NCBI GenBank assembly: GCA_011525845.1
Contig: WYBP01000014.1
Coordinates: forward strand, 124,001-188,000
DNA: 64,000 nucleotides
Reading direction: 5' to 3'
DNA from: Gemmatimonadaceae bacterium
GTDB taxonomy: Bacteria > Gemmatimonadota > Gemmatimonadetes > Gemmatimonadales > Gemmatimonadaceae
In this document: positions 1 to 64,000 of the stretch, one piece after another
How positions within the stretch are numbered: the stretch's first letter is position 1
Layout: every line of letters begins with the position of its first letter
Notes under the pieces: generated by a model
Told to the model about the DNA's origin: nothing
Database searches by the model: none
Seen by the model: only the letters and a program-made list of their open reading frames with translations
Position numbers and translations under genes: made by a program

Positions 1-2
1 TG

Positions 3-443
3 CACGCGCTCGCGCTCCGGCTCACCGGGGATGCGCAGCGCGCCGAGGAGCTGGTGCAGGACGCGTTCGTGCGCGCCTGGCGGAAGCTCCCGACCTTCCG
101 TGCGGAGAGCTCGCTCGCCACCTGGCTCCACCGGCTCACGGTCAATGTCTTCCTGCTCGACGACCGCGGGGCCCGCCGCCGCGCCCTGCGGGAGCTGCCG
201 GACGAGGACCTCGACGTCCGTCCAGGCCCGCGCCGCAGCGCCGCGCTCGACGTGGAGGACCAGATCGACCTCGAACGCGCCATCGCACGCCTTCCCGAGG
301 GCGCACGAGTCGCCTTCGTGCTGTTCGACGTGTACGGCTACTCGCACGAGGAGATCGCCGCCGAGTCCGGCGTCGCCAAGGGGACCATCCGCGTGCAGCT
401 GCACCGTGCGCGCCGCCGCCTGAGAGAGGAGCTCGACCGATGA
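3..443 (+). CDS. ECF-type RNA polymerase sigma factor (5' partial)
   Basis: The reading frame is open from the first bases of the window, so the start lies outside. Residues corresponding to sigma region 2 (AEELVQDAFVRAW, then STLATWLHRL-like FRAESSLATWLHRLTVN) are followed by a short acidic linker and region 4 with its helix-turn-helix (YSHEEIAAESGVAKGTIRVQLHRARRRL). This is the typical two-domain extracytoplasmic-function sigma layout. The stop overlaps the next start (ATGA), which suggests translational coupling to the putative anti-sigma factor that follows. An upstream part of region 2 is missing only because of the window edge. Confidence 0.9.
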   Translation, partial: HALALRLTGDAQRAEELVQDAFVRAWRKLPTFRAESSLATWLHRLTVNVFLLDDRGARRRALRELPDEDLDVRPGPRRSAALDVEDQIDLERAIARLPEGARVAFVLFDVYGYSHEEIAAESGVAKGTIRVQLHRARRRLREELDR

Positions 444-1039
444 CCGACCACCTGATGTCCGACGACGACCCGCGCCTTCGCGACGCGATCGAGCGCCTGC
501 CCGATGAGATCCCGCCGGGGCGCGACCTCTGGCCCGGGATCCGGGCGCAGCTCGAGGCGGAGCGCGTGGTCGCATTGCCGACCGCGCCGACCGCGCCGAC
601 CGCACCCGAGGCGGCCGCCGCGCCGCAGCGAGGGCGACGCGTCTCCCTGCCCGTCGGCTGGGTCGCGGCGGCTGCGGCCGTGCTGGTGCTCGCGACGGCC
701 ACCGTCACGTGGCGGCTGCGCGACCCGGCCCCGCCGCCCGTCGCGCAGGAGCGGCCAGAACCCCTGTCCGACGGACTCGTGACCTTCGCCTCCTACGAGC
801 GCTCGGCGGCGGAGCTCACGCTGCTGCTCGAGCAGCGCGCAGAGCGCCTCGAACCCGCGACGCGCGCCGTGCTCGAGCGGTCGCTGCGGACGATCGACGA
901 GGCGCTGCAGGAGGCGCGCGACGCGCTTGCCCGCGACCCGGCCAGCCCGGGCGGACGCGCGTTCGTGGAGGCCGCCTGGCGGCAGAAGATCGACTTCCTG
1001 CGGCGCGCCAATGCGGTCGCCGCGCTGCGGGAGGGTTGA
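440..1039 (+). CDS. Putative anti-sigma factor, single-pass membrane protein
   Basis: A 199-residue protein with a short cytoplasmic N-terminus (residues 1-70, including a TAPTAPTAP stretch), one transmembrane helix at about residues 71-93 and a periplasmic helical C-terminal half rich in Glu, Arg and Ala. The layout and the 4-base overlap with the ECF sigma gene fit a membrane anti-sigma factor. No zinc-binding HxxxCxxC motif is visible, so it would not be a classic ZAS-type protein. The role rests on position and topology rather than on a recognised domain. Confidence 0.6.
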   Translation: MTDHLMSDDDPRLRDAIERLPDEIPPGRDLWPGIRAQLEAERVVALPTAPTAPTAPEAAAAPQRGRRVSLPVGWVAAAAAVLVLATATVTWRLRDPAPPPVAQERPEPLSDGLVTFASYERSAAELTLLLEQRAERLEPATRAVLERSLRTIDEALQEARDALARDPASPGGRAFVEAAWRQKIDFLRRANAVAALREG

Positions 1040-1041
1040 GC

Positions 1042-1944
1042 ATGCGACGCATCCTCCGGCGACTCGCCCTGGCCGCGGTGCTCCCGGCGCTCCTGGGATC
1101 GGGTGCGGCCTCGACGCTCGACGCCCAGCAGCGGATCGAGCGGCGCTGGCCGCTCGCCGCCGACGGCGCCGTCAAGATCTTCAACTTCGTGGGCAGCGTG
1201 CGCGTGATCGGCTGGGACCACGACTCCGTCGTCGTGACGGGCACCGTGGCCGAAGGAATGCAGTTCTTCGGCGGCGGGGGCCGGAGCGGCGTGAAGCTGG
1301 GCGTCGAGGGGAGCGCCTCGCGCCCGGACGGCGCCGCGGTGCTCGTGGTGCGCGTGCCGGCCACCGCCGACGTCTGGGTGCGCGGCGCCGCGACGGACAT
1401 CGAGACCGAGGGATTGATCGGCACCGTCGACCTCGGGACCGTGAGCGGACGGCTCGTGGCCGTCGGGTCCCCGCGCGCCCTCTCGGTGGAGACGATGGAC
1501 GGCACGCTCGACGTGCGAGGATCGCCCGAGACACTGCGGGCCAAGACCGCCAGCGGTGCACTTCGCTGGGAGGGCGCCGCCAGCGACGCGCTCCTGGTCT
1601 CGGTGAGCGGTTCCCTGCGCGTGAACGCCGGCCCGCTCGGCCGGGCGCGACTCGAGACGATCTCCGGCAGCGTGCTGGTCGATGCCGCACTGCGGCCCGA
1701 CGCCGACCTCACGATCGAGACGCACAGCGGGAACGTGGAGGTGGTGCTCCCCAAGGGGACGCCCGCCCGCGTGACCACGGACGCGCCCACGACCGTGAAC
1801 GGATCGCCGCTCGCCGCCCCCGCCGACGCGGGCAAGCGGGCGGCACCGCGCCAGTTCGACCTCAACCTGAAGAGCTCCAAGGCCTCCGCGGCCACGATCG
1901 TCGTGCGCTCGTTCAAGGGCGCCGCCTTCTTCCGCGACCGCTAG
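1042..1944 (+). CDS. Secreted DUF4097-type beta-strand repeat protein
   Basis: The ATG at 1042 follows the previous stop by 2 bases and gives a clean signal peptide (residues 1-28, ending TLDAQQ). The rest consists of short beta-strand repeats of the type seen in DUF4097 putative adhesin/beta-helix proteins: recurring G-x-V-x-V strands, SGRL/SGALRW/SGSVLV turns and a VSGSLRVNAGP segment. DUF4097 genes often sit next to ECF sigma/anti-sigma pairs, as here. It is probably exported to the periplasm or cell surface and co-transcribed with the sigma module. The molecular function is unknown. Confidence 0.75.
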   Translation: MRRILRRLALAAVLPALLGSGAASTLDAQQRIERRWPLAADGAVKIFNFVGSVRVIGWDHDSVVVTGTVAEGMQFFGGGGRSGVKLGVEGSASRPDGAAVLVVRVPATADVWVRGAATDIETEGLIGTVDLGTVSGRLVAVGSPRALSVETMDGTLDVRGSPETLRAKTASGALRWEGAASDALLVSVSGSLRVNAGPLGRARLETISGSVLVDAALRPDADLTIETHSGNVEVVLPKGTPARVTTDAPTTVNGSPLAAPADAGKRAAPRQFDLNLKSSKASAATIVVRSFKGAAFFRDR

Positions 1945-2010
1945 TCCCCCTCCCCGCCTCGCGGCCCGGTCGGCCGCCCACTCATCCGGTCCGGTGGACC
2001 GGGAGGACCC

Positions 2011-2505
2011 ATGCTCCGCTCCGCGCGCCATCTCGCCATCGCCCTGCTCACCCTCGCGGCCGTCCCGGCCGTGGCCGGTCCGCCCTGGATCAGCATCGAG
2101 TACCCCGCCAACCCGCACGACCAGCGCACGCGTGACGCCGTGCTCGTCGTGAACACCTTCCATCACGGCACGCCGTCGGCGATGCCGCTGCGGGGGACCG
2201 CGGAGGGGATCGTGGGCGGGGAGCGCCGCACGGTGCAGCTGCGCTTCGGACCCACCGAACGTGCCGCCTCGTTCGCCCTCACGCGGCAGTGGCCGCAGGA
2301 AGGGCGCTGGGTGCTGAACATCTCACTCGTGCCTTCGGAGACCGGGAAGGTCGAGGCCTCAGCGCTGGTCGTCCTGGGCGCCGACGGCACGCCGTCGCGC
2401 GTGACCGTCCCGACGCGCCGCGACGGTCCGTGGAGCGTGCCGCGCGCGGTGACGGGCGATGAGGTGCTGGCGGCCCTGCGGGACGCGGGAGAGCAGCGGC
2501 GCTAG
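2011..2505 (+). CDS. Hypothetical secreted protein
   Basis: A 164-residue protein with a signal peptide at residues 1-22 (hydrophobic AIALLTLAAVPAVAG) and a ribosome binding site GGGAGG just ahead of the ATG. The mature part is beta-rich (VLVVNTF, RTVQLRFGP, WVLNISLVP) and resembles a small immunoglobulin-like periplasmic domain. I do not recognise a family. It lies 66 bases after the DUF4097 gene and may be the last gene of the sigma-linked operon. Confidence 0.6.
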   Translation: MLRSARHLAIALLTLAAVPAVAGPPWISIEYPANPHDQRTRDAVLVVNTFHHGTPSAMPLRGTAEGIVGGERRTVQLRFGPTERAASFALTRQWPQEGRWVLNISLVPSETGKVEASALVVLGADGTPSRVTVPTRRDGPWSVPRAVTGDEVLAALRDAGEQRR

Positions 2506-2544
2506 CGTGCCATCACGGGCACGCGCGGGGCGCCGGGCGCGAAC

Positions 2545-2976
2545 TCAGCCGACCGTCGCCCCGCAGTGCCGGTCGAACGCGCTGGTGAGGTCGGCGGCGA
2601 TGGACTCCACGCTCCGTCCCTCGATCTGCCAGCGCTCGACCATGTGCACGAGCTTGCCGTCGCGGAAGAGCGCCATGCTCGGCGAGCTCGGCGCGTAGCC
2701 GGTGAAGTAGCCGCGCGCCTGCCGCGTGGCGTCCACGTCGTTGCCCGCGAAGACGGTGAAGCTCGCGTCGGGCGTCGTGGCGTGCCCGAGCGCGATCGCG
2801 ACCGCGGGCCGCAGGTTCCGCGCGGCGCAGCCGCAGACGGAGTTCACGATCACGAACTGCGTGCCGCTCGCGCCCTTCAGCGCGGCGTCGACCGCGTCAG
2901 CAGTGCGGAGCTCCTGCACGCCGAGCCGCGTGAGCTCGGCGCGCATCGGGGCGATCATCCGTTCGTCGTACATCAT
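2545..2976 (-). CDS. Bacilliredoxin, BrxA/BrxB family
   Basis: A 143-residue protein of the YphP/YqiW (BrxA/BrxB) family. The redox motif CGC is visible in VNSVCGCAARNLRP; the family keeps the N-terminal Cys as the nucleophile. Family members remove bacillithiol from mixed disulfides on oxidised proteins and have a thioredoxin-like fold (the segment FAGNDVDATRQARGYF is typical). The length matches the family. It runs convergently with the preceding gene, with 39 bases between the stops, and is followed by the GroES-like gene. Use of bacillithiol or a related thiol by the host is an inference from the family. Confidence 0.88.
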   Translation of the reverse strand: MMYDERMIAPMRAELTRLGVQELRTADAVDAALKGASGTQFVIVNSVCGCAARNLRPAVAIALGHATTPDASFTVFAGNDVDATRQARGYFTGYAPSSPSMALFRDGKLVHMVERWQIEGRSVESIAADLTSAFDRHCGATVG

Positions 2977-3009
2977 GGGACAGGTCCTGGGGAGTGAGTG
3001 GCAGCGCGG

Positions 3010-3369
3010 CTATTCGCGCGAGAGGGCGAGGATCGCGGCCTGCGGCACGACGAGGAACCGGTCTCCCTCGAACGTGATCTCCACGGCCGCCTTCCGGAAG
3101 AAGAGCGCGTAGTCACCCACCTGCGCCTGCAGCGGCACGTACCTGGTGTCCTTCGCCGCACCGATCCGCCAGGGTTCGTCGAGGTGATCGCTCACCTCCG
3201 GCAGCGGCTGGCCGGGCCCGGTGGCGACGATCGTCCCGCCCTGCACGGCCTGGCTGTCCACCGCCGTCGCCGGCAGGTAGAGCCCGACCTTGGAACGCTC
3301 CTCCCCATCCTCCACACGGATGAGGACGCGGTCGCCCACGACGATGAGTTCCTTGCGCCCTTTCTTCAT
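3010..3369 (-). CDS. GroES-like co-chaperonin family protein
   Basis: A 119-residue protein with a Cpn10-like fold: VVGDRVLIRVEDGEERSKVGLYLP near the N-terminus matches the GroES start, then GTIVATGPG, VGDYALFFRKAAVEITFEG and a C-terminal VPQAAILAL strand. It is about 20 residues longer than standard GroES because of an insert before the V-G-D-Y strand (residues about 58-80). No groEL neighbour is present, so it is probably a paralogue of the main co-chaperonin. It lies between the bacilliredoxin and the M24 peptidase genes on the same strand. Confidence 0.78.
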   Translation of the reverse strand: MKKGRKELIVVGDRVLIRVEDGEERSKVGLYLPATAVDSQAVQGGTIVATGPGQPLPEVSDHLDEPWRIGAAKDTRYVPLQAQVGDYALFFRKAAVEITFEGDRFLVVPQAAILALSRE

Positions 3370-3391
3370 ACCCCTCGTAACCTAGTCGCGC

Positions 3392-4822
3392 TCAGCGCAC
3401 GAGGAACAATTGGTCCTGCCGGCGGATCGCCCAGCGTGTCCGGCCGTCTGCCCCGATGATCGCGTCCTCCTCCTGCGCCATCCGCACCGCCTGCCCGCCC
3501 CACTCGGCCACCTTCGTCGTCGCCTGCAGCTCGATCGAGTACCACATGCTCGGGATCACGCGCGCATCGCCGCGCCCCGGCACGCCGTCCTGGTAGTCCC
3601 AGAGCCCGAGGAGCGGGCCGGCGCCGTGGCCATGCTTGCCGATGGGATGCGAGTAGACCGTGCCGTCGATCCCCCCCGCCTTCATGCGCTGGAGCGAGCT
3701 CGCGAGGATCTCGTTCCCGGTGCGGCCGGGACGCAGTTCCTCCATCACGATGTCCTGCAGCTTGTTCGCGTTGTGGAGCGCCGCGGTGAGGCCCGCCGGG
3801 GCCGCCGTCTCACCGGGCAGCAGCACGTACGCGTTGTGCTGCGTGTCGGTGGCGAGGCCGAGCGCGGTGATTCCCACGTCGCAGTGGAGCACGTCGCCAC
3901 GCTGGATCACCGGGTCCTCCCCGAGCGCCGCTGCCGTGGTCCCGCGGCGCTGCACGCTCACGCTCGGCTGGAACCAGGTGCCGAGGCCGCGGTCGTTCAC
4001 CTGCTGGCGCCACCACCAGACGAGGTCGCTCGTGCGCGTCACGCCGGGGGTGATCACCTCGGCGGAGAACATCCGCTGCGTGAGCTCCCAGACCAGCGCC
4101 TGCAGCTTGCCGTAGTACGCCTCCTCCTCCGGCAGGCGCGTGGCGATGAGCTCGAGCGCCAGCGCCTCCGCGGGCCGGAAGCGCGAGGACCACTTGGTGC
4201 CGAGCGCCTCGGTCATCCCGTCGCGCTCACCGGAGGTGAGGCCGTCGGTGAAGGCGAAGGTCCGCGAGGTGTTGATCGCGACGACCTTCGGGGAGCGCTC
4301 CTCGAGCACGTCCTTGAGCACCTGCCACTGCTCGTCGCCCCAGAGCTCGGCCTGGCGCCCGCCCACGTCGGCGGTGACCGTCTTCATCGCGCGCCGCGCC
4401 TCGTAGACCCCGCCCTGCGAGGTGCCGCCGAGCGCGATGCGCTCGATGCAGGAGCCATCCCCGGGGTCGGTGCGGCCGCCGGCCGCGCACTTGTCGAAGA
4501 AGACGTAGATCGTGCGGCGCCGCGCGGCGAAGGTCGTCGGCGAGACGAGCGACGAGAAGGTCGGGTCCTCGTTGTACTCGCGCATGGGGATCACCCACGA
4601 ATCCACGCCATGCTTCCGCATCAGCGCGGGGAGCACGGTGCGCATCCGCTGCTCGAGCCAGCGCTGCTGCACCTCGGCCTGCTCGCGGAGCGTGCCGAAG
4701 GGGCGCATCGGGTGCGGTTGCGCGGAGACTTGTGGGGCGGCGGCACCGAGGAGCGCCGCGACGACGGCGCCGAGGAGGAGGCGCGAGGTGCGCGGCGAGG
4801 CGAAGGGCGAGTGGGAAGCCAT
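3392..4822 (-). CDS. Secreted M24 family metallopeptidase (Xaa-Pro aminopeptidase-like)
   Basis: A 476-residue protein. The ATG at 4822 was chosen because it gives a signal peptide ending PQVSAQ; the longer open frame upstream is a shadow of the next gene. The C-terminal pita-bread domain keeps the five metal ligands of family M24: Asp in HCDVGI, Asp in ATDTQHN, His in HPIGKHGHG, Glu in SIELQ and Glu in AQEEDAI. The N-terminal half is a creatinase-like domain. It probably cleaves N-terminal residues from peptides in the periplasm. Its start overlaps the upstream membrane-protein stop by one base, so the two are likely cotranslated. Confidence 0.85.
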   Translation of the reverse strand: MASHSPFASPRTSRLLLGAVVAALLGAAAPQVSAQPHPMRPFGTLREQAEVQQRWLEQRMRTVLPALMRKHGVDSWVIPMREYNEDPTFSSLVSPTTFAARRRTIYVFFDKCAAGGRTDPGDGSCIERIALGGTSQGGVYEARRAMKTVTADVGGRQAELWGDEQWQVLKDVLEERSPKVVAINTSRTFAFTDGLTSGERDGMTEALGTKWSSRFRPAEALALELIATRLPEEEAYYGKLQALVWELTQRMFSAEVITPGVTRTSDLVWWWRQQVNDRGLGTWFQPSVSVQRRGTTAAALGEDPVIQRGDVLHCDVGITALGLATDTQHNAYVLLPGETAAPAGLTAALHNANKLQDIVMEELRPGRTGNEILASSLQRMKAGGIDGTVYSHPIGKHGHGAGPLLGLWDYQDGVPGRGDARVIPSMWYSIELQATTKVAEWGGQAVRMAQEEDAIIGADGRTRWAIRRQDQLFLVR

Positions 4823-5316
4823 CAGGGGTTCACCGGTTTGCGTGGGAGCAGTGCCAGGCGGACGATCGTGGAGACGAAGGCGAGGACGAGGGCGAAGAGC
4901 GGGATGCCGATCATCCGGACGAAGAGGATGCGTGCCGCCGCCCCCTCCCAGTCCTCGAGGGTCGCGGTGAGGCTGCCGATCCGTTCGAGCCCCGCGAGGG
5001 TGAGGCCGAGGCTGACGGCGATCTCCGTGACCGACTCGATGAAGGCGAAGAGGGGCGCCCGCCAGACCCAGGAGCGCGCCGGGTGGTTGCCGAGGTGCAG
5101 CGTCGCCATCAGGAAGAGGAACGCCATCCCGACGATGAAGGTGCCGCCGACCCAGAGCCAGCGGTCGCTCCACCCGTACTGCAGCACGATCGCGCGGTAG
5201 GTGCGGAGCCCGGCGCCCGTGAGCAGGGCCATGACCGGCAGGGAGAGCGAGATACGGCGGACGAACGCCGGTTCCTCCAGCGACGACATCACGACCGTCG
5301 AGCGGAGGAGGGGCAT
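4822..5316 (-). CDS. Hypothetical membrane protein, four predicted helices
   Basis: A 164-residue protein with about four hydrophobic segments (around residues 22-40, 50-72, 88-108 and 130-157). No domain is recognised. It is packed tightly between the RidA-like lipoprotein (3 bases upstream) and the M24 peptidase (1-base overlap), which suggests one transcription unit. The topology suggests an inner-membrane accessory protein, but no residue pattern indicates a transported substrate or an enzyme. Confidence 0.65.
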   Translation of the reverse strand: MPLLRSTVVMSSLEEPAFVRRISLSLPVMALLTGAGLRTYRAIVLQYGWSDRWLWVGGTFIVGMAFLFLMATLHLGNHPARSWVWRAPLFAFIESVTEIAVSLGLTLAGLERIGSLTATLEDWEGAAARILFVRMIGIPLFALVLAFVSTIVRLALLPRKPVNP

Positions 5317-5319
5317 GGG

Positions 5320-5838
5320 TCAGGCGCTCGCGATGCACTCGATCTCGACGCGGGCGCCGAGGGCGAGTCCGTTGGCGCCGAGGGCGCTGCGGGCGGGGAG
5401 CCGGCCCTGCTTGAAGTAGGTCACGTAGACCGCGTTCATCCGGTCCCACTCCTTCATGTCGGCCATCATCACGGTGCACTTCACCACCTGGTCCATCGAG
5501 GACCCGATGTCGGTGAGCACCTGCTTGATGTTGTCGAGCGTCTGGCGCGTCTCGGCCTCGATGCCGCCCGGGACCACGCCGCCGCTGGCGGAGGCGTCGG
5601 TGCCGATCTGTCCCGAGAGGAAGATCACGTTGCCGACGCGCACGGCCGGGGAGAAGGGGCGGGTCGGGGGACCGTAGGGGGTGAGGTAGACCGCCGTGTC
5701 GGCGGCCGCTGCCTCGTGGAGGGCGCCGTCTTCATCGCCGCGCTCGAGGCAGGCGAGCCCGAGGACTGCGACCGACAGCGCGATGACGGAGCGCAGCATG
5801 TGGCCCGCGAGGCGCGGGGAGATCGGCGTGGCGTTCAT
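5320..5838 (-). CDS. RidA (YjgF/YER057c/UK114) family lipoprotein
   Basis: A 172-residue protein with an N-terminal lipoprotein signal (LGLAC lipobox near residue 30) followed by a complete RidA domain: FSPAVRVGNVIFLSGQIG, the QTLDNIKQVL helix, and the C-terminal PARSALGANGLALGARVEIEC that carries the conserved Arg of imine deaminases. Cytosolic RidA hydrolyses 2-aminoacrylate. Here the domain appears to be exported and lipid-anchored, so the substrate may differ. The start overlaps the lepB stop (ATGA), placing it in the lepB operon. Confidence 0.85.
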   Translation of the reverse strand: MNATPISPRLAGHMLRSVIALSVAVLGLACLERGDEDGALHEAAAADTAVYLTPYGPPTRPFSPAVRVGNVIFLSGQIGTDASASGGVVPGGIEAETRQTLDNIKQVLTDIGSSMDQVVKCTVMMADMKEWDRMNAVYVTYFKQGRLPARSALGANGLALGARVEIECIASA

Positions 5839-6623
5839 CGGATGACGTGCCCGATCCGTGACCAGCGGATGTCCGTGAGGAACGGGAGCGGCCGGTCGGA
5901 GTCGTCCCGGTTGTACGAGTAGTACACGAAGAGTGGGCGTCCGCGGACGTTCGCGCGAGGGACGAAGCTCCAGTACCGGCTGTCCTTCGAGTTGTACCGG
6001 TTGTCCCCCATCATCCAGTAGTGCCCCTCCGGCACGACGAGCGGGCCCCAGTCGTCGACGGTGGGCTGCGCGGGCGCGGGGCCGAAGCGCGACTCCGTCA
6101 GCTGCACGCGCTTCTGCCAGTCGAAGAGGGGGTCCACGTAGTCCGGGTGCGCGCCCGGGAAGGCGGCGCCGTACCCCTGCAGCTGGGGTTCGCCGTTGAT
6201 GTGCACCACTCCCGCGCGCGAGTGGATCGTGTCCCCCGGCATCCCGATGAGCCGCTTCACGAGGATCGGCGTCGGGTCGTGCGGCTGGTCGATCTGCAGC
6301 GGCGAGATGAAGACCACGATCTCGCCGCGCTGCGGTTCCGCGTACCCCGGGAGATTGACGTCGGTGAACGGCACGTGCGGGCCGTAGCGCAGCTTGTTCA
6401 CGAAGAGCCAGTCGCCGATCAGCATCGACGGGATCATCGAGCCGGAGGGGATCCGGTAGGCCTCGATGAAGAAGGTGCGGAGGAGGAGGAAGATCGCGAT
6501 GGTGCCCGCGAGCGACTTAAGGCCCTCCCAGAAGCGCTTCGCGTCGAAGGGCTTCCCGCCCTTGCGGCCGCGCGCGGCGGCCACGGTGTTCTTCGGCTTG
6601 TCGGACTTCTTGCTGGCGGCCAC
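5835..6623 (-). CDS. lepB: Signal peptidase I
   Basis: Removes Sec signal peptides at the periplasmic face of the inner membrane. No ATG is in frame near the family start, so a GTG at 6623 is chosen (262 residues). A basic N-terminus is followed by one transmembrane helix at about residues 37-53. Box B, PSGSMIPSM, holds the catalytic Ser62. Box D, VKRLIGMPGD, holds the general base Lys123. Box E is MMGDNRYNSKDSR. The gene is followed by the RidA-like lipoprotein with a 4-base overlap. Confidence 0.93.
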   Translation of the reverse strand: MAASKKSDKPKNTVAAARGRKGGKPFDAKRFWEGLKSLAGTIAIFLLLRTFFIEAYRIPSGSMIPSMLIGDWLFVNKLRYGPHVPFTDVNLPGYAEPQRGEIVVFISPLQIDQPHDPTPILVKRLIGMPGDTIHSRAGVVHINGEPQLQGYGAAFPGAHPDYVDPLFDWQKRVQLTESRFGPAPAQPTVDDWGPLVVPEGHYWMMGDNRYNSKDSRYWSFVPRANVRGRPLFVYYSYNRDDSDRPLPFLTDIRWSRIGHVIR

Positions 6624-6721
6624 GGGGTCCCGGGAGTGGTCGGAGTCGAGAGGGGCGCGCGGCCCCGGCGCGGCTGCACCGCGCGCCCCCGGAATCTGCC
6701 CCTGCGGGGGCCCGAATACGA

Positions 6722-6749
6722 GAGGGGCGCGCCTCGCGGCGCGCCCCTC
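6722..6749 (-). terminator. GC-rich hairpin downstream of the SWIB gene
   Basis: A perfect 12-bp inverted repeat (GAGGGGCGCGCC and its complement) with a 4-base TCGC loop begins 23 bases past the SWIB stop on the minus strand and lies ahead of the lepB GTG. No clear T-run follows, so it may act as a terminator or attenuator between the SWIB gene and lepB. Confidence 0.5.
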
Positions 6750-6772
6750 GCTCCTGCGGATCGTCCGAAGGA

Positions 6773-7087
6773 CTACTTGAGGTTCTTCGAGACGAGCTTC
6801 GTCATGTCGAACATCGACACCTGGCTCTTGCCACCGAAGACCGCCTTGAGCGCGGCGTCGGCGTTGATCATGCGGCGGTTCTTCTTGTCCTGCAGGCCGT
6901 GCTTCTTGATGTACACCCAGAGCTTCTTGGTGAGCTCGGTGCGCGGCAGCGGCGAGGAGCCGACGACCATCGCGAGCTTCTCGTTCGGCGTCACCGGCTT
7001 CATGAACGCGGCATTCGGCTTGCGCTTCTTCGCCGGCGCCTTCTTCTTCGCGGCCTTCTTCGCGGCCTTCTTCTTCTTGGCAGCCAT
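6773..7087 (-). CDS. SWIB/MDM2 domain protein with histone-like N-terminal tail
   Basis: A 104-residue protein. The ATG at 7087 has an AGGAGAT ribosome binding site; the longer frame upstream has none. Residues 1-28 are almost pure Lys/Ala (KKKKAAKKAAKKK), like bacterial histone H1-like proteins. Residues about 32-104 form a SWIB fold: FMKPVTPNEKLAMVVG, LPRTELTKKLWVYIKKH, then RMINADAALKAVFGG and the last helix. SWIB domains occur in eukaryotic chromatin remodellers and in some bacteria, notably chlamydiae. A role as an abundant nucleoid protein is inferred from the basic tail. Confidence 0.88.
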   Translation of the reverse strand: MAAKKKKAAKKAAKKKAPAKKRKPNAAFMKPVTPNEKLAMVVGSSPLPRTELTKKLWVYIKKHGLQDKKNRRMINADAALKAVFGGKSQVSMFDMTKLVSKNLK

Positions 7088-7244
7088 CTGGAGATCTCCT
7101 CGAAAGGATGTGATGATCGCGTGCTGCGCCCGGTCGAGCACGTGCGCGATCTGACTCGAAGGTAAAGCGCTCCCTCTCCGGCGCAATAGGCATTCCCCTC
7201 TGGCGCCCCTCTGGGAAAGCCCCGGTTCCCCTCGGGAACGGACC

Positions 7245-8150
7245 CTACGACGCCAGGAATCCGCCCAGGAGCGCGATCATCCGCGCATCGGCGGGGTCCG
7301 CCGACGGGTCGTCCTCGACGACCGTCTCCCGCTCGGAGGGCGTCTCCAGGATGAGCGGGATCCCAAGGGAGATCGCGTCGGCGAGGAGCCAGCGGAACGG
7401 CTCCGCGCCGATCGCCCCCTCCCCGATGAGCGCGTGGCGGTCCTTGTTCGACCCGAACGGGTGCTGGCTGTCGTTCAGGTGGAAGAACGCCGGCTTCTCG
7501 CCGATCACCGCGACGAACCGCTCGAGCACCGCGCGCTGCGCCTCGGCCGACGTGGCGATGTCGTGCCCGGCGGCGAAGAGGTGGCAGGTGTCGAGCCCGT
7601 ACCCCGTGCGGTGCCGCAGCTCCGCGGGCACCTGCGCGAGCATCAGGGCGATCTCCTCGGCGCTGCGCCCCATGGTGCGTCCGGCGCCCGCGGTGTTCTC
7701 GATCAGGACGCGCGTGCCGTCCTCCGTCTCCGGCACCGTCTCCAGCGCGTGCCGGATGGTCAGCCCCACGCGCACCGCGGCGTCGCTGGGGTCCGAGTCG
7801 CCGGCGGAGCCGGGGTGGAAGCAGCATCCGCCGGCGGCGAGCGCGGTGCTCCGCTCGAGCTCCTTGGCGAGCCCGGCACGCGCGCGCATGGCCTTGGTCT
7901 CCTCCGGCGAGGCGGTGTTGAGCACGTACGCCGCGTGCACGAGCACGTGGCGGCGCTCGATGCCGGCCTCGGCGAGCGCGGCGTGGACCTTCGCCGCCTT
8001 CTCCGCCTTGAAGCCCACCTTCTCGTTGTAGTACGTGGGGGGCGCGGTGAAGACCTGCAGCGCGCGTGCGCCGGCCGCGGCCGCGCGGCGCACGGCCATC
8101 GGCAGCCCACCGTCGTCCGCGGCGTGCACGCCGATGATGCGCGCGCTCAT
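7245..8150 (-). CDS. nfo: Endonuclease IV-like TIM-barrel AP endonuclease
   Basis: A 301-residue protein of the AP endonuclease 2 superfamily (endonuclease IV), acting on abasic sites in base excision repair. Visible zinc-site signatures are HVLVHAAYVLN, CCFHPGS, VLIENTAG, GLDTCHLFAAGHD, FFHLNDSQHPFGSNKDRHA and the final LILETPSE. These cover the His, Glu and Asp ligands of the trinuclear site. Length and motif order agree with bacterial Nfo. The start overlaps the end of the receiver-HisKA gene (ATGA), so the two are translationally coupled. Confidence 0.88.
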   Translation of the reverse strand: MSARIIGVHAADDGGLPMAVRRAAAAGARALQVFTAPPTYYNEKVGFKAEKAAKVHAALAEAGIERRHVLVHAAYVLNTASPEETKAMRARAGLAKELERSTALAAGGCCFHPGSAGDSDPSDAAVRVGLTIRHALETVPETEDGTRVLIENTAGAGRTMGRSAEEIALMLAQVPAELRHRTGYGLDTCHLFAAGHDIATSAEAQRAVLERFVAVIGEKPAFFHLNDSQHPFGSNKDRHALIGEGAIGAEPFRWLLADAISLGIPLILETPSERETVVEDDPSADPADARMIALLGGFLAS

Positions 8151-8842
8151 CGCGGCTTCCTCCGGGACGCGCCCGGATCGTCCCCGAGGTCCACCATGCG
8201 CTGGCCCTTCACGTACTCCACGGAGCGCGGGTCGTCCATGCCATGGAGCCGCTTCACCACGTCGGCGATGCGCCGAGCCTGCACGTCGATGGTCGCCAGG
8301 CACTCCCTGGTCTCCTCGGGCGCGAGCATCCCGCTCGCGACGAGCGCGCTGTTGGTGAGGAGCGCGGCGAGCGGGTTGTTGATCTCGTGCTGCAGCGCGA
8401 GCGAGAGCTCGCCGACGCCGGCCAGGTAGCGCGCCTTGCGCAGCTCGTCCTCGGCCCGTCGCCGCGCCTGCGCGATCTCCATCCGGCGCTCGGCGATCCG
8501 GAGCCGCGCCGCGATCTCCTCGGGGGTCACCGGCTTCGGGAGGTAGTCATCCGCGCCGGAGTCCAGCACGGCATCGAGGTTGTGCATCCCGCTGCGCGCG
8601 GTGATGACCTGCAGGAAGGTGTCGGCACCCTCGGGGTGGGCGCGGATGCGGCGGCAGACCTCGAGCCCATCGAGTCCCGGCATCTCCCAGTCCAGCACCA
8701 CCATCGCCGCCGGCGCGGCCTCGAACGCGCGCCAGATCGCCGTGCCGTCCGCGAACGACTCCACCTCGTGACCGTGCGCCGTGAACACCGCGGCGAGCAG
8801 CTCCCGCATCAGTTCATCGTCGTCGGCGAGCAGGAGCCGCAT
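8147..8842 (-). CDS. Response regulator fused to a HisKA-like helix, no ATPase domain
   Basis: A 231-residue protein. Residues 1-120 are a CheY-like receiver: acidic pocket DDDE near the N-terminus, phosphoacceptor Asp in VVLDWEMPG, Lys in YLPKPVTP. A coiled linker (residues 125-150) leads to a histidine-kinase dimerisation helix with an H-box, LALQHEINNPLAALL. The protein then ends within about 60 residues. No N, G1 or G2 box of an HATPase domain is present, and the overlap with nfo leaves no room for one. It could act as a phosphotransfer or dimerisation adaptor for another kinase. Confidence 0.8.
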   Translation of the reverse strand: MRLLLADDDELMRELLAAVFTAHGHEVESFADGTAIWRAFEAAPAAMVVLDWEMPGLDGLEVCRRIRAHPEGADTFLQVITARSGMHNLDAVLDSGADDYLPKPVTPEEIAARLRIAERRMEIAQARRRAEDELRKARYLAGVGELSLALQHEINNPLAALLTNSALVASGMLAPEETRECLATIDVQARRIADVVKRLHGMDDPRSVEYVKGQRMVDLGDDPGASRRKPR

Positions 8843-8852
8843 CGGCAAGTCC

Positions 8853-9656
8853 TCAGAACACCAGTGTGCCTTGTCGCACCACGATCCGCGGCACTCCGCC
8901 GCCCCGCTGGGTCGCCGTCCAGGCGACGGCGACGCGGTCGCCGCGCAGCGCGACGCGCGGCGTGCGCGCCTCGCCGGTCTCGTCGGACGCCGAGGTGCGC
9001 GCCTCGAAAATGTGCCCCTGCGTGAGGGAGAGCGCGAGGCCGAGGCGCGGGAAGCGGCTGTTCGGGTCCTCGAACGCGACGACGATCGTGTCGCCATGCG
9101 ACGCGACCGAGGCGGCGGACGGACGGTCGCCGTAGACGATCGGCACCACGGCGTGGAACATCCCGCCCCGGTCCATGGTGTGCGTGAAGAAGACGCCCGC
9201 CCCCTCACGCCCCACGAGGTGGTACGCCACGTGGACGTACGCATTGATCGAGTCGGCGTAGATGTACGGCGCGGGGCGGTCGCACCCCGCGCGCCCGACG
9301 TCGGTGGAGTCGGCGGTCACCGCCGCGTTCCAGGTGCGGCCGCCGTCGTCCGAGCGGGCGACGCGCAGCACCACGCTCGAGTCCGGCCGCACCGTGAACC
9401 AGGAGGCGAACGCCTCGCCGTCGAGGGCCGGCGTCGCGCGGCGGCTCGCCGCGCAGAGCGCGGCCTCGGAGGGCCAGGCCTCGGGTTCCCACGCCCGCCT
9501 GAAGACCGGCGCGCCGGCCGCGTCCAGTTCGAGCTGCAGCGTGTCCGCCACGGTGCCGGACACGCGGGTGAGCGCCTCATCCCACCGCACCGGCTCGGGG
9601 ACGCAGGCGGCGAGCAGCAACAGGGCGAGGGCGGGGAGCGGGGAGCGTCGGGGCAT
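8853..9656 (-). CDS. Lipoprotein with BNR/Asp-box motif (sialidase-like propeller)
   Basis: A 267-residue protein with a lipobox LLAAC at about residues 14-18. SDDGGRTWN matches the BNR/Asp-box repeat (S-x-D-x-G-x-T-W) of sialidase-type beta-propellers; further strands such as DTIVVAFEDPNSR and DRVAVAWTATQ look like propeller blades. Only one clear Asp-box is visible and no catalytic triad can be assigned, so an enzymatic role is not claimed. A -10-like element lies 6 bases ahead of the ATG. The gene diverges from pruA. Confidence 0.65.
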   Translation of the reverse strand: MPRRSPLPALALLLLAACVPEPVRWDEALTRVSGTVADTLQLELDAAGAPVFRRAWEPEAWPSEAALCAASRRATPALDGEAFASWFTVRPDSSVVLRVARSDDGGRTWNAAVTADSTDVGRAGCDRPAPYIYADSINAYVHVAYHLVGREGAGVFFTHTMDRGGMFHAVVPIVYGDRPSAASVASHGDTIVVAFEDPNSRFPRLGLALSLTQGHIFEARTSASDETGEARTPRVALRGDRVAVAWTATQRGGGVPRIVVRQGTLVF

Positions 9657-9662
9657 CCGTGA

Positions 9663-9668
9663 AGTATC
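9663..9668 (-). promoter_or_regulatory. -10-like element (GATACT), probable leaderless promoter
   Basis: On the minus strand GATACT ends 6 bases before the ATG at 9656. A transcript starting at the usual distance would begin at or next to the start codon. The same geometry appears at several other genes in this window. Confidence 0.4.
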
Positions 9669-9758
9669 ACCAGACGCGGGATTAGATTTCCACCGCACGC
9701 CCGGAAGCGCCCGGAGGATCCCGGGATCCCGCTCCGTCCCACCGCAGCCCCCACGACG

Positions 9759-11396
9759 ATGACGACCTTCTCGCCCAACGGCGTCCGCCAGCTCCCGCCG
9801 CCGATCAACGAGCCGATCCGCAGCTACGCGCCCGGCACCCCGGAACGCGCGGCGCTCAAGGCGCGCCTCAAGGCGATGGAGGGGGAGCGTCCGGACATCC
9901 CCGTGGTGATCGGCGGGAAGGAGATCCGCACCGGGGAGACGGGGAAGGCCGTCTCGCCGCACAAGCACAAGCACGTCACCGCCACCTACCACAAGGCCAC
10001 CGCGGCCGACGTGCGCGCGGCGATCGCCAGCGGGAAGAAGGCGTGGAAGGAGTGGTCGGAGTGGACCTGGGAGGAGCGCGCGGCGGTCTTCCTCAAGGCG
10101 GCGGACCTCCTCGCCACCACGCACCGCGACACGCTCAACGCCGCCACGATGCTCGGCCAGTCGAAGACCGCGTTCCAGTCGGAGATCGACGCCGCGTGCG
10201 AGCTGATCGACTTCTTCCGCTTCAACGTCGCCTTCGCGCGGGAGCTCTGCGCGGAGCAACCGATCAACGGCCCCGGCGTCTGGAACCAGAGCGAGTACCG
10301 CGCGCTCGAGGGGTTCGTCTATGCGGTGACGCCCTTCAACTTCACCGCCATCGGCGGGAACCTGCCGACGGCGCCGGCCCTCATGGGGAACGTCGTCCTC
10401 TGGAAGCCCGCGGCCTCCGCGATGCTCTCGGCCTGGCACACGCTCCAGCTCCTGCACGAGGCCGGGCTCCCGCCGGGCGTGATCAACTTCCTCCCCGGCG
10501 ACCCCGTGATGATCTCCGAGATCGCACTCGCGCACGAGGACCTCGCGGGCGTGCACTTCACCGGCTCCACGGGCGTCTTCAACTCGATGTGGAGCACGAT
10601 CGGCCAGAACATGGGGAAGTACCGCTCCTACCCGCGGATCGTCGGCGAGACGGGGGGCAAGGACTTCATCCTCGCGCACCCCTCGGCCGACGTGGCCGCG
10701 CTCGCGGTGGCAATCGTGCGGGGCGCGTTCGAGTACCAGGGCCAGAAGTGCTCGGCGGCCAGCCGCGTGTACATCCCCAAGTCGCTCTGGCCCGAGGTGA
10801 AGGCGCGGGTGGTCGCGATGATGGAGGAGATCAAGGTCGGCGACGTGAACGACTTCACGAACTTCATGGGCGCGGTGATCGACCAGCGCGCCTTCGACCG
10901 GATCAGCGGCTACCTGAAGACCGCGAAGAAGTCGGCCAAGATCATCGCCGGGGGGAAGGCGGACGGGACGACCGGCTGGTTCATCGACCCCACCCTCGTG
11001 CAGACGACCGACCCGCAGTACCAGCTGATGTGCGAGGAGATCTTCGGCCCCGTGCTCACCGCGTTCGTGTATGACGACGCGAAGTGGGGCGAGACGCTCA
11101 AGCTCGTGGACCGCACCTCGCCCTACGCGCTCACGGGCGCGGTGTTCAGCCAGGACCGAGCCGCCGTGCGCGAGGCGCACGCCGCGCTCCGCCATGCGGC
11201 GGGCAACTTCTACGTGAACGACAAGTGCACCGGTGCCGTGGTGGGGCAGCAGCCCTTCGGCGGCGCGCGGGCGTCGGGCACGAACGACAAGGCCGGCTCC
11301 AAGCTGAACCTCACGCGCTGGGTGAGCGCGCGCACGGTGAAGGAGACCTTCGCGCCCCCGACCGACTTCCGCTATCCGTTCATGGGAGCGAAGTGA
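9759..11396 (+). CDS. pruA: L-glutamate gamma-semialdehyde dehydrogenase (1-pyrroline-5-carboxylate dehydrogenase)
   Basis: A 545-residue aldehyde dehydrogenase of the PruA type, the second step of proline catabolism: oxidation of glutamate semialdehyde to glutamate with NAD. Family hallmarks are VTPFNFTAIGGNLP, VLWKPA (cofactor Lys), HFTGSTGVF, the Glu in ETGGKDF, and the catalytic Cys331 in GQKCSAASRVY. The C-terminus carries GGARASGTNDKAG, typical of P5C dehydrogenases. The length matches stand-alone PruA. No proline dehydrogenase is adjacent. The stop overlaps the GTG start of the PhzF-like gene. Confidence 0.93.
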   Translation: MTTFSPNGVRQLPPPINEPIRSYAPGTPERAALKARLKAMEGERPDIPVVIGGKEIRTGETGKAVSPHKHKHVTATYHKATAADVRAAIASGKKAWKEWSEWTWEERAAVFLKAADLLATTHRDTLNAATMLGQSKTAFQSEIDAACELIDFFRFNVAFARELCAEQPINGPGVWNQSEYRALEGFVYAVTPFNFTAIGGNLPTAPALMGNVVLWKPAASAMLSAWHTLQLLHEAGLPPGVINFLPGDPVMISEIALAHEDLAGVHFTGSTGVFNSMWSTIGQNMGKYRSYPRIVGETGGKDFILAHPSADVAALAVAIVRGAFEYQGQKCSAASRVYIPKSLWPEVKARVVAMMEEIKVGDVNDFTNFMGAVIDQRAFDRISGYLKTAKKSAKIIAGGKADGTTGWFIDPTLVQTTDPQYQLMCEEIFGPVLTAFVYDDAKWGETLKLVDRTSPYALTGAVFSQDRAAVREAHAALRHAAGNFYVNDKCTGAVVGQQPFGGARASGTNDKAGSKLNLTRWVSARTVKETFAPPTDFRYPFMGAK

Positions 11397-12295
11397 GCCG
11401 CTTCATCACGCTGGACGTCTTCACCGCCACGCCCTTCGGGGGGAACCAGCTCGCGGTCTTCCCCGACGCAGCCGGCATCCCCGAGGCCTCGCTCCTCCCG
11501 ATCACCCGGGAGTTCAACTTCTCCGAGGTGACCTTCTGCTACCCGGCGGAGGACCCCGCGCACACGCGGCGCGTGCGGATCTTCACGCCGGGCGGGGAGA
11601 TCCCCTTCGCGGGGCACCCGGTGGTCGGCACGGCGGCGGCGCTCGCCCTCTGCGAGGGCGCGCTCGACGGCCAGTCGGGGAAGTTCCGGCTCGAGCTCGG
11701 CGTCGGCGTCGTGCCGGTCGATGTGCGCATCGAGGGCGAGGCGCGCGCCTGGGCGGAGCTCTCGGTGGCGAAGCTCCCGGAGGTGGGGCCGCAGACGCCG
11801 ACCATCAACACGCTCTCCGAGATCCTCTCGCTCGAACCGGCGGACCTGGTCGGCGGCGCACTCTCGCCGCAGGCCGTCTCCTGCGGCTACCCCTTCCTGC
11901 TCGTGCCGCTCAAGAGCCTCGCCGCGCTGGCGCGCGCGCGTGTGAAGGTCGACCGCTGGGAGCAGACCCTCAAGCGCTTCTGGGCACCGGAGATCTTCGT
12001 CGCCGCGCGCGACCCGGAGCAGGGCGAGCACCACTGGCGCGCGCGCATGTTCGCCCCGGGGATCAACATCCCCGAGGACCCGGCCACCGGGTCCGCCGTC
12101 GCCTGCTTCGGCGGCTGGCTCGCGATGAAGGAGGCGAAGGCCGAGGGCGCGTTCGCCTGGTCGGTGGACCAGGGCATCGAGATGGGGCGGCCGAGCCGCC
12201 TCGACGTGAGCGCAACCAAGTCCGGCGGCGCCGTGACGGCCGTGCGCGTGGCGGGCCGTGCCGTGCTGATGGGTGAGGGCCGGCTCCGGCTCTAG
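11393..12295 (+). CDS. PhzF family isomerase/epimerase-like protein
   Basis: A 300-residue PhzF/DapF-fold protein. A GTG start overlaps the pruA stop. N-terminal FITLDVFTATPFGGNQLAVF, FNFSEVTFC with the catalytic Glu equivalent, IFTPGGEIPFAGHPVVGTA and, in the second half, NIPEDPATGSAVACFGGWL are the standard PhzF signatures. The family includes PhzF of phenazine synthesis and many isomerases of unknown substrate. No phenazine genes are nearby, so the substrate is not assigned. Coupling to pruA hints at amino-acid metabolism. Confidence 0.88.
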   Translation: MSRFITLDVFTATPFGGNQLAVFPDAAGIPEASLLPITREFNFSEVTFCYPAEDPAHTRRVRIFTPGGEIPFAGHPVVGTAAALALCEGALDGQSGKFRLELGVGVVPVDVRIEGEARAWAELSVAKLPEVGPQTPTINTLSEILSLEPADLVGGALSPQAVSCGYPFLLVPLKSLAALARARVKVDRWEQTLKRFWAPEIFVAARDPEQGEHHWRARMFAPGINIPEDPATGSAVACFGGWLAMKEAKAEGAFAWSVDQGIEMGRPSRLDVSATKSGGAVTAVRVAGRAVLMGEGRLRL

Positions 12296-12307
12296 CCGGC
12301 GCGCCCC

Positions 12308-13597
12308 TCAGCCGTTCAGCCGGATCATCCCCACGACCGAGCCCCGCGGCTGGCCGCCCGTCACGGACGCCTCGAAGGCGCGCATCCCGGCGTGCCAGAG
12401 CACGGTGCGGTCGCGGCCCGTGCGCTTGGCGGTGTAGAGCGCCTCGTCCGCGCGCGCGAGGAGGGTCTTCGCGATCATGTCGTCGTGCGCGGGCGCGGAG
12501 GAGACACCCACGCTCACCGTGATCCGGCGGTCCGGCGGGAGGGAGCGGAACTGGTGCGCCCGGAACGCGTCCAGGATGCGCTGGGCGAAGCGCATCGCCC
12601 CCTCCTCATTGGAATCCGGCGCGAGGATGGTGAACTCCTCCCCGCCGATGCGCGCCACCACGTCCACGTCGCGCGCGGTCTCCCGCAGCAGCGCCCCCAC
12701 CTCCCGGATGACCTCGTCCCCCGTGAGGTGGCCATAGTCGTCGTTGATGGACTTGAAGTGGTCCACGTCGAGGGCGAGCACGGCGATCTGCTTCTTGCCG
12801 CGTACCGCGCGCGAGACCTCGCGCTCGGCGAGCTGGTTGAGTCCGCGCCGGTTGAAGCACCCGGAGAGCGGGTCCGTGAGGACGATCGCCTCGAGGTGCG
12901 CGCGCAGCCGGTTGTACTCCCGCCCGATCACCGTCACGGGGTCGGGCATCTGGTCGGCATGCTCATCGTAGCGCCCGGAGAAGTCCCCTTCCTGCGCCCG
13001 GTGGAAGATCGCGACCAGGCTCCGCATGCGGGACCCGACATGTCCGGAGAGCGCGACATACAGGAGCACGCCGATGCCGTAGAGCGCGAGCGTCCAGAGC
13101 TCCTCGCCGGGCACGATCGGCGCGCCCGCATCCGCCGCGAACGCCACGAGCGTGGTGTACCCGCCGGCGATCAGCACGAGGTTCCAGATCGTCGCCGTCC
13201 AGCCGAAGAAGATCTGCGTGATCTGGACGGTGAAGATCGAGATGAGCAGCGCGCGGTCGTAGTGCTCCGGCGGCGTGAGGAGCGCGACGCCCACGAAGAG
13301 CGCGATGATGTCGGAGGCGATGGCGCTCACGACCACCGCGTGGCTCGCGACGCCGGCCCGGCGCACCTGCCAGCCCACCAGCCGCTGGAAGAGCACGTAG
13401 GCGACGATCAGCACCGCCGTCGCGAGCAGGAGTCGGCGCATCCCGAACTGGCCCACGAGGATCGACTCGGCCGAGACCACGCCGAACCACTTGAGCGTGA
13501 CCGCGGAGAAACCGATCAGCGGGACGAAGATGGCACGGTAGCGACCCAGCCAGAGCAGGATCTCCGCGTGCATCTGTTCTTCGCTCTGGGCGTGCAC
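12308..13597 (-). CDS. Membrane-bound diguanylate cyclase (GGDEF domain)
   Basis: A 429-residue protein with about six transmembrane helices in residues 15-190, a HAMP-like linker (RAQEGDFSGRYDEHADQMPDPV) and a C-terminal GGDEF domain. The active site reads GGEEF (in RIGGEEFTIL), an accepted active variant, and DPLSGCFNRRGL and VDHFKSINDDYGH carry the substrate and metal-binding residues. It should make cyclic di-GMP from GTP. The N-terminal membrane part is probably a sensor of unknown input. It is convergent with the PhzF-like gene. Confidence 0.9.
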   Translation of the reverse strand: MHAQSEEQMHAEILLWLGRYRAIFVPLIGFSAVTLKWFGVVSAESILVGQFGMRRLLLATAVLIVAYVLFQRLVGWQVRRAGVASHAVVVSAIASDIIALFVGVALLTPPEHYDRALLISIFTVQITQIFFGWTATIWNLVLIAGGYTTLVAFAADAGAPIVPGEELWTLALYGIGVLLYVALSGHVGSRMRSLVAIFHRAQEGDFSGRYDEHADQMPDPVTVIGREYNRLRAHLEAIVLTDPLSGCFNRRGLNQLAEREVSRAVRGKKQIAVLALDVDHFKSINDDYGHLTGDEVIREVGALLRETARDVDVVARIGGEEFTILAPDSNEEGAMRFAQRILDAFRAHQFRSLPPDRRITVSVGVSSAPAHDDMIAKTLLARADEALYTAKRTGRDRTVLWHAGMRAFEASVTGGQPRGSVVGMIRLNG

Positions 13598-13726
13598 CGC
13601 TGTCTCGGACAGGACGTCGCTCCTCGCGCGTTGTGAACGGGTTGACTAATCAGCGTCTTCCCGAGTCACTTCCGCAAGCACCCACGTCACAGAGCGCGCC
13701 TGTCCAGGCGCCGGTGCGGTGAACCT

Positions 13727-16072
13727 CTAGAATCGTGCCTCGAGCGAGATGTCGAAGCGCGTCTGCACCCGGGGGTAGATCCCGCGCGAGAGGTCCATCC
13801 GGATCATCCCGTCGAGGATGCTGACCCCCACGCCGGCCCCGCTCATGAGCCGTCCGGGGGTACCCCAGCCATCGCGGGCGCCCGCCCAGCCCAGGTCCCC
13901 GAACACGACGGGCCGGAAGCCCGGCCGGTTCTGTCCCAGCTCGAACCGGGACATCCAGAAGGCCTCCCCGTACCCGGCGCCCGCGTCCTGCCCGCGGACC
14001 GTCTGCAACCCGCCGAGGAAGAAGTGGCGCTGCGTCGGCAGGGCACCCTCCGAGGTCCCGGCCGCCCCCGTCAGAGACGCAGCCAGGGACCCGAAGCCGC
14101 GCGAGACGGTCCCCTCGGCGAGCACGCGCCCGTAGTCCATCTCCCCGGTGCCCCCCTCCAGCCGCACGTCGCCGGTGAGGCGCCAGCCGCGCGGGTCGAG
14201 GCCGCGGCTCCCGCGCCAGCGCAGCGCGGCGCCGTAATACCACCCCTCATCCGCGACCACGGACCCGGGATAGCGCGGGTCGTTCGTCCCGCCGAACAGC
14301 GACCAGGTGTTCTCGACCGGCGCCGACCACTGCTGCTCGGCGAAGACCCGCCAGTCGAGCCCTCCGCGCATGGGCCGCGTCCCCGCGACCTCACCCCCCC
14401 AGGCGCGATGGTAGAACCCCTCGTCGCGCGCGTAGAGGAAGTTGGCGAACGACGCGCCGAACGAGAGCGGGTCGCCGAAGTCGGAACTCACCGCGAGCCG
14501 CCGGAACACCGTGGCCCGCACCTCGCTCCGCCCATTGCTCCGCGTGAGCGAGAGTTCCCCGTTCAACTGCAGGTCGGCGGTCGAACCGCGCGCACTGAGC
14601 GCCGCGGTGTACCCCTCGCCGAGGGCCGAGGAGACCGTCGCCCCCGTGGAGAAGCCCTCCACGCGGTTGAAGCGCGTGTGCGCGAGCCCGTACTCGACGC
14701 GCGGCGCCTGCGGCCCCCACCCCGGCTGCAGTCCCATCTTGAGCGCCTTCACGAGCTCGTCCCGCTCCCGCGTGCCGAAGAGCTCCTCGCCCGAGTCGTA
14801 GATCGACCCGGGGAGCGCCTCGGAGTTCGAGAGCCGGCTGGAGTCGCAGGGGATCTCCACCGCGATCGTGAGAGTGCCGTCGTATCGCCGCTGGTACTCC
14901 GTGTAGTTCGGTCCGGCGGCGCACTGGGCGACGCGTGCCCGCACGCGCGCGGAGTCCCGCTCGACCGTGTACTCGCGCATCTGCTTGCGCACTGTCGCGG
15001 AGTCCAGGCCGCTGGCGTAGAGGCTGTCGCGGATGGCCCGGTAGCGGCTCGGCGGCGGCAGGTCGATCGCCGGCATCGACTCGATCGCGTTCACGCTCTC
15101 GTAGGTGTAGCGCTGCTCGATCTGGAGCGGCACGCGCATGAAGCTCACCCGCGCGTACCCCTCCATCCCACGCGACTTGGGGAGCCAGAAGCGCTGGTTC
15201 TGCAGGCCGTACTCCACGCTGATCGCGGTGATGTCCGCGAGCATCGGCGTGATCAGCGGCTTCACCCAGATGGGGACGTCATCCATGGCGGTCGAGTCGT
15301 CGGCCTGGGCGACGTCCCAGATGTTCATCTGCGTGGAGAGCCGGTAGATCGCCCGCACGAGGTTCGCCCGCTCGGTGTCGAACCAGAAGGAGCCGACCGT
15401 CACGTTCCACTTGGGCTCGCGCGCCGTGATGCGCAGCTCGCGCAGCGTGATCCGCTTCCCGTCGGGGAGCGTCATGATCACGGAGTCGCCGGTCGCGTAG
15501 GTGTAATACGCCTCCGCCCCCTCGGCGATCGGGTGCACGATCTCGCGCTCGTCCACCTCCGCGCGGGCGAGTCCTCCATCGCTCATCCAGAGTTGATCGA
15601 TCCCCGGGTAGTAGGGGATCGACATCATGTCCCCCGCGTCGTCGCGCACCTCGCCCTCGGCCTCGCGCTGGCCGACACCGGCGATCGGAACGGCCGCACG
15701 CGCCCCGAGGACCTCCACCCGCGCGCCGACATCCTTGTGCCAGCGCACGCGCGTGGCGTTCTCGGCGCGGAAGGCGAGGCGGGAGCGGGAGGTCTCGCGC
15801 AGCGACATCCCCACGGAGATGCGCTGATAGGTCCGGGCGTCGTAGCTGGCGAGGAGCGAGTCCGCCTCAAGGCGCGAGGCGCGCGCGCGGAGCAGGAGTT
15901 CGCGCGCCGCCGGGTCCTTGAACGCGGTGCGGCGCATCTCGTCCGTGACCTCGAGCCGCTTCACCGGCCGGCGGGTCGTGTCCCCCTCGTCCCCCACCCG
16001 GACGCCGGCGCCGCCCGTCCCCACGGACACGGAGACCTGCAGGGCGAGCGCGAGCGAGCCGATCACGGACAT
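13727..16072 (-). CDS. Outer-membrane protein with Omp85-like beta-barrel
   Basis: A 781-residue protein with a short signal sequence. The C-terminal third looks like an Omp85/TpsB-type barrel: FLGGLQTVRGQDAG resembles the conserved L6-loop VRGY/F motif, followed by alternating strands and a final SLEARF with C-terminal Phe. The N-terminal two thirds (residues about 40-420) are beta-rich, contain a predicted strand-helix region but no clear POTRA repeat, and I do not recognise a family. It follows the DUF2157-like gene after 87 bases. A role in outer-membrane assembly or secretion is possible but unproven. Confidence 0.68.
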   Translation of the reverse strand: MSVIGSLALALQVSVSVGTGGAGVRVGDEGDTTRRPVKRLEVTDEMRRTAFKDPAARELLLRARASRLEADSLLASYDARTYQRISVGMSLRETSRSRLAFRAENATRVRWHKDVGARVEVLGARAAVPIAGVGQREAEGEVRDDAGDMMSIPYYPGIDQLWMSDGGLARAEVDEREIVHPIAEGAEAYYTYATGDSVIMTLPDGKRITLRELRITAREPKWNVTVGSFWFDTERANLVRAIYRLSTQMNIWDVAQADDSTAMDDVPIWVKPLITPMLADITAISVEYGLQNQRFWLPKSRGMEGYARVSFMRVPLQIEQRYTYESVNAIESMPAIDLPPPSRYRAIRDSLYASGLDSATVRKQMREYTVERDSARVRARVAQCAAGPNYTEYQRRYDGTLTIAVEIPCDSSRLSNSEALPGSIYDSGEELFGTRERDELVKALKMGLQPGWGPQAPRVEYGLAHTRFNRVEGFSTGATVSSALGEGYTAALSARGSTADLQLNGELSLTRSNGRSEVRATVFRRLAVSSDFGDPLSFGASFANFLYARDEGFYHRAWGGEVAGTRPMRGGLDWRVFAEQQWSAPVENTWSLFGGTNDPRYPGSVVADEGWYYGAALRWRGSRGLDPRGWRLTGDVRLEGGTGEMDYGRVLAEGTVSRGFGSLAASLTGAAGTSEGALPTQRHFFLGGLQTVRGQDAGAGYGEAFWMSRFELGQNRPGFRPVVFGDLGWAGARDGWGTPGRLMSGAGVGVSILDGMIRMDLSRGIYPRVQTRFDISLEARF

Positions 16073-16159
16073 CCGGACTCCGGTGCGACGGACATGAGAG
16101 GGGACCCGGGCATCACGCGACGGTGGTACCCGGGGCGTCGGGGGGAGGTGCCCAGAACC

Positions 16160-17413
16160 CTACGGCCGTGGTGCGGGGCGGGTTTCCGGTGGCGCGTCCG
16201 AGGTAGCGGAGGTGTCGGCGGCGGCACGCGCGTTCTCCCGCTCGGCCTCCACCCTCGCACGCTCGGCCCTCCATTCCGAGGAAGTGCGCCTCTCCCGGTC
16301 CTCCTCGAGCGCCTGCGGCATCAGCAGCGCCGCGACGAGCGCCGGCGCCAGGAGCAGGGGAACGCCGCCCGGGAAGCGCGGCCGGCCGTCGGAGGTGACC
16401 GTGCCGAAGCGCTGCACGAGCATCGCCGCGTTCTTCTGCACCCAGACGGTGAGCACGATGGTGCCGATGCCGATCGCGGCGAGCACCACGGGGAAGAGGG
16501 GCGAGTCCTTGAAGACGTCGCTCGCGAGCCACGCGAGGTACCAGATGAACCAGATCATCCCGAGCACCAGCCAGATGAACCGGCGCATCGTGAGCGCCGC
16601 CGCGAACGCGACGAAGGCCGAGGGGATGAGCAGGTAGCGGAACTCGTCGAAGAGGTTGAAGAGCTGGAAGGTCGCCGCCAGGGCGCAGGCCGCCGCCGCG
16701 AGGTGCAGCCAGAGCCCGAAATCCTCGTCGCCATCCTGGGCGCGGTCGGTGGCGTAGGCCGCCGCGACGAGCGCGCTCGCGCCCATCACCCACACCCACC
16801 CCGCCGAGACGTTGCCGTATCCGTCGCGCCCGAGCAGGTCGGCCAGGTGGAAGAAGAAGCGCACGGCGATCCCGGCCAGCGGGAGCACCAGGAGCGAGAA
16901 GCGGACGCGCCGCAGCGCCACGAGCGCCGCGGCCGCGGTCACGAGCTCGGCCAGCATCTCCTCGCCCCGGCAGGTCCAGAGCACGAAGTCGGGGTACCGA
17001 CAGGCGGCACCCGGCGAGCTGTCGAACCATCCCACCAACTCATTGAAGGCGACGGTCGCCACGGGCGCCATGCAGACGGCCAGCAGGACGGCGAAGCCGG
17101 CGGCCGTGGCGAACCCCGTCGCGCGCAGGCGCGTGCCCACGAGCACGAAGAGCGCCGCGTAGAGCAGGCTCACCGCGAGCACGCCGCCGGCGCCGAGCCA
17201 CTCCCAGCGGTCCGCGAGGAACCACCCCATCGCGACCACCACCGTGATCGCGCCGAGGATGTAGGCGAGCATGGCCGCATCGAACGCGCGCGGCGCCGCG
17301 CGGGGGACGTCCGCCGGCTCCGGCGCGATGGCCCGGATCTCCGCGGCCTGCGCCTCCGTGATGATCCCGAGTGCGACCGCTGCCTCGAGCCGCCTGTCCG
17401 CACGTTCCGTCAT
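16160..17413 (-). CDS. DUF2157-like polytopic membrane protein
   Basis: A 417-residue protein with a short cytoplasmic N-terminal helical domain (RRLEAAVALGIITEAQAAEI) and about ten transmembrane helices. This is the arrangement of DUF2157 proteins, where a short helical domain precedes a run of membrane helices. The C-terminal 50 residues are charged and low in complexity, then Pro-rich. No transport or enzyme motif is seen. It is divergent from the PLP decarboxylase with 75 bases between starts and is followed by the barrel protein on the same strand. Confidence 0.65.
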   Translation of the reverse strand: MTERADRRLEAAVALGIITEAQAAEIRAIAPEPADVPRAAPRAFDAAMLAYILGAITVVVAMGWFLADRWEWLGAGGVLAVSLLYAALFVLVGTRLRATGFATAAGFAVLLAVCMAPVATVAFNELVGWFDSSPGAACRYPDFVLWTCRGEEMLAELVTAAAALVALRRVRFSLLVLPLAGIAVRFFFHLADLLGRDGYGNVSAGWVWVMGASALVAAAYATDRAQDGDEDFGLWLHLAAAACALAATFQLFNLFDEFRYLLIPSAFVAFAAALTMRRFIWLVLGMIWFIWYLAWLASDVFKDSPLFPVVLAAIGIGTIVLTVWVQKNAAMLVQRFGTVTSDGRPRFPGGVPLLLAPALVAALLMPQALEEDRERRTSSEWRAERARVEAERENARAAADTSATSDAPPETRPAPRP

Positions 17414-17488
17414 CGCGCCGTCCCCCTTGCTGGATGCCGCTCCGGCGGGACCATTGCCCCGCGCCCGCGCGCCATCTCCATTTCGTGC

Positions 17489-18976
17489 ATGCCCGAATCC
17501 CAGCGCGCCTCACGCCCGCCCCACCCTGCCCCGCCCGGCGACCTCGCGCCAGAGGAGTTCGCCCGTCACGCGGCCGCCCTCACCGCCTGGATCGCCGAGT
17601 ACCTGCGCACACCGGAACGCTACCCGGTGCTCTCGCGGCTCTCGCCCGGCGAGCTGTGCCGCTCGCTCCCGCCGCACGCACCCGAGGCCGAGGAGTCGCT
17701 GGAGGCGATCCTCGCCGACATCGACCGCCTGATCATGCCCGGCGTCACGCACTGGAACCACCCGGGCTTCCTGGCCTACTTCGCGAACACCGCCTCCGTG
17801 CCGGGGATCCTCGGCGAGCTGCTCACGGCGGCCCTCAACCAGGTGGGGATCCTCTGGCGCACCTCGCCGGCGCTCGCCGAGCTCGAGGAGACCACCACCG
17901 GCTGGCTCCGCGACGCGTTCGGGCTCCCGGACGACTGGTTCGGGATGATCACGGACACGGCGTCCGTCTCCACGTTGCAGGCGCTGGCGGCGGCGCGCGA
18001 GATGGACCCGTCGCTCGAGGTGCGGCTGCGCGGCATGGCGGGACGCGCCGACCTCCCGCGCCTCCGCATCTATTGCTCGGAACACGCGCACTCCAGCGTG
18101 GACAAGGCGGCGATCACGCTCGGCATCGGCGCGGAGAACGTGGTGCGCATCGCGGCGGACGACCGGTACCGCATGCGGGTCGCGGCGCTCGAGGAGGCGG
18201 TGCGCGCCGACCGAGCCGCGGGGTACCGCCCCCTCGCGGTGGTGGCCACGCTCGGCAGCACCTCCACCACCAGCGTGGACCCCATCGCGGAGATCGCGAC
18301 GCTCTGCCGGCGCGAGTCGCTCTGGCTGCACGCGGACGCGGCGTATGGCGGCGCGATGCTCCTCCTGCCGGAGGGACGCGCGCTCCTCGCCGGAGTCGAG
18401 CACGCGGACTCCCTGGTGGTGAACGCGCACAAGTGGCTCTTCACCCCGATGGATTGCTCGGTGCTCTGGACGCGGCATCCCCGGGTGCTCAAGCGCACCT
18501 TCGCGCTCACCCCCGCCTACCTGGAGACGGAGGAGCAGGATGTCGCCCTCTCCCTCTCCGACTATTCGTTCCAGCTCGGGCGGCGCTTCCGGGCGCTCAA
18601 GCTCTGGTTCGTGATGCGGGCGTTCGGAGTGCGCGGGCTCGCTGCGCGGGTGCAGCACCACTGTGCGCTGGCCACGAGGTTCGCGGACTGGGTGCGGGAG
18701 GAGGCGGGGTGGGAGGTGGTGGCCCCGGTCGAGATGTCGGTGGTCTGCTTCCGCTCCGTCCCCGCCCGGCTCGCCGGGGACGAGGGTGCCCTCGCGGCGC
18801 ACAACGGGCGCATCCTCGACCGCGTGAACGCCAGCGGGTCGGTCTTCCTCTCGCACACCAAGCTCGGGGACCGCTACGTGCTCCGGGTGGCGATCGGCAA
18901 CATCCGGACGCAGGAGTCGCACCTGGCCGAGGCCTGGCGGCTGCTCCGGGACGCCGCGGCGCACCCCGGCGTGTGA
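17489..18976 (+). CDS. PLP-dependent group II decarboxylase (aromatic-L-amino-acid decarboxylase-like)
   Basis: A 495-residue protein of the DDC/tyrosine-decarboxylase family. The ATG at 17489 was chosen because the protein begins before the typical FARHAAALTAWIAEYL; a very long open frame upstream is a shadow. Signatures are MPGVTHWNHPGF, NQVGILWRTSPALAELE, HSSVDKAA, LHADAAYGG and the PLP-binding Lys in VNAHKWLF. The substrate is an aromatic or related L-amino acid, which cannot be fixed from sequence. It is monocistronic, followed by a promoter region and a small lipoprotein gene. Confidence 0.9.
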   Translation: MPESQRASRPPHPAPPGDLAPEEFARHAAALTAWIAEYLRTPERYPVLSRLSPGELCRSLPPHAPEAEESLEAILADIDRLIMPGVTHWNHPGFLAYFANTASVPGILGELLTAALNQVGILWRTSPALAELEETTTGWLRDAFGLPDDWFGMITDTASVSTLQALAAAREMDPSLEVRLRGMAGRADLPRLRIYCSEHAHSSVDKAAITLGIGAENVVRIAADDRYRMRVAALEEAVRADRAAGYRPLAVVATLGSTSTTSVDPIAEIATLCRRESLWLHADAAYGGAMLLLPEGRALLAGVEHADSLVVNAHKWLFTPMDCSVLWTRHPRVLKRTFALTPAYLETEEQDVALSLSDYSFQLGRRFRALKLWFVMRAFGVRGLAARVQHHCALATRFADWVREEAGWEVVAPVEMSVVCFRSVPARLAGDEGALAAHNGRILDRVNASGSVFLSHTKLGDRYVLRVAIGNIRTQESHLAEAWRLLRDAAAHPGV

Positions 18977-19112
18977 CCCCCGTCACAACCGAACGAGGGA
19001 AGTTTCCGGTGGTATTAACATTCGTCTTGCCTAGGCATCCAACGGGTGAACGCGCGGCGGCTCCCACTCAGCCTCGCGACCACCGGCCGACCGGCCCAAC
19101 AGGAGACGACAC

Positions 19113-19637
19113 ATGTTCCGCAAGTTGATCGCCCCCGCCCTTGCCGCGACCGTGCTGCTGGCCGCGTGCAATGAGTCCTCCACCGGCGTCACCGCCGCGT
19201 CGGACACCGATGACTATGCCCTGCTGATGTTCGGCGAGGCCGGGTCGTCCCTCGAAGGGACCCTCGGTACCGCGCCGGCCGGCGAGCCGTTCGACGGTGG
19301 CACCGCCTTCCACCGGCTCCCCGACACGCTCCGACTGAGCGCCGAACAGATCGATTCCATCCGCACGCTGCGCCAGGCCTTCCGCGCCGAGCATCAGGGC
19401 TCGCTGGACTCGCTGCGCGCCGTCTTCCTACGCGCCCGTGCCGCCCGCCTCGAGGGTGCGACCCGCGAGGAGGTGCACGCCATCCTGCTGGAAGGGCGTG
19501 AGATCGCCCGCGCCCTGCACCCCTACGTGGTGGAGCTGCACCGCGCCGTCTGGGCCGTGCTGACCCCCGCGCAGCGCGCCTGGCTCCTCGAGCACCGCCG
19601 CCGTCCGATCGTGCCGCGCCCGATCGGCCGCCCGTAG
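19113..19637 (+). CDS. Small lipoprotein with Spy/CpxP-like helical region
   Basis: A 174-residue protein with a lipobox LLAAC (residues 15-20) and an AGGAG ribosome binding site. The mature part is helical: LRLSAEQIDSIRTLRQAFRAEH, a central RAVFLRARAARLEG helix, and a repeated VLTPAQRAWL. The paired L(S/T)xxQ motifs resemble periplasmic Spy/CpxP-type chaperone-like proteins. It ends 24 bases before a strong hairpin. The function is inferred only from this helical motif pattern. Confidence 0.6.
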   Translation: MFRKLIAPALAATVLLAACNESSTGVTAASDTDDYALLMFGEAGSSLEGTLGTAPAGEPFDGGTAFHRLPDTLRLSAEQIDSIRTLRQAFRAEHQGSLDSLRAVFLRARAARLEGATREEVHAILLEGREIARALHPYVVELHRAVWAVLTPAQRAWLLEHRRRPIVPRPIGRP

Positions 19638-19661
19638 TCCGGACCGGATGAGCTGACGGAA

Positions 19662-19705
19662 GACGAAGGGGCCTGGCGGAGATCGTTCCGCCAGGCCCCT
19701 TCGTC
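19662..19705. terminator. Bidirectional hairpin terminator
   Basis: A perfect 19-bp inverted repeat (GACGAAGGGGCCTGGCGGA and its complement) with a 6-base loop lies between the convergent lipoprotein gene and the RND pump gene. It can serve transcripts from both strands. Confidence 0.8.
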
Positions 19706-19722
19706 ACGTCGGTCGATGCGCG

Positions 19723-22700
19723 CTACCGCCGCTTCGGGATCGCGAACTCCTCCGTCTTGGGCCGCTCCGGGAACTTGAACCACCCGGAGACGTGCACGCG
19801 CCACTCGTCCATGATCTCGTAGACGGTCGGGATCACGAGGAGCGTGAGGAGCGTGGAGGTGATGGTGCCGCCGATGATCGCGCGCCCCAGCGGGGCACGG
19901 AAGTCCGCCCCTTCGCCGATGCCGAGCGCCACCGGGATCATGCCCGCGATGAGCGCCATCGTCGTCATCAGGATGGGGCGCAACCGCACGCGCCCCGCCT
20001 CGATGATCGCGGCCCGGCGTTCCATCCCCTGCTCCTGCCCCCACTTCGCGAAGTCGATCAGCAGGATCGCGTTCTTCGCCACGATCCCCATCAGCAGGAT
20101 CACGCCGATCATCGACATGATGTTCAGCGTGTCCCCCGTGATGAGCAGCGCGAGCACCACGCCGATCAGCGAGAGGGGGAGCGAGATCAGGATCGCGATC
20201 GGCTCCAGGAACGAGCCGAACTGCATCACGAGGATCAGGTACATCAGGAGCAGCGCGATGCCGAGCGCGGCGAAGATGTCGCCGAACACCTGCGCCTGGT
20301 CGCGCGCCTCGCCGCCGAGCGACCAGCGCACGCCGTCCGGGAGCGGGGTGCGGACGAGCGCGGCCTGGATGTCCGTGGTGACCTCGCCGAGCGAACGTCC
20401 CGAGAGGTTGGCCTGCACCACGATCACGTTGTCGCGATCGAGGTGGCTGATCTTCGCGGGACCGACCCCCTGCGACACGGTGGCGAGCTGTCCGAGCGGC
20501 ATCATGGTCATGCGGCCCCCCTGGCCCGCGACCGCGATCGGGAGCCGTTCGATGTCCGCCACCCGCGTGCGCGACTCGGGGGCGAGGCGCACGCGGACCT
20601 TCCGGTTCTCACCCGCGGGATCGACCCAGTCCCCCGCGTCCACGCCGGCGAAGGCGGGGCGCAGCGACTGCGCGAGCTGCCCGACCGTGACGCCGAGCGT
20701 GCCGGCCAGCGAACGGTTGAGCGCGATCTCGAGCTCGGGCTTCTGCCCCTTGGTGGAGAGCCCCACGTCCACGGCGCCCGGGACGGCGCGCACGAGCTGC
20801 AGGACCGAGTCCGCGGCCTGCTGGAGCACCTGCGTGTCGTTGCCGCGCAGCTCGAGCTGCACCTGCTTTATGGCGCCGCCGAACCCGGAGGTGAAGACGG
20901 CGACGGTCGCCCCGCCGATCCGCTTCACGTCCTCGCGCAGCACCGCGCCGAACTCGTCCTGCGAGAGCGTGCGCTCCGCCTTCGGGATGAGGCGCACGTA
21001 CACGGACGCGAGGTCCACCGCCCCGAGCGCCTCGGAGGGGTCCTGCCCGCCGCCCGCGCCGATGGTGGTGAAGGTGTATCGCACCTGCGGGTGCTCGCGC
21101 GCGATCCGCGCGGCCTCCTCCGCCTTGAGGCGCGTGTACTCGAGGTTCGACCCCGGCGGCGTCTCCACCTGGATCGTGATCTCCGAGCGGTCGGAGACGG
21201 GCACGAACCCGAACCCCCCGAACGTGGCCTGCACCCAGAGCGCACCGACGAGGCTCCCGCCGGCGAGCAGGACCATGGCCAGCCGGTGGTCGAGCGCCCA
21301 GCCGATCAGGCGCGTGTAGTCCCCCGAGCGGCGGTCGAACCACTGGTTGAACTTCTCCAGCTTGCGCGAGATCCAGCTGCGGTGCTGCCCCTCCTCGATC
21401 TCCGGGTCGGGCCAGTACGCCGAGAGCATCGGGTCGAGCGAGAAGGAGACGAAGAGCGAGACGAGCACCGCCATCGCGATCGTGAGTGCGAAGGGCTTGA
21501 ACCACTGCCCCGAGATGCCGTACATGAACGCGATCGGCACGAAGACGGCGACGATCGAGAGCGTCGTCGCGGTGACCGCGAGCCCGATCTCGTCCGTGCC
21601 CTCGTGCGACGCCTTGAAGTGGTCCTTCCCCATCTCGATGTGCCGCACGATGTTCTCGCGCACCACGATCGCGTCGTCGATCAGGATGCCGATCGCGAGC
21701 GAGAGGCCGAGCAGGGACATCGTGTTGAGCGTGAAGCCGAACGCCCAGACGGCGATGAAGCTGGCGAGCACGGAGATCGGGAGCGCGAGCCCCGTGATCA
21801 CCGTGGACCGCCAGGAGTTCAGGAAGAGGAAGACCACCAGCACGGTGAGGAGCGCGCCCTCGAAGAGCGTCCGCTGCACGTTCGCCACCGAGTTGCGGAC
21901 CCGCTCCCCCGCATCCTGGATCACGTCGATCGTCGTGCCGACGGGGAGCGTGGCGCGCACCTCGTCCACCTCGCGGAGCACCGCCTCGCTCACCTGCGTG
22001 GTGGAGTACCCCTTGGACTTCTTGACCATGATCCCGACCGCGTCGCGGCCGTTGTAGATCGCCGCGGTGCGCGCCTCGGCCGTGCCGTCGCGGGCCGTCG
22101 CCACCTCGCCCAGGCGGATGGCCCGCCCGCCGCGCTCGGCCACCACGAGGCGCAGGAAGTCCTCCGGCGTCTCGAGCTTGCCCTTGAGGCGTATCGCGCG
22201 CTCGTCCAGCGAGCCGTTGAGGCGCCCCACCGGCACCGCGAGGTTCTGCGACTGCAGCGCGCCCACCACCTGCGCCACCGTGATCCCCGCCGCCTCCATC
22301 GCGGCCGGGCGGATCTCCACCGTGAGCTCGCGCTCCACGCCGCCCACCACGATCGCCTCGGCCACGCCGGGGATGCCGCGCAGCGCGCGCGTCACGCCCG
22401 GGTCGGCGATGCGCGTGAGCGCCGGCGCGTCGAGCGTGCTCGAGTTGAGCGAGAGCTGCACGATCGGCTGGTCGGCCGGGTCGAAGCGCGTGAGCACCGG
22501 CTCCTTCATCTCCACCGGGAGGTCGGAGCGGATGGAGCTGATCTTGTCGCGGATGTCCTGCGACGCCTGCTGGAGGTCCTTCTCGAACACGAAGAAGACC
22601 GTGACGTTCGCGAAGCCGTCCTGCGCGGACCCCGAGATGCGGTCCACGCCGGAGATGCCGGCGACGGCCTCCTCCACGCGGTCGAGCACCTCGCGCTCCA

Positions 22701-22875
22701 CCACGTCGGGTGATGCGCCGGGGTACGGGATGGCGACGTTGATGATCGGCTGCTGCACGTCGGGGAACTCATCCGTCTCGAGCTGCCAGAGCGCGAAGAG
22801 CCCGAAGACCACCAGAGTCACCATCGAGACGACGGTGATCAGTGGCTTCTTGATGGCGAAATCGGAGATGAACAC
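19723..22875 (-). CDS. RND family efflux pump, inner-membrane permease (HAE-1 type)
   Basis: A 1050-residue proton-driven efflux permease. It has twelve expected transmembrane helices, with two large periplasmic loops after the first and seventh. Family markers are the N-terminal FAIKKPLITVV, GIPGVAEA, and TM4 GLSLAIGILIDDAIVVREN with the paired Asp residues needed for proton coupling. The C-terminal half shows MSMIGVILLMGIVAKNAILLIDFA and GAIIGGTITSTLLTL-like segments. Substrates are probably hydrophobic drugs. It is the last gene of the tetR-tolC / adaptor / pump operon, 12 bases after the adaptor. Confidence 0.93.
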   Translation of the reverse strand: MFISDFAIKKPLITVVSMVTLVVFGLFALWQLETDEFPDVQQPIINVAIPYPGASPDVVEREVLDRVEEAVAGISGVDRISGSAQDGFANVTVFFVFEKDLQQASQDIRDKISSIRSDLPVEMKEPVLTRFDPADQPIVQLSLNSSTLDAPALTRIADPGVTRALRGIPGVAEAIVVGGVERELTVEIRPAAMEAAGITVAQVVGALQSQNLAVPVGRLNGSLDERAIRLKGKLETPEDFLRLVVAERGGRAIRLGEVATARDGTAEARTAAIYNGRDAVGIMVKKSKGYSTTQVSEAVLREVDEVRATLPVGTTIDVIQDAGERVRNSVANVQRTLFEGALLTVLVVFLFLNSWRSTVITGLALPISVLASFIAVWAFGFTLNTMSLLGLSLAIGILIDDAIVVRENIVRHIEMGKDHFKASHEGTDEIGLAVTATTLSIVAVFVPIAFMYGISGQWFKPFALTIAMAVLVSLFVSFSLDPMLSAYWPDPEIEEGQHRSWISRKLEKFNQWFDRRSGDYTRLIGWALDHRLAMVLLAGGSLVGALWVQATFGGFGFVPVSDRSEITIQVETPPGSNLEYTRLKAEEAARIAREHPQVRYTFTTIGAGGGQDPSEALGAVDLASVYVRLIPKAERTLSQDEFGAVLREDVKRIGGATVAVFTSGFGGAIKQVQLELRGNDTQVLQQAADSVLQLVRAVPGAVDVGLSTKGQKPELEIALNRSLAGTLGVTVGQLAQSLRPAFAGVDAGDWVDPAGENRKVRVRLAPESRTRVADIERLPIAVAGQGGRMTMMPLGQLATVSQGVGPAKISHLDRDNVIVVQANLSGRSLGEVTTDIQAALVRTPLPDGVRWSLGGEARDQAQVFGDIFAALGIALLLMYLILVMQFGSFLEPIAILISLPLSLIGVVLALLITGDTLNIMSMIGVILLMGIVAKNAILLIDFAKWGQEQGMERRAAIIEAGRVRLRPILMTTMALIAGMIPVALGIGEGADFRAPLGRAIIGGTITSTLLTLLVIPTVYEIMDEWRVHVSGWFKFPERPKTEEFAIPKRR

Positions 22876-22887
22876 GGCGGCGCTCCG

Positions 22888-24012
22888 CTAGTTGCGCGCC
22901 GGCTTGTCCGCCGGCGTGCTCACCTTGAGGGGAGTGTTGGGGGAGATGCCGAGCGCCGCGCCGACCAGCAGCGTGTCGCCGGCCATGACGCCGGAGAGGA
23001 GTTCCACGCGTTCCGTGGATTCGTCGCGCGCGCCGAGCGTGACCTCGACCTTCTCGGTGCGGCCATTCTTGAGGCGGAGCACGGTGGGCACCAGGCCGCG
23101 CACGTCCACCGCCGCCTGCGGCGCGGTCAGCGTCTCGCGCGAATCGCTGGCCACGCGCCCCTCGGCGAAGAGCCCGGCCACGAGCTGGTTCCCCGCGTTC
23201 GGGATCCGCACGAAGAGCCGCACCTGCCGCGTCTGCGGGTCGGCCGAGGGGTTCACGCTGGAGATGCGTCCCTGGAAGGTGCGCCCGGGATACCCCGTCA
23301 CCGTGAAGCGCACGGGCGAGCCGGTGCGCACCTCGGAGAGCTGCTCGGCCGGCACCGCCGCCTCGAGCCGCATCGTCGCCGGGTCGACCACGCTGAAGAG
23401 CGGCGACCCGGGGGTCACGATGTCACCGGCGCTGACCATCCGCTCGCTCACCACGCCCGCGTAGGGCGCGAGCACGTTGGTCGCGTCAAGCTGCTTCTGT
23501 GCGGCGGCGAGGCGCGCCTTCGCATCGTCCAGCATGGTGCGCGCCGTGAGGTCGCCGCGGCGTGCGTTCTCGAGGTCGCGGTCCGCGATGGCGCCCACCG
23601 CGATCAGCTTCTCCGAGCGCTCCAGCTCCCGCTTCGCGATCTCGGCCGCCGTCTGCGCCGCCGTGAGTCCCGAGCGCGCGGAGAGGTACGCGTCGTTGAT
23701 CGCGCGGTCGTCGATCTTGGCGAGGGAGGTGCCCTTCTCCACCCGCGCGCCCGGGTCATGGAAGACCTGCACCACGGCACCGGGCACTTCGGCGCGGATC
23801 TGCGCCGTGCGCTCGGCGACGAGCGTCCCCGAGAGGATCGGACCCGAGGAGAGCGTGGTGCGCTCGGCGATCGTCATCGCCTCCGGGCCCACCTGCACGG
23901 TCACCGGGGTGTCGGCCGCGGCGTCCGCCGCCTCCGTGCCGCCGCAGGCCGCCGCGACGAGGACGAGCGCGCCAGCGCCGACGATTGCGAATGCACGGGA
24001 CGAACGGGACAT
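22888..24012 (-). CDS. RND efflux periplasmic adaptor (membrane fusion lipoprotein)
   Basis: A 374-residue adaptor. The ATG at 24012 has a GAGGAAG ribosome binding site and gives a lipoprotein signal with AAACGG; an alternative ATG at 24051 lies right after the preceding stop. The order is a first barrel-sandwich (VVQVFHDPGARVEKGTSLAKID), an alpha-helical hairpin (residues about 105-165), and the second lipoyl half VLAPYAGVVSERMVSAGDIV. A beta-barrel and a membrane-proximal domain follow. It should link the RND pump to the TolC channel. The middle position in the operon is standard. Confidence 0.92.
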   Translation of the reverse strand: MSRSSRAFAIVGAGALVLVAAACGGTEAADAAADTPVTVQVGPEAMTIAERTTLSSGPILSGTLVAERTAQIRAEVPGAVVQVFHDPGARVEKGTSLAKIDDRAINDAYLSARSGLTAAQTAAEIAKRELERSEKLIAVGAIADRDLENARRGDLTARTMLDDAKARLAAAQKQLDATNVLAPYAGVVSERMVSAGDIVTPGSPLFSVVDPATMRLEAAVPAEQLSEVRTGSPVRFTVTGYPGRTFQGRISSVNPSADPQTRQVRLFVRIPNAGNQLVAGLFAEGRVASDSRETLTAPQAAVDVRGLVPTVLRLKNGRTEKVEVTLGARDESTERVELLSGVMAGDTLLVGAALGISPNTPLKVSTPADKPARN

Positions 24013-24053
24013 CGGGGACTTCCTCGAGTGGATGATGATGGCGTTGGTCATGG

Positions 24054-26042
24054 TCAGCGCCCTCCCGTCTGGGAGAGCGGGAGGTCCTTCAGGAGCGCGA
24101 GACGGAGCTTCGCCAGCTCCAGGTCGCGCGCCGCGTTCACGCGCTGCAGCCGCGCCTGCTCGAGCTGCACGCGCACCTCGGTGAGCTCGAGCTGCGTGGA
24201 GATCCCCTCGGCGAAGCGCACCTCGGCGATCCGGTATGCCTGCTCGGCCTGCGTGTCCGTGCCGACGGAGGCGAGGTACGCCGAGCGCGACTGCTCGAGC
24301 TCCGTGAGCGCGAGGTGCGCGTCCAGCTCCGCCTGCTCGCGCGTCTCCTGGAGCTGGTGCATCGCCTGCGAGAGGTTCGCCTCCGCCACCATCCGCTCGC
24401 CGGCGAGTCGGCCACCGGTGAAGAGCGGCACCGAGAGCCCGAGCGAGACCGTCCAGTTCGGGAAGTACAGGTCGAGCGCGCCGGGGAGGAAGGTGCCCTC
24501 GGCCGGGTAGGCGAAGCGCTGGTAGGTGGAGGTGAGCTGGAGCGACGGGAGTCGCGCGAGGCGTGCCGCGCGGAGCGCGCTCTGCTGCGCCATCACCTGC
24601 GCCTCGCCCTGTCGGACGGTCGCGCGCGAACCCACGCTGGTGTCCGGCGTCACGGTGCGCGCGTCGGCCAGGGTGAGCGGGCCGCCGAGCTCGGCGACCA
24701 CCGCGGAGTCGTCACGGATGGGCGTCGTGAGCGTGAGGGGCGCGTCGAGCGGGAGGTCGAGGAGCTGCTTGAGCCGCAGGTAGGCCATGGTGCGGGCGCC
24801 GCGCGCCTGGATCACGAGCGGACGCTGGTTGTCGCGCGTGACGCGGGCGCGGAGCAGGTCGAACTCCGAGAGGGAGCCCACCTCGCGGCCGAGCTGCGTG
24901 GCGGCGAGGGTGCGCTCGGTGAGCGCCAGGGACGAGTCGGCGATCGCGAGGCGCCGGTCCGCGGCGACCGCGTCGAAGTAGGCCTGGGCCGCGTCGAGCG
25001 CGGTCTGCGCGCGCGCCGAGACGAGGGCGATGTCGGCCGCCGTGCGCGCCGCGTCAGCGCCGGAGCGCGCCGCGCCGATCCGACCGGCCGTGTAGAGGTT
25101 CTGCGAGAAGGCCAGCGTGAAGATCGCCGTGGTGGGCGCGGCGAAGATCTTCGCGAGCGGCGAGTCCTCGAGGCCGCCGCCGCCGGAACTCGAGGTGTCG
25201 GGCGGACCCGCGAAGCGCTCGGAGATCTCCTGGAACTGGCTCTTGATGGCACGCTGGTAGGCCACCGTGCCGTTGAGCTGCGGGAAGAGCTGGCTCGTGG
25301 CCTGCCGCTGCTGGCCGCCGGCGCGCCGGACGCCCGACTGGGCGATCGCCACCGCCTCGCTCTTCTGCTCGGCGATGCGGAGCGCCTCCGCGAGCGAGAG
25401 GGTGCCGGCGGCGGGACCCGCGGACTGCTGCGCCGCAGCGGGGACGGGGAGGACGAGGAGCAGGAGGGCGAGGGTGGCCCCGAGGGCGCGCAGGAAGAGT
25501 CGCACGTACGTGGAGGGTGCTTGGTCGGCGGGAGGGAACATCTCGGGCATCATGTCGCGGCCCATCGCGTCGGCGAAGAGCGAACCCTTCAGCATCGCGG
25601 CGGCGGGCGCGGCGTCCTTCGCCGAGGGGATGAACCCGTGCTCGGCGAGTCGCTCCACGTACGAGCAGAGCGCACGGAACGATTCGACGGGATGGTCGGC
25701 GACCTCGAGCGCGCACTCGGGGCGCTCATTCATCTCGGCCATCGTCGCCCGGATCATCCCGCGGCACTCGAACATGAAGGTGTGGTCCTCGGCGGCCCAC
25801 TCGGTGAGCTCGGCCTCGGGGTCCTCGGGGACCTCGGGGAGTGACGCCGCCGGGCCGGCCGCGGATTGGGATCGCACGGCCTCGCCGATCAGCGCGGCCT
25901 TGGAGCCGAAGAGGCGGAAGAGGGTGACTTCGTTGACGCCCGCTTCATCGGCGATGCGGCGGGTGGTGGCGCCGCGGAAGCCGACGTCGGAGTAGACACG
26001 GGCGGCGGCTTCGATGAGGTGCTGCTTGGTCGGTTCTGACAC
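24054..26042 (-). CDS. In-frame fusion of a TetR family repressor to a TolC family outer-membrane channel
   Basis: One uninterrupted frame of 662 residues from a GTG at 26042. Residues 1-60 are a TetR DNA-binding domain (KQHLIEAAARVYSDVGFRG, then RRIADEAGVNEVTLFRLFG). Residues about 75-186 are a helical TetR ligand domain ending TYVRLFLRAL. This runs straight into a hydrophobic segment (residues 187-201) with a signal-peptidase-like site PAAAQQ. Residues 206-662 are a complete TolC/OEP protein with both repeats (TLSLAEALRIAEQ; WTVSLGLSVPLFTGGR). An internal GTG at 25505 would give a normal TolC signal peptide but has no Shine-Dalgarno. Either the precursor is cleaved, leaving a membrane-tethered repressor, or two products are made. 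Confidence 0.85.
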   Translation of the reverse strand: MSEPTKQHLIEAAARVYSDVGFRGATTRRIADEAGVNEVTLFRLFGSKAALIGEAVRSQSAAGPAASLPEVPEDPEAELTEWAAEDHTFMFECRGMIRATMAEMNERPECALEVADHPVESFRALCSYVERLAEHGFIPSAKDAAPAAAMLKGSLFADAMGRDMMPEMFPPADQAPSTYVRLFLRALGATLALLLLVLPVPAAAQQSAGPAAGTLSLAEALRIAEQKSEAVAIAQSGVRRAGGQQRQATSQLFPQLNGTVAYQRAIKSQFQEISERFAGPPDTSSSGGGGLEDSPLAKIFAAPTTAIFTLAFSQNLYTAGRIGAARSGADAARTAADIALVSARAQTALDAAQAYFDAVAADRRLAIADSSLALTERTLAATQLGREVGSLSEFDLLRARVTRDNQRPLVIQARGARTMAYLRLKQLLDLPLDAPLTLTTPIRDDSAVVAELGGPLTLADARTVTPDTSVGSRATVRQGEAQVMAQQSALRAARLARLPSLQLTSTYQRFAYPAEGTFLPGALDLYFPNWTVSLGLSVPLFTGGRLAGERMVAEANLSQAMHQLQETREQAELDAHLALTELEQSRSAYLASVGTDTQAEQAYRIAEVRFAEGISTQLELTEVRVQLEQARLQRVNAARDLELAKLRLALLKDLPLSQTGGR

Positions 26043-26054
26043 GAATCCAGTGAT

Positions 26055-26072
26055 TGCAAGTGAATACTTGCA
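26055..26072. promoter_or_regulatory. Palindromic operator 1 for the TetR-TolC gene
   Basis: TGCAAGT-GAAT-ACTTGCA is a perfect 7-4-7 palindrome, 13 bases upstream of the GTG at 26042. It has the size and symmetry of TetR family operators and shares its half-site core with the second palindrome. Autoregulation by the TetR domain is the natural reading. Confidence 0.65.
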
Positions 26073-26077
26073 GTGAA

Positions 26078-26093
26078 GCAAGCGAGTGCTTGC
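26078..26093. promoter_or_regulatory. Palindromic operator 2 for the TetR-TolC gene
   Basis: GCAAGC-GAGT-GCTTGC is a perfect 6-4-6 palindrome. Its centre is 22 bases from the centre of operator 1, about two helical turns, so two repressor dimers would sit on the same DNA face. The half-sites (GCAAGC against GCAAGT) differ in one base. Confidence 0.65.
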
Positions 26094-26272
26094 ATGGGGC
26101 GCAACCCCCACTTGGCAGGTAATGCGGAGCGAGCGCTCGACGTACGACACGACCGACGAAGATTCGGCGTTTCTTCGGGATTGTCAAGCGCGACGCGGTG
26201 AAGGAACCTCGACCGGGTCCCCGCGATTGGTGATCCGCGAACACGAACGACACCCGAGTCCAGAGATCAGAG

Positions 26273-26740
26273 ATGTCAAAGACCAAACCCGCCAATCCCG
26301 AGCTCGCCGCGAAGCTCTCCCCCATGGAGTACCAGGTCACCCAGTGCAGCGCGACCGAACCCCCGTTCAGCAACGCCTTCTGGGACCACCACGAGCCCGG
26401 CCTCTACGTCGACATCGTCTCCGGCGAGCCCCTCTTCAGCTCCATCGACAAGTTCGACTCCGGCACGGGATGGCCATCGTTCACGCGCCCCGTGCAGCCC
26501 GAGAACGTCACCGAGCACGCGGACAACTCCCTCTTCATGCGGCGCGTGGAAGTGCGCTCGGCCGAGGGCGACTCGCACCTCGGGCACCTGTTCAACGACG
26601 GTCCGGGCCCCACGGGGATGCGCTACTGCATCAACTCGGCGGCGCTCCGCTTCATCCCGGTGGACCGGCTCGCGGCCGAGGGCTATGAGAAGTTCGTGCC
26701 CCTCTTCGAGGCCGCGGCCAAGCGGGAGAAGTCCCGGTGA
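26273..26740 (+). CDS. msrB: Peptide-methionine (R)-S-oxide reductase
   Basis: Reduces methionine-R-sulfoxide in oxidised proteins. The 155-residue protein has the MsrB signatures [42 protein letters not shown] with the catalytic Cys119, and INSAALRF. The zinc-binding CxxC pairs found in many MsrB proteins are absent, as in the zinc-free subgroup. The stop overlaps the msrA start, so both stereoisomers are handled by one transcript. It is divergent from the TetR-TolC operon. Confidence 0.94.
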
Positions 26741-27267
26741 CCGAACTCGCGACGCTGGGGGGTGGGTGCTTCTGGTGCCTCGAGGCGGTGTACCTCGAGC
26801 TGCGCGGCGTGCGCGCCGTGAAGAGCGGGTACGCGGGCGGGCATGTCGCGAACCCCACCTATGAGGAGGTCTGCGGGAAGAAGACCGGCCACGCCGAGGT
26901 GGTGCAGGTGGAGTTCGACCCCGCGGAGATCTCGTTCGCGGAGCTGCTCGAGGTCTTCTTCACCATCCACGACCCCACGACGAAGGACCGGCAGGGGAAC
27001 GACGTCGGGCCGCAGTATCGCTCGGTGATCTTGGCGCACTCACCGGAGCAGGAGCGGATCGCGCGCGAGCAGCTCGCGGCGGCGCAGGCGCATTGGGACG
27101 CACCGATCGTCACGGAGATCGCGCCGCTGGAGAAGTTCTGGCCGGCGGAGCGGGTGCACGACAACTACTTCGCGCGGAACCCGCAGAACCCCTACTGCGC
27201 CGTGGTGGTCGCGCCCAAGGTCGCGAAGGCGCGCAAGCTCTTCCTCGACAAGCTCGCGCACCGCTGA
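26737..27267 (+). CDS. msrA: Peptide-methionine (S)-S-oxide reductase
   Basis: Reduces methionine-S-sulfoxide; partner of msrB. The 176-residue protein has the active-site motif GGCFWC with the nucleophile Cys11, [29 protein letters not shown] and the [19 protein letters not shown] block. The GTG start at 26737 overlaps the msrB stop. No C-terminal pair of resolving Cys typical of some MsrA is obvious; NPYCAVVV holds one Cys that could resolve. Confidence 0.95.
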
Positions 27268-27311
27268 GCGGAGCGGCGCCACGGACGGGGCACTTCCGGC
27301 GCCTGATGGCG

Positions 27312-27317
27312 TATCTT
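27312..27317 (+). promoter_or_regulatory. -10-like element (TATCTT), probable leaderless promoter
   Basis: TATCTT ends 5 bases before the GTG at 27323 and 11 bases before the ATG at 27329. A transcript would start at or beside the start codon. No ribosome binding site is visible ahead of either start. Confidence 0.4.
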
Positions 27318-27322
27318 GTTCC

Positions 27323-28096
27323 GTGCCCATGACCCGGACACCCCTCGCCCTCGCGCTCCTCGGCGCCCTGGTCGCCGCCTCGCTCGCCCTGCCTTGTTCG
27401 ATGGAGGCACAGGCCGGCACCGTGCGCGGCATCGTGACGGACACCGCGGGCCGCCCGCTCGCGAACGTCGAGGTCATCTCGGTGAACGCCGAGCGATCCA
27501 CGCGCTCGGGGCGGGATGGACGGTACACGCTCACCAAGCTGCCGTTCGGCCAGCAGCTCGTGATCGCGCGGCTCCCCGGCTACCAGATGGGGCAGCAGGC
27601 CGTGACGATGCTCGACGACGGCGCACCCGTGGTCGACTTCCGGCTGCGTCTCGTGGTCCAGGCGATCGACACCGTGCGGATCGTCTCGCACGATGGGTGC
27701 CCGCCCTACGACCTCGGCGGGTTCGAGTGCCGGCGCCGAGCCGCCGTCGGCCAGTTCCGCAGCGCCGACGAGCTGGCGGCCCTGCGGCCGCGCTACTGGG
27801 CGGACCTGTTCGAGGGATTCGACGGGCTGAAGCGTATCTCGATGCGGGACGAGAACGGCCTCCCCGACTGGACCATCCGGTCGACCACGGGATGGAGCTG
27901 CCTCAAGGAGTCCTGGGATGGCCGCGACAAGTCCGCGGCGGACATCCGGATGACGCCGAAGGACATCGTCGCGATCGAGTACTACGAGTTGTACGAGAAG
28001 GTCCCGGCGGCGTACAAGCGGATGGCCTGGCCGCAGGGCCAGACGCGTCCGTGCGCGTTGGTCATCTACTGGACCAAGCTGGCCGACCGGAAGTAG
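27323..28096 (+). CDS. Secreted CarboxypepD_reg plus barrel-less TonB-plug protein
   Basis: A 257-residue protein; GTG at 27323 or ATG at 27329. The signal peptide ends SMEAQA. Residues about 33-110 are a carboxypeptidase regulatory-like (transthyretin-type) domain: VRGIVTDTAGRPLANVEVISV, then SGRDGRYTLTKLP. The C-terminal part has DIVAIEYYELYEKVP and a final CALVIYWTK. These match the end of a TonB-dependent receptor plug (IEVxxG...GVVxIxTK), but no beta-barrel follows. A similar protein lies at 62118-63506. It probably sits in the periplasm or outer membrane; the function is unknown. Confidence 0.72.
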   Translation: MPMTRTPLALALLGALVAASLALPCSMEAQAGTVRGIVTDTAGRPLANVEVISVNAERSTRSGRDGRYTLTKLPFGQQLVIARLPGYQMGQQAVTMLDDGAPVVDFRLRLVVQAIDTVRIVSHDGCPPYDLGGFECRRRAAVGQFRSADELAALRPRYWADLFEGFDGLKRISMRDENGLPDWTIRSTTGWSCLKESWDGRDKSAADIRMTPKDIVAIEYYELYEKVPAAYKRMAWPQGQTRPCALVIYWTKLADRK

Positions 28097-28115
28097 CACG
28101 GGCGCGCGGGCGCGG

Positions 28116-28121
28116 TAGATT
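28116..28121 (+). promoter_or_regulatory. -10-like element (TAGATT), probable leaderless promoter
   Basis: TAGATT ends 9 bases before the GTG at 28131, preceded by a very GC-rich stretch and without a Shine-Dalgarno. The spacing puts the transcript start at or just before the start codon. Confidence 0.4.
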
Positions 28122-28130
28122 CGCCCACTC

Positions 28131-31100
28131 GTGACCCTGCTCCTCACCTGCCTCTTCGTCCTCTCGGGCGCCGCCGGGCTCATCTACGAGTCCATCTGGA
28201 GCCGCTACCTCGGGCTCTTCGTCGGCCACAGCGCGTACGCCCAGGTGATCGTGCTGGTGATCTTCCTCGGCGGGATGTCCGTCGGGGCCGCGATCGCCGC
28301 CCGCCACTCGGCGCGCGTGCGGGAACCCCTCCTCTGGTACGCGGCCATCGAGGGCGTGGTCGGAGTGCTGGGGCTCGTGTTCCACCCCGTATTCTCCGCG
28401 GCCACGGGGTTCGCGTACGACAGCGTCTTCCCCGCACTCGCCGGCGGCACGCTGCTGGTGGTGGTGAAGTGGACGCTCGCCGCACTCCTGATCCTGCCGC
28501 AGTCCATCCTGCTGGGCGCGACCTTCCCGCTGATGAGCGCCGCGCTGCTACGGCGCGCGGCGCTCCGGGCCGCGGGCGGGGGCGCGATCGACGCGGCCGC
28601 CTCCACGGCGTCGAGCGGCCGCGTGCTGGGCGTGCTCTACTTCGCCAACTCCCTCGGCGCCGCCGGGGGCGTGCTGCTCGCCGGCTTCTGGCTGATCGGC
28701 TTCGCGGGCCTCCCCGGCACGCTGGTCGCCGCGGCCGCGCTCAACCTCGTGGTGGCGCTCGCCACCTACAGCGCGGTGCGCGCCGAGCGTGAGGACGACG
28801 ACGGCGACCCGGCCTCGAACGTGCCGGCCCCGCCGCCCCTCGTGGTACCGACGGCCGCGGACGCGACGCTCCAGGTCGCGGCAAGCGACGCCAGCGCCCG
28901 CGACCTCTGGCGCGTGATGCTCGCCGTGAGCTTCGGCACCGCGGTGGCGAGCTTCATCTACGAGATCGCCTGGATCCGCATGCTCTCGCTCGTGCTCGGG
29001 AGCGCGACGCACGCCTTCGAACTGATGCTCTCGGCGTTCATCCTCGGGCTCGCGCTCGGCGCATTCTGGGTTCGCACCCGCGCCGACACCTTCCGCGATC
29101 CGGTGCGCACGCTCGGGATCGTGCAGTTCGCGATGGGCGCGCTCGCGGTCGCCACGCTCGGCGTCTACGGCTACTCGTTCGAGTGGATGTCCGCGCTCAT
29201 CGAGGCCGTGGACGAGAACGCCGCTGGCTACCACCTCTACAACCTCGCGCGCTACGGGATCGCGCTCGGCGTGATGCTCCCGGCGACCTTCTGCGCCGGC
29301 ATCACGCTCCCGCTCATCACGCGCACTCTCCTGGGAGGCGGGCACGGCGAGCGGTCGGTGGGCGCGGTGTACGCGTGGAACACGCTCGGCTCGATCGTCG
29401 GCGTGTCGGTGGCCGCGCTCCTGCTCATGCCGCTGGTGGGGCTGCGATCGATGCTCATCATCGGCGGCGCGCTCGACATCGCGCTCGGGCTCTGGCTCCT
29501 CTGGCGCCGCTCCGCGCAGGCACCGGCCATCCGGCAGACCGCCACGCTCGCCACGGCCGCCGGGATCGCGGTGGTGGCCGTGAGCGCCCTCGCCCCCTCC
29601 TTCGACCCGGGGATCCTCTCCAGCGGCGTCTTCCGCTACGGCACCGTGCCCGAGCGGGGCGCGCGCAACATCGTGTTCTACAAGGACGGCCGCACGGCGA
29701 GCGTCAGCGTCCGGCTCGGCAGCGACAGCGGCTATTCCCTCGCCACCAACGGCAAGCCCGACGCCTCGATCTCCCGCTATTGGTTCGACGAGGTGCCCGA
29801 GGACAGCCTGAAGCAGCCGCTCGAAGGGGACGAGTCCACGCAGGTGCTCCTCCCGCTCCTCACGCTGGCGCACATGCCCGGGGCGCGCGAGGCGGCGGTG
29901 ATCGGCCACGGCTCAGGACTCTCGACGCACTTCCTCCTCGGCAGCGAGGAGCTCGACCGCGTGGAGACGATCGACATCGAGCCGGAGATGGTGAATGCCG
30001 CGCGGCTCTTCCTTCCCGCGAACCTCCGCGCCTACGACGACCCGCGCTCGCGCTTCGTGTACGACGACGCCAAGTCGTTCTTCGCCTCCGCCAACCGGCG
30101 CTTCGACCTGATCCTCTCCGAGCCGTCCAACCCCTGGGTGAGCGGCGTCTCCGGGCTCTTCACCGACGAGTTCTACGCGCGCGTCTCGCGCTACCTGACG
30201 CCGCAGGGCGTGTTCGGGCAGTGGCTGCACCTCTACGAGATCGAGGATGCGCTCGTGCTCGACGTGCTCGCCGCGCTGCACCGCAACTTCCGCTCGTACG
30301 CGGTCTACCTCACCAACGACGTCGATGTGCTGGTGGTCGCCACCAACGCCGAGCAGCTGCCTGCGCCCGACTGGTCAGTGTTCCGCTCGACCGACATCGC
30401 GATCGACCTCGAGCGCTTCGTCCCCATCTCCGACGCGGCGCTCTCCGGCACGCTGCTGCTCACGCGCGCGGAGCTCGCCCCCCTGCTCGACACCTGGCGC
30501 GGGGCGAACTCGGACTTCCACCCCACGCTCGACCTCGGCGCCGAGCGTGCGCGCTTCCTGCGGCACTCGGCGTACGGGTTCCTCGGCCTTCGCACCGACC
30601 GCTACAACCTCGCGGACGCACTCGATGCGCGGCGGGTGCCGCTGAGCGGGGACCGCCGCGCGTCGATGAGCCACCGCCGCGTGGACGCGCAGCTGATCGC
30701 CGACGCGCTGCGCCGCGACGACCCCTACGCGCCGACGGACACCGTGGTGGAGCGCCGCCCCCTGCAGGCCGCGCGCTTCCGCGCGCAGCGGCTCGCGCAG
30801 GGGATGGCCGCCGGGGAACCGCCGGCGGATTGGTTCCTCTGGTTCACGGAAGTGGTCGCGGCCGAGACCGACCGGCACGATGGAACGATGGGGGTCGTGG
30901 ACTCGGCGTGGTACGCGGGGGTGGAGCGCTTCATGCGCGCACAGGGTGCCCCTGCGGACGGCGTCTCCGCCCTCCGCTTCCTGCGCGCCGCCGCGAGCTA
31001 CGACTGGGTCACCGCCGCGCGCGAGTCGGAGACGCAGCTCACGGCGCGCGACCGGGGGCGGCAGTGGCTCCCCCTGGCGATGTTCTGCGACGCGGCGGTG

Positions 31101-31247
31101 CTCGCCCGGCTCCGCGTCGGCGATGTCTCGGGCGCCCGAGCCCTCTTCGTGCGGCTGTGCCGCTCGACTGAACGCGAGTCGGGCGACCTGCGTACCCTCT
31201 TGCTGGATGCCCACGTGGCGGCCGCCGAGTCCGGGGTCGCACGCTGA
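28131..31247 (+). CDS. Membrane-fused spermidine synthase-like protein
   Basis: A 1038-residue protein starting with GTG. The first about 480 residues hold some 12 or more transmembrane helices, beginning SGAAGLIYESIWSRYL, which recurs after an internal linker as ASFIYEIAWIRML (residues about 275-290), so the membrane part is a duplicated unit. The next about 250 residues are a Rossmann-fold aminopropyltransferase/methyltransferase-like domain: AAVIGHGSGLSTHFLL, ETIDIEPEMVNAA, FDLILSEPSNPWVSGVSGLFT. Fused MFS-type spermidine synthases have this layout. Whether it makes a polyamine is not shown. The C-terminal 200 residues are helical and unrecognised. Confidence 0.82.
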   Translation: MTLLLTCLFVLSGAAGLIYESIWSRYLGLFVGHSAYAQVIVLVIFLGGMSVGAAIAARHSARVREPLLWYAAIEGVVGVLGLVFHPVFSAATGFAYDSVFPALAGGTLLVVVKWTLAALLILPQSILLGATFPLMSAALLRRAALRAAGGGAIDAAASTASSGRVLGVLYFANSLGAAGGVLLAGFWLIGFAGLPGTLVAAAALNLVVALATYSAVRAEREDDDGDPASNVPAPPPLVVPTAADATLQVAASDASARDLWRVMLAVSFGTAVASFIYEIAWIRMLSLVLGSATHAFELMLSAFILGLALGAFWVRTRADTFRDPVRTLGIVQFAMGALAVATLGVYGYSFEWMSALIEAVDENAAGYHLYNLARYGIALGVMLPATFCAGITLPLITRTLLGGGHGERSVGAVYAWNTLGSIVGVSVAALLLMPLVGLRSMLIIGGALDIALGLWLLWRRSAQAPAIRQTATLATAAGIAVVAVSALAPSFDPGILSSGVFRYGTVPERGARNIVFYKDGRTASVSVRLGSDSGYSLATNGKPDASISRYWFDEVPEDSLKQPLEGDESTQVLLPLLTLAHMPGAREAAVIGHGSGLSTHFLLGSEELDRVETIDIEPEMVNAARLFLPANLRAYDDPRSRFVYDDAKSFFASANRRFDLILSEPSNPWVSGVSGLFTDEFYARVSRYLTPQGVFGQWLHLYEIEDALVLDVLAALHRNFRSYAVYLTNDVDVLVVATNAEQLPAPDWSVFRSTDIAIDLERFVPISDAALSGTLLLTRAELAPLLDTWRGANSDFHPTLDLGAERARFLRHSAYGFLGLRTDRYNLADALDARRVPLSGDRRASMSHRRVDAQLIADALRRDDPYAPTDTVVERRPLQAARFRAQRLAQGMAAGEPPADWFLWFTEVVAAETDRHDGTMGVVDSAWYAGVERFMRAQGAPADGVSALRFLRAAASYDWVTAARESETQLTARDRGRQWLPLAMFCDAAVLARLRVGDVSGARALFVRLCRSTERESGDLRTLLLDAHVAAAESGVAR

Positions 31248-31273
31248 ACGTTCCCACCCGAAGGAGAGTCCCG

Positions 31274-33730
31274 ATGCCGTCGTCCGTCCGAGCGCTGCCG
31301 GCGCGCACTGCGCGCCCGATCGCCCTGCTGGCCCTGCTGGCGACCTTCGCCGCCGCGCTCCCCGCGCAGACCGCGTACCGCCAGCCCCCCGCGGCCATCG
31401 CGCAGATCCTCGATGCGCCGGCGACGCCGGTGGCCTCCCTCAGCGCGGACCGGAGCTCGATCATGCTCCTCGCGCGCCCCGGGTTGCCGCCCATCTCGGA
31501 GATCGCGGCCCCCGAGTATCGCGTGGCGGGCATCCGGCTCAACCCGCGCACCAGCGGACCCTCGCGCCAGAACCCGGCCAACGGGCTCTCCGTCATGCCG
31601 ATCACCGGGGGCGCGGCGACGCCGATCGCGATGGCGCTCCCCGCGGGCGCCGGGATCGGGAACCTGAGCTGGTCCCCCGCGGGCACGCGCTTCGCGTTCG
31701 TCGTGAGCACGGACGACGCGCTCACGCTCTGGGTGGGCGACCTCGCGTCGAAGAGCGCCAAGCAGGTCTCGTCGCGCCGGCTGAACGCCGTGCTCGGCGC
31801 GCCCTGCGACTGGGCGGGGGAGGAGTCGCTCGTCTGCACCACCGTGCCCGCGTCGCGCGGCGCGGAGCCGGTGGCACCCGCGACGCCCGAGGGTCCGATC
31901 GTGCAGGAGGCGCTCACCGGGCGTGCCGACCGTGCGGCGACCTACCAGGACCTCCTCAAGAACCCGCACGACGAGGCGATCTTCGCGCACTACGCCACGA
32001 GCCAGCTCGTGCGCTTCACGCTGGACGGCCGCGCGACCGAGATCGGCGCGGCGGCGATCATCAGCGGCGCCACCGTGAGCCCTGACGGCACCTGGCTGCT
32101 GGTGACGACGCTCAGCAAGCCCTTCTCCTACTCGGTGCCGCTCAACTTCTTCCCCACCAAGGTCGAGGTGTGGGGGATGGACGGGCGCGTGGCGCGCACG
32201 ATCGCGACGCGGCCGCTGCTCGAGCGCGTCTCGTGGGGCGGGGACGGCGCACAGGTGGGCCCGCGCAACCCGTCCTGGCGCGCGGACGCGCCCGCGACGC
32301 TCACCTGGGTGGAGGCGCTCGACGGTGGCGATCCCACGCGCGAGGCGGCGAAGCGCGACCGGATCCTCGCGATCGACGCGCCCTTCACGGCGCAGGCGCG
32401 CACGCTGTTCGAGACGGAATGGCGCGCCCGCGGGATCACCTGGGGGCGTGCGGACTTCGCGATCGCGCGCGAGGCGAACTCCAAGTCGCGCAAGGCGCGC
32501 ACCTGGGTGATCGACCCGAGCGGGAAGGCCGCACCGCGGCTCCTCTTCGAGCGCTCCACCGAGGACCGCTACGCCGACCCCGGCGACTTCCGCACGCGGC
32601 GTGATGCGCGCGGCCAGCAGGTGGTGCACTTCACCGCGGACGGCAATTCCGCATTCCTGAGCGGCAATGGCGCCTCCCCCGAGGGAGACCGGCCCTTCCT
32701 CGACCGGATCGACCTCGCGACCGGCAAGACCGAGCGGCTCTTCCGTTCCACCGCGCCCTATTACGAGACGGTGGTGGACCTGCTCGACGACCGCGGCACG
32801 CGGCTCCTCACGCGCCGCGAGTCCGTGGACGACCCGCCGAACTACTTCTCGCGCGACCTCGCGCGCCGCTCGGCACCGGTGCAGCTCACGCAGTTCAAGG
32901 ACCCCGCGCCGCAGTTCGCCGGCGTGAAGAAGGAAGTGGTGCAGTACCAGCGGAACGACGGTGTCACGCTGCAGGCCACCGTCTATCTCCCGCCCGGCTA
33001 CGACAAGGCTCGCGACGGCGCGCTCCCCTTCCTCCTCTGGGCCTATCCGCGCGAATTCGGCTCGGCGGACGCCGCGTCGCAGGTGACCGGCTCCCAGTAC
33101 CGCTTCACGCGGCCCGGCGGCTCGTCGCACCTCTTCGCGCTGCTGCAGGGGTATGGCGTGATGGACGATCCCACCATGCCGATCATCGCGATGGGCGGGA
33201 AGGAGTCGAACGACACGTACGTCGAGCAGCTCGTCGCCAGCGCGCAGGCCGCGGTCGACAAGATCGTCACGATGGGCGTCGCGGACCGGGACCGGATCGC
33301 CGTGGGCGGGCACTCGTACGGCGCCTTCATGACCGCCAACCTCCTCGCGCACACGACCATCTTCCGCGCGGGGGTCGCGCGCTCCGGCGCGTACAACCGG
33401 ACGCTCACCCCATTCGGCTTCCAGGGCGAGGAGCGGAGCTACTGGCAGGCGCCGGACCTCTACGAGCGGATGTCGCCGTTCACCTACGCGGACAAGATCA
33501 AGTCGCCGATCCTGCTGATCCACGGGATGGCGGACAACAACACGGGGACCTACCCGATCCAGTCGGAGCGGATGTACGCGGCGCTCAAGGGGAATGGCGG
33601 GACGGCGCGGTACGTGCAGCTGCCGGCGGAGTCACACGGGTATGCGGCGCGGGAGAGCGTGGGGCATACGCTCTTCGAGATGATGGCGTGGCTGGACCAG
33701 TATGTGAAGGCGCCGAAGCTGAAGATGTAG
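31274..33730 (+). CDS. Secreted S9 family prolyl oligopeptidase-like serine peptidase
   Basis: An 818-residue protein with a signal peptide (ending ALPAQT) and a GGAGAG ribosome binding site. An N-terminal seven-bladed beta-propeller (residues about 60-560) precedes an alpha/beta hydrolase domain. The catalytic triad can be placed: Ser681 in GGHSYGAF, Asp754 in GMADNNTG and His788 in ESHGYAAR. The order matches glutamyl- or acyl-aminoacyl-type S9 peptidases. It should degrade short peptides in the periplasm. It marks the last core gene before the accessory island. Confidence 0.9.
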   Translation: MPSSVRALPARTARPIALLALLATFAAALPAQTAYRQPPAAIAQILDAPATPVASLSADRSSIMLLARPGLPPISEIAAPEYRVAGIRLNPRTSGPSRQNPANGLSVMPITGGAATPIAMALPAGAGIGNLSWSPAGTRFAFVVSTDDALTLWVGDLASKSAKQVSSRRLNAVLGAPCDWAGEESLVCTTVPASRGAEPVAPATPEGPIVQEALTGRADRAATYQDLLKNPHDEAIFAHYATSQLVRFTLDGRATEIGAAAIISGATVSPDGTWLLVTTLSKPFSYSVPLNFFPTKVEVWGMDGRVARTIATRPLLERVSWGGDGAQVGPRNPSWRADAPATLTWVEALDGGDPTREAAKRDRILAIDAPFTAQARTLFETEWRARGITWGRADFAIAREANSKSRKARTWVIDPSGKAAPRLLFERSTEDRYADPGDFRTRRDARGQQVVHFTADGNSAFLSGNGASPEGDRPFLDRIDLATGKTERLFRSTAPYYETVVDLLDDRGTRLLTRRESVDDPPNYFSRDLARRSAPVQLTQFKDPAPQFAGVKKEVVQYQRNDGVTLQATVYLPPGYDKARDGALPFLLWAYPREFGSADAASQVTGSQYRFTRPGGSSHLFALLQGYGVMDDPTMPIIAMGGKESNDTYVEQLVASAQAAVDKIVTMGVADRDRIAVGGHSYGAFMTANLLAHTTIFRAGVARSGAYNRTLTPFGFQGEERSYWQAPDLYERMSPFTYADKIKSPILLIHGMADNNTGTYPIQSERMYAALKGNGGTARYVQLPAESHGYAARESVGHTLFEMMAWLDQYVKAPKLKM

Positions 33731-33797
33731 GGCGCGCTCGGCCGGGCGCGATAGGAGCCGGCCTCGGCGAGGACGAGGGTCTGCTGCGGAATCGGGG

Positions 33798-34355
33798 CAG
33801 TCCACGCAGCAGGACCCGATTGGGATCGCGGGTGGGGCGAACGTCTATGGATTTGCGGGTGGGGATCCGGTCAACTTCTTTGACCCGTTCGGGCTGTGCA
33901 AGGACAAGAAAGGGAACGAGCGCGAGTGCCTCGTCACCTGGTTGAATAAAGGAAACGAGAAGCCTTCTCCGGAGGCGATGCGCGTGGCTCAGGAGATTGC
34001 AACGCAAGCGGATGTTGACCTGGGGCTCTCGAGTGGCACGCGTTTACCGAAGACGGACTGCACCAAAGCGAATCGAAAGCCCCGGAGTCGGCACAACTGC
34101 GGGCTTGCGTTCGATATTGCGACCGTCAACGGGAAGGTCGTTGGCTCTGGTGAACGTGCAAATCCGGAAGCTGCGGAACTCGTGGTGCGAGTCCAGCGGG
34201 CAGCCCAAGAGCACGCGAACGTGCGGGAGAACTTCGGACCCGCCGGACTCTACTGGAAAGGGTCCGGTTTTTACGGCACCGGAGCTGAACTCATCGCTCT
34301 CTGGTTGGCGCATCAGGACCACGTGCACATATCGATTCACACGCCTTCACCATAG
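33798..34355 (+). CDS. Orphan RHS C-terminal tip A with M15-like zinc peptidase domain
   Basis: The frame opens inside RHS-core sequence (QQDPIGIAGGANVYGFAGGDP...FFDPFGLC) with no start codon before a TTG at 33942, so it is a tip cut from its RHS body. The C-terminal domain has SRHNCGLAFDI and DHVHISIH. These are the SxHxxGxAxD and HxH zinc-ligand motifs of M15 peptidases, which include peptidoglycan D,D-carboxypeptidases and L-Ala-D-Glu endopeptidases. A cell-wall-cutting toxin is inferred. Base composition is visibly less GC-rich than the flanking genes. A candidate immunity lipoprotein follows 205 bases downstream. Confidence 0.7.
   Translation, partial: QSTQQDPIGIAGGANVYGFAGGDPVNFFDPFGLCKDKKGNERECLVTWLNKGNEKPSPEAMRVAQEIATQADVDLGLSSGTRLPKTDCTKANRKPRSRHNCGLAFDIATVNGKVVGSGERANPEAAELVVRVQRAAQEHANVRENFGPAGLYWKGSGFYGTGAELIALWLAHQDHVHISIHTPSP
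33803..33876 (+). repeat. RHS-core 74-bp repeat, copy A
   Basis: Encodes the RHS motif QQDPIGIAGGANVYGFAGGDP. Identical over 74 bases to copies B (37660-37733, minus) and D (42359-42432, minus); copy C (40367-40440, plus) differs at two positions. Identity at synonymous positions points to recent recombination or gene conversion. Confidence 0.9.
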
Positions 34356-34560
34356 GGCGTGGAGCCGTTACAGAGCGTCGCCAGCGTGGGGTCGTTTTAT
34401 TGACGAGAAGTCACTCCGATGCGTGCCCTGTTTGGGAATGCGTTGAGGCCGAGGGTAAAAGGTCCTCTGGTTGAGTGTCTCAATCCACGATTCGTCGAGA
34501 GGTCACACCGTGCGACCACATTCTTCGCCGCGAGCCTCCATTCCCACGGCCGATCAGACC

Positions 34561-35079
34561 GTGACAGTGTACCGGAGGCGGATTGCTGGAGTGGCGGTCG
34601 TCGGTATCGCGCTCATGGCGGCGGACGCTTGTGGATCGCAGAGCCAGGACGCACCGCGCGACGTGGATGTTGCTATGCAGACGTCCCACTCACCGGCCGG
34701 AGTGACGTCCATGGAAAGCGGCGTCGTGTGGCCAAAATGCGGCACCTCGTCGGGGCCTGATACTCTTGAGTTTTCGAGTGTGAAGCGCGCCCCCGTGTCG
34801 GGTGACCTCGGCGGATACTTGGTCCGGGTGGTCGTGGCTGACGGACGCTGGCTCGGTTTCGGAAGCCAAGCCTACGGAGACCAATCGCCGCTCCTCCCAC
34901 TCTCCAGCGTCGTGCACGACTCACTCACCGGCGTCATCGAGTTCGACGTTGTTGCGTACGGCAACCCGTCACACTTTCGCGTTCGGATTTCATGCGACAG
35001 TATATGGGGCAGCGTCTCGCCGTTCCCCGGCGCGACCGAGGTACCCGTGTCACTTCCGCGAAGGACCGAGGGTCGCTGA
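34561..35079 (+). CDS. Putative lipoprotein, candidate immunity protein for tip A
   Basis: The GTG at 34561 gives a 172-residue lipoprotein with a basic start (VYRRR), a hydrophobic stretch and a lipobox-like AADACG; an ATG/GTG further upstream would bury this signal. The mature part is beta-rich (YLVRVVVADGRWLGF, VIEFDVVAYG, FRVRISCD). No known domain is seen. Its position after a peptidoglycan-peptidase tip and its periplasmic localisation fit an immunity role. This is inference from context. Confidence 0.5.
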   Translation: MTVYRRRIAGVAVVGIALMAADACGSQSQDAPRDVDVAMQTSHSPAGVTSMESGVVWPKCGTSSGPDTLEFSSVKRAPVSGDLGGYLVRVVVADGRWLGFGSQAYGDQSPLLPLSSVVHDSLTGVIEFDVVAYGNPSHFRVRISCDSIWGSVSPFPGATEVPVSLPRRTEGR

Positions 35080-35310
35080 GAGCCCGAACCCGCTGACCGG
35101 TCAGATCGACGCTCAAGTAGTCCCGGTTACTCGTTTGGTCGGTTGCCTCGTCGACGTCGGGGCGGTGAGCATCGCATCCAAGTCCGGCGGCACCCTGAAG
35201 CGCCCCGGGTTCCCGGGAGACAAGGTTAGTTGGGTGCCACGGCCGAGGAATCGGCCGCGACCCGTTGCTGCTCGTGATACTGCTCCTCAGACTCCGCAGG
35301 GGGGCGGCGG

Positions 35311-35612
35311 TGAGCCCCGATTCTGGGTCCGGCGGCCCCCGCGCGTTGAGTCCGTTCGGAGTCGAGGCCAGACTCGCCGGTCCGGGGACGGAGGTCCGAT
35401 GCGGAAGAGTCGGTTCACGGTGGAGCGGATCCTCCATGCCCTGCGGCAAATCGGAGGCGGGGACGCCGGTGGTCGAGAGCTGTCGGAAGATGGCGGTGAC
35501 GGAGACAACGTTCTATTGCTGGATCGAGCGATACACCGGCGTGAGACTGGTTTGGGGCACCCCATCCTCGCCGGCGAGACGTGCGAGTCGCCGGACCTAG
35601 GTTCGGGGCTCA
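35311..35612 (+). mobile_element. IS3-family deletion derivative (MITE-like, 302 bp)
   Basis: The ends form imperfect inverted repeats of about 27 bp: left TGAGCCCCGATTCTGGGTCC, right complementary to TGAGCCCCGAACCTAGGTCC. A 3-bp direct repeat CGG flanks the element (35308-35310 and 35613-35615), as expected for IS3 family insertion. The interior keeps only the start of orfA and about 80 bp of the right end. It cannot transpose by itself. Confidence 0.7.
35399..35600 (+). pseudogene. IS3-family orfA fragment, frameshifted
   Basis: The ATG at 35399 opens with MRKSRFTVERILHALRQ, the classic start of IS3-family OrfA helix-turn-helix proteins. The similarity then moves to another frame: SEAGTPVVESCRKM and AVTETTFYCWIERY. 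After that the sequence jumps to the right-end DNA of the element. The orfB transposase is missing entirely. Confidence 0.7.
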
Positions 35613-35619
35613 CGGTCCC

Positions 35620-35970
35620 TCTACTAGCACATCTCCCCAGGGGGCTGAATCCAATTACAGCCAGTTTGGCGCATCAGTGTTGCCATCCAGGCTGTAGTCG
35701 GATTCGGCCCTCTCGACGGAGATAGAGACAGAAGGGTCGAGCCCGACGAAAGGCGTGAGTCGCCGCCGATCGACCCGGAGCCGCGAGCGGCGAATCTGGT
35801 GAAATACGCCGCCAGTCGGGAGGGCAGGGCAGTCACCCACGACTGTTGAGCCAACACCCACAACTGCCGGGCCCGCAACCTCAAGTCGCGCGCGATCAAC
35901 AGCGACTCGCGAGCGATGACCGGGATCCAGCGAGCTGTGACGTGCAACTCGCGTCCTGTGAGCGGCGAGT
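35620..35970. other. Island DNA without a recognisable gene
   Basis: From the end of the IS remnant to the minisatellite I see no convincing gene. From about 35880 the sequence already shows degenerate versions of the 21-bp unit found downstream. Several open frames exist on both strands but they arise from the repeat structure. Confidence 0.5.
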
Positions 35971-35977
35971 AGCGGCC

Positions 35978-36208
35978 GATGAGCGACGACTCGCGGCCGA
36001 TGAGCCACGACTCGCGGCCCATGAGCGACGACTCGCGACCGATGAGCAGCGACTCGCGGCCGATGAGCAACGACTCGCGGCCGATGAGCAACGACTCGCG
36101 GCCGATGAGCAACGACTCGCGGCCGATGAGCAACGACTCGCGGCCGATGAGCAACGACTAGCGGCCGATGAGCAACGACTAGCGGCCGATGAGCAACGAC
36201 TAGCGGCC
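35978..36208. repeat. 21-bp minisatellite, 11 tandem units
   Basis: Units of 21 bases keyed on GATGAGCAACGACTCGCGGCC. Seven consecutive units (from 36062) have identical GATGAGCAACGACT cores, four preceding units vary by one or two bases, and degenerate units extend to about 35880 and 36320. Because 21 is a multiple of three, several frames stay open: plus-strand DEQRLAA (a heptad, coiled-coil-like) and MSNDSRP, minus-strand LLIGRES and VVAHRPR. The last three units carry TAG in place of TCG. A 210-codon plus-strand frame (35846-36478) spans the array, but nothing else supports it as a gene. Confidence 0.88.
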
Positions 36209-36474
36209 GATGAGCGCCATCAAGTGCCCGCGCAGCTACGAGTAGCGAGCGATGAGCATCGACCAGCGATCGATGAGCAGCGCCGAGCGGACAATGAGCA
36301 ACGAGAAGTAGTCGATGACTCGCTTCAAGTGGGCTGTGAAACGAGTGCAGTAGCCGATGACGCCCCCTCGGCGGCCGATCACGCCGAACGAGTTCGGCCG
36401 CCCGTGCAGGACGCACACCGGCAGATCCCCCGGGGCCGATTGCGTCCACTCACATCCATTAGAAGGAGGGTACA

Positions 36475-36660
36475 GTGAACAAACAGCAGAAACCGGTGAT
36501 GGACTCGTACATCCGGGTGCGCTCGTCCCTCGACGCGTATCCAACGACGAGAAGCTTGAGCTACGCGAGCGCACGCGAGATGTTGGTGAGGGTCCCGCCG
36601 CTCACCTTGGTGCCGAGGTCACCCGCACCGCCGGAGTCCAGCTTCCAGTGGTCTGCCTGA
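36475..36660 (+). CDS. Small hypothetical ORF with strong ribosome binding site
   Basis: A 61-codon frame starting GTG, preceded at five bases by AAGGAGGG, the best Shine-Dalgarno in the island. The product starts MNKQQKPVMDSYIRVRSS and becomes Pro/Ser-rich with no recognised domain. It may be the 5' end of a gene truncated by the adjoining IS right-end copy. Confidence is low because the composition after residue 35 looks non-coding. Confidence 0.3.
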   Translation: MNKQQKPVMDSYIRVRSSLDAYPTTRSLSYASAREMLVRVPPLTLVPRSPAPPESSFQWSA

Positions 36661-36674
36661 GGGGAATGCTGACA

Positions 36675-36758
36675 ATACACCAGCGTGAGACTGGTATGGG
36701 GCACACTCCATCCTCGCCAGCGAGACGTGCGAACCGCCGGGCGTAGAATCGGGGCTCA
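36675..36758 (+). mobile_element. Second IS3-family right-end remnant
   Basis: 84 bases nearly identical to the right end of the element at 35311-35612 (from ATACACC through GGGGCTCA). No matching left end is seen upstream, so only the right end survives. It lies between the minisatellite region and the tip B module. Confidence 0.65.
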
Positions 36759-36771
36759 CCGCCGTCAATGA

Positions 36772-37203
36772 CTAGATGCCCCCGTTCGGTCCGCGTTCGG
36801 CCTTCAGCTTTGGGAACCAGACGCGCTCCAGTCGGTGCCAGATGGTCAATGCGATTGCCACACCCAGCAGCGCGGCGAGTGGGCACAGCAAGATGCTTCG
36901 CGCGACGGCGTTCGCGAGCCATCCGCTTGCTCCTAGCGGACTCCAATCCGGCGAGAACTCGAAGGAGAATCCTACGATCAGCGCAAGAAGAATCGAGCCA
37001 TACTGCAGCAAACCGCGTGACACGAGATAACGAGCGCGCCCAGCGGCTTGCGCCGCACGCGCCGTCTCAAGCTGAAGGGCGCGTGCCCGCTTCAACCGCC
37101 GCGCAGCCAGCAGACGCAAGTCCTTCTCCGATTTCATCGGTTCATACCCGGTGGAGAGTCTCGCCGACGCTCGTTCTCGAGCCGGACCAACCAGCTTCGC
37201 CAT
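36772..37203 (-). CDS. Two-helix membrane protein, candidate immunity protein for tip B
   Basis: A 143-residue protein from the ATG at 37203. A basic helical N-terminus (RRLKRARALQLETARAAQAAGRARYL) precedes two transmembrane helices: one around YGSILLALIVGFSF, and one around SILLCPLAALLGVAIAL. It starts 7 bases after the tip B stop, which indicates cotranslation. A membrane-embedded partner would suit a toxin that acts on membranes. No family is recognised; the immunity role is inferred from the toxin-immunity gene order. Confidence 0.5.
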   Translation of the reverse strand: MAKLVGPARERASARLSTGYEPMKSEKDLRLLAARRLKRARALQLETARAAQAAGRARYLVSRGLLQYGSILLALIVGFSFEFSPDWSPLGASGWLANAVARSILLCPLAALLGVAIALTIWHRLERVWFPKLKAERGPNGGI

Positions 37204-37210
37204 CACCACT

Positions 37211-37804
37211 CTAGTAGCCGATTCCAAGCCGGTTCTTGATGAGTTCGATCACAAGATAAGTTCCGGTCGAGACTGCCATTCGCCGTGGCGATCCCGTCGG
37301 GACGAAAGCGGCGTGATCACCGCTAGGTAGTTGGGCGCGGACGCCGTCCGCGACGCCGAGGCCCGCATCAGATGCAAGGGCAATTCCCGCCGCGGCCCGC
37401 GCTCGCCAAGCGAGAACTCCCGCGCGCACGGCCAGCGCCCCGCTGGCTACACCGACGACGACGTCAAGCGCTTGTCCCGCTTCCTCGAGCGGCTGATCTG
37501 CAGCGAGCAGACGTTGATACTCCGGCGAACAACCCGCACCAGTCGACCGATTGCATTCCTTGTATCCATCCGCCTGACTGTCGGCCTCTCTCGGACACTC
37601 TTTGGAACCGTCGGCCTGGCTATCCTTCTTGCAGTCGCTTAACCCGAACGGATCGGAATAGTTGACCGGATCCCCACCCGCAAATCCATAGACGTTCGCC
37701 CCACCCGCGATCCCAATCGGGTCCTGCTGCGTGGACCGCCCCGACCGCTGACGGATTCTGCGCTCCGCACCGACGCTTGGCCAGCACCCCGCGTGCGCAA
37801 CCAA
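37211..37804 (-). CDS. Orphan RHS C-terminal tip B, unrecognised hydrophobic effector
   Basis: A frame of 197 codons that begins within displaced RHS-core DNA (STQQDPIGIAGGANVYGF, then YSDPFGLSDC). A short tandem duplication follows: DSQADGSKEC and DSQADGYKEC. The C-terminal 100 residues have a long hydrophobic helical region (ALDVVVGVASGALAVRAGVL, then AAAGIALASDAGLGVADG) and a basic end. I recognise no catalytic motif; a pore-forming or membrane-acting toxin is possible. The RHS body upstream has been replaced by the recombinase gene, which starts 97 bases from the repeat on the other strand. Confidence 0.6.
   Translation of the reverse strand: MVAHAGCWPSVGAERRIRQRSGRSTQQDPIGIAGGANVYGFAGGDPVNYSDPFGLSDCKKDSQADGSKECPREADSQADGYKECNRSTGAGCSPEYQRLLAADQPLEEAGQALDVVVGVASGALAVRAGVLAWRARAAAGIALASDAGLGVADGVRAQLPSGDHAAFVPTGSPRRMAVSTGTYLVIELIKNRLGIGY
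37660..37733 (-). repeat. RHS-core 74-bp repeat, copy B
   Basis: Identical over 74 bases to copies A and D. Same orientation as copy D, 4699 bases apart, so recombination between B and D would excise the recombinase, tip C and toxin D and join the RHS body to tip B. Confidence 0.9.
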
Positions 37805-37830
37805 TCTGGGCAGAGCGCTGTCGACGGGTC

Positions 37831-39639
37831 ATGGAGACTCACTCGCGCGATCCCGTGCGGTCACTGCTCGCACACTACCACGCGCGCTTGCTGGCGCACC
37901 CCACCCTCGTCCGGCAGCTCGACGTGCTCGGCCTCGCCACGGCGGACACTCTCGCGACGCACCGCCTCGGATTCGCGGATCGCACGGCTGCGCGGACGCT
38001 GCTCCGTGGACCCGCGCGCGAGCGGACATGGTATCGCGACGCGTGGCGGGCCGCCGGGTTCCTGGTTCCGGCTGGATCCGAGCGCTTTCGGGGATGCATC
38101 GTCCTCCCCCTACAGGGCACCACCCGCGCCGTGGGCTTGCGCGTCTGTGAGCTCGGGGCGCCCGGGTCCCGTGCGCTCTGGAGCGACGCCGACGGGAGCC
38201 GAGTCTTCGCGCCGTCGAGCCCGGCGCGTCCGGAGTTCGCCAGCAGCCTCGTGGTCACCGTCGACCCATTCGACGCCCTCCTGCTGCGAGGCCTCGGGAC
38301 GGGGCACGTGTTGAGCCTGGACGCCATGTCCATCGCGGGCGCCGAGGATGCGGTCCTCGAGCGCCTGCGATCGACGGGAGCGCGGCGACTCCTCGTCGTA
38401 ATCCCCGGCACGACGGCCGGCCGGGCGCTGACGGAGCAGCTGGCTGGGCTGACGATCGCGCGGGCTAGGCTGCAGGGCCGGTTCCTTTCGGTGGTCCTCC
38501 TCCCCGCGGGCTGTCACCTGCGCGACGTATGGCGACTGCACGGCGCTGCAGCGGCTGCGGCGGTCCTCCGTGGCGCCTCATGGCGGCCGCCGCTCACGGT
38601 ATCCACGCGGGACCACACGACCGCACCACGGCGCCATCGGCTCCCGTGGCACGACGCCGTCGGCACGCTGGCCACGGCGTTCGGCGCGTACGTGGCACAC
38701 CTGGAAGCGGGCGGCGCGCCGCGCGACCTCGTCAAGCGCCGCGTCCGCGCGCTCGATGCGCTCCGTCGCTCGTGTGCCGAGTGCACCGAGTGTACCGCGC
38801 ACGCCGTCGTAGACATCGCGGCGCTTTCGGTGGCCTGCGTCGAGGCCTTCCAGACGTCGCAGCTCGCGCAAGTCGACCGCGCGGGTCTCCCCAGCCGGAA
38901 CGGCGTCATCCGCACCCTCTGCGATGTCCGGCACTTCCTGCGCTGGGCACACCGCGCGGGGTGCCTCCCCCAGGACGTCACGTCGGCGCTTCCACCGCTC
39001 CGTCGTACCGCCGCTGCGCCCCCGCCCGTCCTGACCGCTCCCGAGGTCGAGCGGATCCTCGACACGACGCCCGTCCGGACGCCGGGCGGCCTCCGGGATC
39101 GCGCCATGCTGGAGGTGCTCTATTCGAGCGGGATCCGGCGCGTCGAACTCGTCGGACTGGATGTGACCGACCTCGACGAGGTCCGCGGCACGCTCACGAT
39201 CCGCCGCGGCAAGGGCGGCACCGCGCGCGTGGTACCGCTGGGCCGACGGGCCCGGGGCTGGGTGGCACGGTACGTGGAGCGCGTCCGGGTCGCGCATCTC
39301 CGCACTGTCGGCGACCCAGCGCTCTTCCTGTCCCGGCGCGGACGGCGGGTCACCGCCAAGCTCGTCACCGGGCGCATGCGCGCGTGCCTGCGCGCGGCGG
39401 GGATCGAGAAGGCGGGGAGCTGCCACATCTTCCGACACTCGGCCGCGACGTTGATGCACGACCGGGGCGCCGACATCCGCGACCTGCAGGCACTGCTCGG
39501 CCACGCGTTGCTCACCAGCACGCAGCTCTACACACGCGTCTCGATGCAGCGCTTGCTCGCCGTGCACGCGCGGACCCACCCCGCGGAATCACAGGCGGCG
39601 GCGTACGGGTCGGCGGACATTACGCCGAGGACGCACTGA
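37831..39639 (+). CDS. Tyrosine recombinase with N-terminal degenerate primase-type TOPRIM region
   Basis: A 602-residue protein from the ATG at 37831. Residues 1-60 match the DnaG catalytic-core N-terminal domain (LLAHYHARLLAHPTLVRQL, LATHRLGFADRT). Residues 86-106 follow with RFRGCIVLPLQGTTRAVGLRV. Residues 139-205 occupy the TOPRIM position, but the acidic residues are lost: VVTVDPFDAL replaces hhhhEGxxD and VVIPGTTAGRAL replaces the DxDxxG strand. Residues 270-390 are an integrase N-terminal SAM-like domain. Residues 400-575 are the catalytic domain with Arg436, Lys461, His532, Arg535, His558 and Tyr567 all present. The recombinase looks active. It sits inside the RHS tip array and may act on it. 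Confidence 0.82.
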   Translation: METHSRDPVRSLLAHYHARLLAHPTLVRQLDVLGLATADTLATHRLGFADRTAARTLLRGPARERTWYRDAWRAAGFLVPAGSERFRGCIVLPLQGTTRAVGLRVCELGAPGSRALWSDADGSRVFAPSSPARPEFASSLVVTVDPFDALLLRGLGTGHVLSLDAMSIAGAEDAVLERLRSTGARRLLVVIPGTTAGRALTEQLAGLTIARARLQGRFLSVVLLPAGCHLRDVWRLHGAAAAAAVLRGASWRPPLTVSTRDHTTAPRRHRLPWHDAVGTLATAFGAYVAHLEAGGAPRDLVKRRVRALDALRRSCAECTECTAHAVVDIAALSVACVEAFQTSQLAQVDRAGLPSRNGVIRTLCDVRHFLRWAHRAGCLPQDVTSALPPLRRTAAAPPPVLTAPEVERILDTTPVRTPGGLRDRAMLEVLYSSGIRRVELVGLDVTDLDEVRGTLTIRRGKGGTARVVPLGRRARGWVARYVERVRVAHLRTVGDPALFLSRRGRRVTAKLVTGRMRACLRAAGIEKAGSCHIFRHSAATLMHDRGADIRDLQALLGHALLTSTQLYTRVSMQRLLAVHARTHPAESQAAAYGSADITPRTH

Positions 39640-39704
39640 CGGGGCCGCCGCAAAGGGTGAAGGGACACTCGCCGGTCGAAACCCGTCGCCATGGGCCTCC
39701 GGAG
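39640..39704. other. Short spacer after the recombinase gene
   Basis: No gene or clear hairpin is seen in these bases between the recombinase stop and the broken nucleotidyltransferase. Confidence 0.4.
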
Positions 39705-40035
39705 TCAGCCGGCGCTGACGAGCGCCGCCTCCCACGCGCGCTCAACGCCCAGAGCCGCGACCCACCGCTCACCGTAGGTGCGGTCGAGGTCGCCGCTCCG
39801 CAGCATGAGGAGCGTCACGACATCCTCCAGCTGGCGAGCGGAGCTGGCGAGCGGAGCTGCCGAGCCGTGCCCACGCGACTGAGCTGCGCGGGCTCCGCCT
39901 CGATCACCAGGTCGATATCGACGGTGGCCCTCGGCGCCCGATGGAAGCGGCTGCGACCGAGCCTGTGAGCATGAACGGCACGTCCGCGGACCTGAGCGCC
40001 GCCGCGATGCGGCGGAGCCGGCCGCCACCGGTCAT
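39705..40035 (-). pseudogene. Broken AbiEii-like nucleotidyltransferase
   Basis: The ATG at 40035 overlaps the previous stop (ATGA). The first residues, LRRIAAALRSADVPFMLTGS, then VAAAS, fit the start of AbiEii-type nucleotidyltransferases. The similarity then changes frame: RAPRATVDIDLVIEAEP carries the conserved DxD. The middle of the gene is missing. A third segment, EDVVTLLMLRSGDLDRTYGER, then WVAALGVERAWEAAL, matches the family C-terminus. At least one frameshift plus an internal deletion make it non-functional. Confidence 0.65.
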
Positions 40036-40244
40036 TGCACTGATGGTCGGTCGATGGCGGGCGCGGGGACGCCCGGGGACGGCGCTGGCGCTGCGGGGAC
40101 GGGCGCAGACTCTCCGGTCCGTGCTCGCGCCTCGGACCGAAGCCAGTCGCTCGCCTCGAACGCGAGTGCGATCCGCTCGCCCGAGCTCATGCGACGGAAC
40201 GCCTCGATCTGGGCCTGCGCTGCTTCGGCGGGCGTGTCTCCCAC
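40032..40244 (-). CDS. Small partner protein of the AbiEii-like nucleotidyltransferase
   Basis: From a GTG at 40244 the 70-residue product has AAQAQIEAFRRMSSGERIALAFEASDWL split over one helix pair, followed by a Pro/Ala-rich tail. Short proteins with the core FRRM(S/G)xxxRxxLAxxxS commonly precede AbiEii-like nucleotidyltransferases, as here with a 4-base overlap. It may be the antitoxin-like or accessory half of a defunct module. The tail looks degenerate. Confidence 0.45.
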   Translation of the reverse strand: MGDTPAEAAQAQIEAFRRMSSGERIALAFEASDWLRSEARARTGESAPVPAAPAPSPGVPAPAIDRPSVQ

Positions 40245-40295
40245 GCCGCCAAAGTCATGTCCGGGTCGTGAGCGGGCAACGGCCACTCGGGCTCG

Positions 40296-40955
40296 GTGGC
40301 CTTGCGCCGCGTCGAGCGGACTGACGGCCGTGCACGACAGGGGCTATGCTCCCAAGGTACGCAGTTCACGCAGCAGGACCCGATTGGGATCGCGGGTGGG
40401 GCGAATGTCTATGGGTTTGCGGGTGGGGATCCGGTCAACTTCTCGGATCCGTTCGGCCGTTGCCCTCCTGAGGACAACAACCTCGACGACTGCCAGACCG
40501 ATCAGAAGGGTGACAAGAAGAGCCAGTACTGCCCCGCAGGAACGCAAGGAACCCCTCCAAACTGCGCGAGCGTCAAGACAGGTGACGCGGTTGCCGGGAG
40601 TTGTCCGAACGTCAGCGGTCAGGAGTGGGATCTTGGGCAAGCCGCGATCAACACATCGATCGCTTCGGGTGTCGAGGAAGGCTTCGCGATCACGGGTACA
40701 GGAGTCATTCCTGCTACCGGACCGAACTTTCTCAGGGCGGAGGGAAGTCTCAGCGCGATCAATGGCTGGCCGACCGGAACTTCGACGCTCGTTCACTCAC
40801 ATCCGAGCGGTTACGGGATAAGTCCTGGCGACGTCAGCATGGCGAACAGTACCGGAATCCGAGTGGTCAGCGCCGGTGTGGGAACGAATCGGTACGGGTC
40901 GGCGAAGCGAGGCAGTCCCGCCGTGTCATGCAACATGCCGCAACGACCGGAGTGA
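40296..40955 (+). CDS. Orphan RHS C-terminal tip C with JAMM-type metal-site domain
   Basis: A frame of 219 codons. The first 25 codons are unrelated; RHS-core sequence starts at FTQQDPIGIAGG and ends SDPFGRCP. The effector region contains LVHSHPSGYGISPGDVSMAN. Its HxHP-x5-SxxD pattern is the JAMM/MPN zinc signature seen in JAB-domain peptidases and related RHS-linked domains. An upstream Glu (EEGFAITG) could supply the catalytic acid. A peptidase-like toxin is inferred. A lipoprotein gene starts 10 bases after the stop. Confidence 0.65.
   Translation: MALRRVERTDGRARQGLCSQGTQFTQQDPIGIAGGANVYGFAGGDPVNFSDPFGRCPPEDNNLDDCQTDQKGDKKSQYCPAGTQGTPPNCASVKTGDAVAGSCPNVSGQEWDLGQAAINTSIASGVEEGFAITGTGVIPATGPNFLRAEGSLSAINGWPTGTSTLVHSHPSGYGISPGDVSMANSTGIRVVSAGVGTNRYGSAKRGSPAVSCNMPQRPE
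40367..40440 (+). repeat. RHS-core 74-bp repeat, copy C
   Basis: Same 74-base block as copies A, B and D, with two substitutions (at repeat positions 40 and 49). It faces copy D head to head, with both toxin tips between them, so inversion would exchange tip D for tip C on the RHS body. Confidence 0.88.
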
Positions 40956-40965
40956 GGTGACTTCA

Positions 40966-41322
40966 ATGCGATTCTCGACTTCTTGGCCTCAACGACTGAT
41001 AGTCCTCGGCGTCGCTAGCGCTGCGTTGAGCGCGTGCACAACGACGGGGCGCTCCTACGAGTCGTCCGGCGCGCAAGCGCGGCGATGCGCGCCTCAGGGG
41101 CAGACCGTCGACAGCTCCTTCGTCGCAGCGCAGGCAGTGCGAGCAATCTCTGGCACAGCCGACCTGCTGCGCGTTGTGCAGTTTCAGGCGGTCCGAGCGC
41201 ACGGTTTGGAGGTTGGCATCGTTGTGTCTGTCGTGCGCTCCGACGCCACTGTCGGCGGTGGCGGTCTCGTCTGGGTAGACTCTGAGTCGGCATGCGCAAT
41301 TCTCCTGCGGCGGTACGAGTAG
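40966..41322 (+). CDS. Small lipoprotein, candidate immunity protein for tip C
   Basis: A 118-residue protein with a lipoprotein signal ending ALSACTTTG and a GGAGTGAGG ribosome binding region that overlaps the tip C stop. The mature part has a Cys-containing RRCAPQGQTVDSSF and a VGIVVSVVRSDATVGGGG strand pair. No family is recognised. Cotranslation with tip C and predicted periplasmic anchoring suggest immunity; this is context-based. Confidence 0.5.
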   Translation: MRFSTSWPQRLIVLGVASAALSACTTTGRSYESSGAQARRCAPQGQTVDSSFVAAQAVRAISGTADLLRVVQFQAVRAHGLEVGIVVSVVRSDATVGGGGLVWVDSESACAILLRRYE

Positions 41323-41323
41323 C

Positions 41324-41383
41324 GCCAAACCCAAAGTTCTGCTGACAGCGGCTGCGCCGCTGCAGCAGAACTTTGGGTTTGGC
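41324..41383. terminator. Long cruciform-type bidirectional terminator
   Basis: A perfect 21-bp inverted repeat (GCCAAACCCAAAGTTCTGCTG at the left, its complement at the right) encloses a second 7-bp hairpin (CAGCGGC-TGC-GCCGCTG). It lies exactly between the convergent tip C lipoprotein and tip D immunity genes, with 1-2 bases to either stop. Confidence 0.7.
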
Positions 41384-41385
41384 CA

Positions 41386-41820
41386 TCACGAGCGCCTCAA
41401 CAGAGTCCGGAGCTCCTCGACGAGTACCTTGGTGTCGTCGCCCCGGCCTGCTGCTGCTTCGATGAATCGCTCGAAACGCTGTCGTTCTCGTTCGCTGCGA
41501 ATTGTGTTGCGAGCTATTGCCTGCCGTGCGGCGGCAATTTGCGTCTCCCAACTCTGATTCCCTGCATCCCCAGGTCGTTCTTGGAGAATCGCCTCGAGGC
41601 CGTCACGCTGATGGGGCTCCAAGGTCATCGCCATCTCGTCGACGTCACGAGCAATCACGCGGAGGGCGTTGAGATTCGCGCGCTCCATCTCGCTGCGTAT
41701 CACGTGCCGGAAGTCCTCACCGCTCGGGAACTCCTGAACACGCTCGATGAACTCGATCACGCGTAGGAGACGCGCTCCCAGCGCTCTCGCTTCCTCTGAT
41801 CGCTTTGACGGTGCAGTCAC
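41386..41820 (-). CDS. Soluble helical protein, candidate immunity protein for RHS D
   Basis: A 144-residue, charged, all-helical protein without a signal or membrane segment. GTG start with a strong GGAGGGG ribosome binding site, 28 bases after the RHS D stop. No known domain. A cytoplasmic immunity protein is what a nuclease tip would need, so position and localisation agree. The role is inferred. Confidence 0.55.
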   Translation of the reverse strand: MTAPSKRSEEARALGARLLRVIEFIERVQEFPSGEDFRHVIRSEMERANLNALRVIARDVDEMAMTLEPHQRDGLEAILQERPGDAGNQSWETQIAAARQAIARNTIRSERERQRFERFIEAAAGRGDDTKVLVEELRTLLRRS

Positions 41821-41848
41821 TCACCCCTCCCAGTTTTCGCGCCGCGCA

Positions 41849-43537
41849 CTAACGAATCACCGGACCGAACATGCGTATCGCGGCCGCGTGATAGACGCCA
41901 GCCAGCGGATTAACCGTCGATACGCCACGGATCAAGTTGGCCGATGTTCCACCGTGGCTTTGGGCGCCGCCATTCGCGTCAATCAGTTGCTGTTCCCGTC
42001 CACGAATCGCCGCGTATCCTTGGGCCGTACCTGGGGCGACGCGGTCCACCACCGCAGGACCGAAGCCCGCCAGTCTTGCTGGGTGAGCCGCCGCTCGCGA
42101 GGTGACAAGAGACTGCGCGTCGCCAAAACCGCTCGTGCGACCCGAGTATGTCTCACCGGTTGCGGCATTCGTACGCGTGTAGGTCACGTACTTGAAGTCG
42201 TTGATCTTGTCTGCGACAGCGTCCACGGCGGCATCCACCGCAGCGGCCAACTCCTCCTTCTTTGCTTGGATAACCGCCGCGACCGCGGCTGCGCCGGCGG
42301 CTCCCGCGATGACACCAACCGGAATGGCGCACGGGCACAGCCCAAACGGATCCGAAAAGTTGACCGGATCCCCACCCGCAAATCCATAGACGTTCGCCCC
42401 ACCCGCGATCCCAATCGGGTCCTGCTGCGTGAACTGCCCCGTCGAAGGATCGTAGAACCGATTCCTACGATATAGCATCCCGGTGCTGCCCGCGCCATCC
42501 AGCATCAGGCTGCCGATCCACTGCGGTGTCGACCCTCCGGACCCCCCGAGTGGCGGCTTGTAGTAGATGCTGTTCGCGCTCGGCCAGGAGACGAGCTGGC
42601 AGCCGCTACCGCCAAGGCTGCAGTCCGCCTTGCTCCCGTTCGTCCAGACCGAGCTCTCGGGCAACCCGCGCCAGTTGTAGGTCGGAACGCGCCCGTCCAT
42701 CGTCACCAGCGGCTTGTCGATGCCGCCGGCGTGCACATATCCTGCCTTCCCCCAGTGCGCGCCGCTGCTGGTCAGGTTGTCCAGCGACGTCGTGTCGTTC
42801 CCATTGCGGCGAAGCTCGTAGAGGATCTGGTCGCCGTCCCACACGTAGCGCTCGACCCACTCCGGACACTCGCCGGCTGTGCAGAGCTGCTTCGGGGAGG
42901 CCCCACCGCGTCGGGTCCGCGAGAGGACGCGCCTGCCGAGTGCGTCGTACCGGAACTCTTCCCAGGCGCCGCTGCGCGCAGCGTCCATGGCGTGGTACCG
43001 CTGCACGACCACGAGCTTGTTGTCCGCGGAGTAGTAGCTGCGGGTCGCCGTGTAGTACCGGTCGCCCTCCGTGGTCGCGCGCTGGAAGACCGCTCCGGAC
43101 CTGATGACGTTGCCGCCGGCATCGAGCTGCGTGTACGCGGTGTCCGTGTAGAGCGAGTCCAGCGGATTCTGGTAGGGCCGAACGGGATTCTTGCCCTTCA
43201 GCTCTCCGTTGAAACCGAAGAACGAGATCTGGGGATAGTGATCGGTCGAGGCGCCGATGTCCGACCGCGAGCGCCAGACGGTCCCCATCGCCGTGGCCCG
43301 GAACTGCTCGCTCTCCTCGCTGAACGAGTTCGCCTTCTCCGACCCCACGACAGCTCCGAGGCCGGCGTAGTAGTTGCGGATCCTCTGGTTGCCAACGTCA
43401 ACCGACGCGCTCGCGACCAACACCTCGCGAAGTTTGCCGCGCGCATCGTACCGCATGGTGTCGGTGAGCAGTCCGACGAAGTACGCACCCTCCCTGCGCT
43501 GCCGGTTCAGGATGGTGAGCTGGCCGTCGGCGCACAC
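41849..43537 (-). CDS. RHS repeat protein D, 5'-truncated, with GIY-YIG-like nuclease tip
   Basis: 562 codons from a GTG at 43537, with an in-frame stop about 40 bases upstream. The protein lacks the N-terminal part expected of RHS proteins (PAAR, carrier and most YD repeats). Residues 1-350 contain YD-repeat sequence (YYSADNKLVVVQRYHAM, FRYDALGRRVLSR). The RHS core follows: RFYDPSTGQFTQQDPIGIAG through NFSDPFGLC at about residue 399. The tip (residues 400-562) has YVTYTRTNAATGETYSGRTSG and IRGREQQLIDANGG, the pattern of GIY-YIG/URI-type nuclease toxins. It abuts the D-aminoacylase 3' end, which marks the island edge. Confidence 0.78.
   Translation of the reverse strand: MCADGQLTILNRQRREGAYFVGLLTDTMRYDARGKLREVLVASASVDVGNQRIRNYYAGLGAVVGSEKANSFSEESEQFRATAMGTVWRSRSDIGASTDHYPQISFFGFNGELKGKNPVRPYQNPLDSLYTDTAYTQLDAGGNVIRSGAVFQRATTEGDRYYTATRSYYSADNKLVVVQRYHAMDAARSGAWEEFRYDALGRRVLSRTRRGGASPKQLCTAGECPEWVERYVWDGDQILYELRRNGNDTTSLDNLTSSGAHWGKAGYVHAGGIDKPLVTMDGRVPTYNWRGLPESSVWTNGSKADCSLGGSGCQLVSWPSANSIYYKPPLGGSGGSTPQWIGSLMLDGAGSTGMLYRRNRFYDPSTGQFTQQDPIGIAGGANVYGFAGGDPVNFSDPFGLCPCAIPVGVIAGAAGAAAVAAVIQAKKEELAAAVDAAVDAVADKINDFKYVTYTRTNAATGETYSGRTSGFGDAQSLVTSRAAAHPARLAGFGPAVVDRVAPGTAQGYAAIRGREQQLIDANGGAQSHGGTSANLIRGVSTVNPLAGVYHAAAIRMFGPVIR
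42359..42432 (-). repeat. RHS-core 74-bp repeat, copy D
   Basis: The only copy attached to a longer RHS body. Identical to A and B over 74 bases. Inverted relative to A and C, direct relative to B. Confidence 0.9.
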
Positions 43538-43597
43538 CCATCGTCCGCGCGGTCCTGGTTCTCACCTCGGGGCAGACGATCACGTTCGACGCCCACG

Positions 43598-45208
43598 TCA
43601 GCGGATGCCGCCGTTCCTCCGCAACACCCGCCCCGCCTTCGCGTTCGAGAAGGTCCCCCCGTCCACCATCGCCACCCCGTTCACGAACACGAACGCGATC
43701 CCCACCGCGTACTGGTGCGGCTCGGTGAAGGTCGCCGGGCTCCCGACCTTCGCCGCGTCGAACACCGTGATGTCGGCGTAGCAGCCCACCGCGAGGCAGC
43801 CGCGCTGGCCGGCGAGTCCCATCCGTGCCGCCGGCATCCCCGTCATCTTGTGCACCGCCTGCTCGAGCGTGAGCACATGCTCCTCGCGCACGTACACCCC
43901 GAGCACGCGCGGGAAGGTGCCGTAGGCCCGCGGGTGCGGCACGCCCTCGCCCGGGCGCGAGAGCCGGCCGTCGGAGGCGATCATCGTCTGGGGGTGCGCC
44001 ATGATGCGCCGCACGTCCCCCTCGTCGATCACGTGGTACACCATCGACGCGCCGCCCTTGAGCTCCCCCTCGATCACGAGCTTGGCCGCCGCTTCGAGTG
44101 AGGGCCCCACGCCGCGGCGCTCGGCCCAGTCGTGCAGCGTCTTCCCCTCGAGTGAACGGTCCCAGGAGACGCTGCTGAACTGCACGCGCCGCGTGTCCCC
44201 GCCGCCGCGGTCGGTCTTGAGGTACTCGACGATGCCGCGCTCGATGCTGTCGCGCATCGCGGGGTCGGCCACCCGCTTCCGGAGCTCGGCCGTGCCGCCG
44301 GCGAGCGCCCAGGGTGGGATGAGCACCGCGAGCCCGGTGGAGCTCGCGGTGTAGGGGTACTGGTCGATCATCACGTCGAGCCCGGCGGCGCGCGCCTCGT
44401 CCACCATCCTGAGCGTCTCGACGCTCTTCCCCCACATCGGCTGGCCGACGGCCTTGTGGTGGGTGAGCACCACGGGGATCCGCGCGTCGCGGGCGATGGT
44501 GATCGCCTCGCCGACGCCCTCGAAGAGCCCGAGCCCCTCCTCGCGCAGGTGCGAGGTATAGAAGCCGCCGGAGTCGGCGGCGGCACGCGAGAGCGCGACC
44601 ACCTCGTCCGTCTTCGCGTAGAAGCCCGGCACGTAGCGGAGGCCGGTGCTGATCCCGAAGGCGCCCTCTCCCATCCCGCGCCGGATGAGCGCGATCATCC
44701 GCTGCAGCTCGTCCGGCGTGGGGGCGCGGTTCTCGGTGCCCATCACCGCGCGCCGCACGGTGTTGTGGCCCACGAGGTACGCGACGTTCATCCCGAGTCC
44801 CGCCTTCGACGCGGTGTCGAGGTAGGCGGCGAGGGGCCAGGGGCCGCTCCCGTCGGGGCCGCCGAGTGCGAGCGTCACGCCCTGCGTGACTGCGCTCTTG
44901 GCGTCGGGCATCTGGAGGAGGGGCTCGATGTGCGCGTGGAGGTCGATGAACCCCGGTGCGATCACGAGCCCGGTGGCGTCCACCACGCGCCGCGCGCGCG
45001 CGCGGTCGAGCGGGGTGCGCGAGACGGCGACGATCCGGTCACCGGCGACGGCCACGTCGCCCACGTATCCCGGCGCGCCGGTGCCGTCGACGATCGTGCC
45101 GTTGCGGATGAGGAGGGTCCACTCCTGCGCGTGGACGGATGGCGCCGCGAACGGCGCGGCGAAGAGCGCGGCTGCGGCCGCGGCGAGGTACGTGCGTGCG
45201 CGGATCAT
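43598..45208 (-). CDS. Secreted D-aminoacylase-like amidohydrolase
   Basis: A 536-residue protein with a signal peptide (ending APSVHAQ). The start ATG at 45208 overlaps the serine hydrolase stop. Amidohydrolase-superfamily signs are IVDGTGAPGYVGDVAV, GFIDLHAHIEP (metal-binding HxH), GISTGLRYVPG, TSHLREEG, VVLTHHKAVG and a C-terminal GCYADITVFD. N-acyl-D-amino-acid deacylases of this family remove acyl groups from D-amino acids. With a beta-lactamase-type hydrolase upstream, peptidoglycan or D-peptide turnover in the periplasm is plausible. Confidence 0.87.
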   Translation of the reverse strand: MIRARTYLAAAAAALFAAPFAAPSVHAQEWTLLIRNGTIVDGTGAPGYVGDVAVAGDRIVAVSRTPLDRARARRVVDATGLVIAPGFIDLHAHIEPLLQMPDAKSAVTQGVTLALGGPDGSGPWPLAAYLDTASKAGLGMNVAYLVGHNTVRRAVMGTENRAPTPDELQRMIALIRRGMGEGAFGISTGLRYVPGFYAKTDEVVALSRAAADSGGFYTSHLREEGLGLFEGVGEAITIARDARIPVVLTHHKAVGQPMWGKSVETLRMVDEARAAGLDVMIDQYPYTASSTGLAVLIPPWALAGGTAELRKRVADPAMRDSIERGIVEYLKTDRGGGDTRRVQFSSVSWDRSLEGKTLHDWAERRGVGPSLEAAAKLVIEGELKGGASMVYHVIDEGDVRRIMAHPQTMIASDGRLSRPGEGVPHPRAYGTFPRVLGVYVREEHVLTLEQAVHKMTGMPAARMGLAGQRGCLAVGCYADITVFDAAKVGSPATFTEPHQYAVGIAFVFVNGVAMVDGGTFSNAKAGRVLRRNGGIR

Positions 45209-46554
45209 CGTGTGAGTGCTCCCATCACCTTGCCGAGGAATTCGTCGATCGCGTTGTTCTCGATCCAGCGCACCACCACCACGAGGTCCTGCTCGGGTGC
45301 GACGAACACGAGGTTCGTGCCGTTCCCCACATGCCCGAACGCGCTCGCCGGCGCGCTCGGCATCCACTTCCGGTCCGTGTTCAGGAACCAGTTCATGTAC
45401 CCGTAGGTGGGCTGCGGCACCGTGGGGGTGAGGGAGAGCTTCACCCACTCCTCGGAGAGGATCCGCTTCGTGCCCCAGACGCCGCGCCGCTGCGTGAGGA
45501 GGCCGAAGCGCGCCATGTCCCACGCGTTGATGAACATCCCGCCCCCCCAGTGCCCGCCGCCGCTCACCGCCTGCACGGGGCGCCCGTCGAGGGTGATCCA
45601 GGAGTTGTCGTAGCCGTGCCAGCGCCAGGTGCGCGAGGCGCCGATCGGCTCCATCACGTACTCGTTGAGCACTTCCGGGAGTGGACGGCGCCAGAGGTTC
45701 GTGAGCGCGAGCGCCAGGACGTTCACACGGACGTCGTTGTACTCGTACGCCGTGCCCGGCGCCTTGCGCGCGCGCGTGGTCCACTCGGCCGCGTTCTGCG
45801 CGGGACGGTCGGCCCACTCGGGCTTCCCCCACAACGTCCCTTCCCAGTCGCTCGTCTGCCGGAGGAGGTCGTCCCAGATGATCGTCCGGTTGTGCGGCGT
45901 CTCCCAGAGCGGGAGCATCATCGGCTCGCCGTAGCGCGACCCCGGCTCGCCGGGCGCCTGCGTGCGCAGCGCGTAGGTCGGCGCCTGCGACTTCCAGACC
46001 GTGTCGCGCACGGAGGGGATCAGCCCGCGGTCGAAGGCGAGGCCGGCGGTCGCGGAGAGGAAGCTCTTGGTGACGCTGTGCGTCATGTCCACCCGGTCGG
46101 GCTCTCCCCAGCTCGCGATCACGTACCCGCCGCGCAGCACCACGCCACTCGGCTCGCCCCGCGGCTTGAAGGGGCCGATCCCCTGCCCGAAGGGCTCGCG
46201 GCCGAAGGAGCGGTAGTGGCTCTCCTCCATGTCGCGCGGGGCGCGCGCCTCCTTCTCAACCGCGAAGGCGATAGCGGCGGCGAGTTTCGCGGCGTCGACG
46301 CCCATCGCGGTGGGGGTGCGCGTCTCCCATGTGGCGCCGGGGACGTAGGGTGTTGCCGCCGGGCGGGCGCCGGCCTGTGCCGCGAGGTCCGCGGCGTTCG
46401 TGAATGCGAGCGTCGCGAGGAGGAGTGCCGCGCGGGACAGGGAGACGCGCGGCAGCGGCAGCAGAAGCGCTCGCCCTAGCGGTCGCAATAGCGGTCGCAC
46501 GATCGGTCGCACAGTAGGCCGCGGTCTGCGATGCGGAGAAGGATGGTGTGGCAC
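45205..46554 (-). CDS. Secreted serine hydrolase, beta-lactamase/class C PBP-like family
   Basis: A 449-residue protein. The GTG at 46554 has an AGAGG ribosome binding site; other GTGs at 46512 and 46500 are possible. A long basic N-terminus (RRPRPTVRPIVRPLLRPLGR) precedes the hydrophobic signal region. The catalytic SxxK is SVTK in THSVTKSFLS, and YEYND provides the YxN motif. A KTG-like third motif is less clear (GHVGNGTN). The family covers esterases, D-amino peptidases and beta-lactamases. It overlaps the D-aminoacylase gene by 4 bases. Confidence 0.85.
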   Translation of the reverse strand: MPHHPSPHRRPRPTVRPIVRPLLRPLGRALLLPLPRVSLSRAALLLATLAFTNAADLAAQAGARPAATPYVPGATWETRTPTAMGVDAAKLAAAIAFAVEKEARAPRDMEESHYRSFGREPFGQGIGPFKPRGEPSGVVLRGGYVIASWGEPDRVDMTHSVTKSFLSATAGLAFDRGLIPSVRDTVWKSQAPTYALRTQAPGEPGSRYGEPMMLPLWETPHNRTIIWDDLLRQTSDWEGTLWGKPEWADRPAQNAAEWTTRARKAPGTAYEYNDVRVNVLALALTNLWRRPLPEVLNEYVMEPIGASRTWRWHGYDNSWITLDGRPVQAVSGGGHWGGGMFINAWDMARFGLLTQRRGVWGTKRILSEEWVKLSLTPTVPQPTYGYMNWFLNTDRKWMPSAPASAFGHVGNGTNLVFVAPEQDLVVVVRWIENNAIDEFLGKVMGALTR

Positions 46555-46595
46555 GTACGACCTCTCGGATTTCTCGGGTGGGATGCTGCGCGAAG

Positions 46596-47132
46596 CTACG
46601 GCGAGAGGGACTCCTGCGAAACGGCGAGTCGGGCCCGCTTGCGCCGCGTGAGCGTCGGCAGGAGCCACAGATAGACCCCCGTGAGCCAGAGCCCGAAGAG
46701 CACGATCCCGGCCGGGAAGAAGATCCAGAGCTTCACCCAGTCGGCGAAGAAGGAGCCGTCGTGCAGCGTCTCGATCACGTCGGAGCGCCGGTACGCCACC
46801 TGCAGCACCTCGCCGGTGCCGAGCGCCATCTGCGCTTCCCAGTTGTTCTTGGTGGTGATCTTGAGGATCCCCTTGCCGGGGCGGACGTCGACGCGGTCGA
46901 TGTCCTCCCAGCCGGTGACCTCGCCGCCGGGGATCGCGCGCGCGGCCGCGAGGATCGCCTCCCAGGGCATCGTGGGTTCGGCATCCGCCGTATTCTGCTC
47001 CGTGGGCTGCACCCACGCGACCTGCTTCTTGAGCTGGAGCAGGAGGCCGGTGCCGATGACGACCAGGAGGGGCAGGCCGACCGCGACGGCGCCCCAGCGG
47101 TGCAGCTTTCGGGAGAGGATCGAGAGTTTCAT
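46596..47132 (-). CDS. PepSY-associated membrane protein
   Basis: A 178-residue protein with an N-terminal transmembrane helix (residues 14-34), a periplasmic PepSY-type domain (residues about 50-130: AARAIPGGEVTGWEDIDRVDV, then ILKITTKNNWEAQMAL) and a second helix at about 137-160. The N-terminal KLHRWGAVAVGLPLL is typical of the PepSY-TM family, often linked to iron uptake or peptidase control. It is the first gene of the three-gene operon with the serine hydrolase and the D-aminoacylase. Confidence 0.78.
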   Translation of the reverse strand: MKLSILSRKLHRWGAVAVGLPLLVVIGTGLLLQLKKQVAWVQPTEQNTADAEPTMPWEAILAAARAIPGGEVTGWEDIDRVDVRPGKGILKITTKNNWEAQMALGTGEVLQVAYRRSDVIETLHDGSFFADWVKLWIFFPAGIVLFGLWLTGVYLWLLPTLTRRKRARLAVSQESLSP

Positions 47133-47266
47133 CTGCGTGCTACGTCCGTGGGATGGTGGATGTTGCGTCCGGCCACGGAAGATGGTCCCTTTCCCTCAAC
47201 CTCGGAACGCTTCGGCGCGTATCCGGGGCGATCCCACGGCACGCACCCCACCAGAGGAGTTGCTCG

Positions 47267-48922
47267 ATGTCGCCAGTTCTCCGTCGCGTCCGGGCCTTCG
47301 CGCTCGCCGCCGCCACGTTCGCCCTCGCCGCCTCCGCGGCACCCGTGCTCCACGCGCAGGCGGCCGATGACGCCCGCATCGAGCGGCTGAAGGCCGAGGC
47401 GCTCACGAAGGTGGAAGCGCGCGCCAAGCTGGTGCAGGAGATCGTCGACCACCTCTTCTCCTTCGCCGAACTCGGGATGCAGGAGTTCGAGACGCAGAAG
47501 TACATCACCGGGCTCCTCGAGCAGAACGGCTTCAAGGTGACGCGCGGCTATGCGGGGATGCCCAGCGCCTGGATCGCGCGCTGGGAGAGCCCGGCCGGTG
47601 CGAAGCCCGAGATCTCGCTCGGTTCCGACGTGGACGGCATCCCGCAGGCGAGCAACAAGCCGGCGGTCGGGTTCTTCGAGCCGCAGGTGGCGGGCGCACC
47701 GGGCCATGGCGAGGGGCACAACTCCGGCCAGGCGGTGAACATCGCCGCCGCGCTCGTGGTGAAGGAGCTGATGATCCGCGACCGGATCCCGGGCACGCTG
47801 GTGCTCTGGCCCGGCATCGCCGAGGAGCAGATGGCCGGGAAGGCGTTCCTCGTGCGCGAGGGGCTCTTCAAGAACACCGACGTCGCGCTCTTCACGCACG
47901 TCTCCAGCGACCTGGGTGTCTCCTGGGGCCAGAGCGGCTCCACCGCGCTCATCTCCGCGATCTTCAAGTTCAAGGGCACCAGCGCGCACTCCGCGGGCGC
48001 TCCGTGGCGCGGCCGTTCCGCGCTCGACGCCGCGATGCTGATGGGCCAGGGGTGGGAGTTCCAGCGCGAACACAACGAACTCCCCTCGCGCTCGCACTAC
48101 ATCATCCGCGACGGCGGCGACCAGCCGAACGTCGTGCCGAGCACGGCGAGCATCTGGTTCTACTTCCGCGAGCGGGACTACGAGCGCACCAAGGCGCTGT
48201 TCGAGGCCGGGAAGCGGATCGCGAAGGGCGCGGCGATGATGGCGAACGTCGAGCTCGACACCGTGATGATGGTCGGCTCCGGGTGGAGCGGGCACTTCAA
48301 CAAGGCGATCGCCGAGGCGACGTTCGAGAACATCAAGCGGGTCGGGATGCCGCAGTGGGACGACGCCGACCAGACCATGGCGAAGGGGCTGCAGAAGGAG
48401 CTCGGCGTGCGCGAGCAGGGGCTCTCGTCGAACACGATGCAGACCCTCGCGGGTCCGATCCCCGAGAACCAGCGGATGGGCGGCGGCTCGGACGACATCG
48501 GCGACGTGTCGTGGAACGTGCCGACCGTGACGCTGCGCTTCCCGTCGAACATCCCCGGCCCGCCGGGCCACAACTGGGCGAACGCGATCGCGATGGCCAC
48601 GCCGATCGCGCACAAGGGCGCGGTGGCCGGCGCGAAGGTGCAGGCGCTCACCATGCTCGACATCCTGCTCAAGCCGCAGGTCGTGGCGGACGCCTGGAGC
48701 TACTTCCGCGACGTACAGACGAAGGAGACGAAGTACACCGCCTTCATCGCCCCGACGGACCTGCCGCCGATCTACCTGAACGCGGAGATCATGGCGCGTT
48801 TCAAGCCCGAGCTGTCGAAGTACTACTACGATGCCAAGAAGTACAAGACGTACCTGGAGCAGCTCGGCATCGCGTATCCCACCACGCGCGAGACGCTCAA
48901 GCCGAAGATGGATGACCGCTAG
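47267..48922 (+). CDS. Secreted M20 family amidohydrolase (AbgB-like)
   Basis: A 551-residue protein; the ATG at 47267 follows an AGAGGAG ribosome binding site and gives a signal peptide ending PVLHAQ. M20 signatures are SFAELGMQEFETQKYI, SDVDGIPQASN, GHGEGHNSGQAVN (metal ligands), WPGIAEEQMAGK (catalytic and ligand Glu) and KGTSAHSAGAPWRGRSALD in the dimerisation lid domain. The closest known type is the p-aminobenzoyl-glutamate hydrolase subunit B group. The substrate is presumably an N-acyl amino acid or peptide. Confidence 0.88.
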   Translation: MSPVLRRVRAFALAAATFALAASAAPVLHAQAADDARIERLKAEALTKVEARAKLVQEIVDHLFSFAELGMQEFETQKYITGLLEQNGFKVTRGYAGMPSAWIARWESPAGAKPEISLGSDVDGIPQASNKPAVGFFEPQVAGAPGHGEGHNSGQAVNIAAALVVKELMIRDRIPGTLVLWPGIAEEQMAGKAFLVREGLFKNTDVALFTHVSSDLGVSWGQSGSTALISAIFKFKGTSAHSAGAPWRGRSALDAAMLMGQGWEFQREHNELPSRSHYIIRDGGDQPNVVPSTASIWFYFRERDYERTKALFEAGKRIAKGAAMMANVELDTVMMVGSGWSGHFNKAIAEATFENIKRVGMPQWDDADQTMAKGLQKELGVREQGLSSNTMQTLAGPIPENQRMGGGSDDIGDVSWNVPTVTLRFPSNIPGPPGHNWANAIAMATPIAHKGAVAGAKVQALTMLDILLKPQVVADAWSYFRDVQTKETKYTAFIAPTDLPPIYLNAEIMARFKPELSKYYYDAKKYKTYLEQLGIAYPTTRETLKPKMDDR

Positions 48923-49181
48923 GCAGGTGACCTACCGGCTCGTCGGTGCCGACGGGTCGGTGACCATGAGCGGGACCCCCGGAGCGTTCGGGGGTCACCG
49001 CCGGAACCGGATCTACGGCCGGCTCGACTGCAAGGCGGCGCGCCGCGCGCTCACCTTCGGCGGGAGCTACGCGCAGCAGCGCGTCTTCTTCGCCGACGAG
49101 GCGACCGCGCGCGCCGCCGGGTACCGGCCCTGCGGCACCTGCATGCCCGAGGAGTACAAGGCTTGGAAGGCCGGGCGCTGA
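48912..49181 (+). CDS. Stand-alone Ada-type metal-binding domain protein
   Basis: An 89-residue protein starting inside the M20 gene's last codons (11-base overlap). YGRLDCKAARRAL and FADEATARAAGYRPCGTCMPEEYKAW correspond to the zinc-binding N-terminal domain of Ada, which repairs methylphosphotriesters. Three of the four zinc Cys are visible (LDC and the PCGTC pair); the second Cys of the first pair is replaced. No helix-turn-helix or methyltransferase domain is attached. Function is uncertain. The stop overlaps the MOSC gene. Confidence 0.72.
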   Translation: MTARQVTYRLVGADGSVTMSGTPGAFGGHRRNRIYGRLDCKAARRALTFGGSYAQQRVFFADEATARAAGYRPCGTCMPEEYKAWKAGR

Positions 49182-49627
49182 GCCGCTCCGCGGCCGGCCG
49201 CGTCGAGGCGCTCTGGACCAAGCGCGCGCACCGCGGCGTGATGGACCCCCGCACCGAGGCGACGTTCGTCGCGGGCAGGGGGATCGACGGGAACACCTGC
49301 CGCAGCAGCACCCGCCAGGTGACGATCATCGCGCGCGAGGCGTGGGACGAGATGATGCGCACGCTCGGCGCCGCCGTGGATCCCGCCGCGCGCCGCGCGA
49401 ACGTGATGGTCAGCGGCGTCGCGCTCGAGCGGACGCGCGGGCGTGTGCTCCGGCTGGGCGGCGTGCGTATCCGCGTACTCGGCGAGACGCGCCCCTGCGA
49501 GCGGATGGACGAGGCGCACGACGGACTGCGGGCCGTGATGGGCGAGTCCTGGCGCGGGGGCGTGTTCGGCGAGGTGCTGGACGACGGGCTCGTCACGGTC
49601 GGCGATGCCGCGACGTGGGAGGAGTGA
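49163..49627 (+). CDS. MOSC domain-containing protein
   Basis: A 154-residue single-domain MOSC protein. A TTG at 49163 is used, with GGAG eight bases ahead, because the family begins near RVEALWTKRAHRGVMDP. Further marks are GIDGNTCRSSTRQVTIIARE, NVMVSGVAL and the conserved Cys in ETRPCERMDEAHDGL, which binds molybdenum cofactor or sulfur in the family. It probably carries sulfur or molybdopterin. It overlaps the Ada-like gene and is followed after one base by a membrane-protein gene. Confidence 0.85.
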   Translation: MEGRALSRSAAGRVEALWTKRAHRGVMDPRTEATFVAGRGIDGNTCRSSTRQVTIIAREAWDEMMRTLGAAVDPAARRANVMVSGVALERTRGRVLRLGGVRIRVLGETRPCERMDEAHDGLRAVMGESWRGGVFGEVLDDGLVTVGDAATWEE

Positions 49628-49628
49628 G

Positions 49629-50009
49629 GTGAAGCGCCGGCCCGGGATGATCCTCGTCGCCCTGCTCCTCCTCCTTCTCGCAGTGCACGCGTACGCGCAG
49701 GTGGGGCGCGGGCTCCTCGGCTGGAACACCAGTCCCACGGTCCTCATGCTCTGGCAGGTGGAGATTGGGACGCTCGCGCTCGGGGCCGCCATCGGCACCT
49801 GGCTCACGCGCCGGTGGGCTCCGGTGGTGATCGTGCTCTACGGAGCCTCCGCGGGGATGATGACCGTCGCGCTGCAGCCGATCCTCGGACTCCCGCAGGA
49901 CGCGCTCACAGGATTGCTCCTGGAGGGAGGGGCAGTGTTGGCGGCGTGCCTGCTCCTCGCCTGGTTCGTGCGGCGGTCACCCCCCGGCGTAGAGCCCGAT
50001 CGCGACTGA
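49629..50009 (+). CDS. Hypothetical small membrane protein
   Basis: A 126-residue protein from a GTG at 49629, with GGAG ahead. Four hydrophobic helices are likely (around residues 6-24, 40-56, 62-84 and 90-108). No family is recognised. The 3' end overlaps the convergent alpha-L-fucosidase gene by 33 bases. Confidence 0.6.
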   Translation: MKRRPGMILVALLLLLLAVHAYAQVGRGLLGWNTSPTVLMLWQVEIGTLALGAAIGTWLTRRWAPVVIVLYGASAGMMTVALQPILGLPQDALTGLLLEGGAVLAACLLLAWFVRRSPPGVEPDRD

Positions 50010-51443
50010 GAGCGGCACCTCGATCGCATCCTCGATCATCACGCGCACTCCAGACACCCGAACCGGCGTCACGCGGTCGAGCTTGCGGTACCCGATCGTC
50101 GTCCCGCGGCTCAGTGGCCGCCAGGTGCCGTCGACGAGTCCCTCGACCGCGTAGCGCGCCACGCGCTGCCCCTGCCAGATGTCCTCGCGCAGGTCCACGA
50201 TGCCGACCTCGGCAGGCCGCGGGAGGGTGAGCGTGCCGGTGGCCGTGGTGCCGCTCGTCGCGACCCACTTCGCCTCGACGCCAGCGGCGAGGTCGGTGCG
50301 GAAGATCGCGTCGAGCCGCTCACGCATCCCGGCGAGCCGCGCGACGTCCGTCGGGTGCAGGAGCCCGGCGCGCGTCGGCGGGACGTTCAGGAGGAGCTTC
50401 GAGTTCCGCCCCACGCTCGTGAAGTAGATCCCCACGAGCTCGTCCACGCCCTTCACGCGCGCGTCCTCGGCAGGATGGTGGAACCACCCGGGCCGGATCG
50501 AGACGTCCGTCTCCCCCGGGCGCCAGATGAATCCCGCGCGGTCCCCCTCGCGCAGTGAACGCATCACCTCGTCCCCCGTCATCCCGGGCACGCGCACGAT
50601 CCGCGGGTCGACGATCGACCAGTTCGTCTCCCCCGCCACGCCACGCTCGTTCCCGATCCACCGGATCTCGGGGCCCGCGTCGGAGAAGATCACCGCGTCG
50701 GGCTGCATCTCCTTCACCGAGGTCCAGATCCGCCCCCAGTCGTACGACTGGCGCTTCCCGTTCGGCCCCTCGCCGTTCGCACCGTCGAACCAGACTTCGT
50801 GGATCTCGCCGTAGCGCGTGAGGAGCTCGGTGAGCTGGGCGATATAGAAGTCGTTGTAGCCCGCACCCGAGCCGTAGCTCGCCGCGTTCCGGTCCCAGGG
50901 GGAGAGGTAGAGCCCGGGCCGGAGCCCTTCGGCGCGACAGGCATCCACGAACTCGCGCACCACGTCCCCATTCCCGCCGCGGAACGGACTCGAGCGCACC
51001 GAGTGCATCGTGGTGGCCGTCGGCCAGAGGCAGAAGCCGTCGTGGTGCTTGGCGGTGAGCACCATCGCCTTGAAGCCGGCGGCGCGCGCGGTGCGTGCCC
51101 ACTGGCGCGCGTCGAGCTGCGCGGGATCGAAGATCGAGGGCGACTCGGTGCCGTCCCCCCACTCGCGGTCGGTGAAGGTGTTCACGCCGAAGTGGATGAA
51201 CATCGCGAGCTCGTCGCGCTGCCAGGCGAGCTGGGCGCGCGAGGGGCGGGGGCGGCGGGGGGCGACCTGTTGCGCGAGCATTCCCGAAGGCGTGCCCGAG
51301 GGCGTGCCGGCGTGCATGCCCGCGTGCGCGCGCCGCGATGCGCCCGCGATTCCGGCCACAGCGGCGGCACTCGCTGCGGCGGCACCCGCCGCGACGGAGA
51401 GGAAATGGCGGCGGTCGAGCGCATCGATGCGTCGTTCTGTCAT
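49977..51443 (-). CDS. Secreted alpha-L-fucosidase (GH29)
   Basis: A 488-residue protein with a twin-arginine type signal (DRRHFLSVAAG). GH29 motifs: MFIHFGVNTFTDREWGDG, VLTAKHHDGFCLWPT, EFVDACRAEGLRPGLYLSPWDRN, and the nucleophile Asp in EVWFDGANGEG. The C-terminal 120 residues form a beta-sandwich. It releases fucose from glycans in the periplasm or outside the cell. Either ATG at 51443 or one two codons upstream can serve as start. It is divergent from the M28 peptidase. Confidence 0.9.
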   Translation of the reverse strand: MTERRIDALDRRHFLSVAAGAAAASAAAVAGIAGASRRAHAGMHAGTPSGTPSGMLAQQVAPRRPRPSRAQLAWQRDELAMFIHFGVNTFTDREWGDGTESPSIFDPAQLDARQWARTARAAGFKAMVLTAKHHDGFCLWPTATTMHSVRSSPFRGGNGDVVREFVDACRAEGLRPGLYLSPWDRNAASYGSGAGYNDFYIAQLTELLTRYGEIHEVWFDGANGEGPNGKRQSYDWGRIWTSVKEMQPDAVIFSDAGPEIRWIGNERGVAGETNWSIVDPRIVRVPGMTGDEVMRSLREGDRAGFIWRPGETDVSIRPGWFHHPAEDARVKGVDELVGIYFTSVGRNSKLLLNVPPTRAGLLHPTDVARLAGMRERLDAIFRTDLAAGVEAKWVATSGTTATGTLTLPRPAEVGIVDLREDIWQGQRVARYAVEGLVDGTWRPLSRGTTIGYRKLDRVTPVRVSGVRVMIEDAIEVPLSVAIGLYAGG

Positions 51444-51496
51444 GCGCATAAGTGACCGTGCCCCGGAGTGCGGGGCAATGCCCCCCGGTTCGGGGG

Positions 51497-51502
51497 TATC
51501 AT
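51497..51502 (+). promoter_or_regulatory. -10-like element (TATCAT), probable leaderless promoter
   Basis: TATCAT preceded by CGGGGG ends 5 bases before the ATG at 51508 of the M28 peptidase. No Shine-Dalgarno is present. A GC hairpin-like stretch lies just upstream (GGGGCATGCCCC-like). Confidence 0.4.
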
Positions 51503-51507
51503 ATGGG

Positions 51508-53199
51508 ATGCGACTTCCGATCCCCATCCCGACCCGGTCCATGCGATCCTCCCCAGCCAGCCTTGTGCTCGCCGCACTCACCGTCGCGGCCGCCACCGTC
51601 ACGACGACTCCCGCGCTCGACGCCCAGCAGCCCGCCATCCCCCCGATCTCCGCCGTGGAGATCGAGTCCCACGTCCGCTTCCTCTCGAGCGACCTCCTCG
51701 AAGGCCGCGCCCCCGCCTCGCGCGGCGGGCGCATCACCGAGGAGTACCTCGCCGCGCAGCTCCGCAGCTACGGCATCACGCCGGGGAACAACGGCTCCTT
51801 CTTCCAGCGCGTGCCGATCGACGTCGTCGGTGCGCAGCGCGCCACGATCAAGGCGAGCGCCTCGGGCAAGGCGACCGCCTCCTTCGCCTTCCCCGACGAC
51901 ATCGTGCTCTGGGCCGGCGCGTCCGTGGAGAAGAGCGGCGCGCGCGCGCCGGTAGTCTTCGTCGGCTACGGCACCTCCGCGCCCGAGTTCCGCTGGGACG
52001 ACTTCAAGGACGTGGACGTGAAGGGGAAGATCCTCCTCGTGCTGATCAACGATCCGCCCGCGCCCGCGGCCGAGCCCGACCTCTTCGGCGGGAAGGCGAT
52101 GACCTACTATGGCCGGTGGACCTACAAGTACGAGGAGGCCGAGCGACGCGGTGCCGCGGGGATGCTGATCATCCACAACACCGAGCGCGCGGCGTACGGG
52201 TGGGCGACGGTCGTGGGCAGCTGGGCCTCGCCGCAGCGGATGCTCCCGCGCGACCCGCGCCTCCCCGCCCCGCTCGGGTTCCGGGGCTGGCTCACGGAGG
52301 AGGCCACGCGCGGGATGCTCCGGCAGGCGGGGCTCGACCTCGCCGAGTTGCAGCGAAGGGCCGAGCGGCGCGACTTCCGGCCGGTGGACACGGGGATCAC
52401 GATCGACATCGCGTTCGAGAACTCCGTGCAGCACCTCGAGAGCAACAACGTCGTGGGGCTCATCGAGGGCTCCGACCCGGAGGCCCGACGCGAGTACGTG
52501 CTGCTCTCGGCGCACTGGGACCACTTGGGCATCGGCGACCCGGTGAACGGCGACTCGATCTACAACGGCGCGCTCGACAACGCGTCCGGCACGGCGGACC
52601 TCCTCGCGATCGCGCGGCAGCTCGCGCGCGGCCCGCGCATGAAGCGTTCGGCACTCATCTCGTTCGTGACGGCCGAGGAGAGCGGACTGCTCGGCTCCGC
52701 CTTCCTCGCGCAGAACCCGCTCGTGCCAACGGAGGACATCGTCGCCAACCTGAACGTGGACGGCGGCAACGTGCTCGGCGAGACGCGCGACCTCACCGTG
52801 CTGGGGGACACCAAGAGCTCGCTGGGTCCACAGCTCGCCGCGCTCATCGCGCCGCGTGGGATGCGGATCTCCCCCGACGCGCACACCGAGCGGGGCTACT
52901 TCTACCGCTCGGACCACTTCTCGTTCGCCAAGGCGGGCGTGCCCTCGGTGAGCATCGGCGAGGGGGAGGACTTCGTGGGCCGGCCCGCGGGGTGGGGGCT
53001 GCAGCAGTCGGAGGACTACAACACCAGGCGCTACCACCAGCCGGGCGACGAGTTCGACCCCACCTGGGACTTCCGTGGCGCGGTTCAGCTCTCGAACATC
53101 GTGCTCGAGTTCACGCGTGCGCTGGGGAACTCGCGGGACTGGCCCGCGTGGAGCCCGGGCGCGGAGTTCAAGCGGGTGCCGAGGAAGCCGGCGATGTAG
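51508..53199 (+). CDS. Secreted M28 family zinc aminopeptidase with PA domain
   Basis: A 563-residue protein; start at 51508 (leaderless) or 51541. The signal peptide ends PALDAQQ. A PA-type insert (residues about 150-290, VVFVGYGTSAPEF through RRGAAGMLIIHNTE) precedes the catalytic domain. Zinc ligands and acid/base can be read: SAHWDHLG, NGALDNASGTA, TAEESGLLGS, NVDGGNV and the His in SDHFSFAKAG. Family M28 enzymes remove N-terminal residues from peptides. It fits the many secreted peptidases in the window. Confidence 0.9.
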   Translation: MRLPIPIPTRSMRSSPASLVLAALTVAAATVTTTPALDAQQPAIPPISAVEIESHVRFLSSDLLEGRAPASRGGRITEEYLAAQLRSYGITPGNNGSFFQRVPIDVVGAQRATIKASASGKATASFAFPDDIVLWAGASVEKSGARAPVVFVGYGTSAPEFRWDDFKDVDVKGKILLVLINDPPAPAAEPDLFGGKAMTYYGRWTYKYEEAERRGAAGMLIIHNTERAAYGWATVVGSWASPQRMLPRDPRLPAPLGFRGWLTEEATRGMLRQAGLDLAELQRRAERRDFRPVDTGITIDIAFENSVQHLESNNVVGLIEGSDPEARREYVLLSAHWDHLGIGDPVNGDSIYNGALDNASGTADLLAIARQLARGPRMKRSALISFVTAEESGLLGSAFLAQNPLVPTEDIVANLNVDGGNVLGETRDLTVLGDTKSSLGPQLAALIAPRGMRISPDAHTERGYFYRSDHFSFAKAGVPSVSIGEGEDFVGRPAGWGLQQSEDYNTRRYHQPGDEFDPTWDFRGAVQLSNIVLEFTRALGNSRDWPAWSPGAEFKRVPRKPAM

Positions 53200-53330
53200 G
53201 GAGGTCCGGGCCGGCGGGGGACCGGCCCGCGGGGGATCCCCCTGCAGCCGGCCGTCACACGGCAGACGGCGCCGGAAACCCGCGTGCCCGGCCGCCGTAG
53301 TGATGGATGTCTCCGATCCGGAGTGCCACC

Positions 53331-53690
53331 ATGTGGGCTGTGCTCAAGACTTTGCTCGTGCAGGGGATCCTCGCCAAGACGCTCCTGCGCTCGTTCGGCT
53401 GGCTGGCGTGGCTCCTCCCCGCCGGCTTCCTGCTCAAGTTCATCGGGCTCCCGCTCCTGGCGGTGCTCGGCGTGCTCGCCGCGCCCGTGCTGGTGCTGCT
53501 CTTCGTGATCGGGCTCCCGGTCTTCGTGGTGCTCCTCTTCGGCGGCGCGCTGATGGCGCTGGTGGGCGTGCTGCTCACCGTGGGCATCGCCCTCGCGAAG
53601 ATCATCATCCCCATCGCGCTGGTGGTGATGGTGGTGCGCTGGCTGCTCCGCCCCAAGGCGCCCGTGCCCGCCACAGGCGAGGTGCACTAG
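53331..53690 (+). CDS. Small, very hydrophobic membrane protein
   Basis: A 119-residue protein from the ATG at 53331 (GGAG eight bases ahead; ATG at 53307 is an alternative). Almost the whole chain is hydrophobic with about four helices and few charges. Its last codons lie in the first unit of an 11-bp tandem repeat, which supplies the stop TAG. No family recognised. Confidence 0.6.
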   Translation: MWAVLKTLLVQGILAKTLLRSFGWLAWLLPAGFLLKFIGLPLLAVLGVLAAPVLVLLFVIGLPVFVVLLFGGALMALVGVLLTVGIALAKIIIPIALVVMVVRWLLRPKAPVPATGEVH

Positions 53691-53768
53691 TGGTGCACTA
53701 GTGGTGCACTAGTGGTGCACTAGTGGTGCACTAGTGGTGCACTAGTGGTGCACTAGTGGTGCACTAGC
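53681..53768. repeat. 11-bp tandem repeat, eight units
   Basis: GGTGCACTAGT repeated seven times perfectly, with an eighth unit differing in the last base. It lies between the convergent small membrane protein and PP2C genes and contributes the end of the former. Each unit contains the palindromes GTGCAC and ACTAGT. As 11 is not a multiple of three, it is unlikely to be selected as coding. Confidence 0.92.
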
Positions 53769-53771
53769 AGG

Positions 53772-54623
53772 TCAGGCAGGGCGCTCCACGGCGCGTCCGA
53801 CGATGATCGACACGTTGTCGGACCCGCCGTCGTCCAGCACCTCCTGCAGCAGCTGCTCGCAGACCTGCTTGGACGAGGTCATCGTCCGCAGGCACTCCGC
53901 GATGCGCTCGTCGCTCACGTGCTTCGTGAGCCCATCGGTGCAGAGCAGGTGCACGTTCCCCCACTCGGACTTCATCCGCGTGACCACGGGGACCGCCTCG
54001 TCCGAGCCGATCGCGCTGGAGAGGATGTTGTTGAAGCGCGAGCGCGCGGCCACCGCGCGCGTGAAGACCCCCTGGTCCACGAGCTCCTGCGCCATCGTCT
54101 GGTCCCGGGAGACCTGGGTGAGTACGCCCTCGCGGTACAGGTAGTAGCGCGAGTCGCCCACCTGCAGGAGGTAGTACCAGGGCCAGACGCCCATCCAGAG
54201 CGTGAGCGTGGTGGCCATCGAGCGGCCCTCGGGCGCCTGCTTGGCCCGCTCGCGGACGGCGGCGTGGCACCGGAGCGCGGCGGCCTGCAGGCTCTCGATG
54301 AACTGCTCCCCCGCGGCATCGTCCTGGAGGAAGCAGTCCGTGCTCGACGTGACGTACTCGGTGGCCACCGAGATCGCCGTGGCGCTCGCCTCGCGTCCCC
54401 CGACCCCGCCCCCGACGCCATCCGCGACCATCGCCAGGAAGGCCACGCGTTGGTCGTCCAGCGGCAGGCCGTGGTTCTCGGGGAGGCTGGAGAGCAGCAC
54501 ATGCAGGCGCTTGTGGATCGTCGCCAGCAGGAAGTGGTCCTGGTTCTCCTTCCGGACCTTCCCCTGGTGGGAGAGTCCGTAGACGTCGATCTCGTCGTCT
54601 CGGGGTTTGCGCTCCGGGTGCAT
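53772..54623 (-). CDS. PP2C family serine/threonine protein phosphatase
   Basis: A 283-residue cytoplasmic phosphatase starting at the ATG at 54623, preceded by GGAGG. PP2C metal motifs: GKVRKENQDHFLL (first Asp), MVADGVGGGVGG (DG pair), LLCTDGLTKHVSD and DGGSDNVSIIV. The N-terminal GLSHQGKVRKENQD is typical of bacterial PstP/PrpC-type enzymes. It should reverse Ser/Thr phosphorylation; no partner kinase is in the window. An insert after the first motif (residues 35-60) is longer than usual. Confidence 0.9.
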   Translation of the reverse strand: MHPERKPRDDEIDVYGLSHQGKVRKENQDHFLLATIHKRLHVLLSSLPENHGLPLDDQRVAFLAMVADGVGGGVGGREASATAISVATEYVTSSTDCFLQDDAAGEQFIESLQAAALRCHAAVRERAKQAPEGRSMATTLTLWMGVWPWYYLLQVGDSRYYLYREGVLTQVSRDQTMAQELVDQGVFTRAVAARSRFNNILSSAIGSDEAVPVVTRMKSEWGNVHLLCTDGLTKHVSDERIAECLRTMTSSKQVCEQLLQEVLDDGGSDNVSIIVGRAVERPA

Positions 54624-54753
54624 CGGGAGGACCCTCCATGCCGGGCCGGGAACAGCCCGTCGCTCCAAGTACGGCGCTGGGACCTCAGGGCGCAATACCG
54701 GCGCCGGGGCCCCCCGCCTTCCGTCCCATTAGACACTTCGGCGCACTCGGGGG

Positions 54754-54759
54754 TACCAT
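54754..54759 (+). promoter_or_regulatory. -10-like element (TACCAT)
   Basis: TACCAT preceded by GGGGG, with TTAGAC 19 bases upstream as a possible -35. It lies 33 bases ahead of the ATG at 54793, which has its own GGGAGGT ribosome binding site. Likely promoter of the small-protein/DUF2306/sigma cluster. Confidence 0.4.
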
Positions 54760-54792
54760 TCAGGCGTCCCAACCACCCCGGGAGGTCCTTCG

Positions 54793-54969
54793 ATGTCCAG
54801 GCTGGACGACAAGTCGATCGCGAACCTTGTGAAGAAGATGCAGAAGCAGGCCAAGCCCCGGAATCTCGAGGCCAAGACGTACGATGCCACCGCGCCGCAG
54901 CGCGTGACCGACGCGCAGGACCAGGAGCGCGAGAAGATGTTCAAGGAGATGAAGAAGCGTGAGTTCTAG
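54793..54969 (+). CDS. Short charged hypothetical protein, 58 residues
   Basis: A 58-residue, Lys/Glu-rich soluble protein with a GGGAGGT ribosome binding site 6 bases ahead of the ATG. Two helical stretches (KSIANLVKKMQKQAKP; REKMFKEMKKREF) are joined by a polar linker. No family recognised. It overlaps the GTG start of the DUF2306 gene, so it is probably the first gene of that transcript. Confidence 0.65.
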   Translation: MSRLDDKSIANLVKKMQKQAKPRNLEAKTYDATAPQRVTDAQDQEREKMFKEMKKREF

Positions 54970-55579
54970 CCACCTCCGTCGCGCGGCTCCGCGCGGCTGG
55001 TGGCTCATGATGGTGCTGGCCGTGGGCGTGGCCGGCTACGGACTCAGTTTCTCCTGGCGCGGCATCGATGCCTTCGGCACCGAGCTCCTCGCCTCGTTCT
55101 ACCAGCGACCGTGGGCCATCTGGGTCCACTTCATGTTCGGGCCCGTGGCGCTCATCGCCGGGGCACTGAACTTCCGGCACGCGATCCGGCGCTCCCGCCC
55201 CGCGATCCACCGGAAGCTCGGCGAGATCTATGTCCTCTCCGCGCTCGTCACCGGCCTCGCGGGAGGCTGGCTCGCCCTCCACGCGTACGGCGGCCTGAAC
55301 ACCCGGCTGGGCTTCAGCGGCCTCGCCATCGCGACGCTCGTCACCACCGGCATCGCCTATCGCAAGGTGCGCGCGCGGGACTTCGTCGCGCACCGGCGCT
55401 GGATGATCCGCAGCTACGCGATGATCCTCGCGGCCGTGACGCTGCGGATCCACCTCCCGATCCTCGCGGCGTACTTCCAGGGATTCGAGCCGGCGTACCA
55501 GATCGTGGCGTGGAGCTGCTGGGTGCCGAACCTGCTCGTCGCGGAGCTGATCGTGCGAAAGACCCCGCACGTCGCGTAG
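54959..55579 (+). CDS. DUF2306-like membrane protein
   Basis: A 206-residue protein with about six transmembrane helices, starting with GTG inside the end of the 58-residue gene. The pattern HFMFGPVALIAGALNFRHAIR, RKLGEIYVLSALVTGLAGGWLA, and HRRWMIRSYAMILAAVTLRI is the DUF2306 signature with conserved His residues (H in VHFMFG and AHRRWM) that could bind heme or metal. Function unknown. It lies 9 bases before the sigma factor gene. Confidence 0.8.
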   Translation: MSSSHLRRAAPRGWWLMMVLAVGVAGYGLSFSWRGIDAFGTELLASFYQRPWAIWVHFMFGPVALIAGALNFRHAIRRSRPAIHRKLGEIYVLSALVTGLAGGWLALHAYGGLNTRLGFSGLAIATLVTTGIAYRKVRARDFVAHRRWMIRSYAMILAAVTLRIHLPILAAYFQGFEPAYQIVAWSCWVPNLLVAELIVRKTPHVA

Positions 55580-55588
55580 GGCCCGCGC

Positions 55589-56872
55589 GTGCGCGAGGCC
55601 GCGATCCCCCCGCTGGTCGAACACCTCTTCCGGACGGAGTCGGCGCGCGTCACGGCCCTTCTGACGCGCCTGCTCGGGCCGGCGCACCTCGAACTCGCCG
55701 AGGACGTCACGCAGGAGGCGTTCGTCGCCGCGCTGCGGCACTGGCCGCGCACCGGCACCCCGGCCGCGCCCGCGGCCTGGCTCCTCCAGGTCGCGCGCCG
55801 GCGCGCCCTCGACGTGCTCCGCCGCGACCGCGCGCTCGCGGATCGGCTGCCGGCGATCACGGACGCCTTGGACGAGGCCATCGCGCGCGCCGAGGAACCC
55901 CACGGGGCGATCGACGACGGTCCGTTCGCGGACGACCAGCTGCGCATGATCCTGCTCTGCTGCCATCCCGCCGTCTCGCCCGAGTCCCGCGTGGCGCTCA
56001 CGCTCAAGACCGTGGGTGGGATGAGCGTGGGTGAGATCGCCCGTGCCTTCCTCGCCGAGGAGTCGGCGGTCGCCCAGCGCCTCGTGCGCGCCAAGCGGTC
56101 GCTGCGCCAGGCCGACGCCCGGTTCGAGATGCCCGAAGGTGCCGCCCTCGTTGAGCGGCTCGATTCGGTGCTGGACGTGCTCTACCTCCTGTTTAACGAA
56201 GGGCACCTCGCGCACGAGGGCGAGGAACTGTTGCGGGAGGAGCTGGGCGCCGAGGCGATCCGGCTCGCCGAACTGCTGCTCACGCATCCCGCCACGCGGA
56301 CGCCGCGCACCAGCGCGCTCGCCGCGCTCTTCTGCTTCCACGCCTCCCGCTTCCGCGCACGCGTGGATCCCGACGGCGCGCTCGTGCGGTTGCCGCGACA
56401 GGACCGGAGCCTCTGGGACGGCACGCTGATCGCCCGCGGCTTCGCCCATCTCGCCGCCTCCGCGTCCGGGGACGAGGTGAGCGCGTTCCACGTCGAAGCG
56501 GAGATCGCCTCCCTGCACGCCATCGCGACGACGTGGGAGGAGACGGACTGGGCGCGGATCGTCGCCGCCTACGACCGGCTCCTCGCGATGAACCCCTCGC
56601 CGGTGGTGGGTCTCAATCGCGTGGTCGCGGTGCGCGAGCTCTCCGGCCCGGAGGCCGCGCTCGCGGAGCTCGAGTCCCTGGCCCGGAGGACGGACCTCGA
56701 GGGCTACCACCTGCATCACGCCGTCCTCGCGGAGCTCCTCACGGCGCTCGGCCGGCCCGAGGAGGCCCGGCGGGCGTGGGAGCGCGCGCGGGCGCTCGTG
56801 CGCTCGGCTCCCGGACGCCGGTTCGTGGACTCCCAGCTGTCGGATCGGGGGACGATGTCGATTCCGGACTGA
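55589..56872 (+). CDS. ECF42-type RNA polymerase sigma factor with C-terminal helical extension
   Basis: A 427-residue protein starting with GTG. Region 2 (LAEDVTQEAFVAALRHWP) and region 4 (GMSVGEIARAFLAEESAVAQRLVRAKRSLRQA) occupy the first 185 residues. The long C-terminal part (LFNEGHLAHEGEELLREEL, then GLNRVVAVRELSGPEAALAE) matches the TPR-like extension of the ECF42 group, which has no classical anti-sigma factor. The DGPF protein encoded 65 bases downstream is the conserved genomic partner of this group. Confidence 0.9.
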   Translation: MREAAIPPLVEHLFRTESARVTALLTRLLGPAHLELAEDVTQEAFVAALRHWPRTGTPAAPAAWLLQVARRRALDVLRRDRALADRLPAITDALDEAIARAEEPHGAIDDGPFADDQLRMILLCCHPAVSPESRVALTLKTVGGMSVGEIARAFLAEESAVAQRLVRAKRSLRQADARFEMPEGAALVERLDSVLDVLYLLFNEGHLAHEGEELLREELGAEAIRLAELLLTHPATRTPRTSALAALFCFHASRFRARVDPDGALVRLPRQDRSLWDGTLIARGFAHLAASASGDEVSAFHVEAEIASLHAIATTWEETDWARIVAAYDRLLAMNPSPVVGLNRVVAVRELSGPEAALAELESLARRTDLEGYHLHHAVLAELLTALGRPEEARRAWERARALVRSAPGRRFVDSQLSDRGTMSIPD

Positions 56873-56937
56873 GCCGTCCGTCATCAGGCACGACGGGACG
56901 GACCGACCGCTCCCGCGACACTAGACCAGGAGGTCAG

Positions 56938-57288
56938 ATGCCCAAGTTCATGTTGATCCTGCACGACTCCATGCCCGCGCTCCAGCAGATCTCGCCCGCG
57001 CAGATGCAGAAGGTCATCGCCGACTACCAGGCCTGGAGCGCGAAGCTCGGGAAGGCCGGGAAGCTCGCGGGAGGCGAGAAGCTCAAGGACGAGGGCGGGA
57101 AGCACCTCACCTCGGCGAAGGGGAAGCTCGTGGTCCGCGACGGCCCGTTCGCCGAGGCGAAGGAGGTGATCGGCGGTTACTTCACGATCGAGGCGCCGGA
57201 CTACGACGCCGCGACCGCCCTCTGTGCCGACTGCCCGCATCTCGCCCTCGGCGGCCGCATCGAGCTGCGCGAGATCGACCCGATGTGA
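56938..57288 (+). CDS. YCII/DGPF domain protein
   Basis: A 116-residue protein whose motif VVRDGPFAEAKEVIGGYF contains the DGPF signature. N-terminal KFMLILHDSMP and C-terminal GRIELREIDPM fit the dimeric ferredoxin-like YCII fold. DGPF proteins are encoded next to ECF42 sigma factors in many phyla and are thought to be regulated by or to modulate them. Starts with an AGGAGG site. Its stop directly abuts the stop of the convergent phosphodiesterase. Confidence 0.92.
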   Translation: MPKFMLILHDSMPALQQISPAQMQKVIADYQAWSAKLGKAGKLAGGEKLKDEGGKHLTSAKGKLVVRDGPFAEAKEVIGGYFTIEAPDYDAATALCADCPHLALGGRIELREIDPM

Positions 57289-58518
57289 TCAGCGCAGGAC
57301 CGCGCGCACGGAGTCGAGCGACCCCTCCGTGCGCGCGGGGCGGAGACCGAGGAGCTCGGCCATCAACGGGTAGACGTGCACGTTCCGGAAGGGCGGCACC
57401 ACCTTCCCCTGCGCGATCCCGGGACCCGCAGCGACGAAGACCGCACCCATCGAGACCAGCTCGGGGTCATAGCCGTGCGTTGCGCCCGCGGTCCACCCCG
57501 CGGCACGCCAGCGCTCCACCTGCGCGCGCGAGGTGATTGTCCACCCCTCGTCCGCGACGGCGACGATGGGGGTGATGCGCGGGTTCGTGTTGAAGTGCCA
57601 GCGTTCCGGGACCTCGCCCTTGCGAAAGACCTGCAGGTGCGGATGCTTCCCGTGCAGCGCCCGGTAGACGCGCTCCTCGTCCCCCGCACGCGGCGCGATC
57701 GCGGCCACGGGGGTCCAGTCCACCACGTCGACGCGCTTGAGGTCGATGTAGTCGTCGAGCACGATCGCGCGGTCGGCACTGATCTCCGTCATCCCGTGGT
57801 CGGCCACGATGATGATGTTCACGACATCGGTGAGCCCGAGCCGGGCGATGCCGTCCACGAGAGTGCCGACCACGGAGTCGACGCGCGCGATCGCGGAATC
57901 GGTCGCGGCCGCGAGGGGGCCGGCGGCGTGGCCGATGTCGTCCGTGTCCGAGAGGTAGAGCGTGATGAGCGCCGGGGCCGAGTCGGCGGGGAGGGCGAGC
58001 CAGTCGAGCACCTGCGCCACGCGCTCCGCGTTCGGGAGGGTGTGCCGGTAGCGCTTCCACCAGGTGGGGCCGACGCCGTCGATCGTGGTCTCGGATCCGG
58101 GCCAGAAGAACGAGGCCGCGCGGCGCCCCTGCTTCTCCGCCGTCACCCAGATCGGCTCGCCGGTCCACCATCGCGGTTCCGACTGCGCGATCGAGTCGCT
58201 GTTCCTGAAGGTGCCCAGCACCGAGTCGCGCATGGTGTTGGCCACGATGCCGTGCTTGTCCGGCGTGAGGCCGGTGACGATGGAGTAGTGGTTGGGATAG
58301 GTCTTCGACGGGAAGACCGGGATGAGCCGCTCGGCGCGAACGCCACGAGAGGCGAGTTCGCGGATGCGCACGGCCCCCGGGCGGTCGACGTAGTCCCAGC
58401 GGAACCCATCGAGCGAGATGAGGAGGAGGCGCTGCTCCGTGGGCGGCACCGGCGCGCGGCCGCAGCCGGACGCGCCGGCCAGCAGGAGGCCGGCGAGGAA
58501 CAGCCCGAGCGCCCTCAC
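57289..58518 (-). CDS. Ectonucleotide pyrophosphatase/phosphodiesterase-like lipoprotein
   Basis: A 409-residue protein starting with a GTG that overlaps the acyl-CoA ligase stop. A lipobox-like GASGCG ends the signal. The alkaline-phosphatase superfamily metal site can be traced: LLISLDGFRWDY, the nucleophile Thr in PSKTYPNHYSIVTG, YLSDTDDIGHAAG, VADHGMTE and the final His in ATHGYDPE. NPP-type enzymes hydrolyse phosphodiester bonds of nucleotides or phospholipids. It acts outside the cytoplasm. Confidence 0.9.
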   Translation of the reverse strand: MRALGLFLAGLLLAGASGCGRAPVPPTEQRLLLISLDGFRWDYVDRPGAVRIRELASRGVRAERLIPVFPSKTYPNHYSIVTGLTPDKHGIVANTMRDSVLGTFRNSDSIAQSEPRWWTGEPIWVTAEKQGRRAASFFWPGSETTIDGVGPTWWKRYRHTLPNAERVAQVLDWLALPADSAPALITLYLSDTDDIGHAAGPLAAATDSAIARVDSVVGTLVDGIARLGLTDVVNIIIVADHGMTEISADRAIVLDDYIDLKRVDVVDWTPVAAIAPRAGDEERVYRALHGKHPHLQVFRKGEVPERWHFNTNPRITPIVAVADEGWTITSRAQVERWRAAGWTAGATHGYDPELVSMGAVFVAAGPGIAQGKVVPPFRNVHVYPLMAELLGLRPARTEGSLDSVRAVLR

Positions 58519-60215
58519 GCGACGACGCCCTCCGTCTCGTCGAGGAATCGCCGCACGACCTTCCCGATGAGCGACTTGGGGAGCTCGCGCTTGAACACGA
58601 CGCGCGCCGGCACCTTGTAGTGCGCGAGCCGTTCCTTGCACCAGGCGCGGATCTCGCTGGCCGAGACCGCCTGCCCCATCCGGCGCACGACGAAGGCCAC
58701 CGCCACCTCACCGCGCTCCACGTCTGGGAAGCCGCGCACCCCCGCCTCCAGCACCGCGGGGTGCGCCGCGATCGCCTCCTCGATCTCGCGGGGCCAGACC
58801 TGCATCCCGTGCATCTTGATGAGGTCCTTCTTGCGGTCCACGATGAAGAGGTAGCCGTCCGCGTCGAGGTACCCCAGGTCCGCGGTGTGCAGCCAGGTGC
58901 GACCGTCGGCGTGCGTGTGCAGCATCTGGTCCACGTCGGGGGGCGGATTGAAGTAGCCGCGCATGATCTGCGGACCGCTCAGGAGGATCTCGCCGACCTC
59001 GCCGGTGGGGAGCGCACGCGTGGCGTCGTCCGCGTCGACGATCCGCACCTCGCAGTCGGGGAGCGGGATCCCCACGGAGCCGACCTTCTCGGGACCCTGC
59101 AGCGGCCAGACGGTGGCCGCGAGGAGCGACTCGGTGAGCGCGTACCCCTCGACGATCCGCGCACCGGTGACCTCACGGAAGCGCTTGTGCGTCTCGGCCA
59201 TCAGCGGCGCCGCGCCCGAGGCGCAGGCCTTCATCGACCGGAAGTCCACCTTCCCCGCCACGACGCGCGGATGCTCCAGCAGGCGCGTGTAGAGCGTGGG
59301 CACGCCGCAGAAGACCGCCGGCTTCGTGCGCTCGATGGTGCGCACGAGGTCGTCCATGTCGCGCGGGTTCGGGACGAGCGCGATCGGGTTGTGGCCGATG
59401 AAGCAGGCCGTCTGCACCCCGCAGGCCGCGTACGAGTGGAAGAGCGGGAGGGGGAGGCAGTAGGCGCCGTCCCACTCGGGGAGCGCGCTGGCGAGCCAGG
59501 CGCGGAACTGGAGCCCCGTGCGCACCAGCGCGCCATGGTGCACGCGCACCGCCTTCGGCGTGCCCGTCGTGCCGCCGCTCATCAGGAGCATGGCGTCGTC
59601 GTCCTCGCCGATGCCGGCCCGGGCCGGGCGGTGGCCGGTGTTCTCTTTCACCAAGTCCCGCATCCAGCGGTCGCCATCGCGGGACCTGGCGCGGTGGCCG
59701 AGCTTCTTCTCCATCGCGACGGTGAAGAGCAGGCGGAGGATCGGCGGGAACCACTCCTTGATCGAGGTGAGCACCACGTGCCGCACCTCGGTCGCGCCCT
59801 GCACGGCCTTGACCGGCTCATGGAAGGGCGTGAGCACCACCGCGACGCGCGCGCCGGTGGTCGCGAGCGGGGCCGAGAGCTCCTCCCCGGTGTACGTCGG
59901 GTTGAGCGGCACCATCACCGCGCCGAGCTTCCAGGCGGCGAGCTCGGCGACGAAGAACTGCGGGCAGTTCGGCAGGATGGCGGCCACGCGGTCGCCCTGC
60001 CGGACGCCGAGCCCGTGGAGCGCCACCGCGAAGGCATCACTGGCGTCGGCGAGCGCGCGCCAGCTCACGGTGCTCCCCTTGAAGAGGAGCGCCGGGGCGC
60101 CGGGGCGCTCGCGCACCGCATCGTCCACGTAGTCGAGGAGCGTGCGGTCCGGGTACGGCGCGAGCGTACGGGGGACGCCCGGGTCGTAGTGGCGGTACCA
60201 GGGATGGTCGGTCAT
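58515..60215 (-). CDS. Long-chain fatty acid-CoA ligase (AMP-forming)
   Basis: A 566-residue ANL-superfamily enzyme, ATG at 60215. Core motifs are MLLMSGGTTGTPKAV (ATP binding), GYALTES, GEILLSGPQIMRGYFN, WLHTADLGYLDADGYLFIVDRKKDLI and the catalytic Lys in LPKSLIGKVVRRF. The substrate-binding region agrees with long-chain acyl-CoA synthetases (HSYAACGV, PLNPTYTGEEL). It activates fatty acids for beta-oxidation or lipid synthesis. The phosphodiesterase gene downstream overlaps by 4 bases. Confidence 0.9.
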   Translation of the reverse strand: MTDHPWYRHYDPGVPRTLAPYPDRTLLDYVDDAVRERPGAPALLFKGSTVSWRALADASDAFAVALHGLGVRQGDRVAAILPNCPQFFVAELAAWKLGAVMVPLNPTYTGEELSAPLATTGARVAVVLTPFHEPVKAVQGATEVRHVVLTSIKEWFPPILRLLFTVAMEKKLGHRARSRDGDRWMRDLVKENTGHRPARAGIGEDDDAMLLMSGGTTGTPKAVRVHHGALVRTGLQFRAWLASALPEWDGAYCLPLPLFHSYAACGVQTACFIGHNPIALVPNPRDMDDLVRTIERTKPAVFCGVPTLYTRLLEHPRVVAGKVDFRSMKACASGAAPLMAETHKRFREVTGARIVEGYALTESLLAATVWPLQGPEKVGSVGIPLPDCEVRIVDADDATRALPTGEVGEILLSGPQIMRGYFNPPPDVDQMLHTHADGRTWLHTADLGYLDADGYLFIVDRKKDLIKMHGMQVWPREIEEAIAAHPAVLEAGVRGFPDVERGEVAVAFVVRRMGQAVSASEIRAWCKERLAHYKVPARVVFKRELPKSLIGKVVRRFLDETEGVVA

Positions 60216-60228
60216 GGCGGCTCTGGGG

Positions 60229-60234
60229 TACATT
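60229..60234 (+). promoter_or_regulatory. -10-like element (TACATT), probable leaderless promoter
   Basis: GGGGTACATT lies so that the hexamer ends 6 bases before the ATG at 60241 of the M20 peptidase. A transcript would start on the ATG itself. No ribosome binding site is present. Confidence 0.45.
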
Positions 60235-60240
60235 CCGAAT

Positions 60241-61599
60241 ATGCCGCCTGCGGCCCACTTCCACATCCCGCCCCGACCCATGCGACCGTCGTTCCCAGCG
60301 CGTGCCGCCGCCGTGCGCGCCGTTGCCCCGCGAGCCGTCCGCATCGCGCTCGCCACCGTCGCCGCGGCGTTCTGCGCCACGGCCCTTCCCTCGGCACTCG
60401 GGGCGCAGGGCTCGCCGATCCCCCTCACGGACCCAGCGGTGCAGCGCGCGATGGCCGCGATGCAGGCCCAGCAGGCGTGGACGCTGGAGCAGCAGATCTC
60501 GATCTGCGAGGTGCCCGCCCCGCCCTTCGCGGAGGAGCGCCGCGCGGCCGAGTTCCACCGCCGGCTCAAGTCGTTCGGGTACGCGGACGCGTGGATCGAC
60601 AGCATCGGGAACGTGATCGCGCGCATCGGGCGCGGTGACGGCCCGGTGGTGATGATCGCCGGCCACCTCGACACGGTCTTCCCCGAGGAGACGGACGTGA
60701 GGACCACGCGCACGGGGAACCGCGTCGCCGGCCCCGGCATCGGCGACGACTGCCGCGGGCTCGCCGTGGTGCTCACGCTGGCCAAGGTGCTCAAGGAGGC
60801 GAAGCTCGAGCCGCGCGGCACGGTCTACCTCGTCGGCAACGTCGGCGAGGAGGGGCCCGGAAACCTGCGCGGCGTGCGATACCTCATGAACACGAAGTTC
60901 CCGCGGAAGATCGACTACTTCATCTCCGTGGACGGCGCGGGCGGCGGGAACATCACCTCGCGCGCGGTGGGGAGCCACCGCTACACCATCTCGTTCGAGG
61001 GCCCGGGCGGGCACAGCTATGGCGCGTTCGGCATGGCGAACCCGATGCACGCGATGGGGCGCGCGATCGCGAAGATCGCCGAGCTCCAGGTGCCGACGAA
61101 CCCGAAGACCACCTTCAACGTGGGCATCGTGCGGGGCGGGACGAGCGTGAACACCATCACGCCCCTCGCGCAGATGGACGTGGACATGCGCTCCGAGTCC
61201 GCGGCGTCGCTCAAGGAGATCGACCGGATGATCCGCGCGGCGGTGGACGCCGGGGTCGCCGAGGAGAAGGCGCGCTGGCCCAACTCGCGCGCCGGGATCA
61301 CGGTCAAGTACGACACCATCGGCATCCGGCCCACCGGCGGGCAGGCGGACGACGCGCCCATCGTGCAGACGGCGATGGCGGCCGTGCGCGCGATCGGGTG
61401 GACACCGAGCACCGGGGCCTCGAGCACCGACGCCAACCTCCCCATCTCGATGGGGATCCCCGCGATCACCATCAATGGCGGCGGCCGGGGCGGCGGGGCC
61501 CACGGCACGGAGGAGTACTACGAGGAGACGCCGGACGCGTACAAGGGACCGCAACTCGCACTGCTCATCGTCGCCGCGCTCGCCGGCGTCGTGCGCTAG
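60241..61599 (+). CDS. Secreted M20 family metallopeptidase
   Basis: A 452-residue protein. The ATG at 60241 is favoured by the -10 spacing; an ATG at 60280 would also give a signal peptide (ending SALGAQ). Zinc ligands and catalytic residues of M20 are visible: MIAGHLDTVFPE, GPGIGDDCRGLAVVL, VGNVGEEGPGNLRG, VDGAGGGNIT and the C-terminal HGTEEYYEETP. The dimerisation lid holds FEGPGGHSYGAFG. The type is near PepT/Gly-X carboxypeptidase groups. Confidence 0.88.
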   Translation: MPPAAHFHIPPRPMRPSFPARAAAVRAVAPRAVRIALATVAAAFCATALPSALGAQGSPIPLTDPAVQRAMAAMQAQQAWTLEQQISICEVPAPPFAEERRAAEFHRRLKSFGYADAWIDSIGNVIARIGRGDGPVVMIAGHLDTVFPEETDVRTTRTGNRVAGPGIGDDCRGLAVVLTLAKVLKEAKLEPRGTVYLVGNVGEEGPGNLRGVRYLMNTKFPRKIDYFISVDGAGGGNITSRAVGSHRYTISFEGPGGHSYGAFGMANPMHAMGRAIAKIAELQVPTNPKTTFNVGIVRGGTSVNTITPLAQMDVDMRSESAASLKEIDRMIRAAVDAGVAEEKARWPNSRAGITVKYDTIGIRPTGGQADDAPIVQTAMAAVRAIGWTPSTGASSTDANLPISMGIPAITINGGGRGGGAHGTEEYYEETPDAYKGPQLALLIVAALAGVVR

Positions 61600-61607
61600 G
61601 AGGGATC

Positions 61608-62102
61608 ATGGATCGCAGACAGTTCTTCGTCACCGCACTCGGCGCCAGCGCCGGTGCGCTCGTCCTCACCCGCGGGCTCGGTGCGCAGTACGGCGCGCAG
61701 CAGGCGCTCCCCGCGATGACCGTCTACAAGAGCGCCTCGTGCGGCTGCTGCACGGCGTGGGTGGAGCACGTGCGCAAGTCCGGCTTCACGGTGAAGACCG
61801 TCGACACCGAGGACCTCGCGGGGGTGAAGGCCGAGATGGGGATCCCGGCGAAGCTCCAGTCCTGCCACACGGTGGTGGTGGGCGCGTACGTGCTCGAGGG
61901 GCATGTGCCCGCCGCGGACGTGAAGAAGCTCCTCGCGACGAAGCCGGCCGTGCGTGGACTCGCGGTGCCGGGGATGCCGATCGGGTCGCCGGGGATGGAG
62001 CAGGGGTCGCCGGCGAACTACGACCGGTATGACGTGATCGCCTTCACGGCCGCAGGCGGAACGAGCGTCTTCGCCTCGCACGGACCCGCGCGGCGAGGGT
62101 AG
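61608..62102 (+). CDS. DUF411 family metal-binding protein
   Basis: A 164-residue protein with an N-terminal signal (RRQFFVTALGASAGALVL). DUF411 marks are MTVYKSASCGCCTAWVEH, with three clustered Cys, LQSCHTVVVGAYVLEGHVPA and GLAVPGMPIGSPGME. Members occur with copper resistance genes and may carry copper in the periplasm. It starts 8 bases after the M20 stop with a GGAGG site, so it is cotranscribed. A copper role is inferred from the family only. Confidence 0.88.
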   Translation: MDRRQFFVTALGASAGALVLTRGLGAQYGAQQALPAMTVYKSASCGCCTAWVEHVRKSGFTVKTVDTEDLAGVKAEMGIPAKLQSCHTVVVGAYVLEGHVPAADVKKLLATKPAVRGLAVPGMPIGSPGMEQGSPANYDRYDVIAFTAAGGTSVFASHGPARRG

Positions 62103-62117
62103 CGGCCGGCGTCCCCG

Positions 62118-63506
62118 CTAGGGGAACATCCGCTTCGTCCAGATCACGATCACCGCGCAGGGGTGCGGACCGCGCCCCCAGAACTCCTGCGGGATCATGG
62201 TGGACTGCTGGTAGACCTCGATCGCGCCGATGTTCTCCACCGAGACGGCCTTCAGCTCGTCCTGGACGAGTTCGTCGTCGAGCTGGCGCCGGTCGATCCA
62301 GACGCGCGGCGCGCAGGGGTCGACGCCCTGGGGGCCGATGAAGATCCGGCCCCGGTTGTTCACCCAGAGGTGCGCCGCGTTCGAGAGCGCCCCGACGATC
62401 GTGCCGCGCCGCGAGACCGCGGTGGAGTCCACGATCGTGGCGATCCCGAGCGCACGCCGCTCCGCGAGCTCGTTCACGAAGCGCTGCACCACCAGCGAGG
62501 TGGCGGCCACGCGCACCTCCTGCAGCACCGAGAGGCGCCGCAGCCCGAGCACCACGTCCACCGTGTCGTCGGCCGCCACGCGCAGGTGCACCGTGAAGGG
62601 GGCGGAGCCGATCGAGCGCACGTCGAGCGCGGTGGTCCCGATCGGCACGCCCGGCATCACGAACCGCCCCGCGGCGTCGGTGAGCAGCTGAGCGTCGCCC
62701 GGCCGCGCGACGCCGGCCCGCGCGACCGGCGCGCCGTCCAGGCCGCGCACCACGCCGCGCACCGTGCCCGTGAGCAGGGAGTCGCCGCGCGCGCGCACGA
62801 AGAGGTCCTGCCGCAGCACGCCCGGTGCGGCGAGGGGCACGTCGATGCCGAGGGTCGCGTACCCGTCCGCGGCGAGCCGCAGCTCGAGCATCATCCCAAT
62901 CGGCAGGCCGCAGGCCGTGTAGCTCCCGTCCGACGCGGTCCGCAGCTCCCCGCCCAGGAGGTCCTGCCGGACGCCGCGCTGGCGGTCGTACTCGATCTCG
63001 GACCAGGTGATGAAGAGCCGCGCGCCCGGCACGGGGTCGCCCGTGCGTGCGTCGCGCACCGCGCCGAAGACGAACCCCGAGTCGCTCGGCACGCGCGTGC
63101 GGCCGCAGGTGCGCCACCAGAGCGTCTCGATCGACGGCACCGCGATGCGCACCGTCTCGCGGCCATCGGTCACCGTGAAGTCGCGCCGCACCACGGCGAT
63201 GCCGAGCGAGTCGAGCGCGTCGTGCTGCATCAGCAGGGTGTGCGCGCCGGGCGCGACGCCGTCGAACTGGAAGCGGCCGGAGTCGTCGGAGATCGCGGTC
63301 TGGCCGGTGCGCTCAAGGCTCAGGAGCGCGCCGCGGAGGCGCTGCACGCGGAGCGAGTCGAACGCCACGCCGCGGACGGTGACGGTCGCCGATGCCTGCG
63401 CGGGGGCCTGCGCGGGGACCTGCGCGGGGACCTGCGCCTCAAGCGGAGCGCCCGATGCCGCGAGGGCGAACGCCAACAGCAGGGCGACTGGTCTGGGAAC
63501 TCGCAT
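62118..63506 (-). CDS. Secreted multi-domain CarboxypepD_reg protein with TonB-plug-like C-terminus
   Basis: A 462-residue protein from the ATG at 63506. After the signal peptide comes a VPAQVPAQAPAQ low-complexity stretch, then three transthyretin-like repeats (VTVRGVAFDSLRVQRLRG; VFGAVRDARTGDPVPGA; GTVRGVVRGLDGAPVARAG). The C-terminal region (residues about 345-462) resembles a TonB receptor plug: RVWIDRRQLDDEL, VENIGAIEVYQ, then CAVIVIWTKRMFP. There is no barrel. It is the larger relative of the protein at 27323-28096. Confidence 0.75.
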   Translation of the reverse strand: MRVPRPVALLLAFALAASGAPLEAQVPAQVPAQAPAQASATVTVRGVAFDSLRVQRLRGALLSLERTGQTAISDDSGRFQFDGVAPGAHTLLMQHDALDSLGIAVVRRDFTVTDGRETVRIAVPSIETLWWRTCGRTRVPSDSGFVFGAVRDARTGDPVPGARLFITWSEIEYDRQRGVRQDLLGGELRTASDGSYTACGLPIGMMLELRLAADGYATLGIDVPLAAPGVLRQDLFVRARGDSLLTGTVRGVVRGLDGAPVARAGVARPGDAQLLTDAAGRFVMPGVPIGTTALDVRSIGSAPFTVHLRVAADDTVDVVLGLRRLSVLQEVRVAATSLVVQRFVNELAERRALGIATIVDSTAVSRRGTIVGALSNAAHLWVNNRGRIFIGPQGVDPCAPRVWIDRRQLDDELVQDELKAVSVENIGAIEVYQQSTMIPQEFWGRGPHPCAVIVIWTKRMFP

Positions 63507-63545
63507 CGGCACTCCACGCACGGGATCCGTCCGGCAGGTCCAGCA

Positions 63546-63617
63546 CTGGGGCGGGAGGACTCGAACCTCCAACCACTCGATTAACAGTCGAGCGCTCTGC
63601 CATTGAGCTACACCCCA
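63546..63617 (-). tRNA. tRNA-Asn(GTT)
   Basis: A 72-base cloverleaf on the minus strand. The acceptor pairs TGGGGTG with CGCCCCA (one G-T pair), the anticodon loop CTGTTAA is closed by CTCGA/TCGAG, and the T arm is GGAGG-TTCGAGT-CCTCC. The anticodon GTT reads Asn codons. CCA is not encoded. Confidence 0.93.
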
Positions 63618-63629
63618 TCAGGCACGCGA

Positions 63630-63652
63630 GCCCCGGGGTGATACCCCGGGGC
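63630..63652 (-). terminator. GC hairpin between the HEAT-repeat gene and tRNA-Asn
   Basis: A perfect 10-bp inverted repeat (GCCCCGGGGT and complement) with a 3-base loop lies downstream of the HEAT gene and 12 bases upstream of the tRNA. A second inverted repeat (CGATACTC/GAGTATCG) spans 63656-63680. Either the HEAT transcript ends here or the hairpin belongs to the tRNA leader. Confidence 0.5.
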
Positions 63653-63726
63653 CCGCGATACTCTGCCTTGATGAGTATCGGCAGACGGTGGCCGATTCTC
63701 CAGTCCCCCCGCTCGAATTCCCCCGT

Positions 63727-64000
63727 CTAGGGCTTCGGCGAGGCGAGGGCCGCCAGCGCCTCCCGGACCTCCGGGGAGTCGAAGCGCTCGAGCGCGCTGA
63801 TCGCGCGCCGCCGCACACTGGAGATCTCGCTCGAGCGGGCGATGGCCAGGAGCTTGTCGCGCGAGGGCTTGGACCCCTCCTGCGCGAGTGCCGAGATCAC
63901 GGCGTTCCGCATCTCGGTGCTCTCCATCGCGTCGTAGAGCCCCCCCAGCTGCGCACCGGTCGCGCCGGCGCGCTCGGCCAGGTTCACCGCCTTCCGCCGC
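63727..64000 (-). CDS. HEAT-repeat domain protein (N-terminal part outside the window)
   Basis: The frame is open to the window edge; the visible C-terminal part has helical repeats of HEAT type (STEMRNAVISALAQEG; DKLLAIARSSEISSVRRRAI; SPEVREALAALA). Such repeats form scaffolds for protein binding. The start lies beyond base 64000. No other domain can be seen in the part present. Confidence 0.75.
   Translation of the reverse strand, partial: RRKAVNLAERAGATGAQLGGLYDAMESTEMRNAVISALAQEGSKPSRDKLLAIARSSEISSVRRRAISALERFDSPEVREALAALASPKP

Follow-up and report, generated by a model that had tools for sequence, protein, structure and literature searches.

A TetR-family repressor and a TolC-type outer-membrane channel are encoded as one uninterrupted frame in a member of the Gemmatimonadaceae, a bacterial family found in soils and sediments. 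The fusion is real, conserved and recurrent, both of its halves are under selection, and the two meet in a segment with the features of an internal signal sequence. We probably have here, judging from sequence features, a polyprotein processed by signal peptidase, from which TolC would be released and the TetR autorepressor left with a membrane stub that either stays in place or is freed by RseP.

Fusion gene, operon and operators

The gene lies on the minus strand of the window (the whole 64,000-nucleotide stretch analysed) and is modular, its 662 codons passing from a complete TetR protein through a Sec-type signal sequence into a complete TolC-type channel (Table 1). The single frame from TetR to TolC put forward in the original prediction is confirmed, with Pfam recognizing both domains. 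TetR_N (PF00440) matches residues 9–54 (E 5.5e-13, 48.9 bits against a cutoff of 24) and many HTH residues are invariant in the aligned TetR parts; OEP/TolC (PF02321) matches two stretches, the two OEP repeats (E 7.7e-44), and TolC-type NCBIfam matches begin at residue 215. An AlphaFold model (mean pLDDT 77) has TetR helices to residue 186, a low-confidence segment at 191–211 and then a TolC-like fold; its ligand-binding and dimerisation region is all-helical and of the size typical of the class (~120–150 residues). Foldseek matches the TetR half to Ms6564, FrrA and MexL and the channel half to E. coli TolC, CusC, OprM and CmeC, and none of the 50 matches listed covers both. Translation starts at GTG in the window and at an ATG in the equivalent place in most same-genus relatives. 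No second close copy of the fusion's TetR or TolC was found in the window's genome.

Table 1. Positions of the fusion gene, its parts and associated features within the window.
Feature	Positions	Strand	Remarks
TetR–TolC fusion gene	24054..26042	-	662 aa; GTG start 26042, TGA stop 24056-24054; ORF and Pfam
TetR domain	25485..26042	-	residues 1-186; HTH 9-54; last helix 175-186
Internal signal sequence (predicted)	25431..25508	-	residues 179-204; TetR last helix as n-region, hydrophobic core, AAA/Q
Internal GTG (V180)	25503..25505	-	candidate TolC start; no Shine-Dalgarno
Mature TolC/OEP outer-membrane channel (predicted)	24057..25430	-	residues 205-662; Pfam OEP and Foldseek
RND periplasmic adaptor (membrane fusion protein, HlyD_D23)	22888..24051	-	starts 2 bp past the fusion stop codon
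RND inner-membrane pump (ACR_tran)	19723..22875	-	downstream of the adaptor, same strand
Operator 1 (predicted)	26055..26072	.	TGCAAGYnnnnRCTTGCA, exact match
Operator 2 (predicted)	26077..26094	.	operator 1 palindrome with a single outer mismatch; lies 22 bp upstream of operator 1
Second type I signal peptidase (Peptidase_S26)	5919-6521	-	G000:C9:129919-130521; same window, ~18 kb from the fusion

The fused TetR retains a predicted operator at its own promoter, as is characteristic of the TetR class. Searching for the Table 1 palindrome with at most two mismatches within 130 bp upstream, we found it at 23/23 fused and 63/64 split loci, compared with at most 0.3% of shuffled upstream regions and none of the coding controls. 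The exact core palindrome occurs at two sites only in the window's 3.58 Mb genome, G000 (26056–26071 and 26078–26093, 22 bp apart). The HTH is under strong constraint, with dN/dS of 0.055–0.154 over six within-genus pairs. Divergent from the fusion gene are two genes on the plus strand (26273–26740 and 26737–27267) whose translations we take to be the methionine sulfoxide reductases msrB and msrA; relatives of these adjoin the fusion at 15 of the genus's 16 loci, and no other fetched locus has them alongside. Because both operators fall between the fusion and this pair, TetR may also touch the msrB/msrA-like genes.

The junction as a predicted internal signal sequence

At the junction, the last TetR helix (Y179 followed by VRLFLRALG to residue 188; modelled helix 175–186) runs directly into a hydrophobic stretch at 189–201 and then AAA204/Q205, placing the predicted cut between nucleotides 25431 and 25430. 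The TetR carboxy terminus and the signal sequence had been proposed to share residues 178–205; they do overlap, but the shared part is shorter, roughly 179–188. The proposed AAAQ cleavage site is supported as a predicted signal-peptidase site, alanine at −1 and glutamine at +1 being conserved in 16/16 same-genus proteins. Whereas a TolC protein ordinarily has its cleavable Sec signal at the extreme amino terminus, the signal here is internal, behind a 178-residue cytoplasmic domain. Split TetR proteins have no counterpart of the fusion's hydrophobic core or cleavage site.

Hydropathy over 19-residue windows follows the same division. The mean maximum at the junction is 2.16 in the window's genus against 1.72 in its split sisters, 1.80 and 1.87 in the fused groups of genus g20 against 1.54 in split ones, and the maximum in the fused G018 locus is 1.66 against 1.41 when split. 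Fused junctions are therefore the more hydrophobic in 4/4 groups, which is what an internal signal targeted co-translationally should show, though the pattern is suggestive only. In the same six within-genus pairs, dN/dS is 0–0.21 for the junction helix, which is under purifying selection, and 0.16–0.79 for the hydrophobic core; a low helix value beside a higher core value is the usual signal-peptide pattern. The window's genome encodes RseP and two type I signal peptidases, one of them in the same window as the fusion (Table 1).

In the processing scheme that we favour, the TetR part would fold in the cytoplasm, its carboxy-terminal helix doubling as the positively charged n-region of the internal signal. 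This signal would send the remaining chain co-translationally into Sec, amino terminus in and TolC out, and signal peptidase I would cleave after AxA and before the glutamine. Freed TolC would travel to the outer membrane and join the adaptor and pump made from the same operon, while the TetR half would keep a short hydrophobic tail at the inner membrane and, anchored there or after RseP has clipped the tail, would bind the palindromes of its own promoter as an autorepressor. Against this scheme, a membrane-held TetR reaching DNA from the membrane would be unusual for the family, whose members are typically soluble dimers of the cytoplasm.

Conservation, origins and alternative explanations

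A first check suggested for the fusion was its presence in independent genomes, and we find it at 23 loci. In all 16 same-genus genomes with the locus (relatives 64–85% identical), TetR runs into TolC without a stop; 14 of these fusions are full length, and two drafts (L021 and L022) break later, inside the TolC part, possibly through assembly errors. The sole genus member without the locus is G002, whose genome is 71% complete. The other 7 fused loci lie outside the genus, and where records with this fusion are named, they are metagenome assemblies of Gemmatimonadota. A stop between the domains in every relative, which would have undone the prediction, is not what we see: interdomain stops occur only in other clades, where the two are ordinary neighbouring genes. 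No TetR–TolC fusion was seen outside the family, whether the search took in 288 genomes across the order or, with a strict cut-off, 395 across the phylum.

The orthologous TetR gene is present in 149/179 family genomes, and the 85 fetched loci that reach TolC comprise 23 fused and 62 split. In most other Gemmatimonadaceae the genes are adjacent yet separate: TetR extends some 8–35 residues beyond the conserved YVRxFLRALG helix before its stop, and TolC begins at that stop or within tens of bases of it, with its own start and an ordinary signal peptide. Several split loci (L084, L097, L099, L102, L132 and several g5 loci) keep both genes in a common frame interrupted by a single stop, and so stand one mutation away from fusion. 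Genome G018 has four related TetR loci (L115–L118), three of which reach TolC, with only one of these fused.

A tree built from TetR together with TolC requires four changes for the fused state, at least three of them forced by well supported branches; the fused groups are the window's genus (16), two groups within g20 (4 and 2) and the single G018 locus. With a tree of the nearer part, a single clade of all fusions is rejected (p-AU 1.13e-74) and one clade of the six g20 fusions is not (p-AU 0.08), and we therefore count three to four events. The fusion apparently arose this many times, although the tree by itself does not distinguish repeated gains from a gain with later losses. The junctions also differ in construction, the hydrophobic core following FLRALG directly in the window's genus, whereas a hydrophilic, basic linker is kept between helix and core in g20 and G018.

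Repeated loss of a stop between tightly packed genes, with signal peptidase keeping both halves working, would give the same anatomy and the same processing as the polyprotein, and differs only in denying the linkage any regulatory effect. Such a tolerated accident is the less probable account but keeps a real share of the likelihood: the TetR stop and TolC start nearly touch in split relatives, and in those that share a frame a single change suffices. It sits less easily with a fusion kept genus-wide down to 64% identity, with both halves and the operator conserved, though this conservation shows that both halves work and not that joining them is useful.

A second alternative is that two products are made, TolC arising mostly from an internal start (the GTG at 25505 or either ATG, at residue 166 or 169) and the fusion being minor or serving as TetR only. 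The GTG, proposed earlier as a site to test for initiation, is indeed in frame in the window and would yield a good signal peptide (MRLFLRALG...), and it is kept in 13/16 same-genus genomes. As a TolC start it is nevertheless rejected, since the codon is not conserved, being GTC in L013 and L015 and GTT in L019. The two ATGs are possible internal starts and are nearly always present among the loci examined, but they belong to a TetR motif, MPxMFPP, that is also found in split TetR proteins; codon conservation is uninformative for them because methionine has one codon only. No candidate start has a convincing Shine-Dalgarno sequence (the match never exceeds 5 bases), which is weak evidence as TetR's own start has no obvious one either. 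At the fused locus L077 there is no ATG, GTG or TTG across the 50 junction codons examined, a stretch that begins 14 codons ahead of the junction tyrosine and ends 35 beyond it. We consider separate production of TolC unlikely.

Two further explanations can be set aside as highly improbable. That most of the genomes are metagenome-assembled drafts would speak for a sequencing or assembly artefact, but such an artefact, like a decaying gene with a dead TetR, is ruled out by recurrence of the frame at 23 loci, some of them in assemblies of 1 to 7 contigs (G011, G005 and G015), by low dN/dS and by the conserved operator; a programmed frameshift ending TetR at the junction, with TolC restarted, found no support and is ruled out, there being no out-of-frame stop at a conserved distance downstream of the junction.

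With the GTG unconserved and lacking a Shine-Dalgarno sequence, the fusion is probably the only form in which TolC is made, and the predicted one-to-one synthesis of TetR and TolC is thus probable. For the processed polyprotein, the absence of a conserved separate TolC start would mean that each TolC produced brings one TetR, so that the operon would be self-limiting according to how many channels are made. A more speculative and on balance doubtful extension is that repression is coupled to export, each TolC passing Sec releasing or positioning one TetR, such that the operon would sense the channels actually exported; if so, jammed export or cleavage would change repression directly.

Related systems and significance

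We rate the fusion as a variant of TetR-controlled RND operons. TetR-regulated RND efflux operons, represented by AcrR–AcrAB, MexL–MexJK and the split TetR–TolC–adaptor operon of other Gemmatimonadaceae (for example, G099), likewise combine a TetR repressor and palindromic operators at its own promoter with an adjoining TolC and adaptor; what distinguishes the present case from all of these is that repressor and channel occupy one frame, joined through a signal sequence. Our literature search, which covered few subscription papers, returned no report of a TetR–TolC fusion or of a membrane-anchored TetR.

Its layout of an amino-terminal DNA-binding domain, a single span and a periplasmic carboxy-terminal part recalls ToxR and CadC. 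These are winged-helix activators whose span is not a signal-peptidase site and whose periplasmic part is a sensor, unlike the TetR domain and predicted cleavable span of the fusion. The fbcH gene of Bradyrhizobium japonicum encodes a cytochrome b/c1 polyprotein cut by signal peptidase at an internal signal, and so provides a case of one bacterial gene giving two proteins by internal-signal cleavage, as predicted here; it yields two respiratory subunits, however, and no regulator. RsiV consists of a cytoplasmic regulator and one membrane span and is cut first by signal peptidase and next by RasP (PMC9044953), and RseP is able to cut membrane-spanning signal peptides (PMC9360617). The fusion resembles RsiV in its cytoplasmic regulatory domain, its one span, the predicted signal-peptidase site just outside that span (at its outer end) and a possible second, intramembrane cut. 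RsiV differs in being an anti-sigma factor that is cleaved in response to lysozyme, whereas the exported part of the fusion is a whole outer-membrane channel and its cutting is expected to be constitutive.

The junction indicates that a regulator's final helix can do double duty as a signal-sequence n-region, and annotation trimmed to an internal start codon would conceal such fusions. Here a DNA-binding repressor and its operon's outer-membrane channel derive naturally from a single chain, an arrangement apparently reached several times independently; whether a bacterium can couple efflux-channel dosage to the repressor via signal-peptide processing thereby becomes testable.

What the first reader, a model, noticed from the sequence alone, without database searches (positions are those of the whole stretch)
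37831..39639. Tyrosine recombinase fused to a primase-like TOPRIM region that has lost its acidic residues
Seen: residues 1-60 and 86-205 follow the DnaG core order (TOPRIM-N, conserved G-C-I-V-L-P-L strand, TOPRIM), but the Glu and Asp metal-binding residues are replaced, while the integrase half keeps R-K-H-R-H-Y. Known: TOPRIM domains bind metal for primer synthesis or strand cleavage. Inference: the primase-derived part has become a DNA-binding or regulatory module for site-specific recombination. I do not know of a described system with this architecture.
Basis: partly seen in the sequence, partly recalled or inferred. Interest (0 to 1): 0.8.

Follow-up and report, generated by a model that had tools for sequence, protein, structure and literature searches.

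The report
Dead-primase recombinase shuffling toxin tips
A bacterium carries a DNA-cutting-and-rejoining enzyme fused to a worn-out primase domain, sitting among several spare "tips" of an antibacterial toxin gene; relatives suggest that this enzyme family moves such tips on and off the toxin gene at one exact spot, which could explain how these toxins change their warheads.

Summary
Window 37831-39639 encodes one 602-aa protein: a DnaG-like TOPRIM core (residues 1-262) without its metal-binding acids, fused to a tyrosine recombinase with intact R-K-H-R-H-Y. A second species has the same fusion (46% identity), so it is no assembly error. Elsewhere the halves are two adjacent genes, [CHC2-TOPRIM primase][XerC], beside polymorphic-toxin genes from E. 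coli to Gemmatimonadota. In the sister genome the gene is followed by five start-less RHS tips, inverted to the RHS gene. All eight orphans begin at the same nucleotides. In E. coli, alleles with and without a two-gene element differ by insertion exactly at the equivalent point of an rhs gene. Best reading: a site-specific recombinase that swaps RHS toxin tips, by inversion in the fused loci (inferred), the dead primase kept as a DNA- or partner-binding module (inferred). Integrases near orphan tips are in print; this fusion and site mapping I did not find in print.

The parts
37831..39639 (+). fused gene: degenerate DnaG-like TOPRIM_N+TOPRIM core and tyrosine recombinase, 602 aa
37831..38616 (+). 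residues 1-262: TOPRIM_N and TOPRIM-like part, metal-binding acids lost (E to V, D to P, D to T)
   Evidence: hhalign prob 96.4; fold matches DnaG; residues
39028..39549 (+). residues 400-573: catalytic domain, R436 K461 H532 R535 H558 Y567 present
   Evidence: PF00589; residues
41849..43537 (-). RHS gene, C-terminal part only (562 aa ORF), carrying the attached tip; no N-terminal RHS region in the ORF
   Evidence: TIGR03696 Rhs_assc_core E 2.1e-15
42341..42441 (-). RHS core-end repeat on the RHS gene (proposed recombination site at its upstream edge)
40361..40463 (+). orphan core-end repeat, inverted to the one on the RHS gene
37643..37743 (-). orphan core-end repeat, same orientation as the RHS gene, just upstream of the fused gene
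33797..33899 (+). orphan core-end repeat, inverted to the one on the RHS gene
41849..42421 (-). attached tip, 190 aa from the DPIG codon
40377..40955 (+). orphan tip, 192 aa open
37211..37723 (-). orphan tip, 170 aa open
33813..34355 (+). orphan tip, 180 aa open, weak peptidase M15-like match
   Evidence: Pfam E 0.00059, below cut-off
41386..41820 (-). 144-aa ORF after the attached tip, possible immunity gene (position only)
   Evidence: no Pfam match
36772..37227 (-). 151-aa ORF after the 37211 tip, possible immunity gene (position only)
   Evidence: no Pfam match

Best explanation
The protein is the recombinase of an RHS toxin-tip exchange locus. Supported by sequence: it arose by fusion of the two genes of a widespread module, a CHC2-TOPRIM-ATPase-like protein and an XerC-type recombinase; the zinc finger, the C-terminal part and the metal-binding residues were lost and the DnaG core kept. 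Shown in E. coli relatives: elements with the two-gene module sit inside rhs genes at one exact nucleotide, at the start of the DPIG codons that end the RHS core, so that they bring their own tip and leave the old tip downstream. Inferred for the window: the fused enzyme recombines the core-end repeats. Because most orphan repeats in the fused loci are inverted to the RHS gene, the expected product is inversion, which would put another start-less tip in frame behind the RHS core, as in a shufflon. Inferred: the dead TOPRIM part binds DNA or pairs recombinase subunits instead of making primers.
For: Fusion in two species, beside RHS core-end repeats in both. All 8 orphans (3 window, 5 sister) start at the same place: mean identity to the attached copy steps from 0.23-0.32 (position -30) to 1.0 (position -10). 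Orphans stay open 170-202 aa in the core frame; 5 of 5 in the sister genome have no in-frame start before them. The recombinase groups with the two-gene XerC of a same-family genome, L014 (91/91), inside the module group and apart from two other XerC/D-like genes of the own genome. E. coli: an allele without the element (L036) and one with it (L034) agree 99.8% over 600 bp upstream and 100% over 800 bp downstream of the site, with the element array between; the element's end is followed by the site in the best place of 55 of 55 genomes that hold it, of 5426 searched. A similar layout stands at a P. aeruginosa tpsA gene.
Against: No recombination event was seen in either fused locus; each is known from one genome. 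The RHS gene in the window is a C-terminal piece, so the locus may be decaying. The fusion is rare: 2 of 179 family genomes. In the window one of three orphans is not inverted. No convincing recombinase-binding dyad was found at the Gemmatimonadota sites. The E. coli evidence is for two-gene relatives, whose boundary lies about 10 nt further downstream. Core-end repeats are also coding and could serve homologous recombination.
Confidence: 0.66

Rival explanations
1. Decaying mobile element: the fused gene is the integrase of an element of the two-gene kind that once integrated at the RHS core/tip junction; the orphans are leftovers of past integrations, deletions and inversions, and no programmed tip switching occurs today.
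For: Window RHS ORF lacks its N-terminal part; primase residues lost; weak transposase-like remnant and low-GC3 ORFs nearby; fusion rare.
Against: Recombinase residues intact in both species; in the sister genome the RHS gene is long (1884 aa) and five tips are open and orderly spaced; the TOPRIM region is kept over its whole length at 38% identity between the two.
Confidence: 0.24
2. Homologous recombination, as proposed for enterobacterial rhs tips (Jackson et al. 2009, PMC2935791), made the arrays; the recombinase is a bystander.
For: Repeats of 96-134 nt at 85-95% identity could support RecA-dependent exchange; the published model (passages read) and the Salmonella case (passages) rest on homology.
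Against: That paper describes core fragments of variable length; all 8 orphans in the fused loci share one upstream limit. In E. coli an unrelated 60-nt element end directly abuts the site at each of the eight copies read with that end, which homology does not explain.
Confidence: 0.1

Closest known systems
Orphan rhs-CT arrays and C-terminal displacement (Jackson 2009, PMC2935791; Koskiniemi 2014, PMC3967940; passages read)
   Same: displaced start-less toxin tips with a core-end fragment next to an RHS gene
   Different: [quoted passage not shown] here a recombinase gene and a fixed boundary are present, and in the fused loci most orphans are inverted
Integrase genes near orphan rhs or cdi modules (Steele 2017, PMC5727410; Ruhe 2016, PMC4927057; passages read)
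   Same: integrase genes among tip arrays, suggested to help capture tips
   Different: no primase link, no site mapping and no fused primase-recombinase in the passages read
Two-gene CHC2-TOPRIM + XerC (PRK01287) elements at polymorphic-toxin genes, compiled here from public genomes
   Same: homologous in both halves, same target position at the RHS core/tip junction
   Different: separate genes, with CHC2 zinc finger, intact TOPRIM acids and a long C-terminal part; orphans mostly in direct orientation where the attached copy is in view, one inverted case (L027)
R64 shufflon (Rci recombinase, PilV tips; recalled)
   Same: tyrosine recombinase beside several alternative C-terminal segments with inverted repeats
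   Different: different protein target, short sites, no primase-derived domain; inversion is proven there and only inferred here
Integron (IntI, attC; recalled)
   Same: array of start-less cassettes with a recombinase
   Different: window protein scores 89.6 bits against the integron integrase model, cut-off 265; cassette sites are coding RHS sequence

Membership tests
DnaG-type primase | TOPRIM_N + TOPRIM core fold | tested here: met
   profile match; DnaG structures rank first; model confidence moderate and alignment-dependent
DnaG-type primase | catalytic Glu and DxD acids | tested here: not met
   V, P, T in the window; S, A, T in the sister species; E, D, D in 12 of 12 two-gene proteins aligned
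DnaG-type primase | CHC2 zinc finger | tested here: not met
   fusion aligns from residue 8 to position 127 of the two-gene profile; no zinc-finger match
Tyrosine recombinase | Phage_integrase domain with R-K-H-R-H-Y | tested here: met
Tyrosine recombinase | DNA strand exchange | not testable with these tools
   needs an experiment
XerC subfamily PRK01287 (NF002331) | score above curated cut-off 371 bits | tested here: not met
   246.6 bits for the window protein; the P. aeruginosa two-gene XerC scores 480.8
Two-gene CHC2-TOPRIM/XerC toxin-tip element | homologous recombinase, closest to that group | tested here: met
   sister to L014 XerC, support 91/91
Two-gene CHC2-TOPRIM/XerC toxin-tip element | separate CHC2-TOPRIM gene with long C-terminal part | tested here: not met
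   only the TOPRIM core remains, fused
Two-gene CHC2-TOPRIM/XerC toxin-tip element | site at the toxin core/tip junction | tested here: met
   repeats with one shared boundary in both fused loci; action on them not shown
Shufflon | inverted repeats with alternative C-terminal segments in frame | tested here: met
   window 2 of 3 orphans and sister genome 5 of 5 orphans inverted to the RHS gene; frames open
Shufflon | observed inversion in a population | not testable with these tools
   one genome per species held
Integron | IntI-type integrase | tested here: not met
   TIGR02249 89.6 bits, cut-off 265
RHS orphan tip array | core-end fragment followed by an open tip | tested here: met

The most novel reading that the evidence does not exclude
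A dedicated tip-cassette system for polymorphic toxins: primase-bearing elements carry toxin tips as replicating circles and insert them by an XerC-type recombinase at a fixed point inside toxin genes of many phyla; in this genus one such pair was fused and domesticated into a single-gene RHS tip shufflon, in which the dead primase core has become the DNA-binding arm of the recombinase.
Probability: 0.3. Interest if true: 0.9.

Novelty: new variant of a known kind. Interest (0 to 1): 0.76.

Why it matters
How RHS and related toxins gain new tips has been open since tip displacement was described; Jackson et al. [quoted passage not shown] Here is a recombinase family with a mapped insertion point in E. 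coli, a pair of alleles with and without the element, and a fused variant with a tip array, so the question can be tested with reporter assays. The fusion is also a clear case of a DnaG core kept after loss of its catalytic acids and attached to a recombinase.

Tried and rejected
Assembly or frameshift artefact: rejected, the fusion recurs in a second species. Plain XerC/XerD housekeeping gene: rejected by fusion, location and tree. Direct hit of the N-terminal part to solved structures by sequence: none credible (best E 0.024, a designed repeat protein). Relatives of the N-terminal part in viral contigs: none; in plasmids with that part alone: none. A clear inverted-repeat binding site at the Gemmatimonadota orphan sites: none stood out (best 6-bp arms 0.70 matched). 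Promoter and terminator scan around the gene: nothing. Single-sequence structure: unusable. Tips: mostly no Pfam match. A Fisher test on a rough orientation count is dropped: the copies are not independent and the counts typed in were not a proper tally. The 8.8-kb (Shigella-labelled) and 11.3-kb (Lonsdalea) records deposited as circular plasmids carry the module, but I do not count them as proof of an excised circle: the 8.8-kb one holds two sites and could be a collapsed tandem repeat.

Full report
Observation. The window ORF 37831-39639 (+) encodes 602 residues without interruption. Residues 400-573 are a tyrosine recombinase catalytic domain and R436, K461, H532, R535, H558 and Y567 are in place. 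Residues 1-262 match no family model.

What the N-terminal half is. A same-genus genome, G004, holds a full-length relative, 46% identical over both halves. tblastn of the window protein against plasmids brought in XerC genes; in the first four regions I read, a large CHC2/TOPRIM gene is annotated shortly upstream of XerC in three and unannotated pieces of it are present in the fourth. A profile of the two fused N-termini aligns over 233 columns to positions 127-368 of a profile of ten such proteins (probability 96.4, E 1.2e-9). The fused proteins lack the CHC2 zinc finger and all that follows the TOPRIM domain. In the two-gene proteins the TOPRIM acids are invariant (12 of 12); both fused proteins have lost all three, and the aspartate of the next motif too. 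A predicted model of residues 1-263 (pLDDT 65.3, pTM 0.65) matches DnaG cores first (14 of 14 Foldseek hits at E 0.001 or better), with Z up to 19.4 for DnaG, 12 to 13 for T7-type primase-helicase and Twinkle entries, and 11.5 for the first other TOPRIM protein, RNase M5. The alignment behind that model held TOPRIM relatives; a single-sequence run gave no usable model. The sequence comparison therefore carries the claim and the fold supports it.

Surroundings. The window holds four copies of an RHS core-end repeat of about 100 nt: one on an RHS gene of which only the C-terminal part is present (41849-43537, -) and three orphans at 40361 (+), 37643 (-) and 33797 (+), each leading into a different open tip of 170-192 aa. 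In G004 the RHS ORF has 1884 aa and is followed by a 193-aa ORF, the fused gene, and then five core-end repeats on the opposite strand, spaced 993-1452 nt, each with an open tip of 191-202 aa and no in-frame start before it. One tip there has a weak peptidase M23 match and one in the window a weak M15 match, both under Pfam's cut-off. Aligned on the DPIG codon, orphans and attached copy are unrelated upstream and switch to identity within about 20 nt: mean identity in 10-nt steps from -30 to -10 is 0.23, 0.77, 1.0 in the window and 0.32, 0.46, 1.0 in G004. All eight orphans share that limit. Two of three orphans in the window and five of five in G004 are inverted to the attached copy.

Two-gene relatives show what the module does. 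L014 (same family; it appears to be the same record as G307) has an RHS gene, an ORF on the other strand that reads like a helix-turn-helix regulator (my reading, no family search), the CHC2-TOPRIM gene and XerC overlapping it by 4 nt, then an orphan tip in direct orientation. G300, of the window's own genus, has an RHS end, an inverted orphan and the start of a CHC2-TOPRIM gene. In E. coli the XerC gene is found in 53 of 5426 genomes, all places on chromosomes. In strain SCU-113 the rhs gene is followed by two tandem units of about 8.8 kb with tip, immunity-type, SymE, helix-turn-helix, primase and XerC genes. In strain Ec-U9-1 the same locus has no unit. The 600 bp before the site agree at 99.8% with the attached copy in SCU-113 and the 800 bp after it agree at 100% with the sequence after the last unit; the switch is exactly at GACCCGATAGGG. 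A search with that end of the array found 122 genomes, and three of the 60 rows listed begin exactly at the site. A 60-nt element end directly precedes the site at all eight copies read with that end: L034 two, L035 three, L038 two, L008 one; other copies in those loci carry other upstream sequence (L034 6101, L035 6099) or a core fragment (L034 14948, L035 14937, L008 5937, L038 13095). In all 55 genomes that hold this end, the best place includes the site. A similar layout stands at a P. aeruginosa tpsA gene: three copies of a short site, each followed by an open tip. Of ten plasmid loci read, chosen from the top rows, I count seven with clear polymorphic-toxin or RHS neighbours (L007, L008, L009, L028, L031, L032, L033), two with looser ones (L029 invasin-type, L030 FhaC-type) and one with none seen (L010 Leptospira). 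They were not drawn at random.

Descent. In a 26-row recombinase tree the two fused proteins pair (100/100) and join L014 (91/91) inside the module group, apart from two other XerC/D-like genes of the own genome; several deep forks are open. The profile of the fused N-terminus finds 4 of 179 family genomes, two fused and two two-gene, and 3 of 17 genus genomes. An earlier phylum sample searched with the single sequence found 2 of 298. Plasmids and viral contigs gave nothing.

How it most likely works. Shown: protein make-up, fixed orphan boundaries, and insertion of two-gene elements at the rhs core/tip junction in E. coli. Inferred: the fused recombinase acts on the core-end repeats; with inverted repeats the product is inversion, which would exchange the attached tip for a silent one while keeping the frame, since all copies are read in the same DPIG frame; the dead TOPRIM part helps binding or pairing of sites. 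The fused pair conserves residues that differ from the two-gene proteins (DPFDA; LPxGCxLR), which hints at a new role but proves none. I did not build the switched reading frames.

Compared with print. Jackson et al. [quoted passage not shown] Koskiniemi et al. 2014 gave evidence of rhs main-orphan recombination in Salmonella (passages). Steele et al. 2017 and Ruhe et al. 2016 mention integrase genes near orphan modules (passages); Zhang et al. 2012 mention XerC/D beside polyimmunity loci (passage). Iyer et al. 2008 describe mobile elements with primases or polymerases and integrases (passages). Ten searches of the paper library showed no listed paper that, by title and start of abstract, treats a CHC2-TOPRIM/XerC tip element or this fusion; most subscription journals are not held. 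I therefore call it a new variant: tip exchange, shufflons and integrases near tips are known kinds, while the fused dead primase and the mapped sites are new as far as I could see.

Noticed in passing
window 35821-36360: A 21-nt tandem repeat, 18 overlapping registers listed, open on both strands (DEQRLAA one way, LLIGRES the other).
   Followed up: no
window 35265-35600, 35531-35613, 36675-36764: Weak transposase HTH match (under cut-off) and a repeated stretch of about 85 nt with partial inverted copies at 35161-35190 and 35305-35343; looks like insertion-sequence debris inside the tip region.
   Followed up: partly
window 53659-53789: An 11-nt tandem repeat (GGTGCACTAGT), nine overlapping registers listed.
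   Followed up: no
window 41849-45832: The RHS ORF starts at 43537 without an N-terminal RHS region, next to an amidohydrolase ORF; the gene may be truncated.
   Followed up: partly
L007 4334, L014 6452 and 12657, L010 10070 and 11323: A short TTCTTTAGC-like motif recurs near two-gene modules in three phyla.
   Followed up: no
L008 (8758-bp record) and L032 (11289-bp record): Two small records deposited as circular plasmids consist largely of tips, helix-turn-helix gene, primase and XerC; possible free circles of the element, or assembly products.
   Followed up: partly
L037 7672-9441: An E. coli RHS fragment gene with a long core piece before its tip, unlike the element-linked orphans that start at the site.
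   Followed up: no
L038 5557-21044: Two further primase/XerC units with tips at another E. coli locus (ybgA/phrB side).
   Followed up: no
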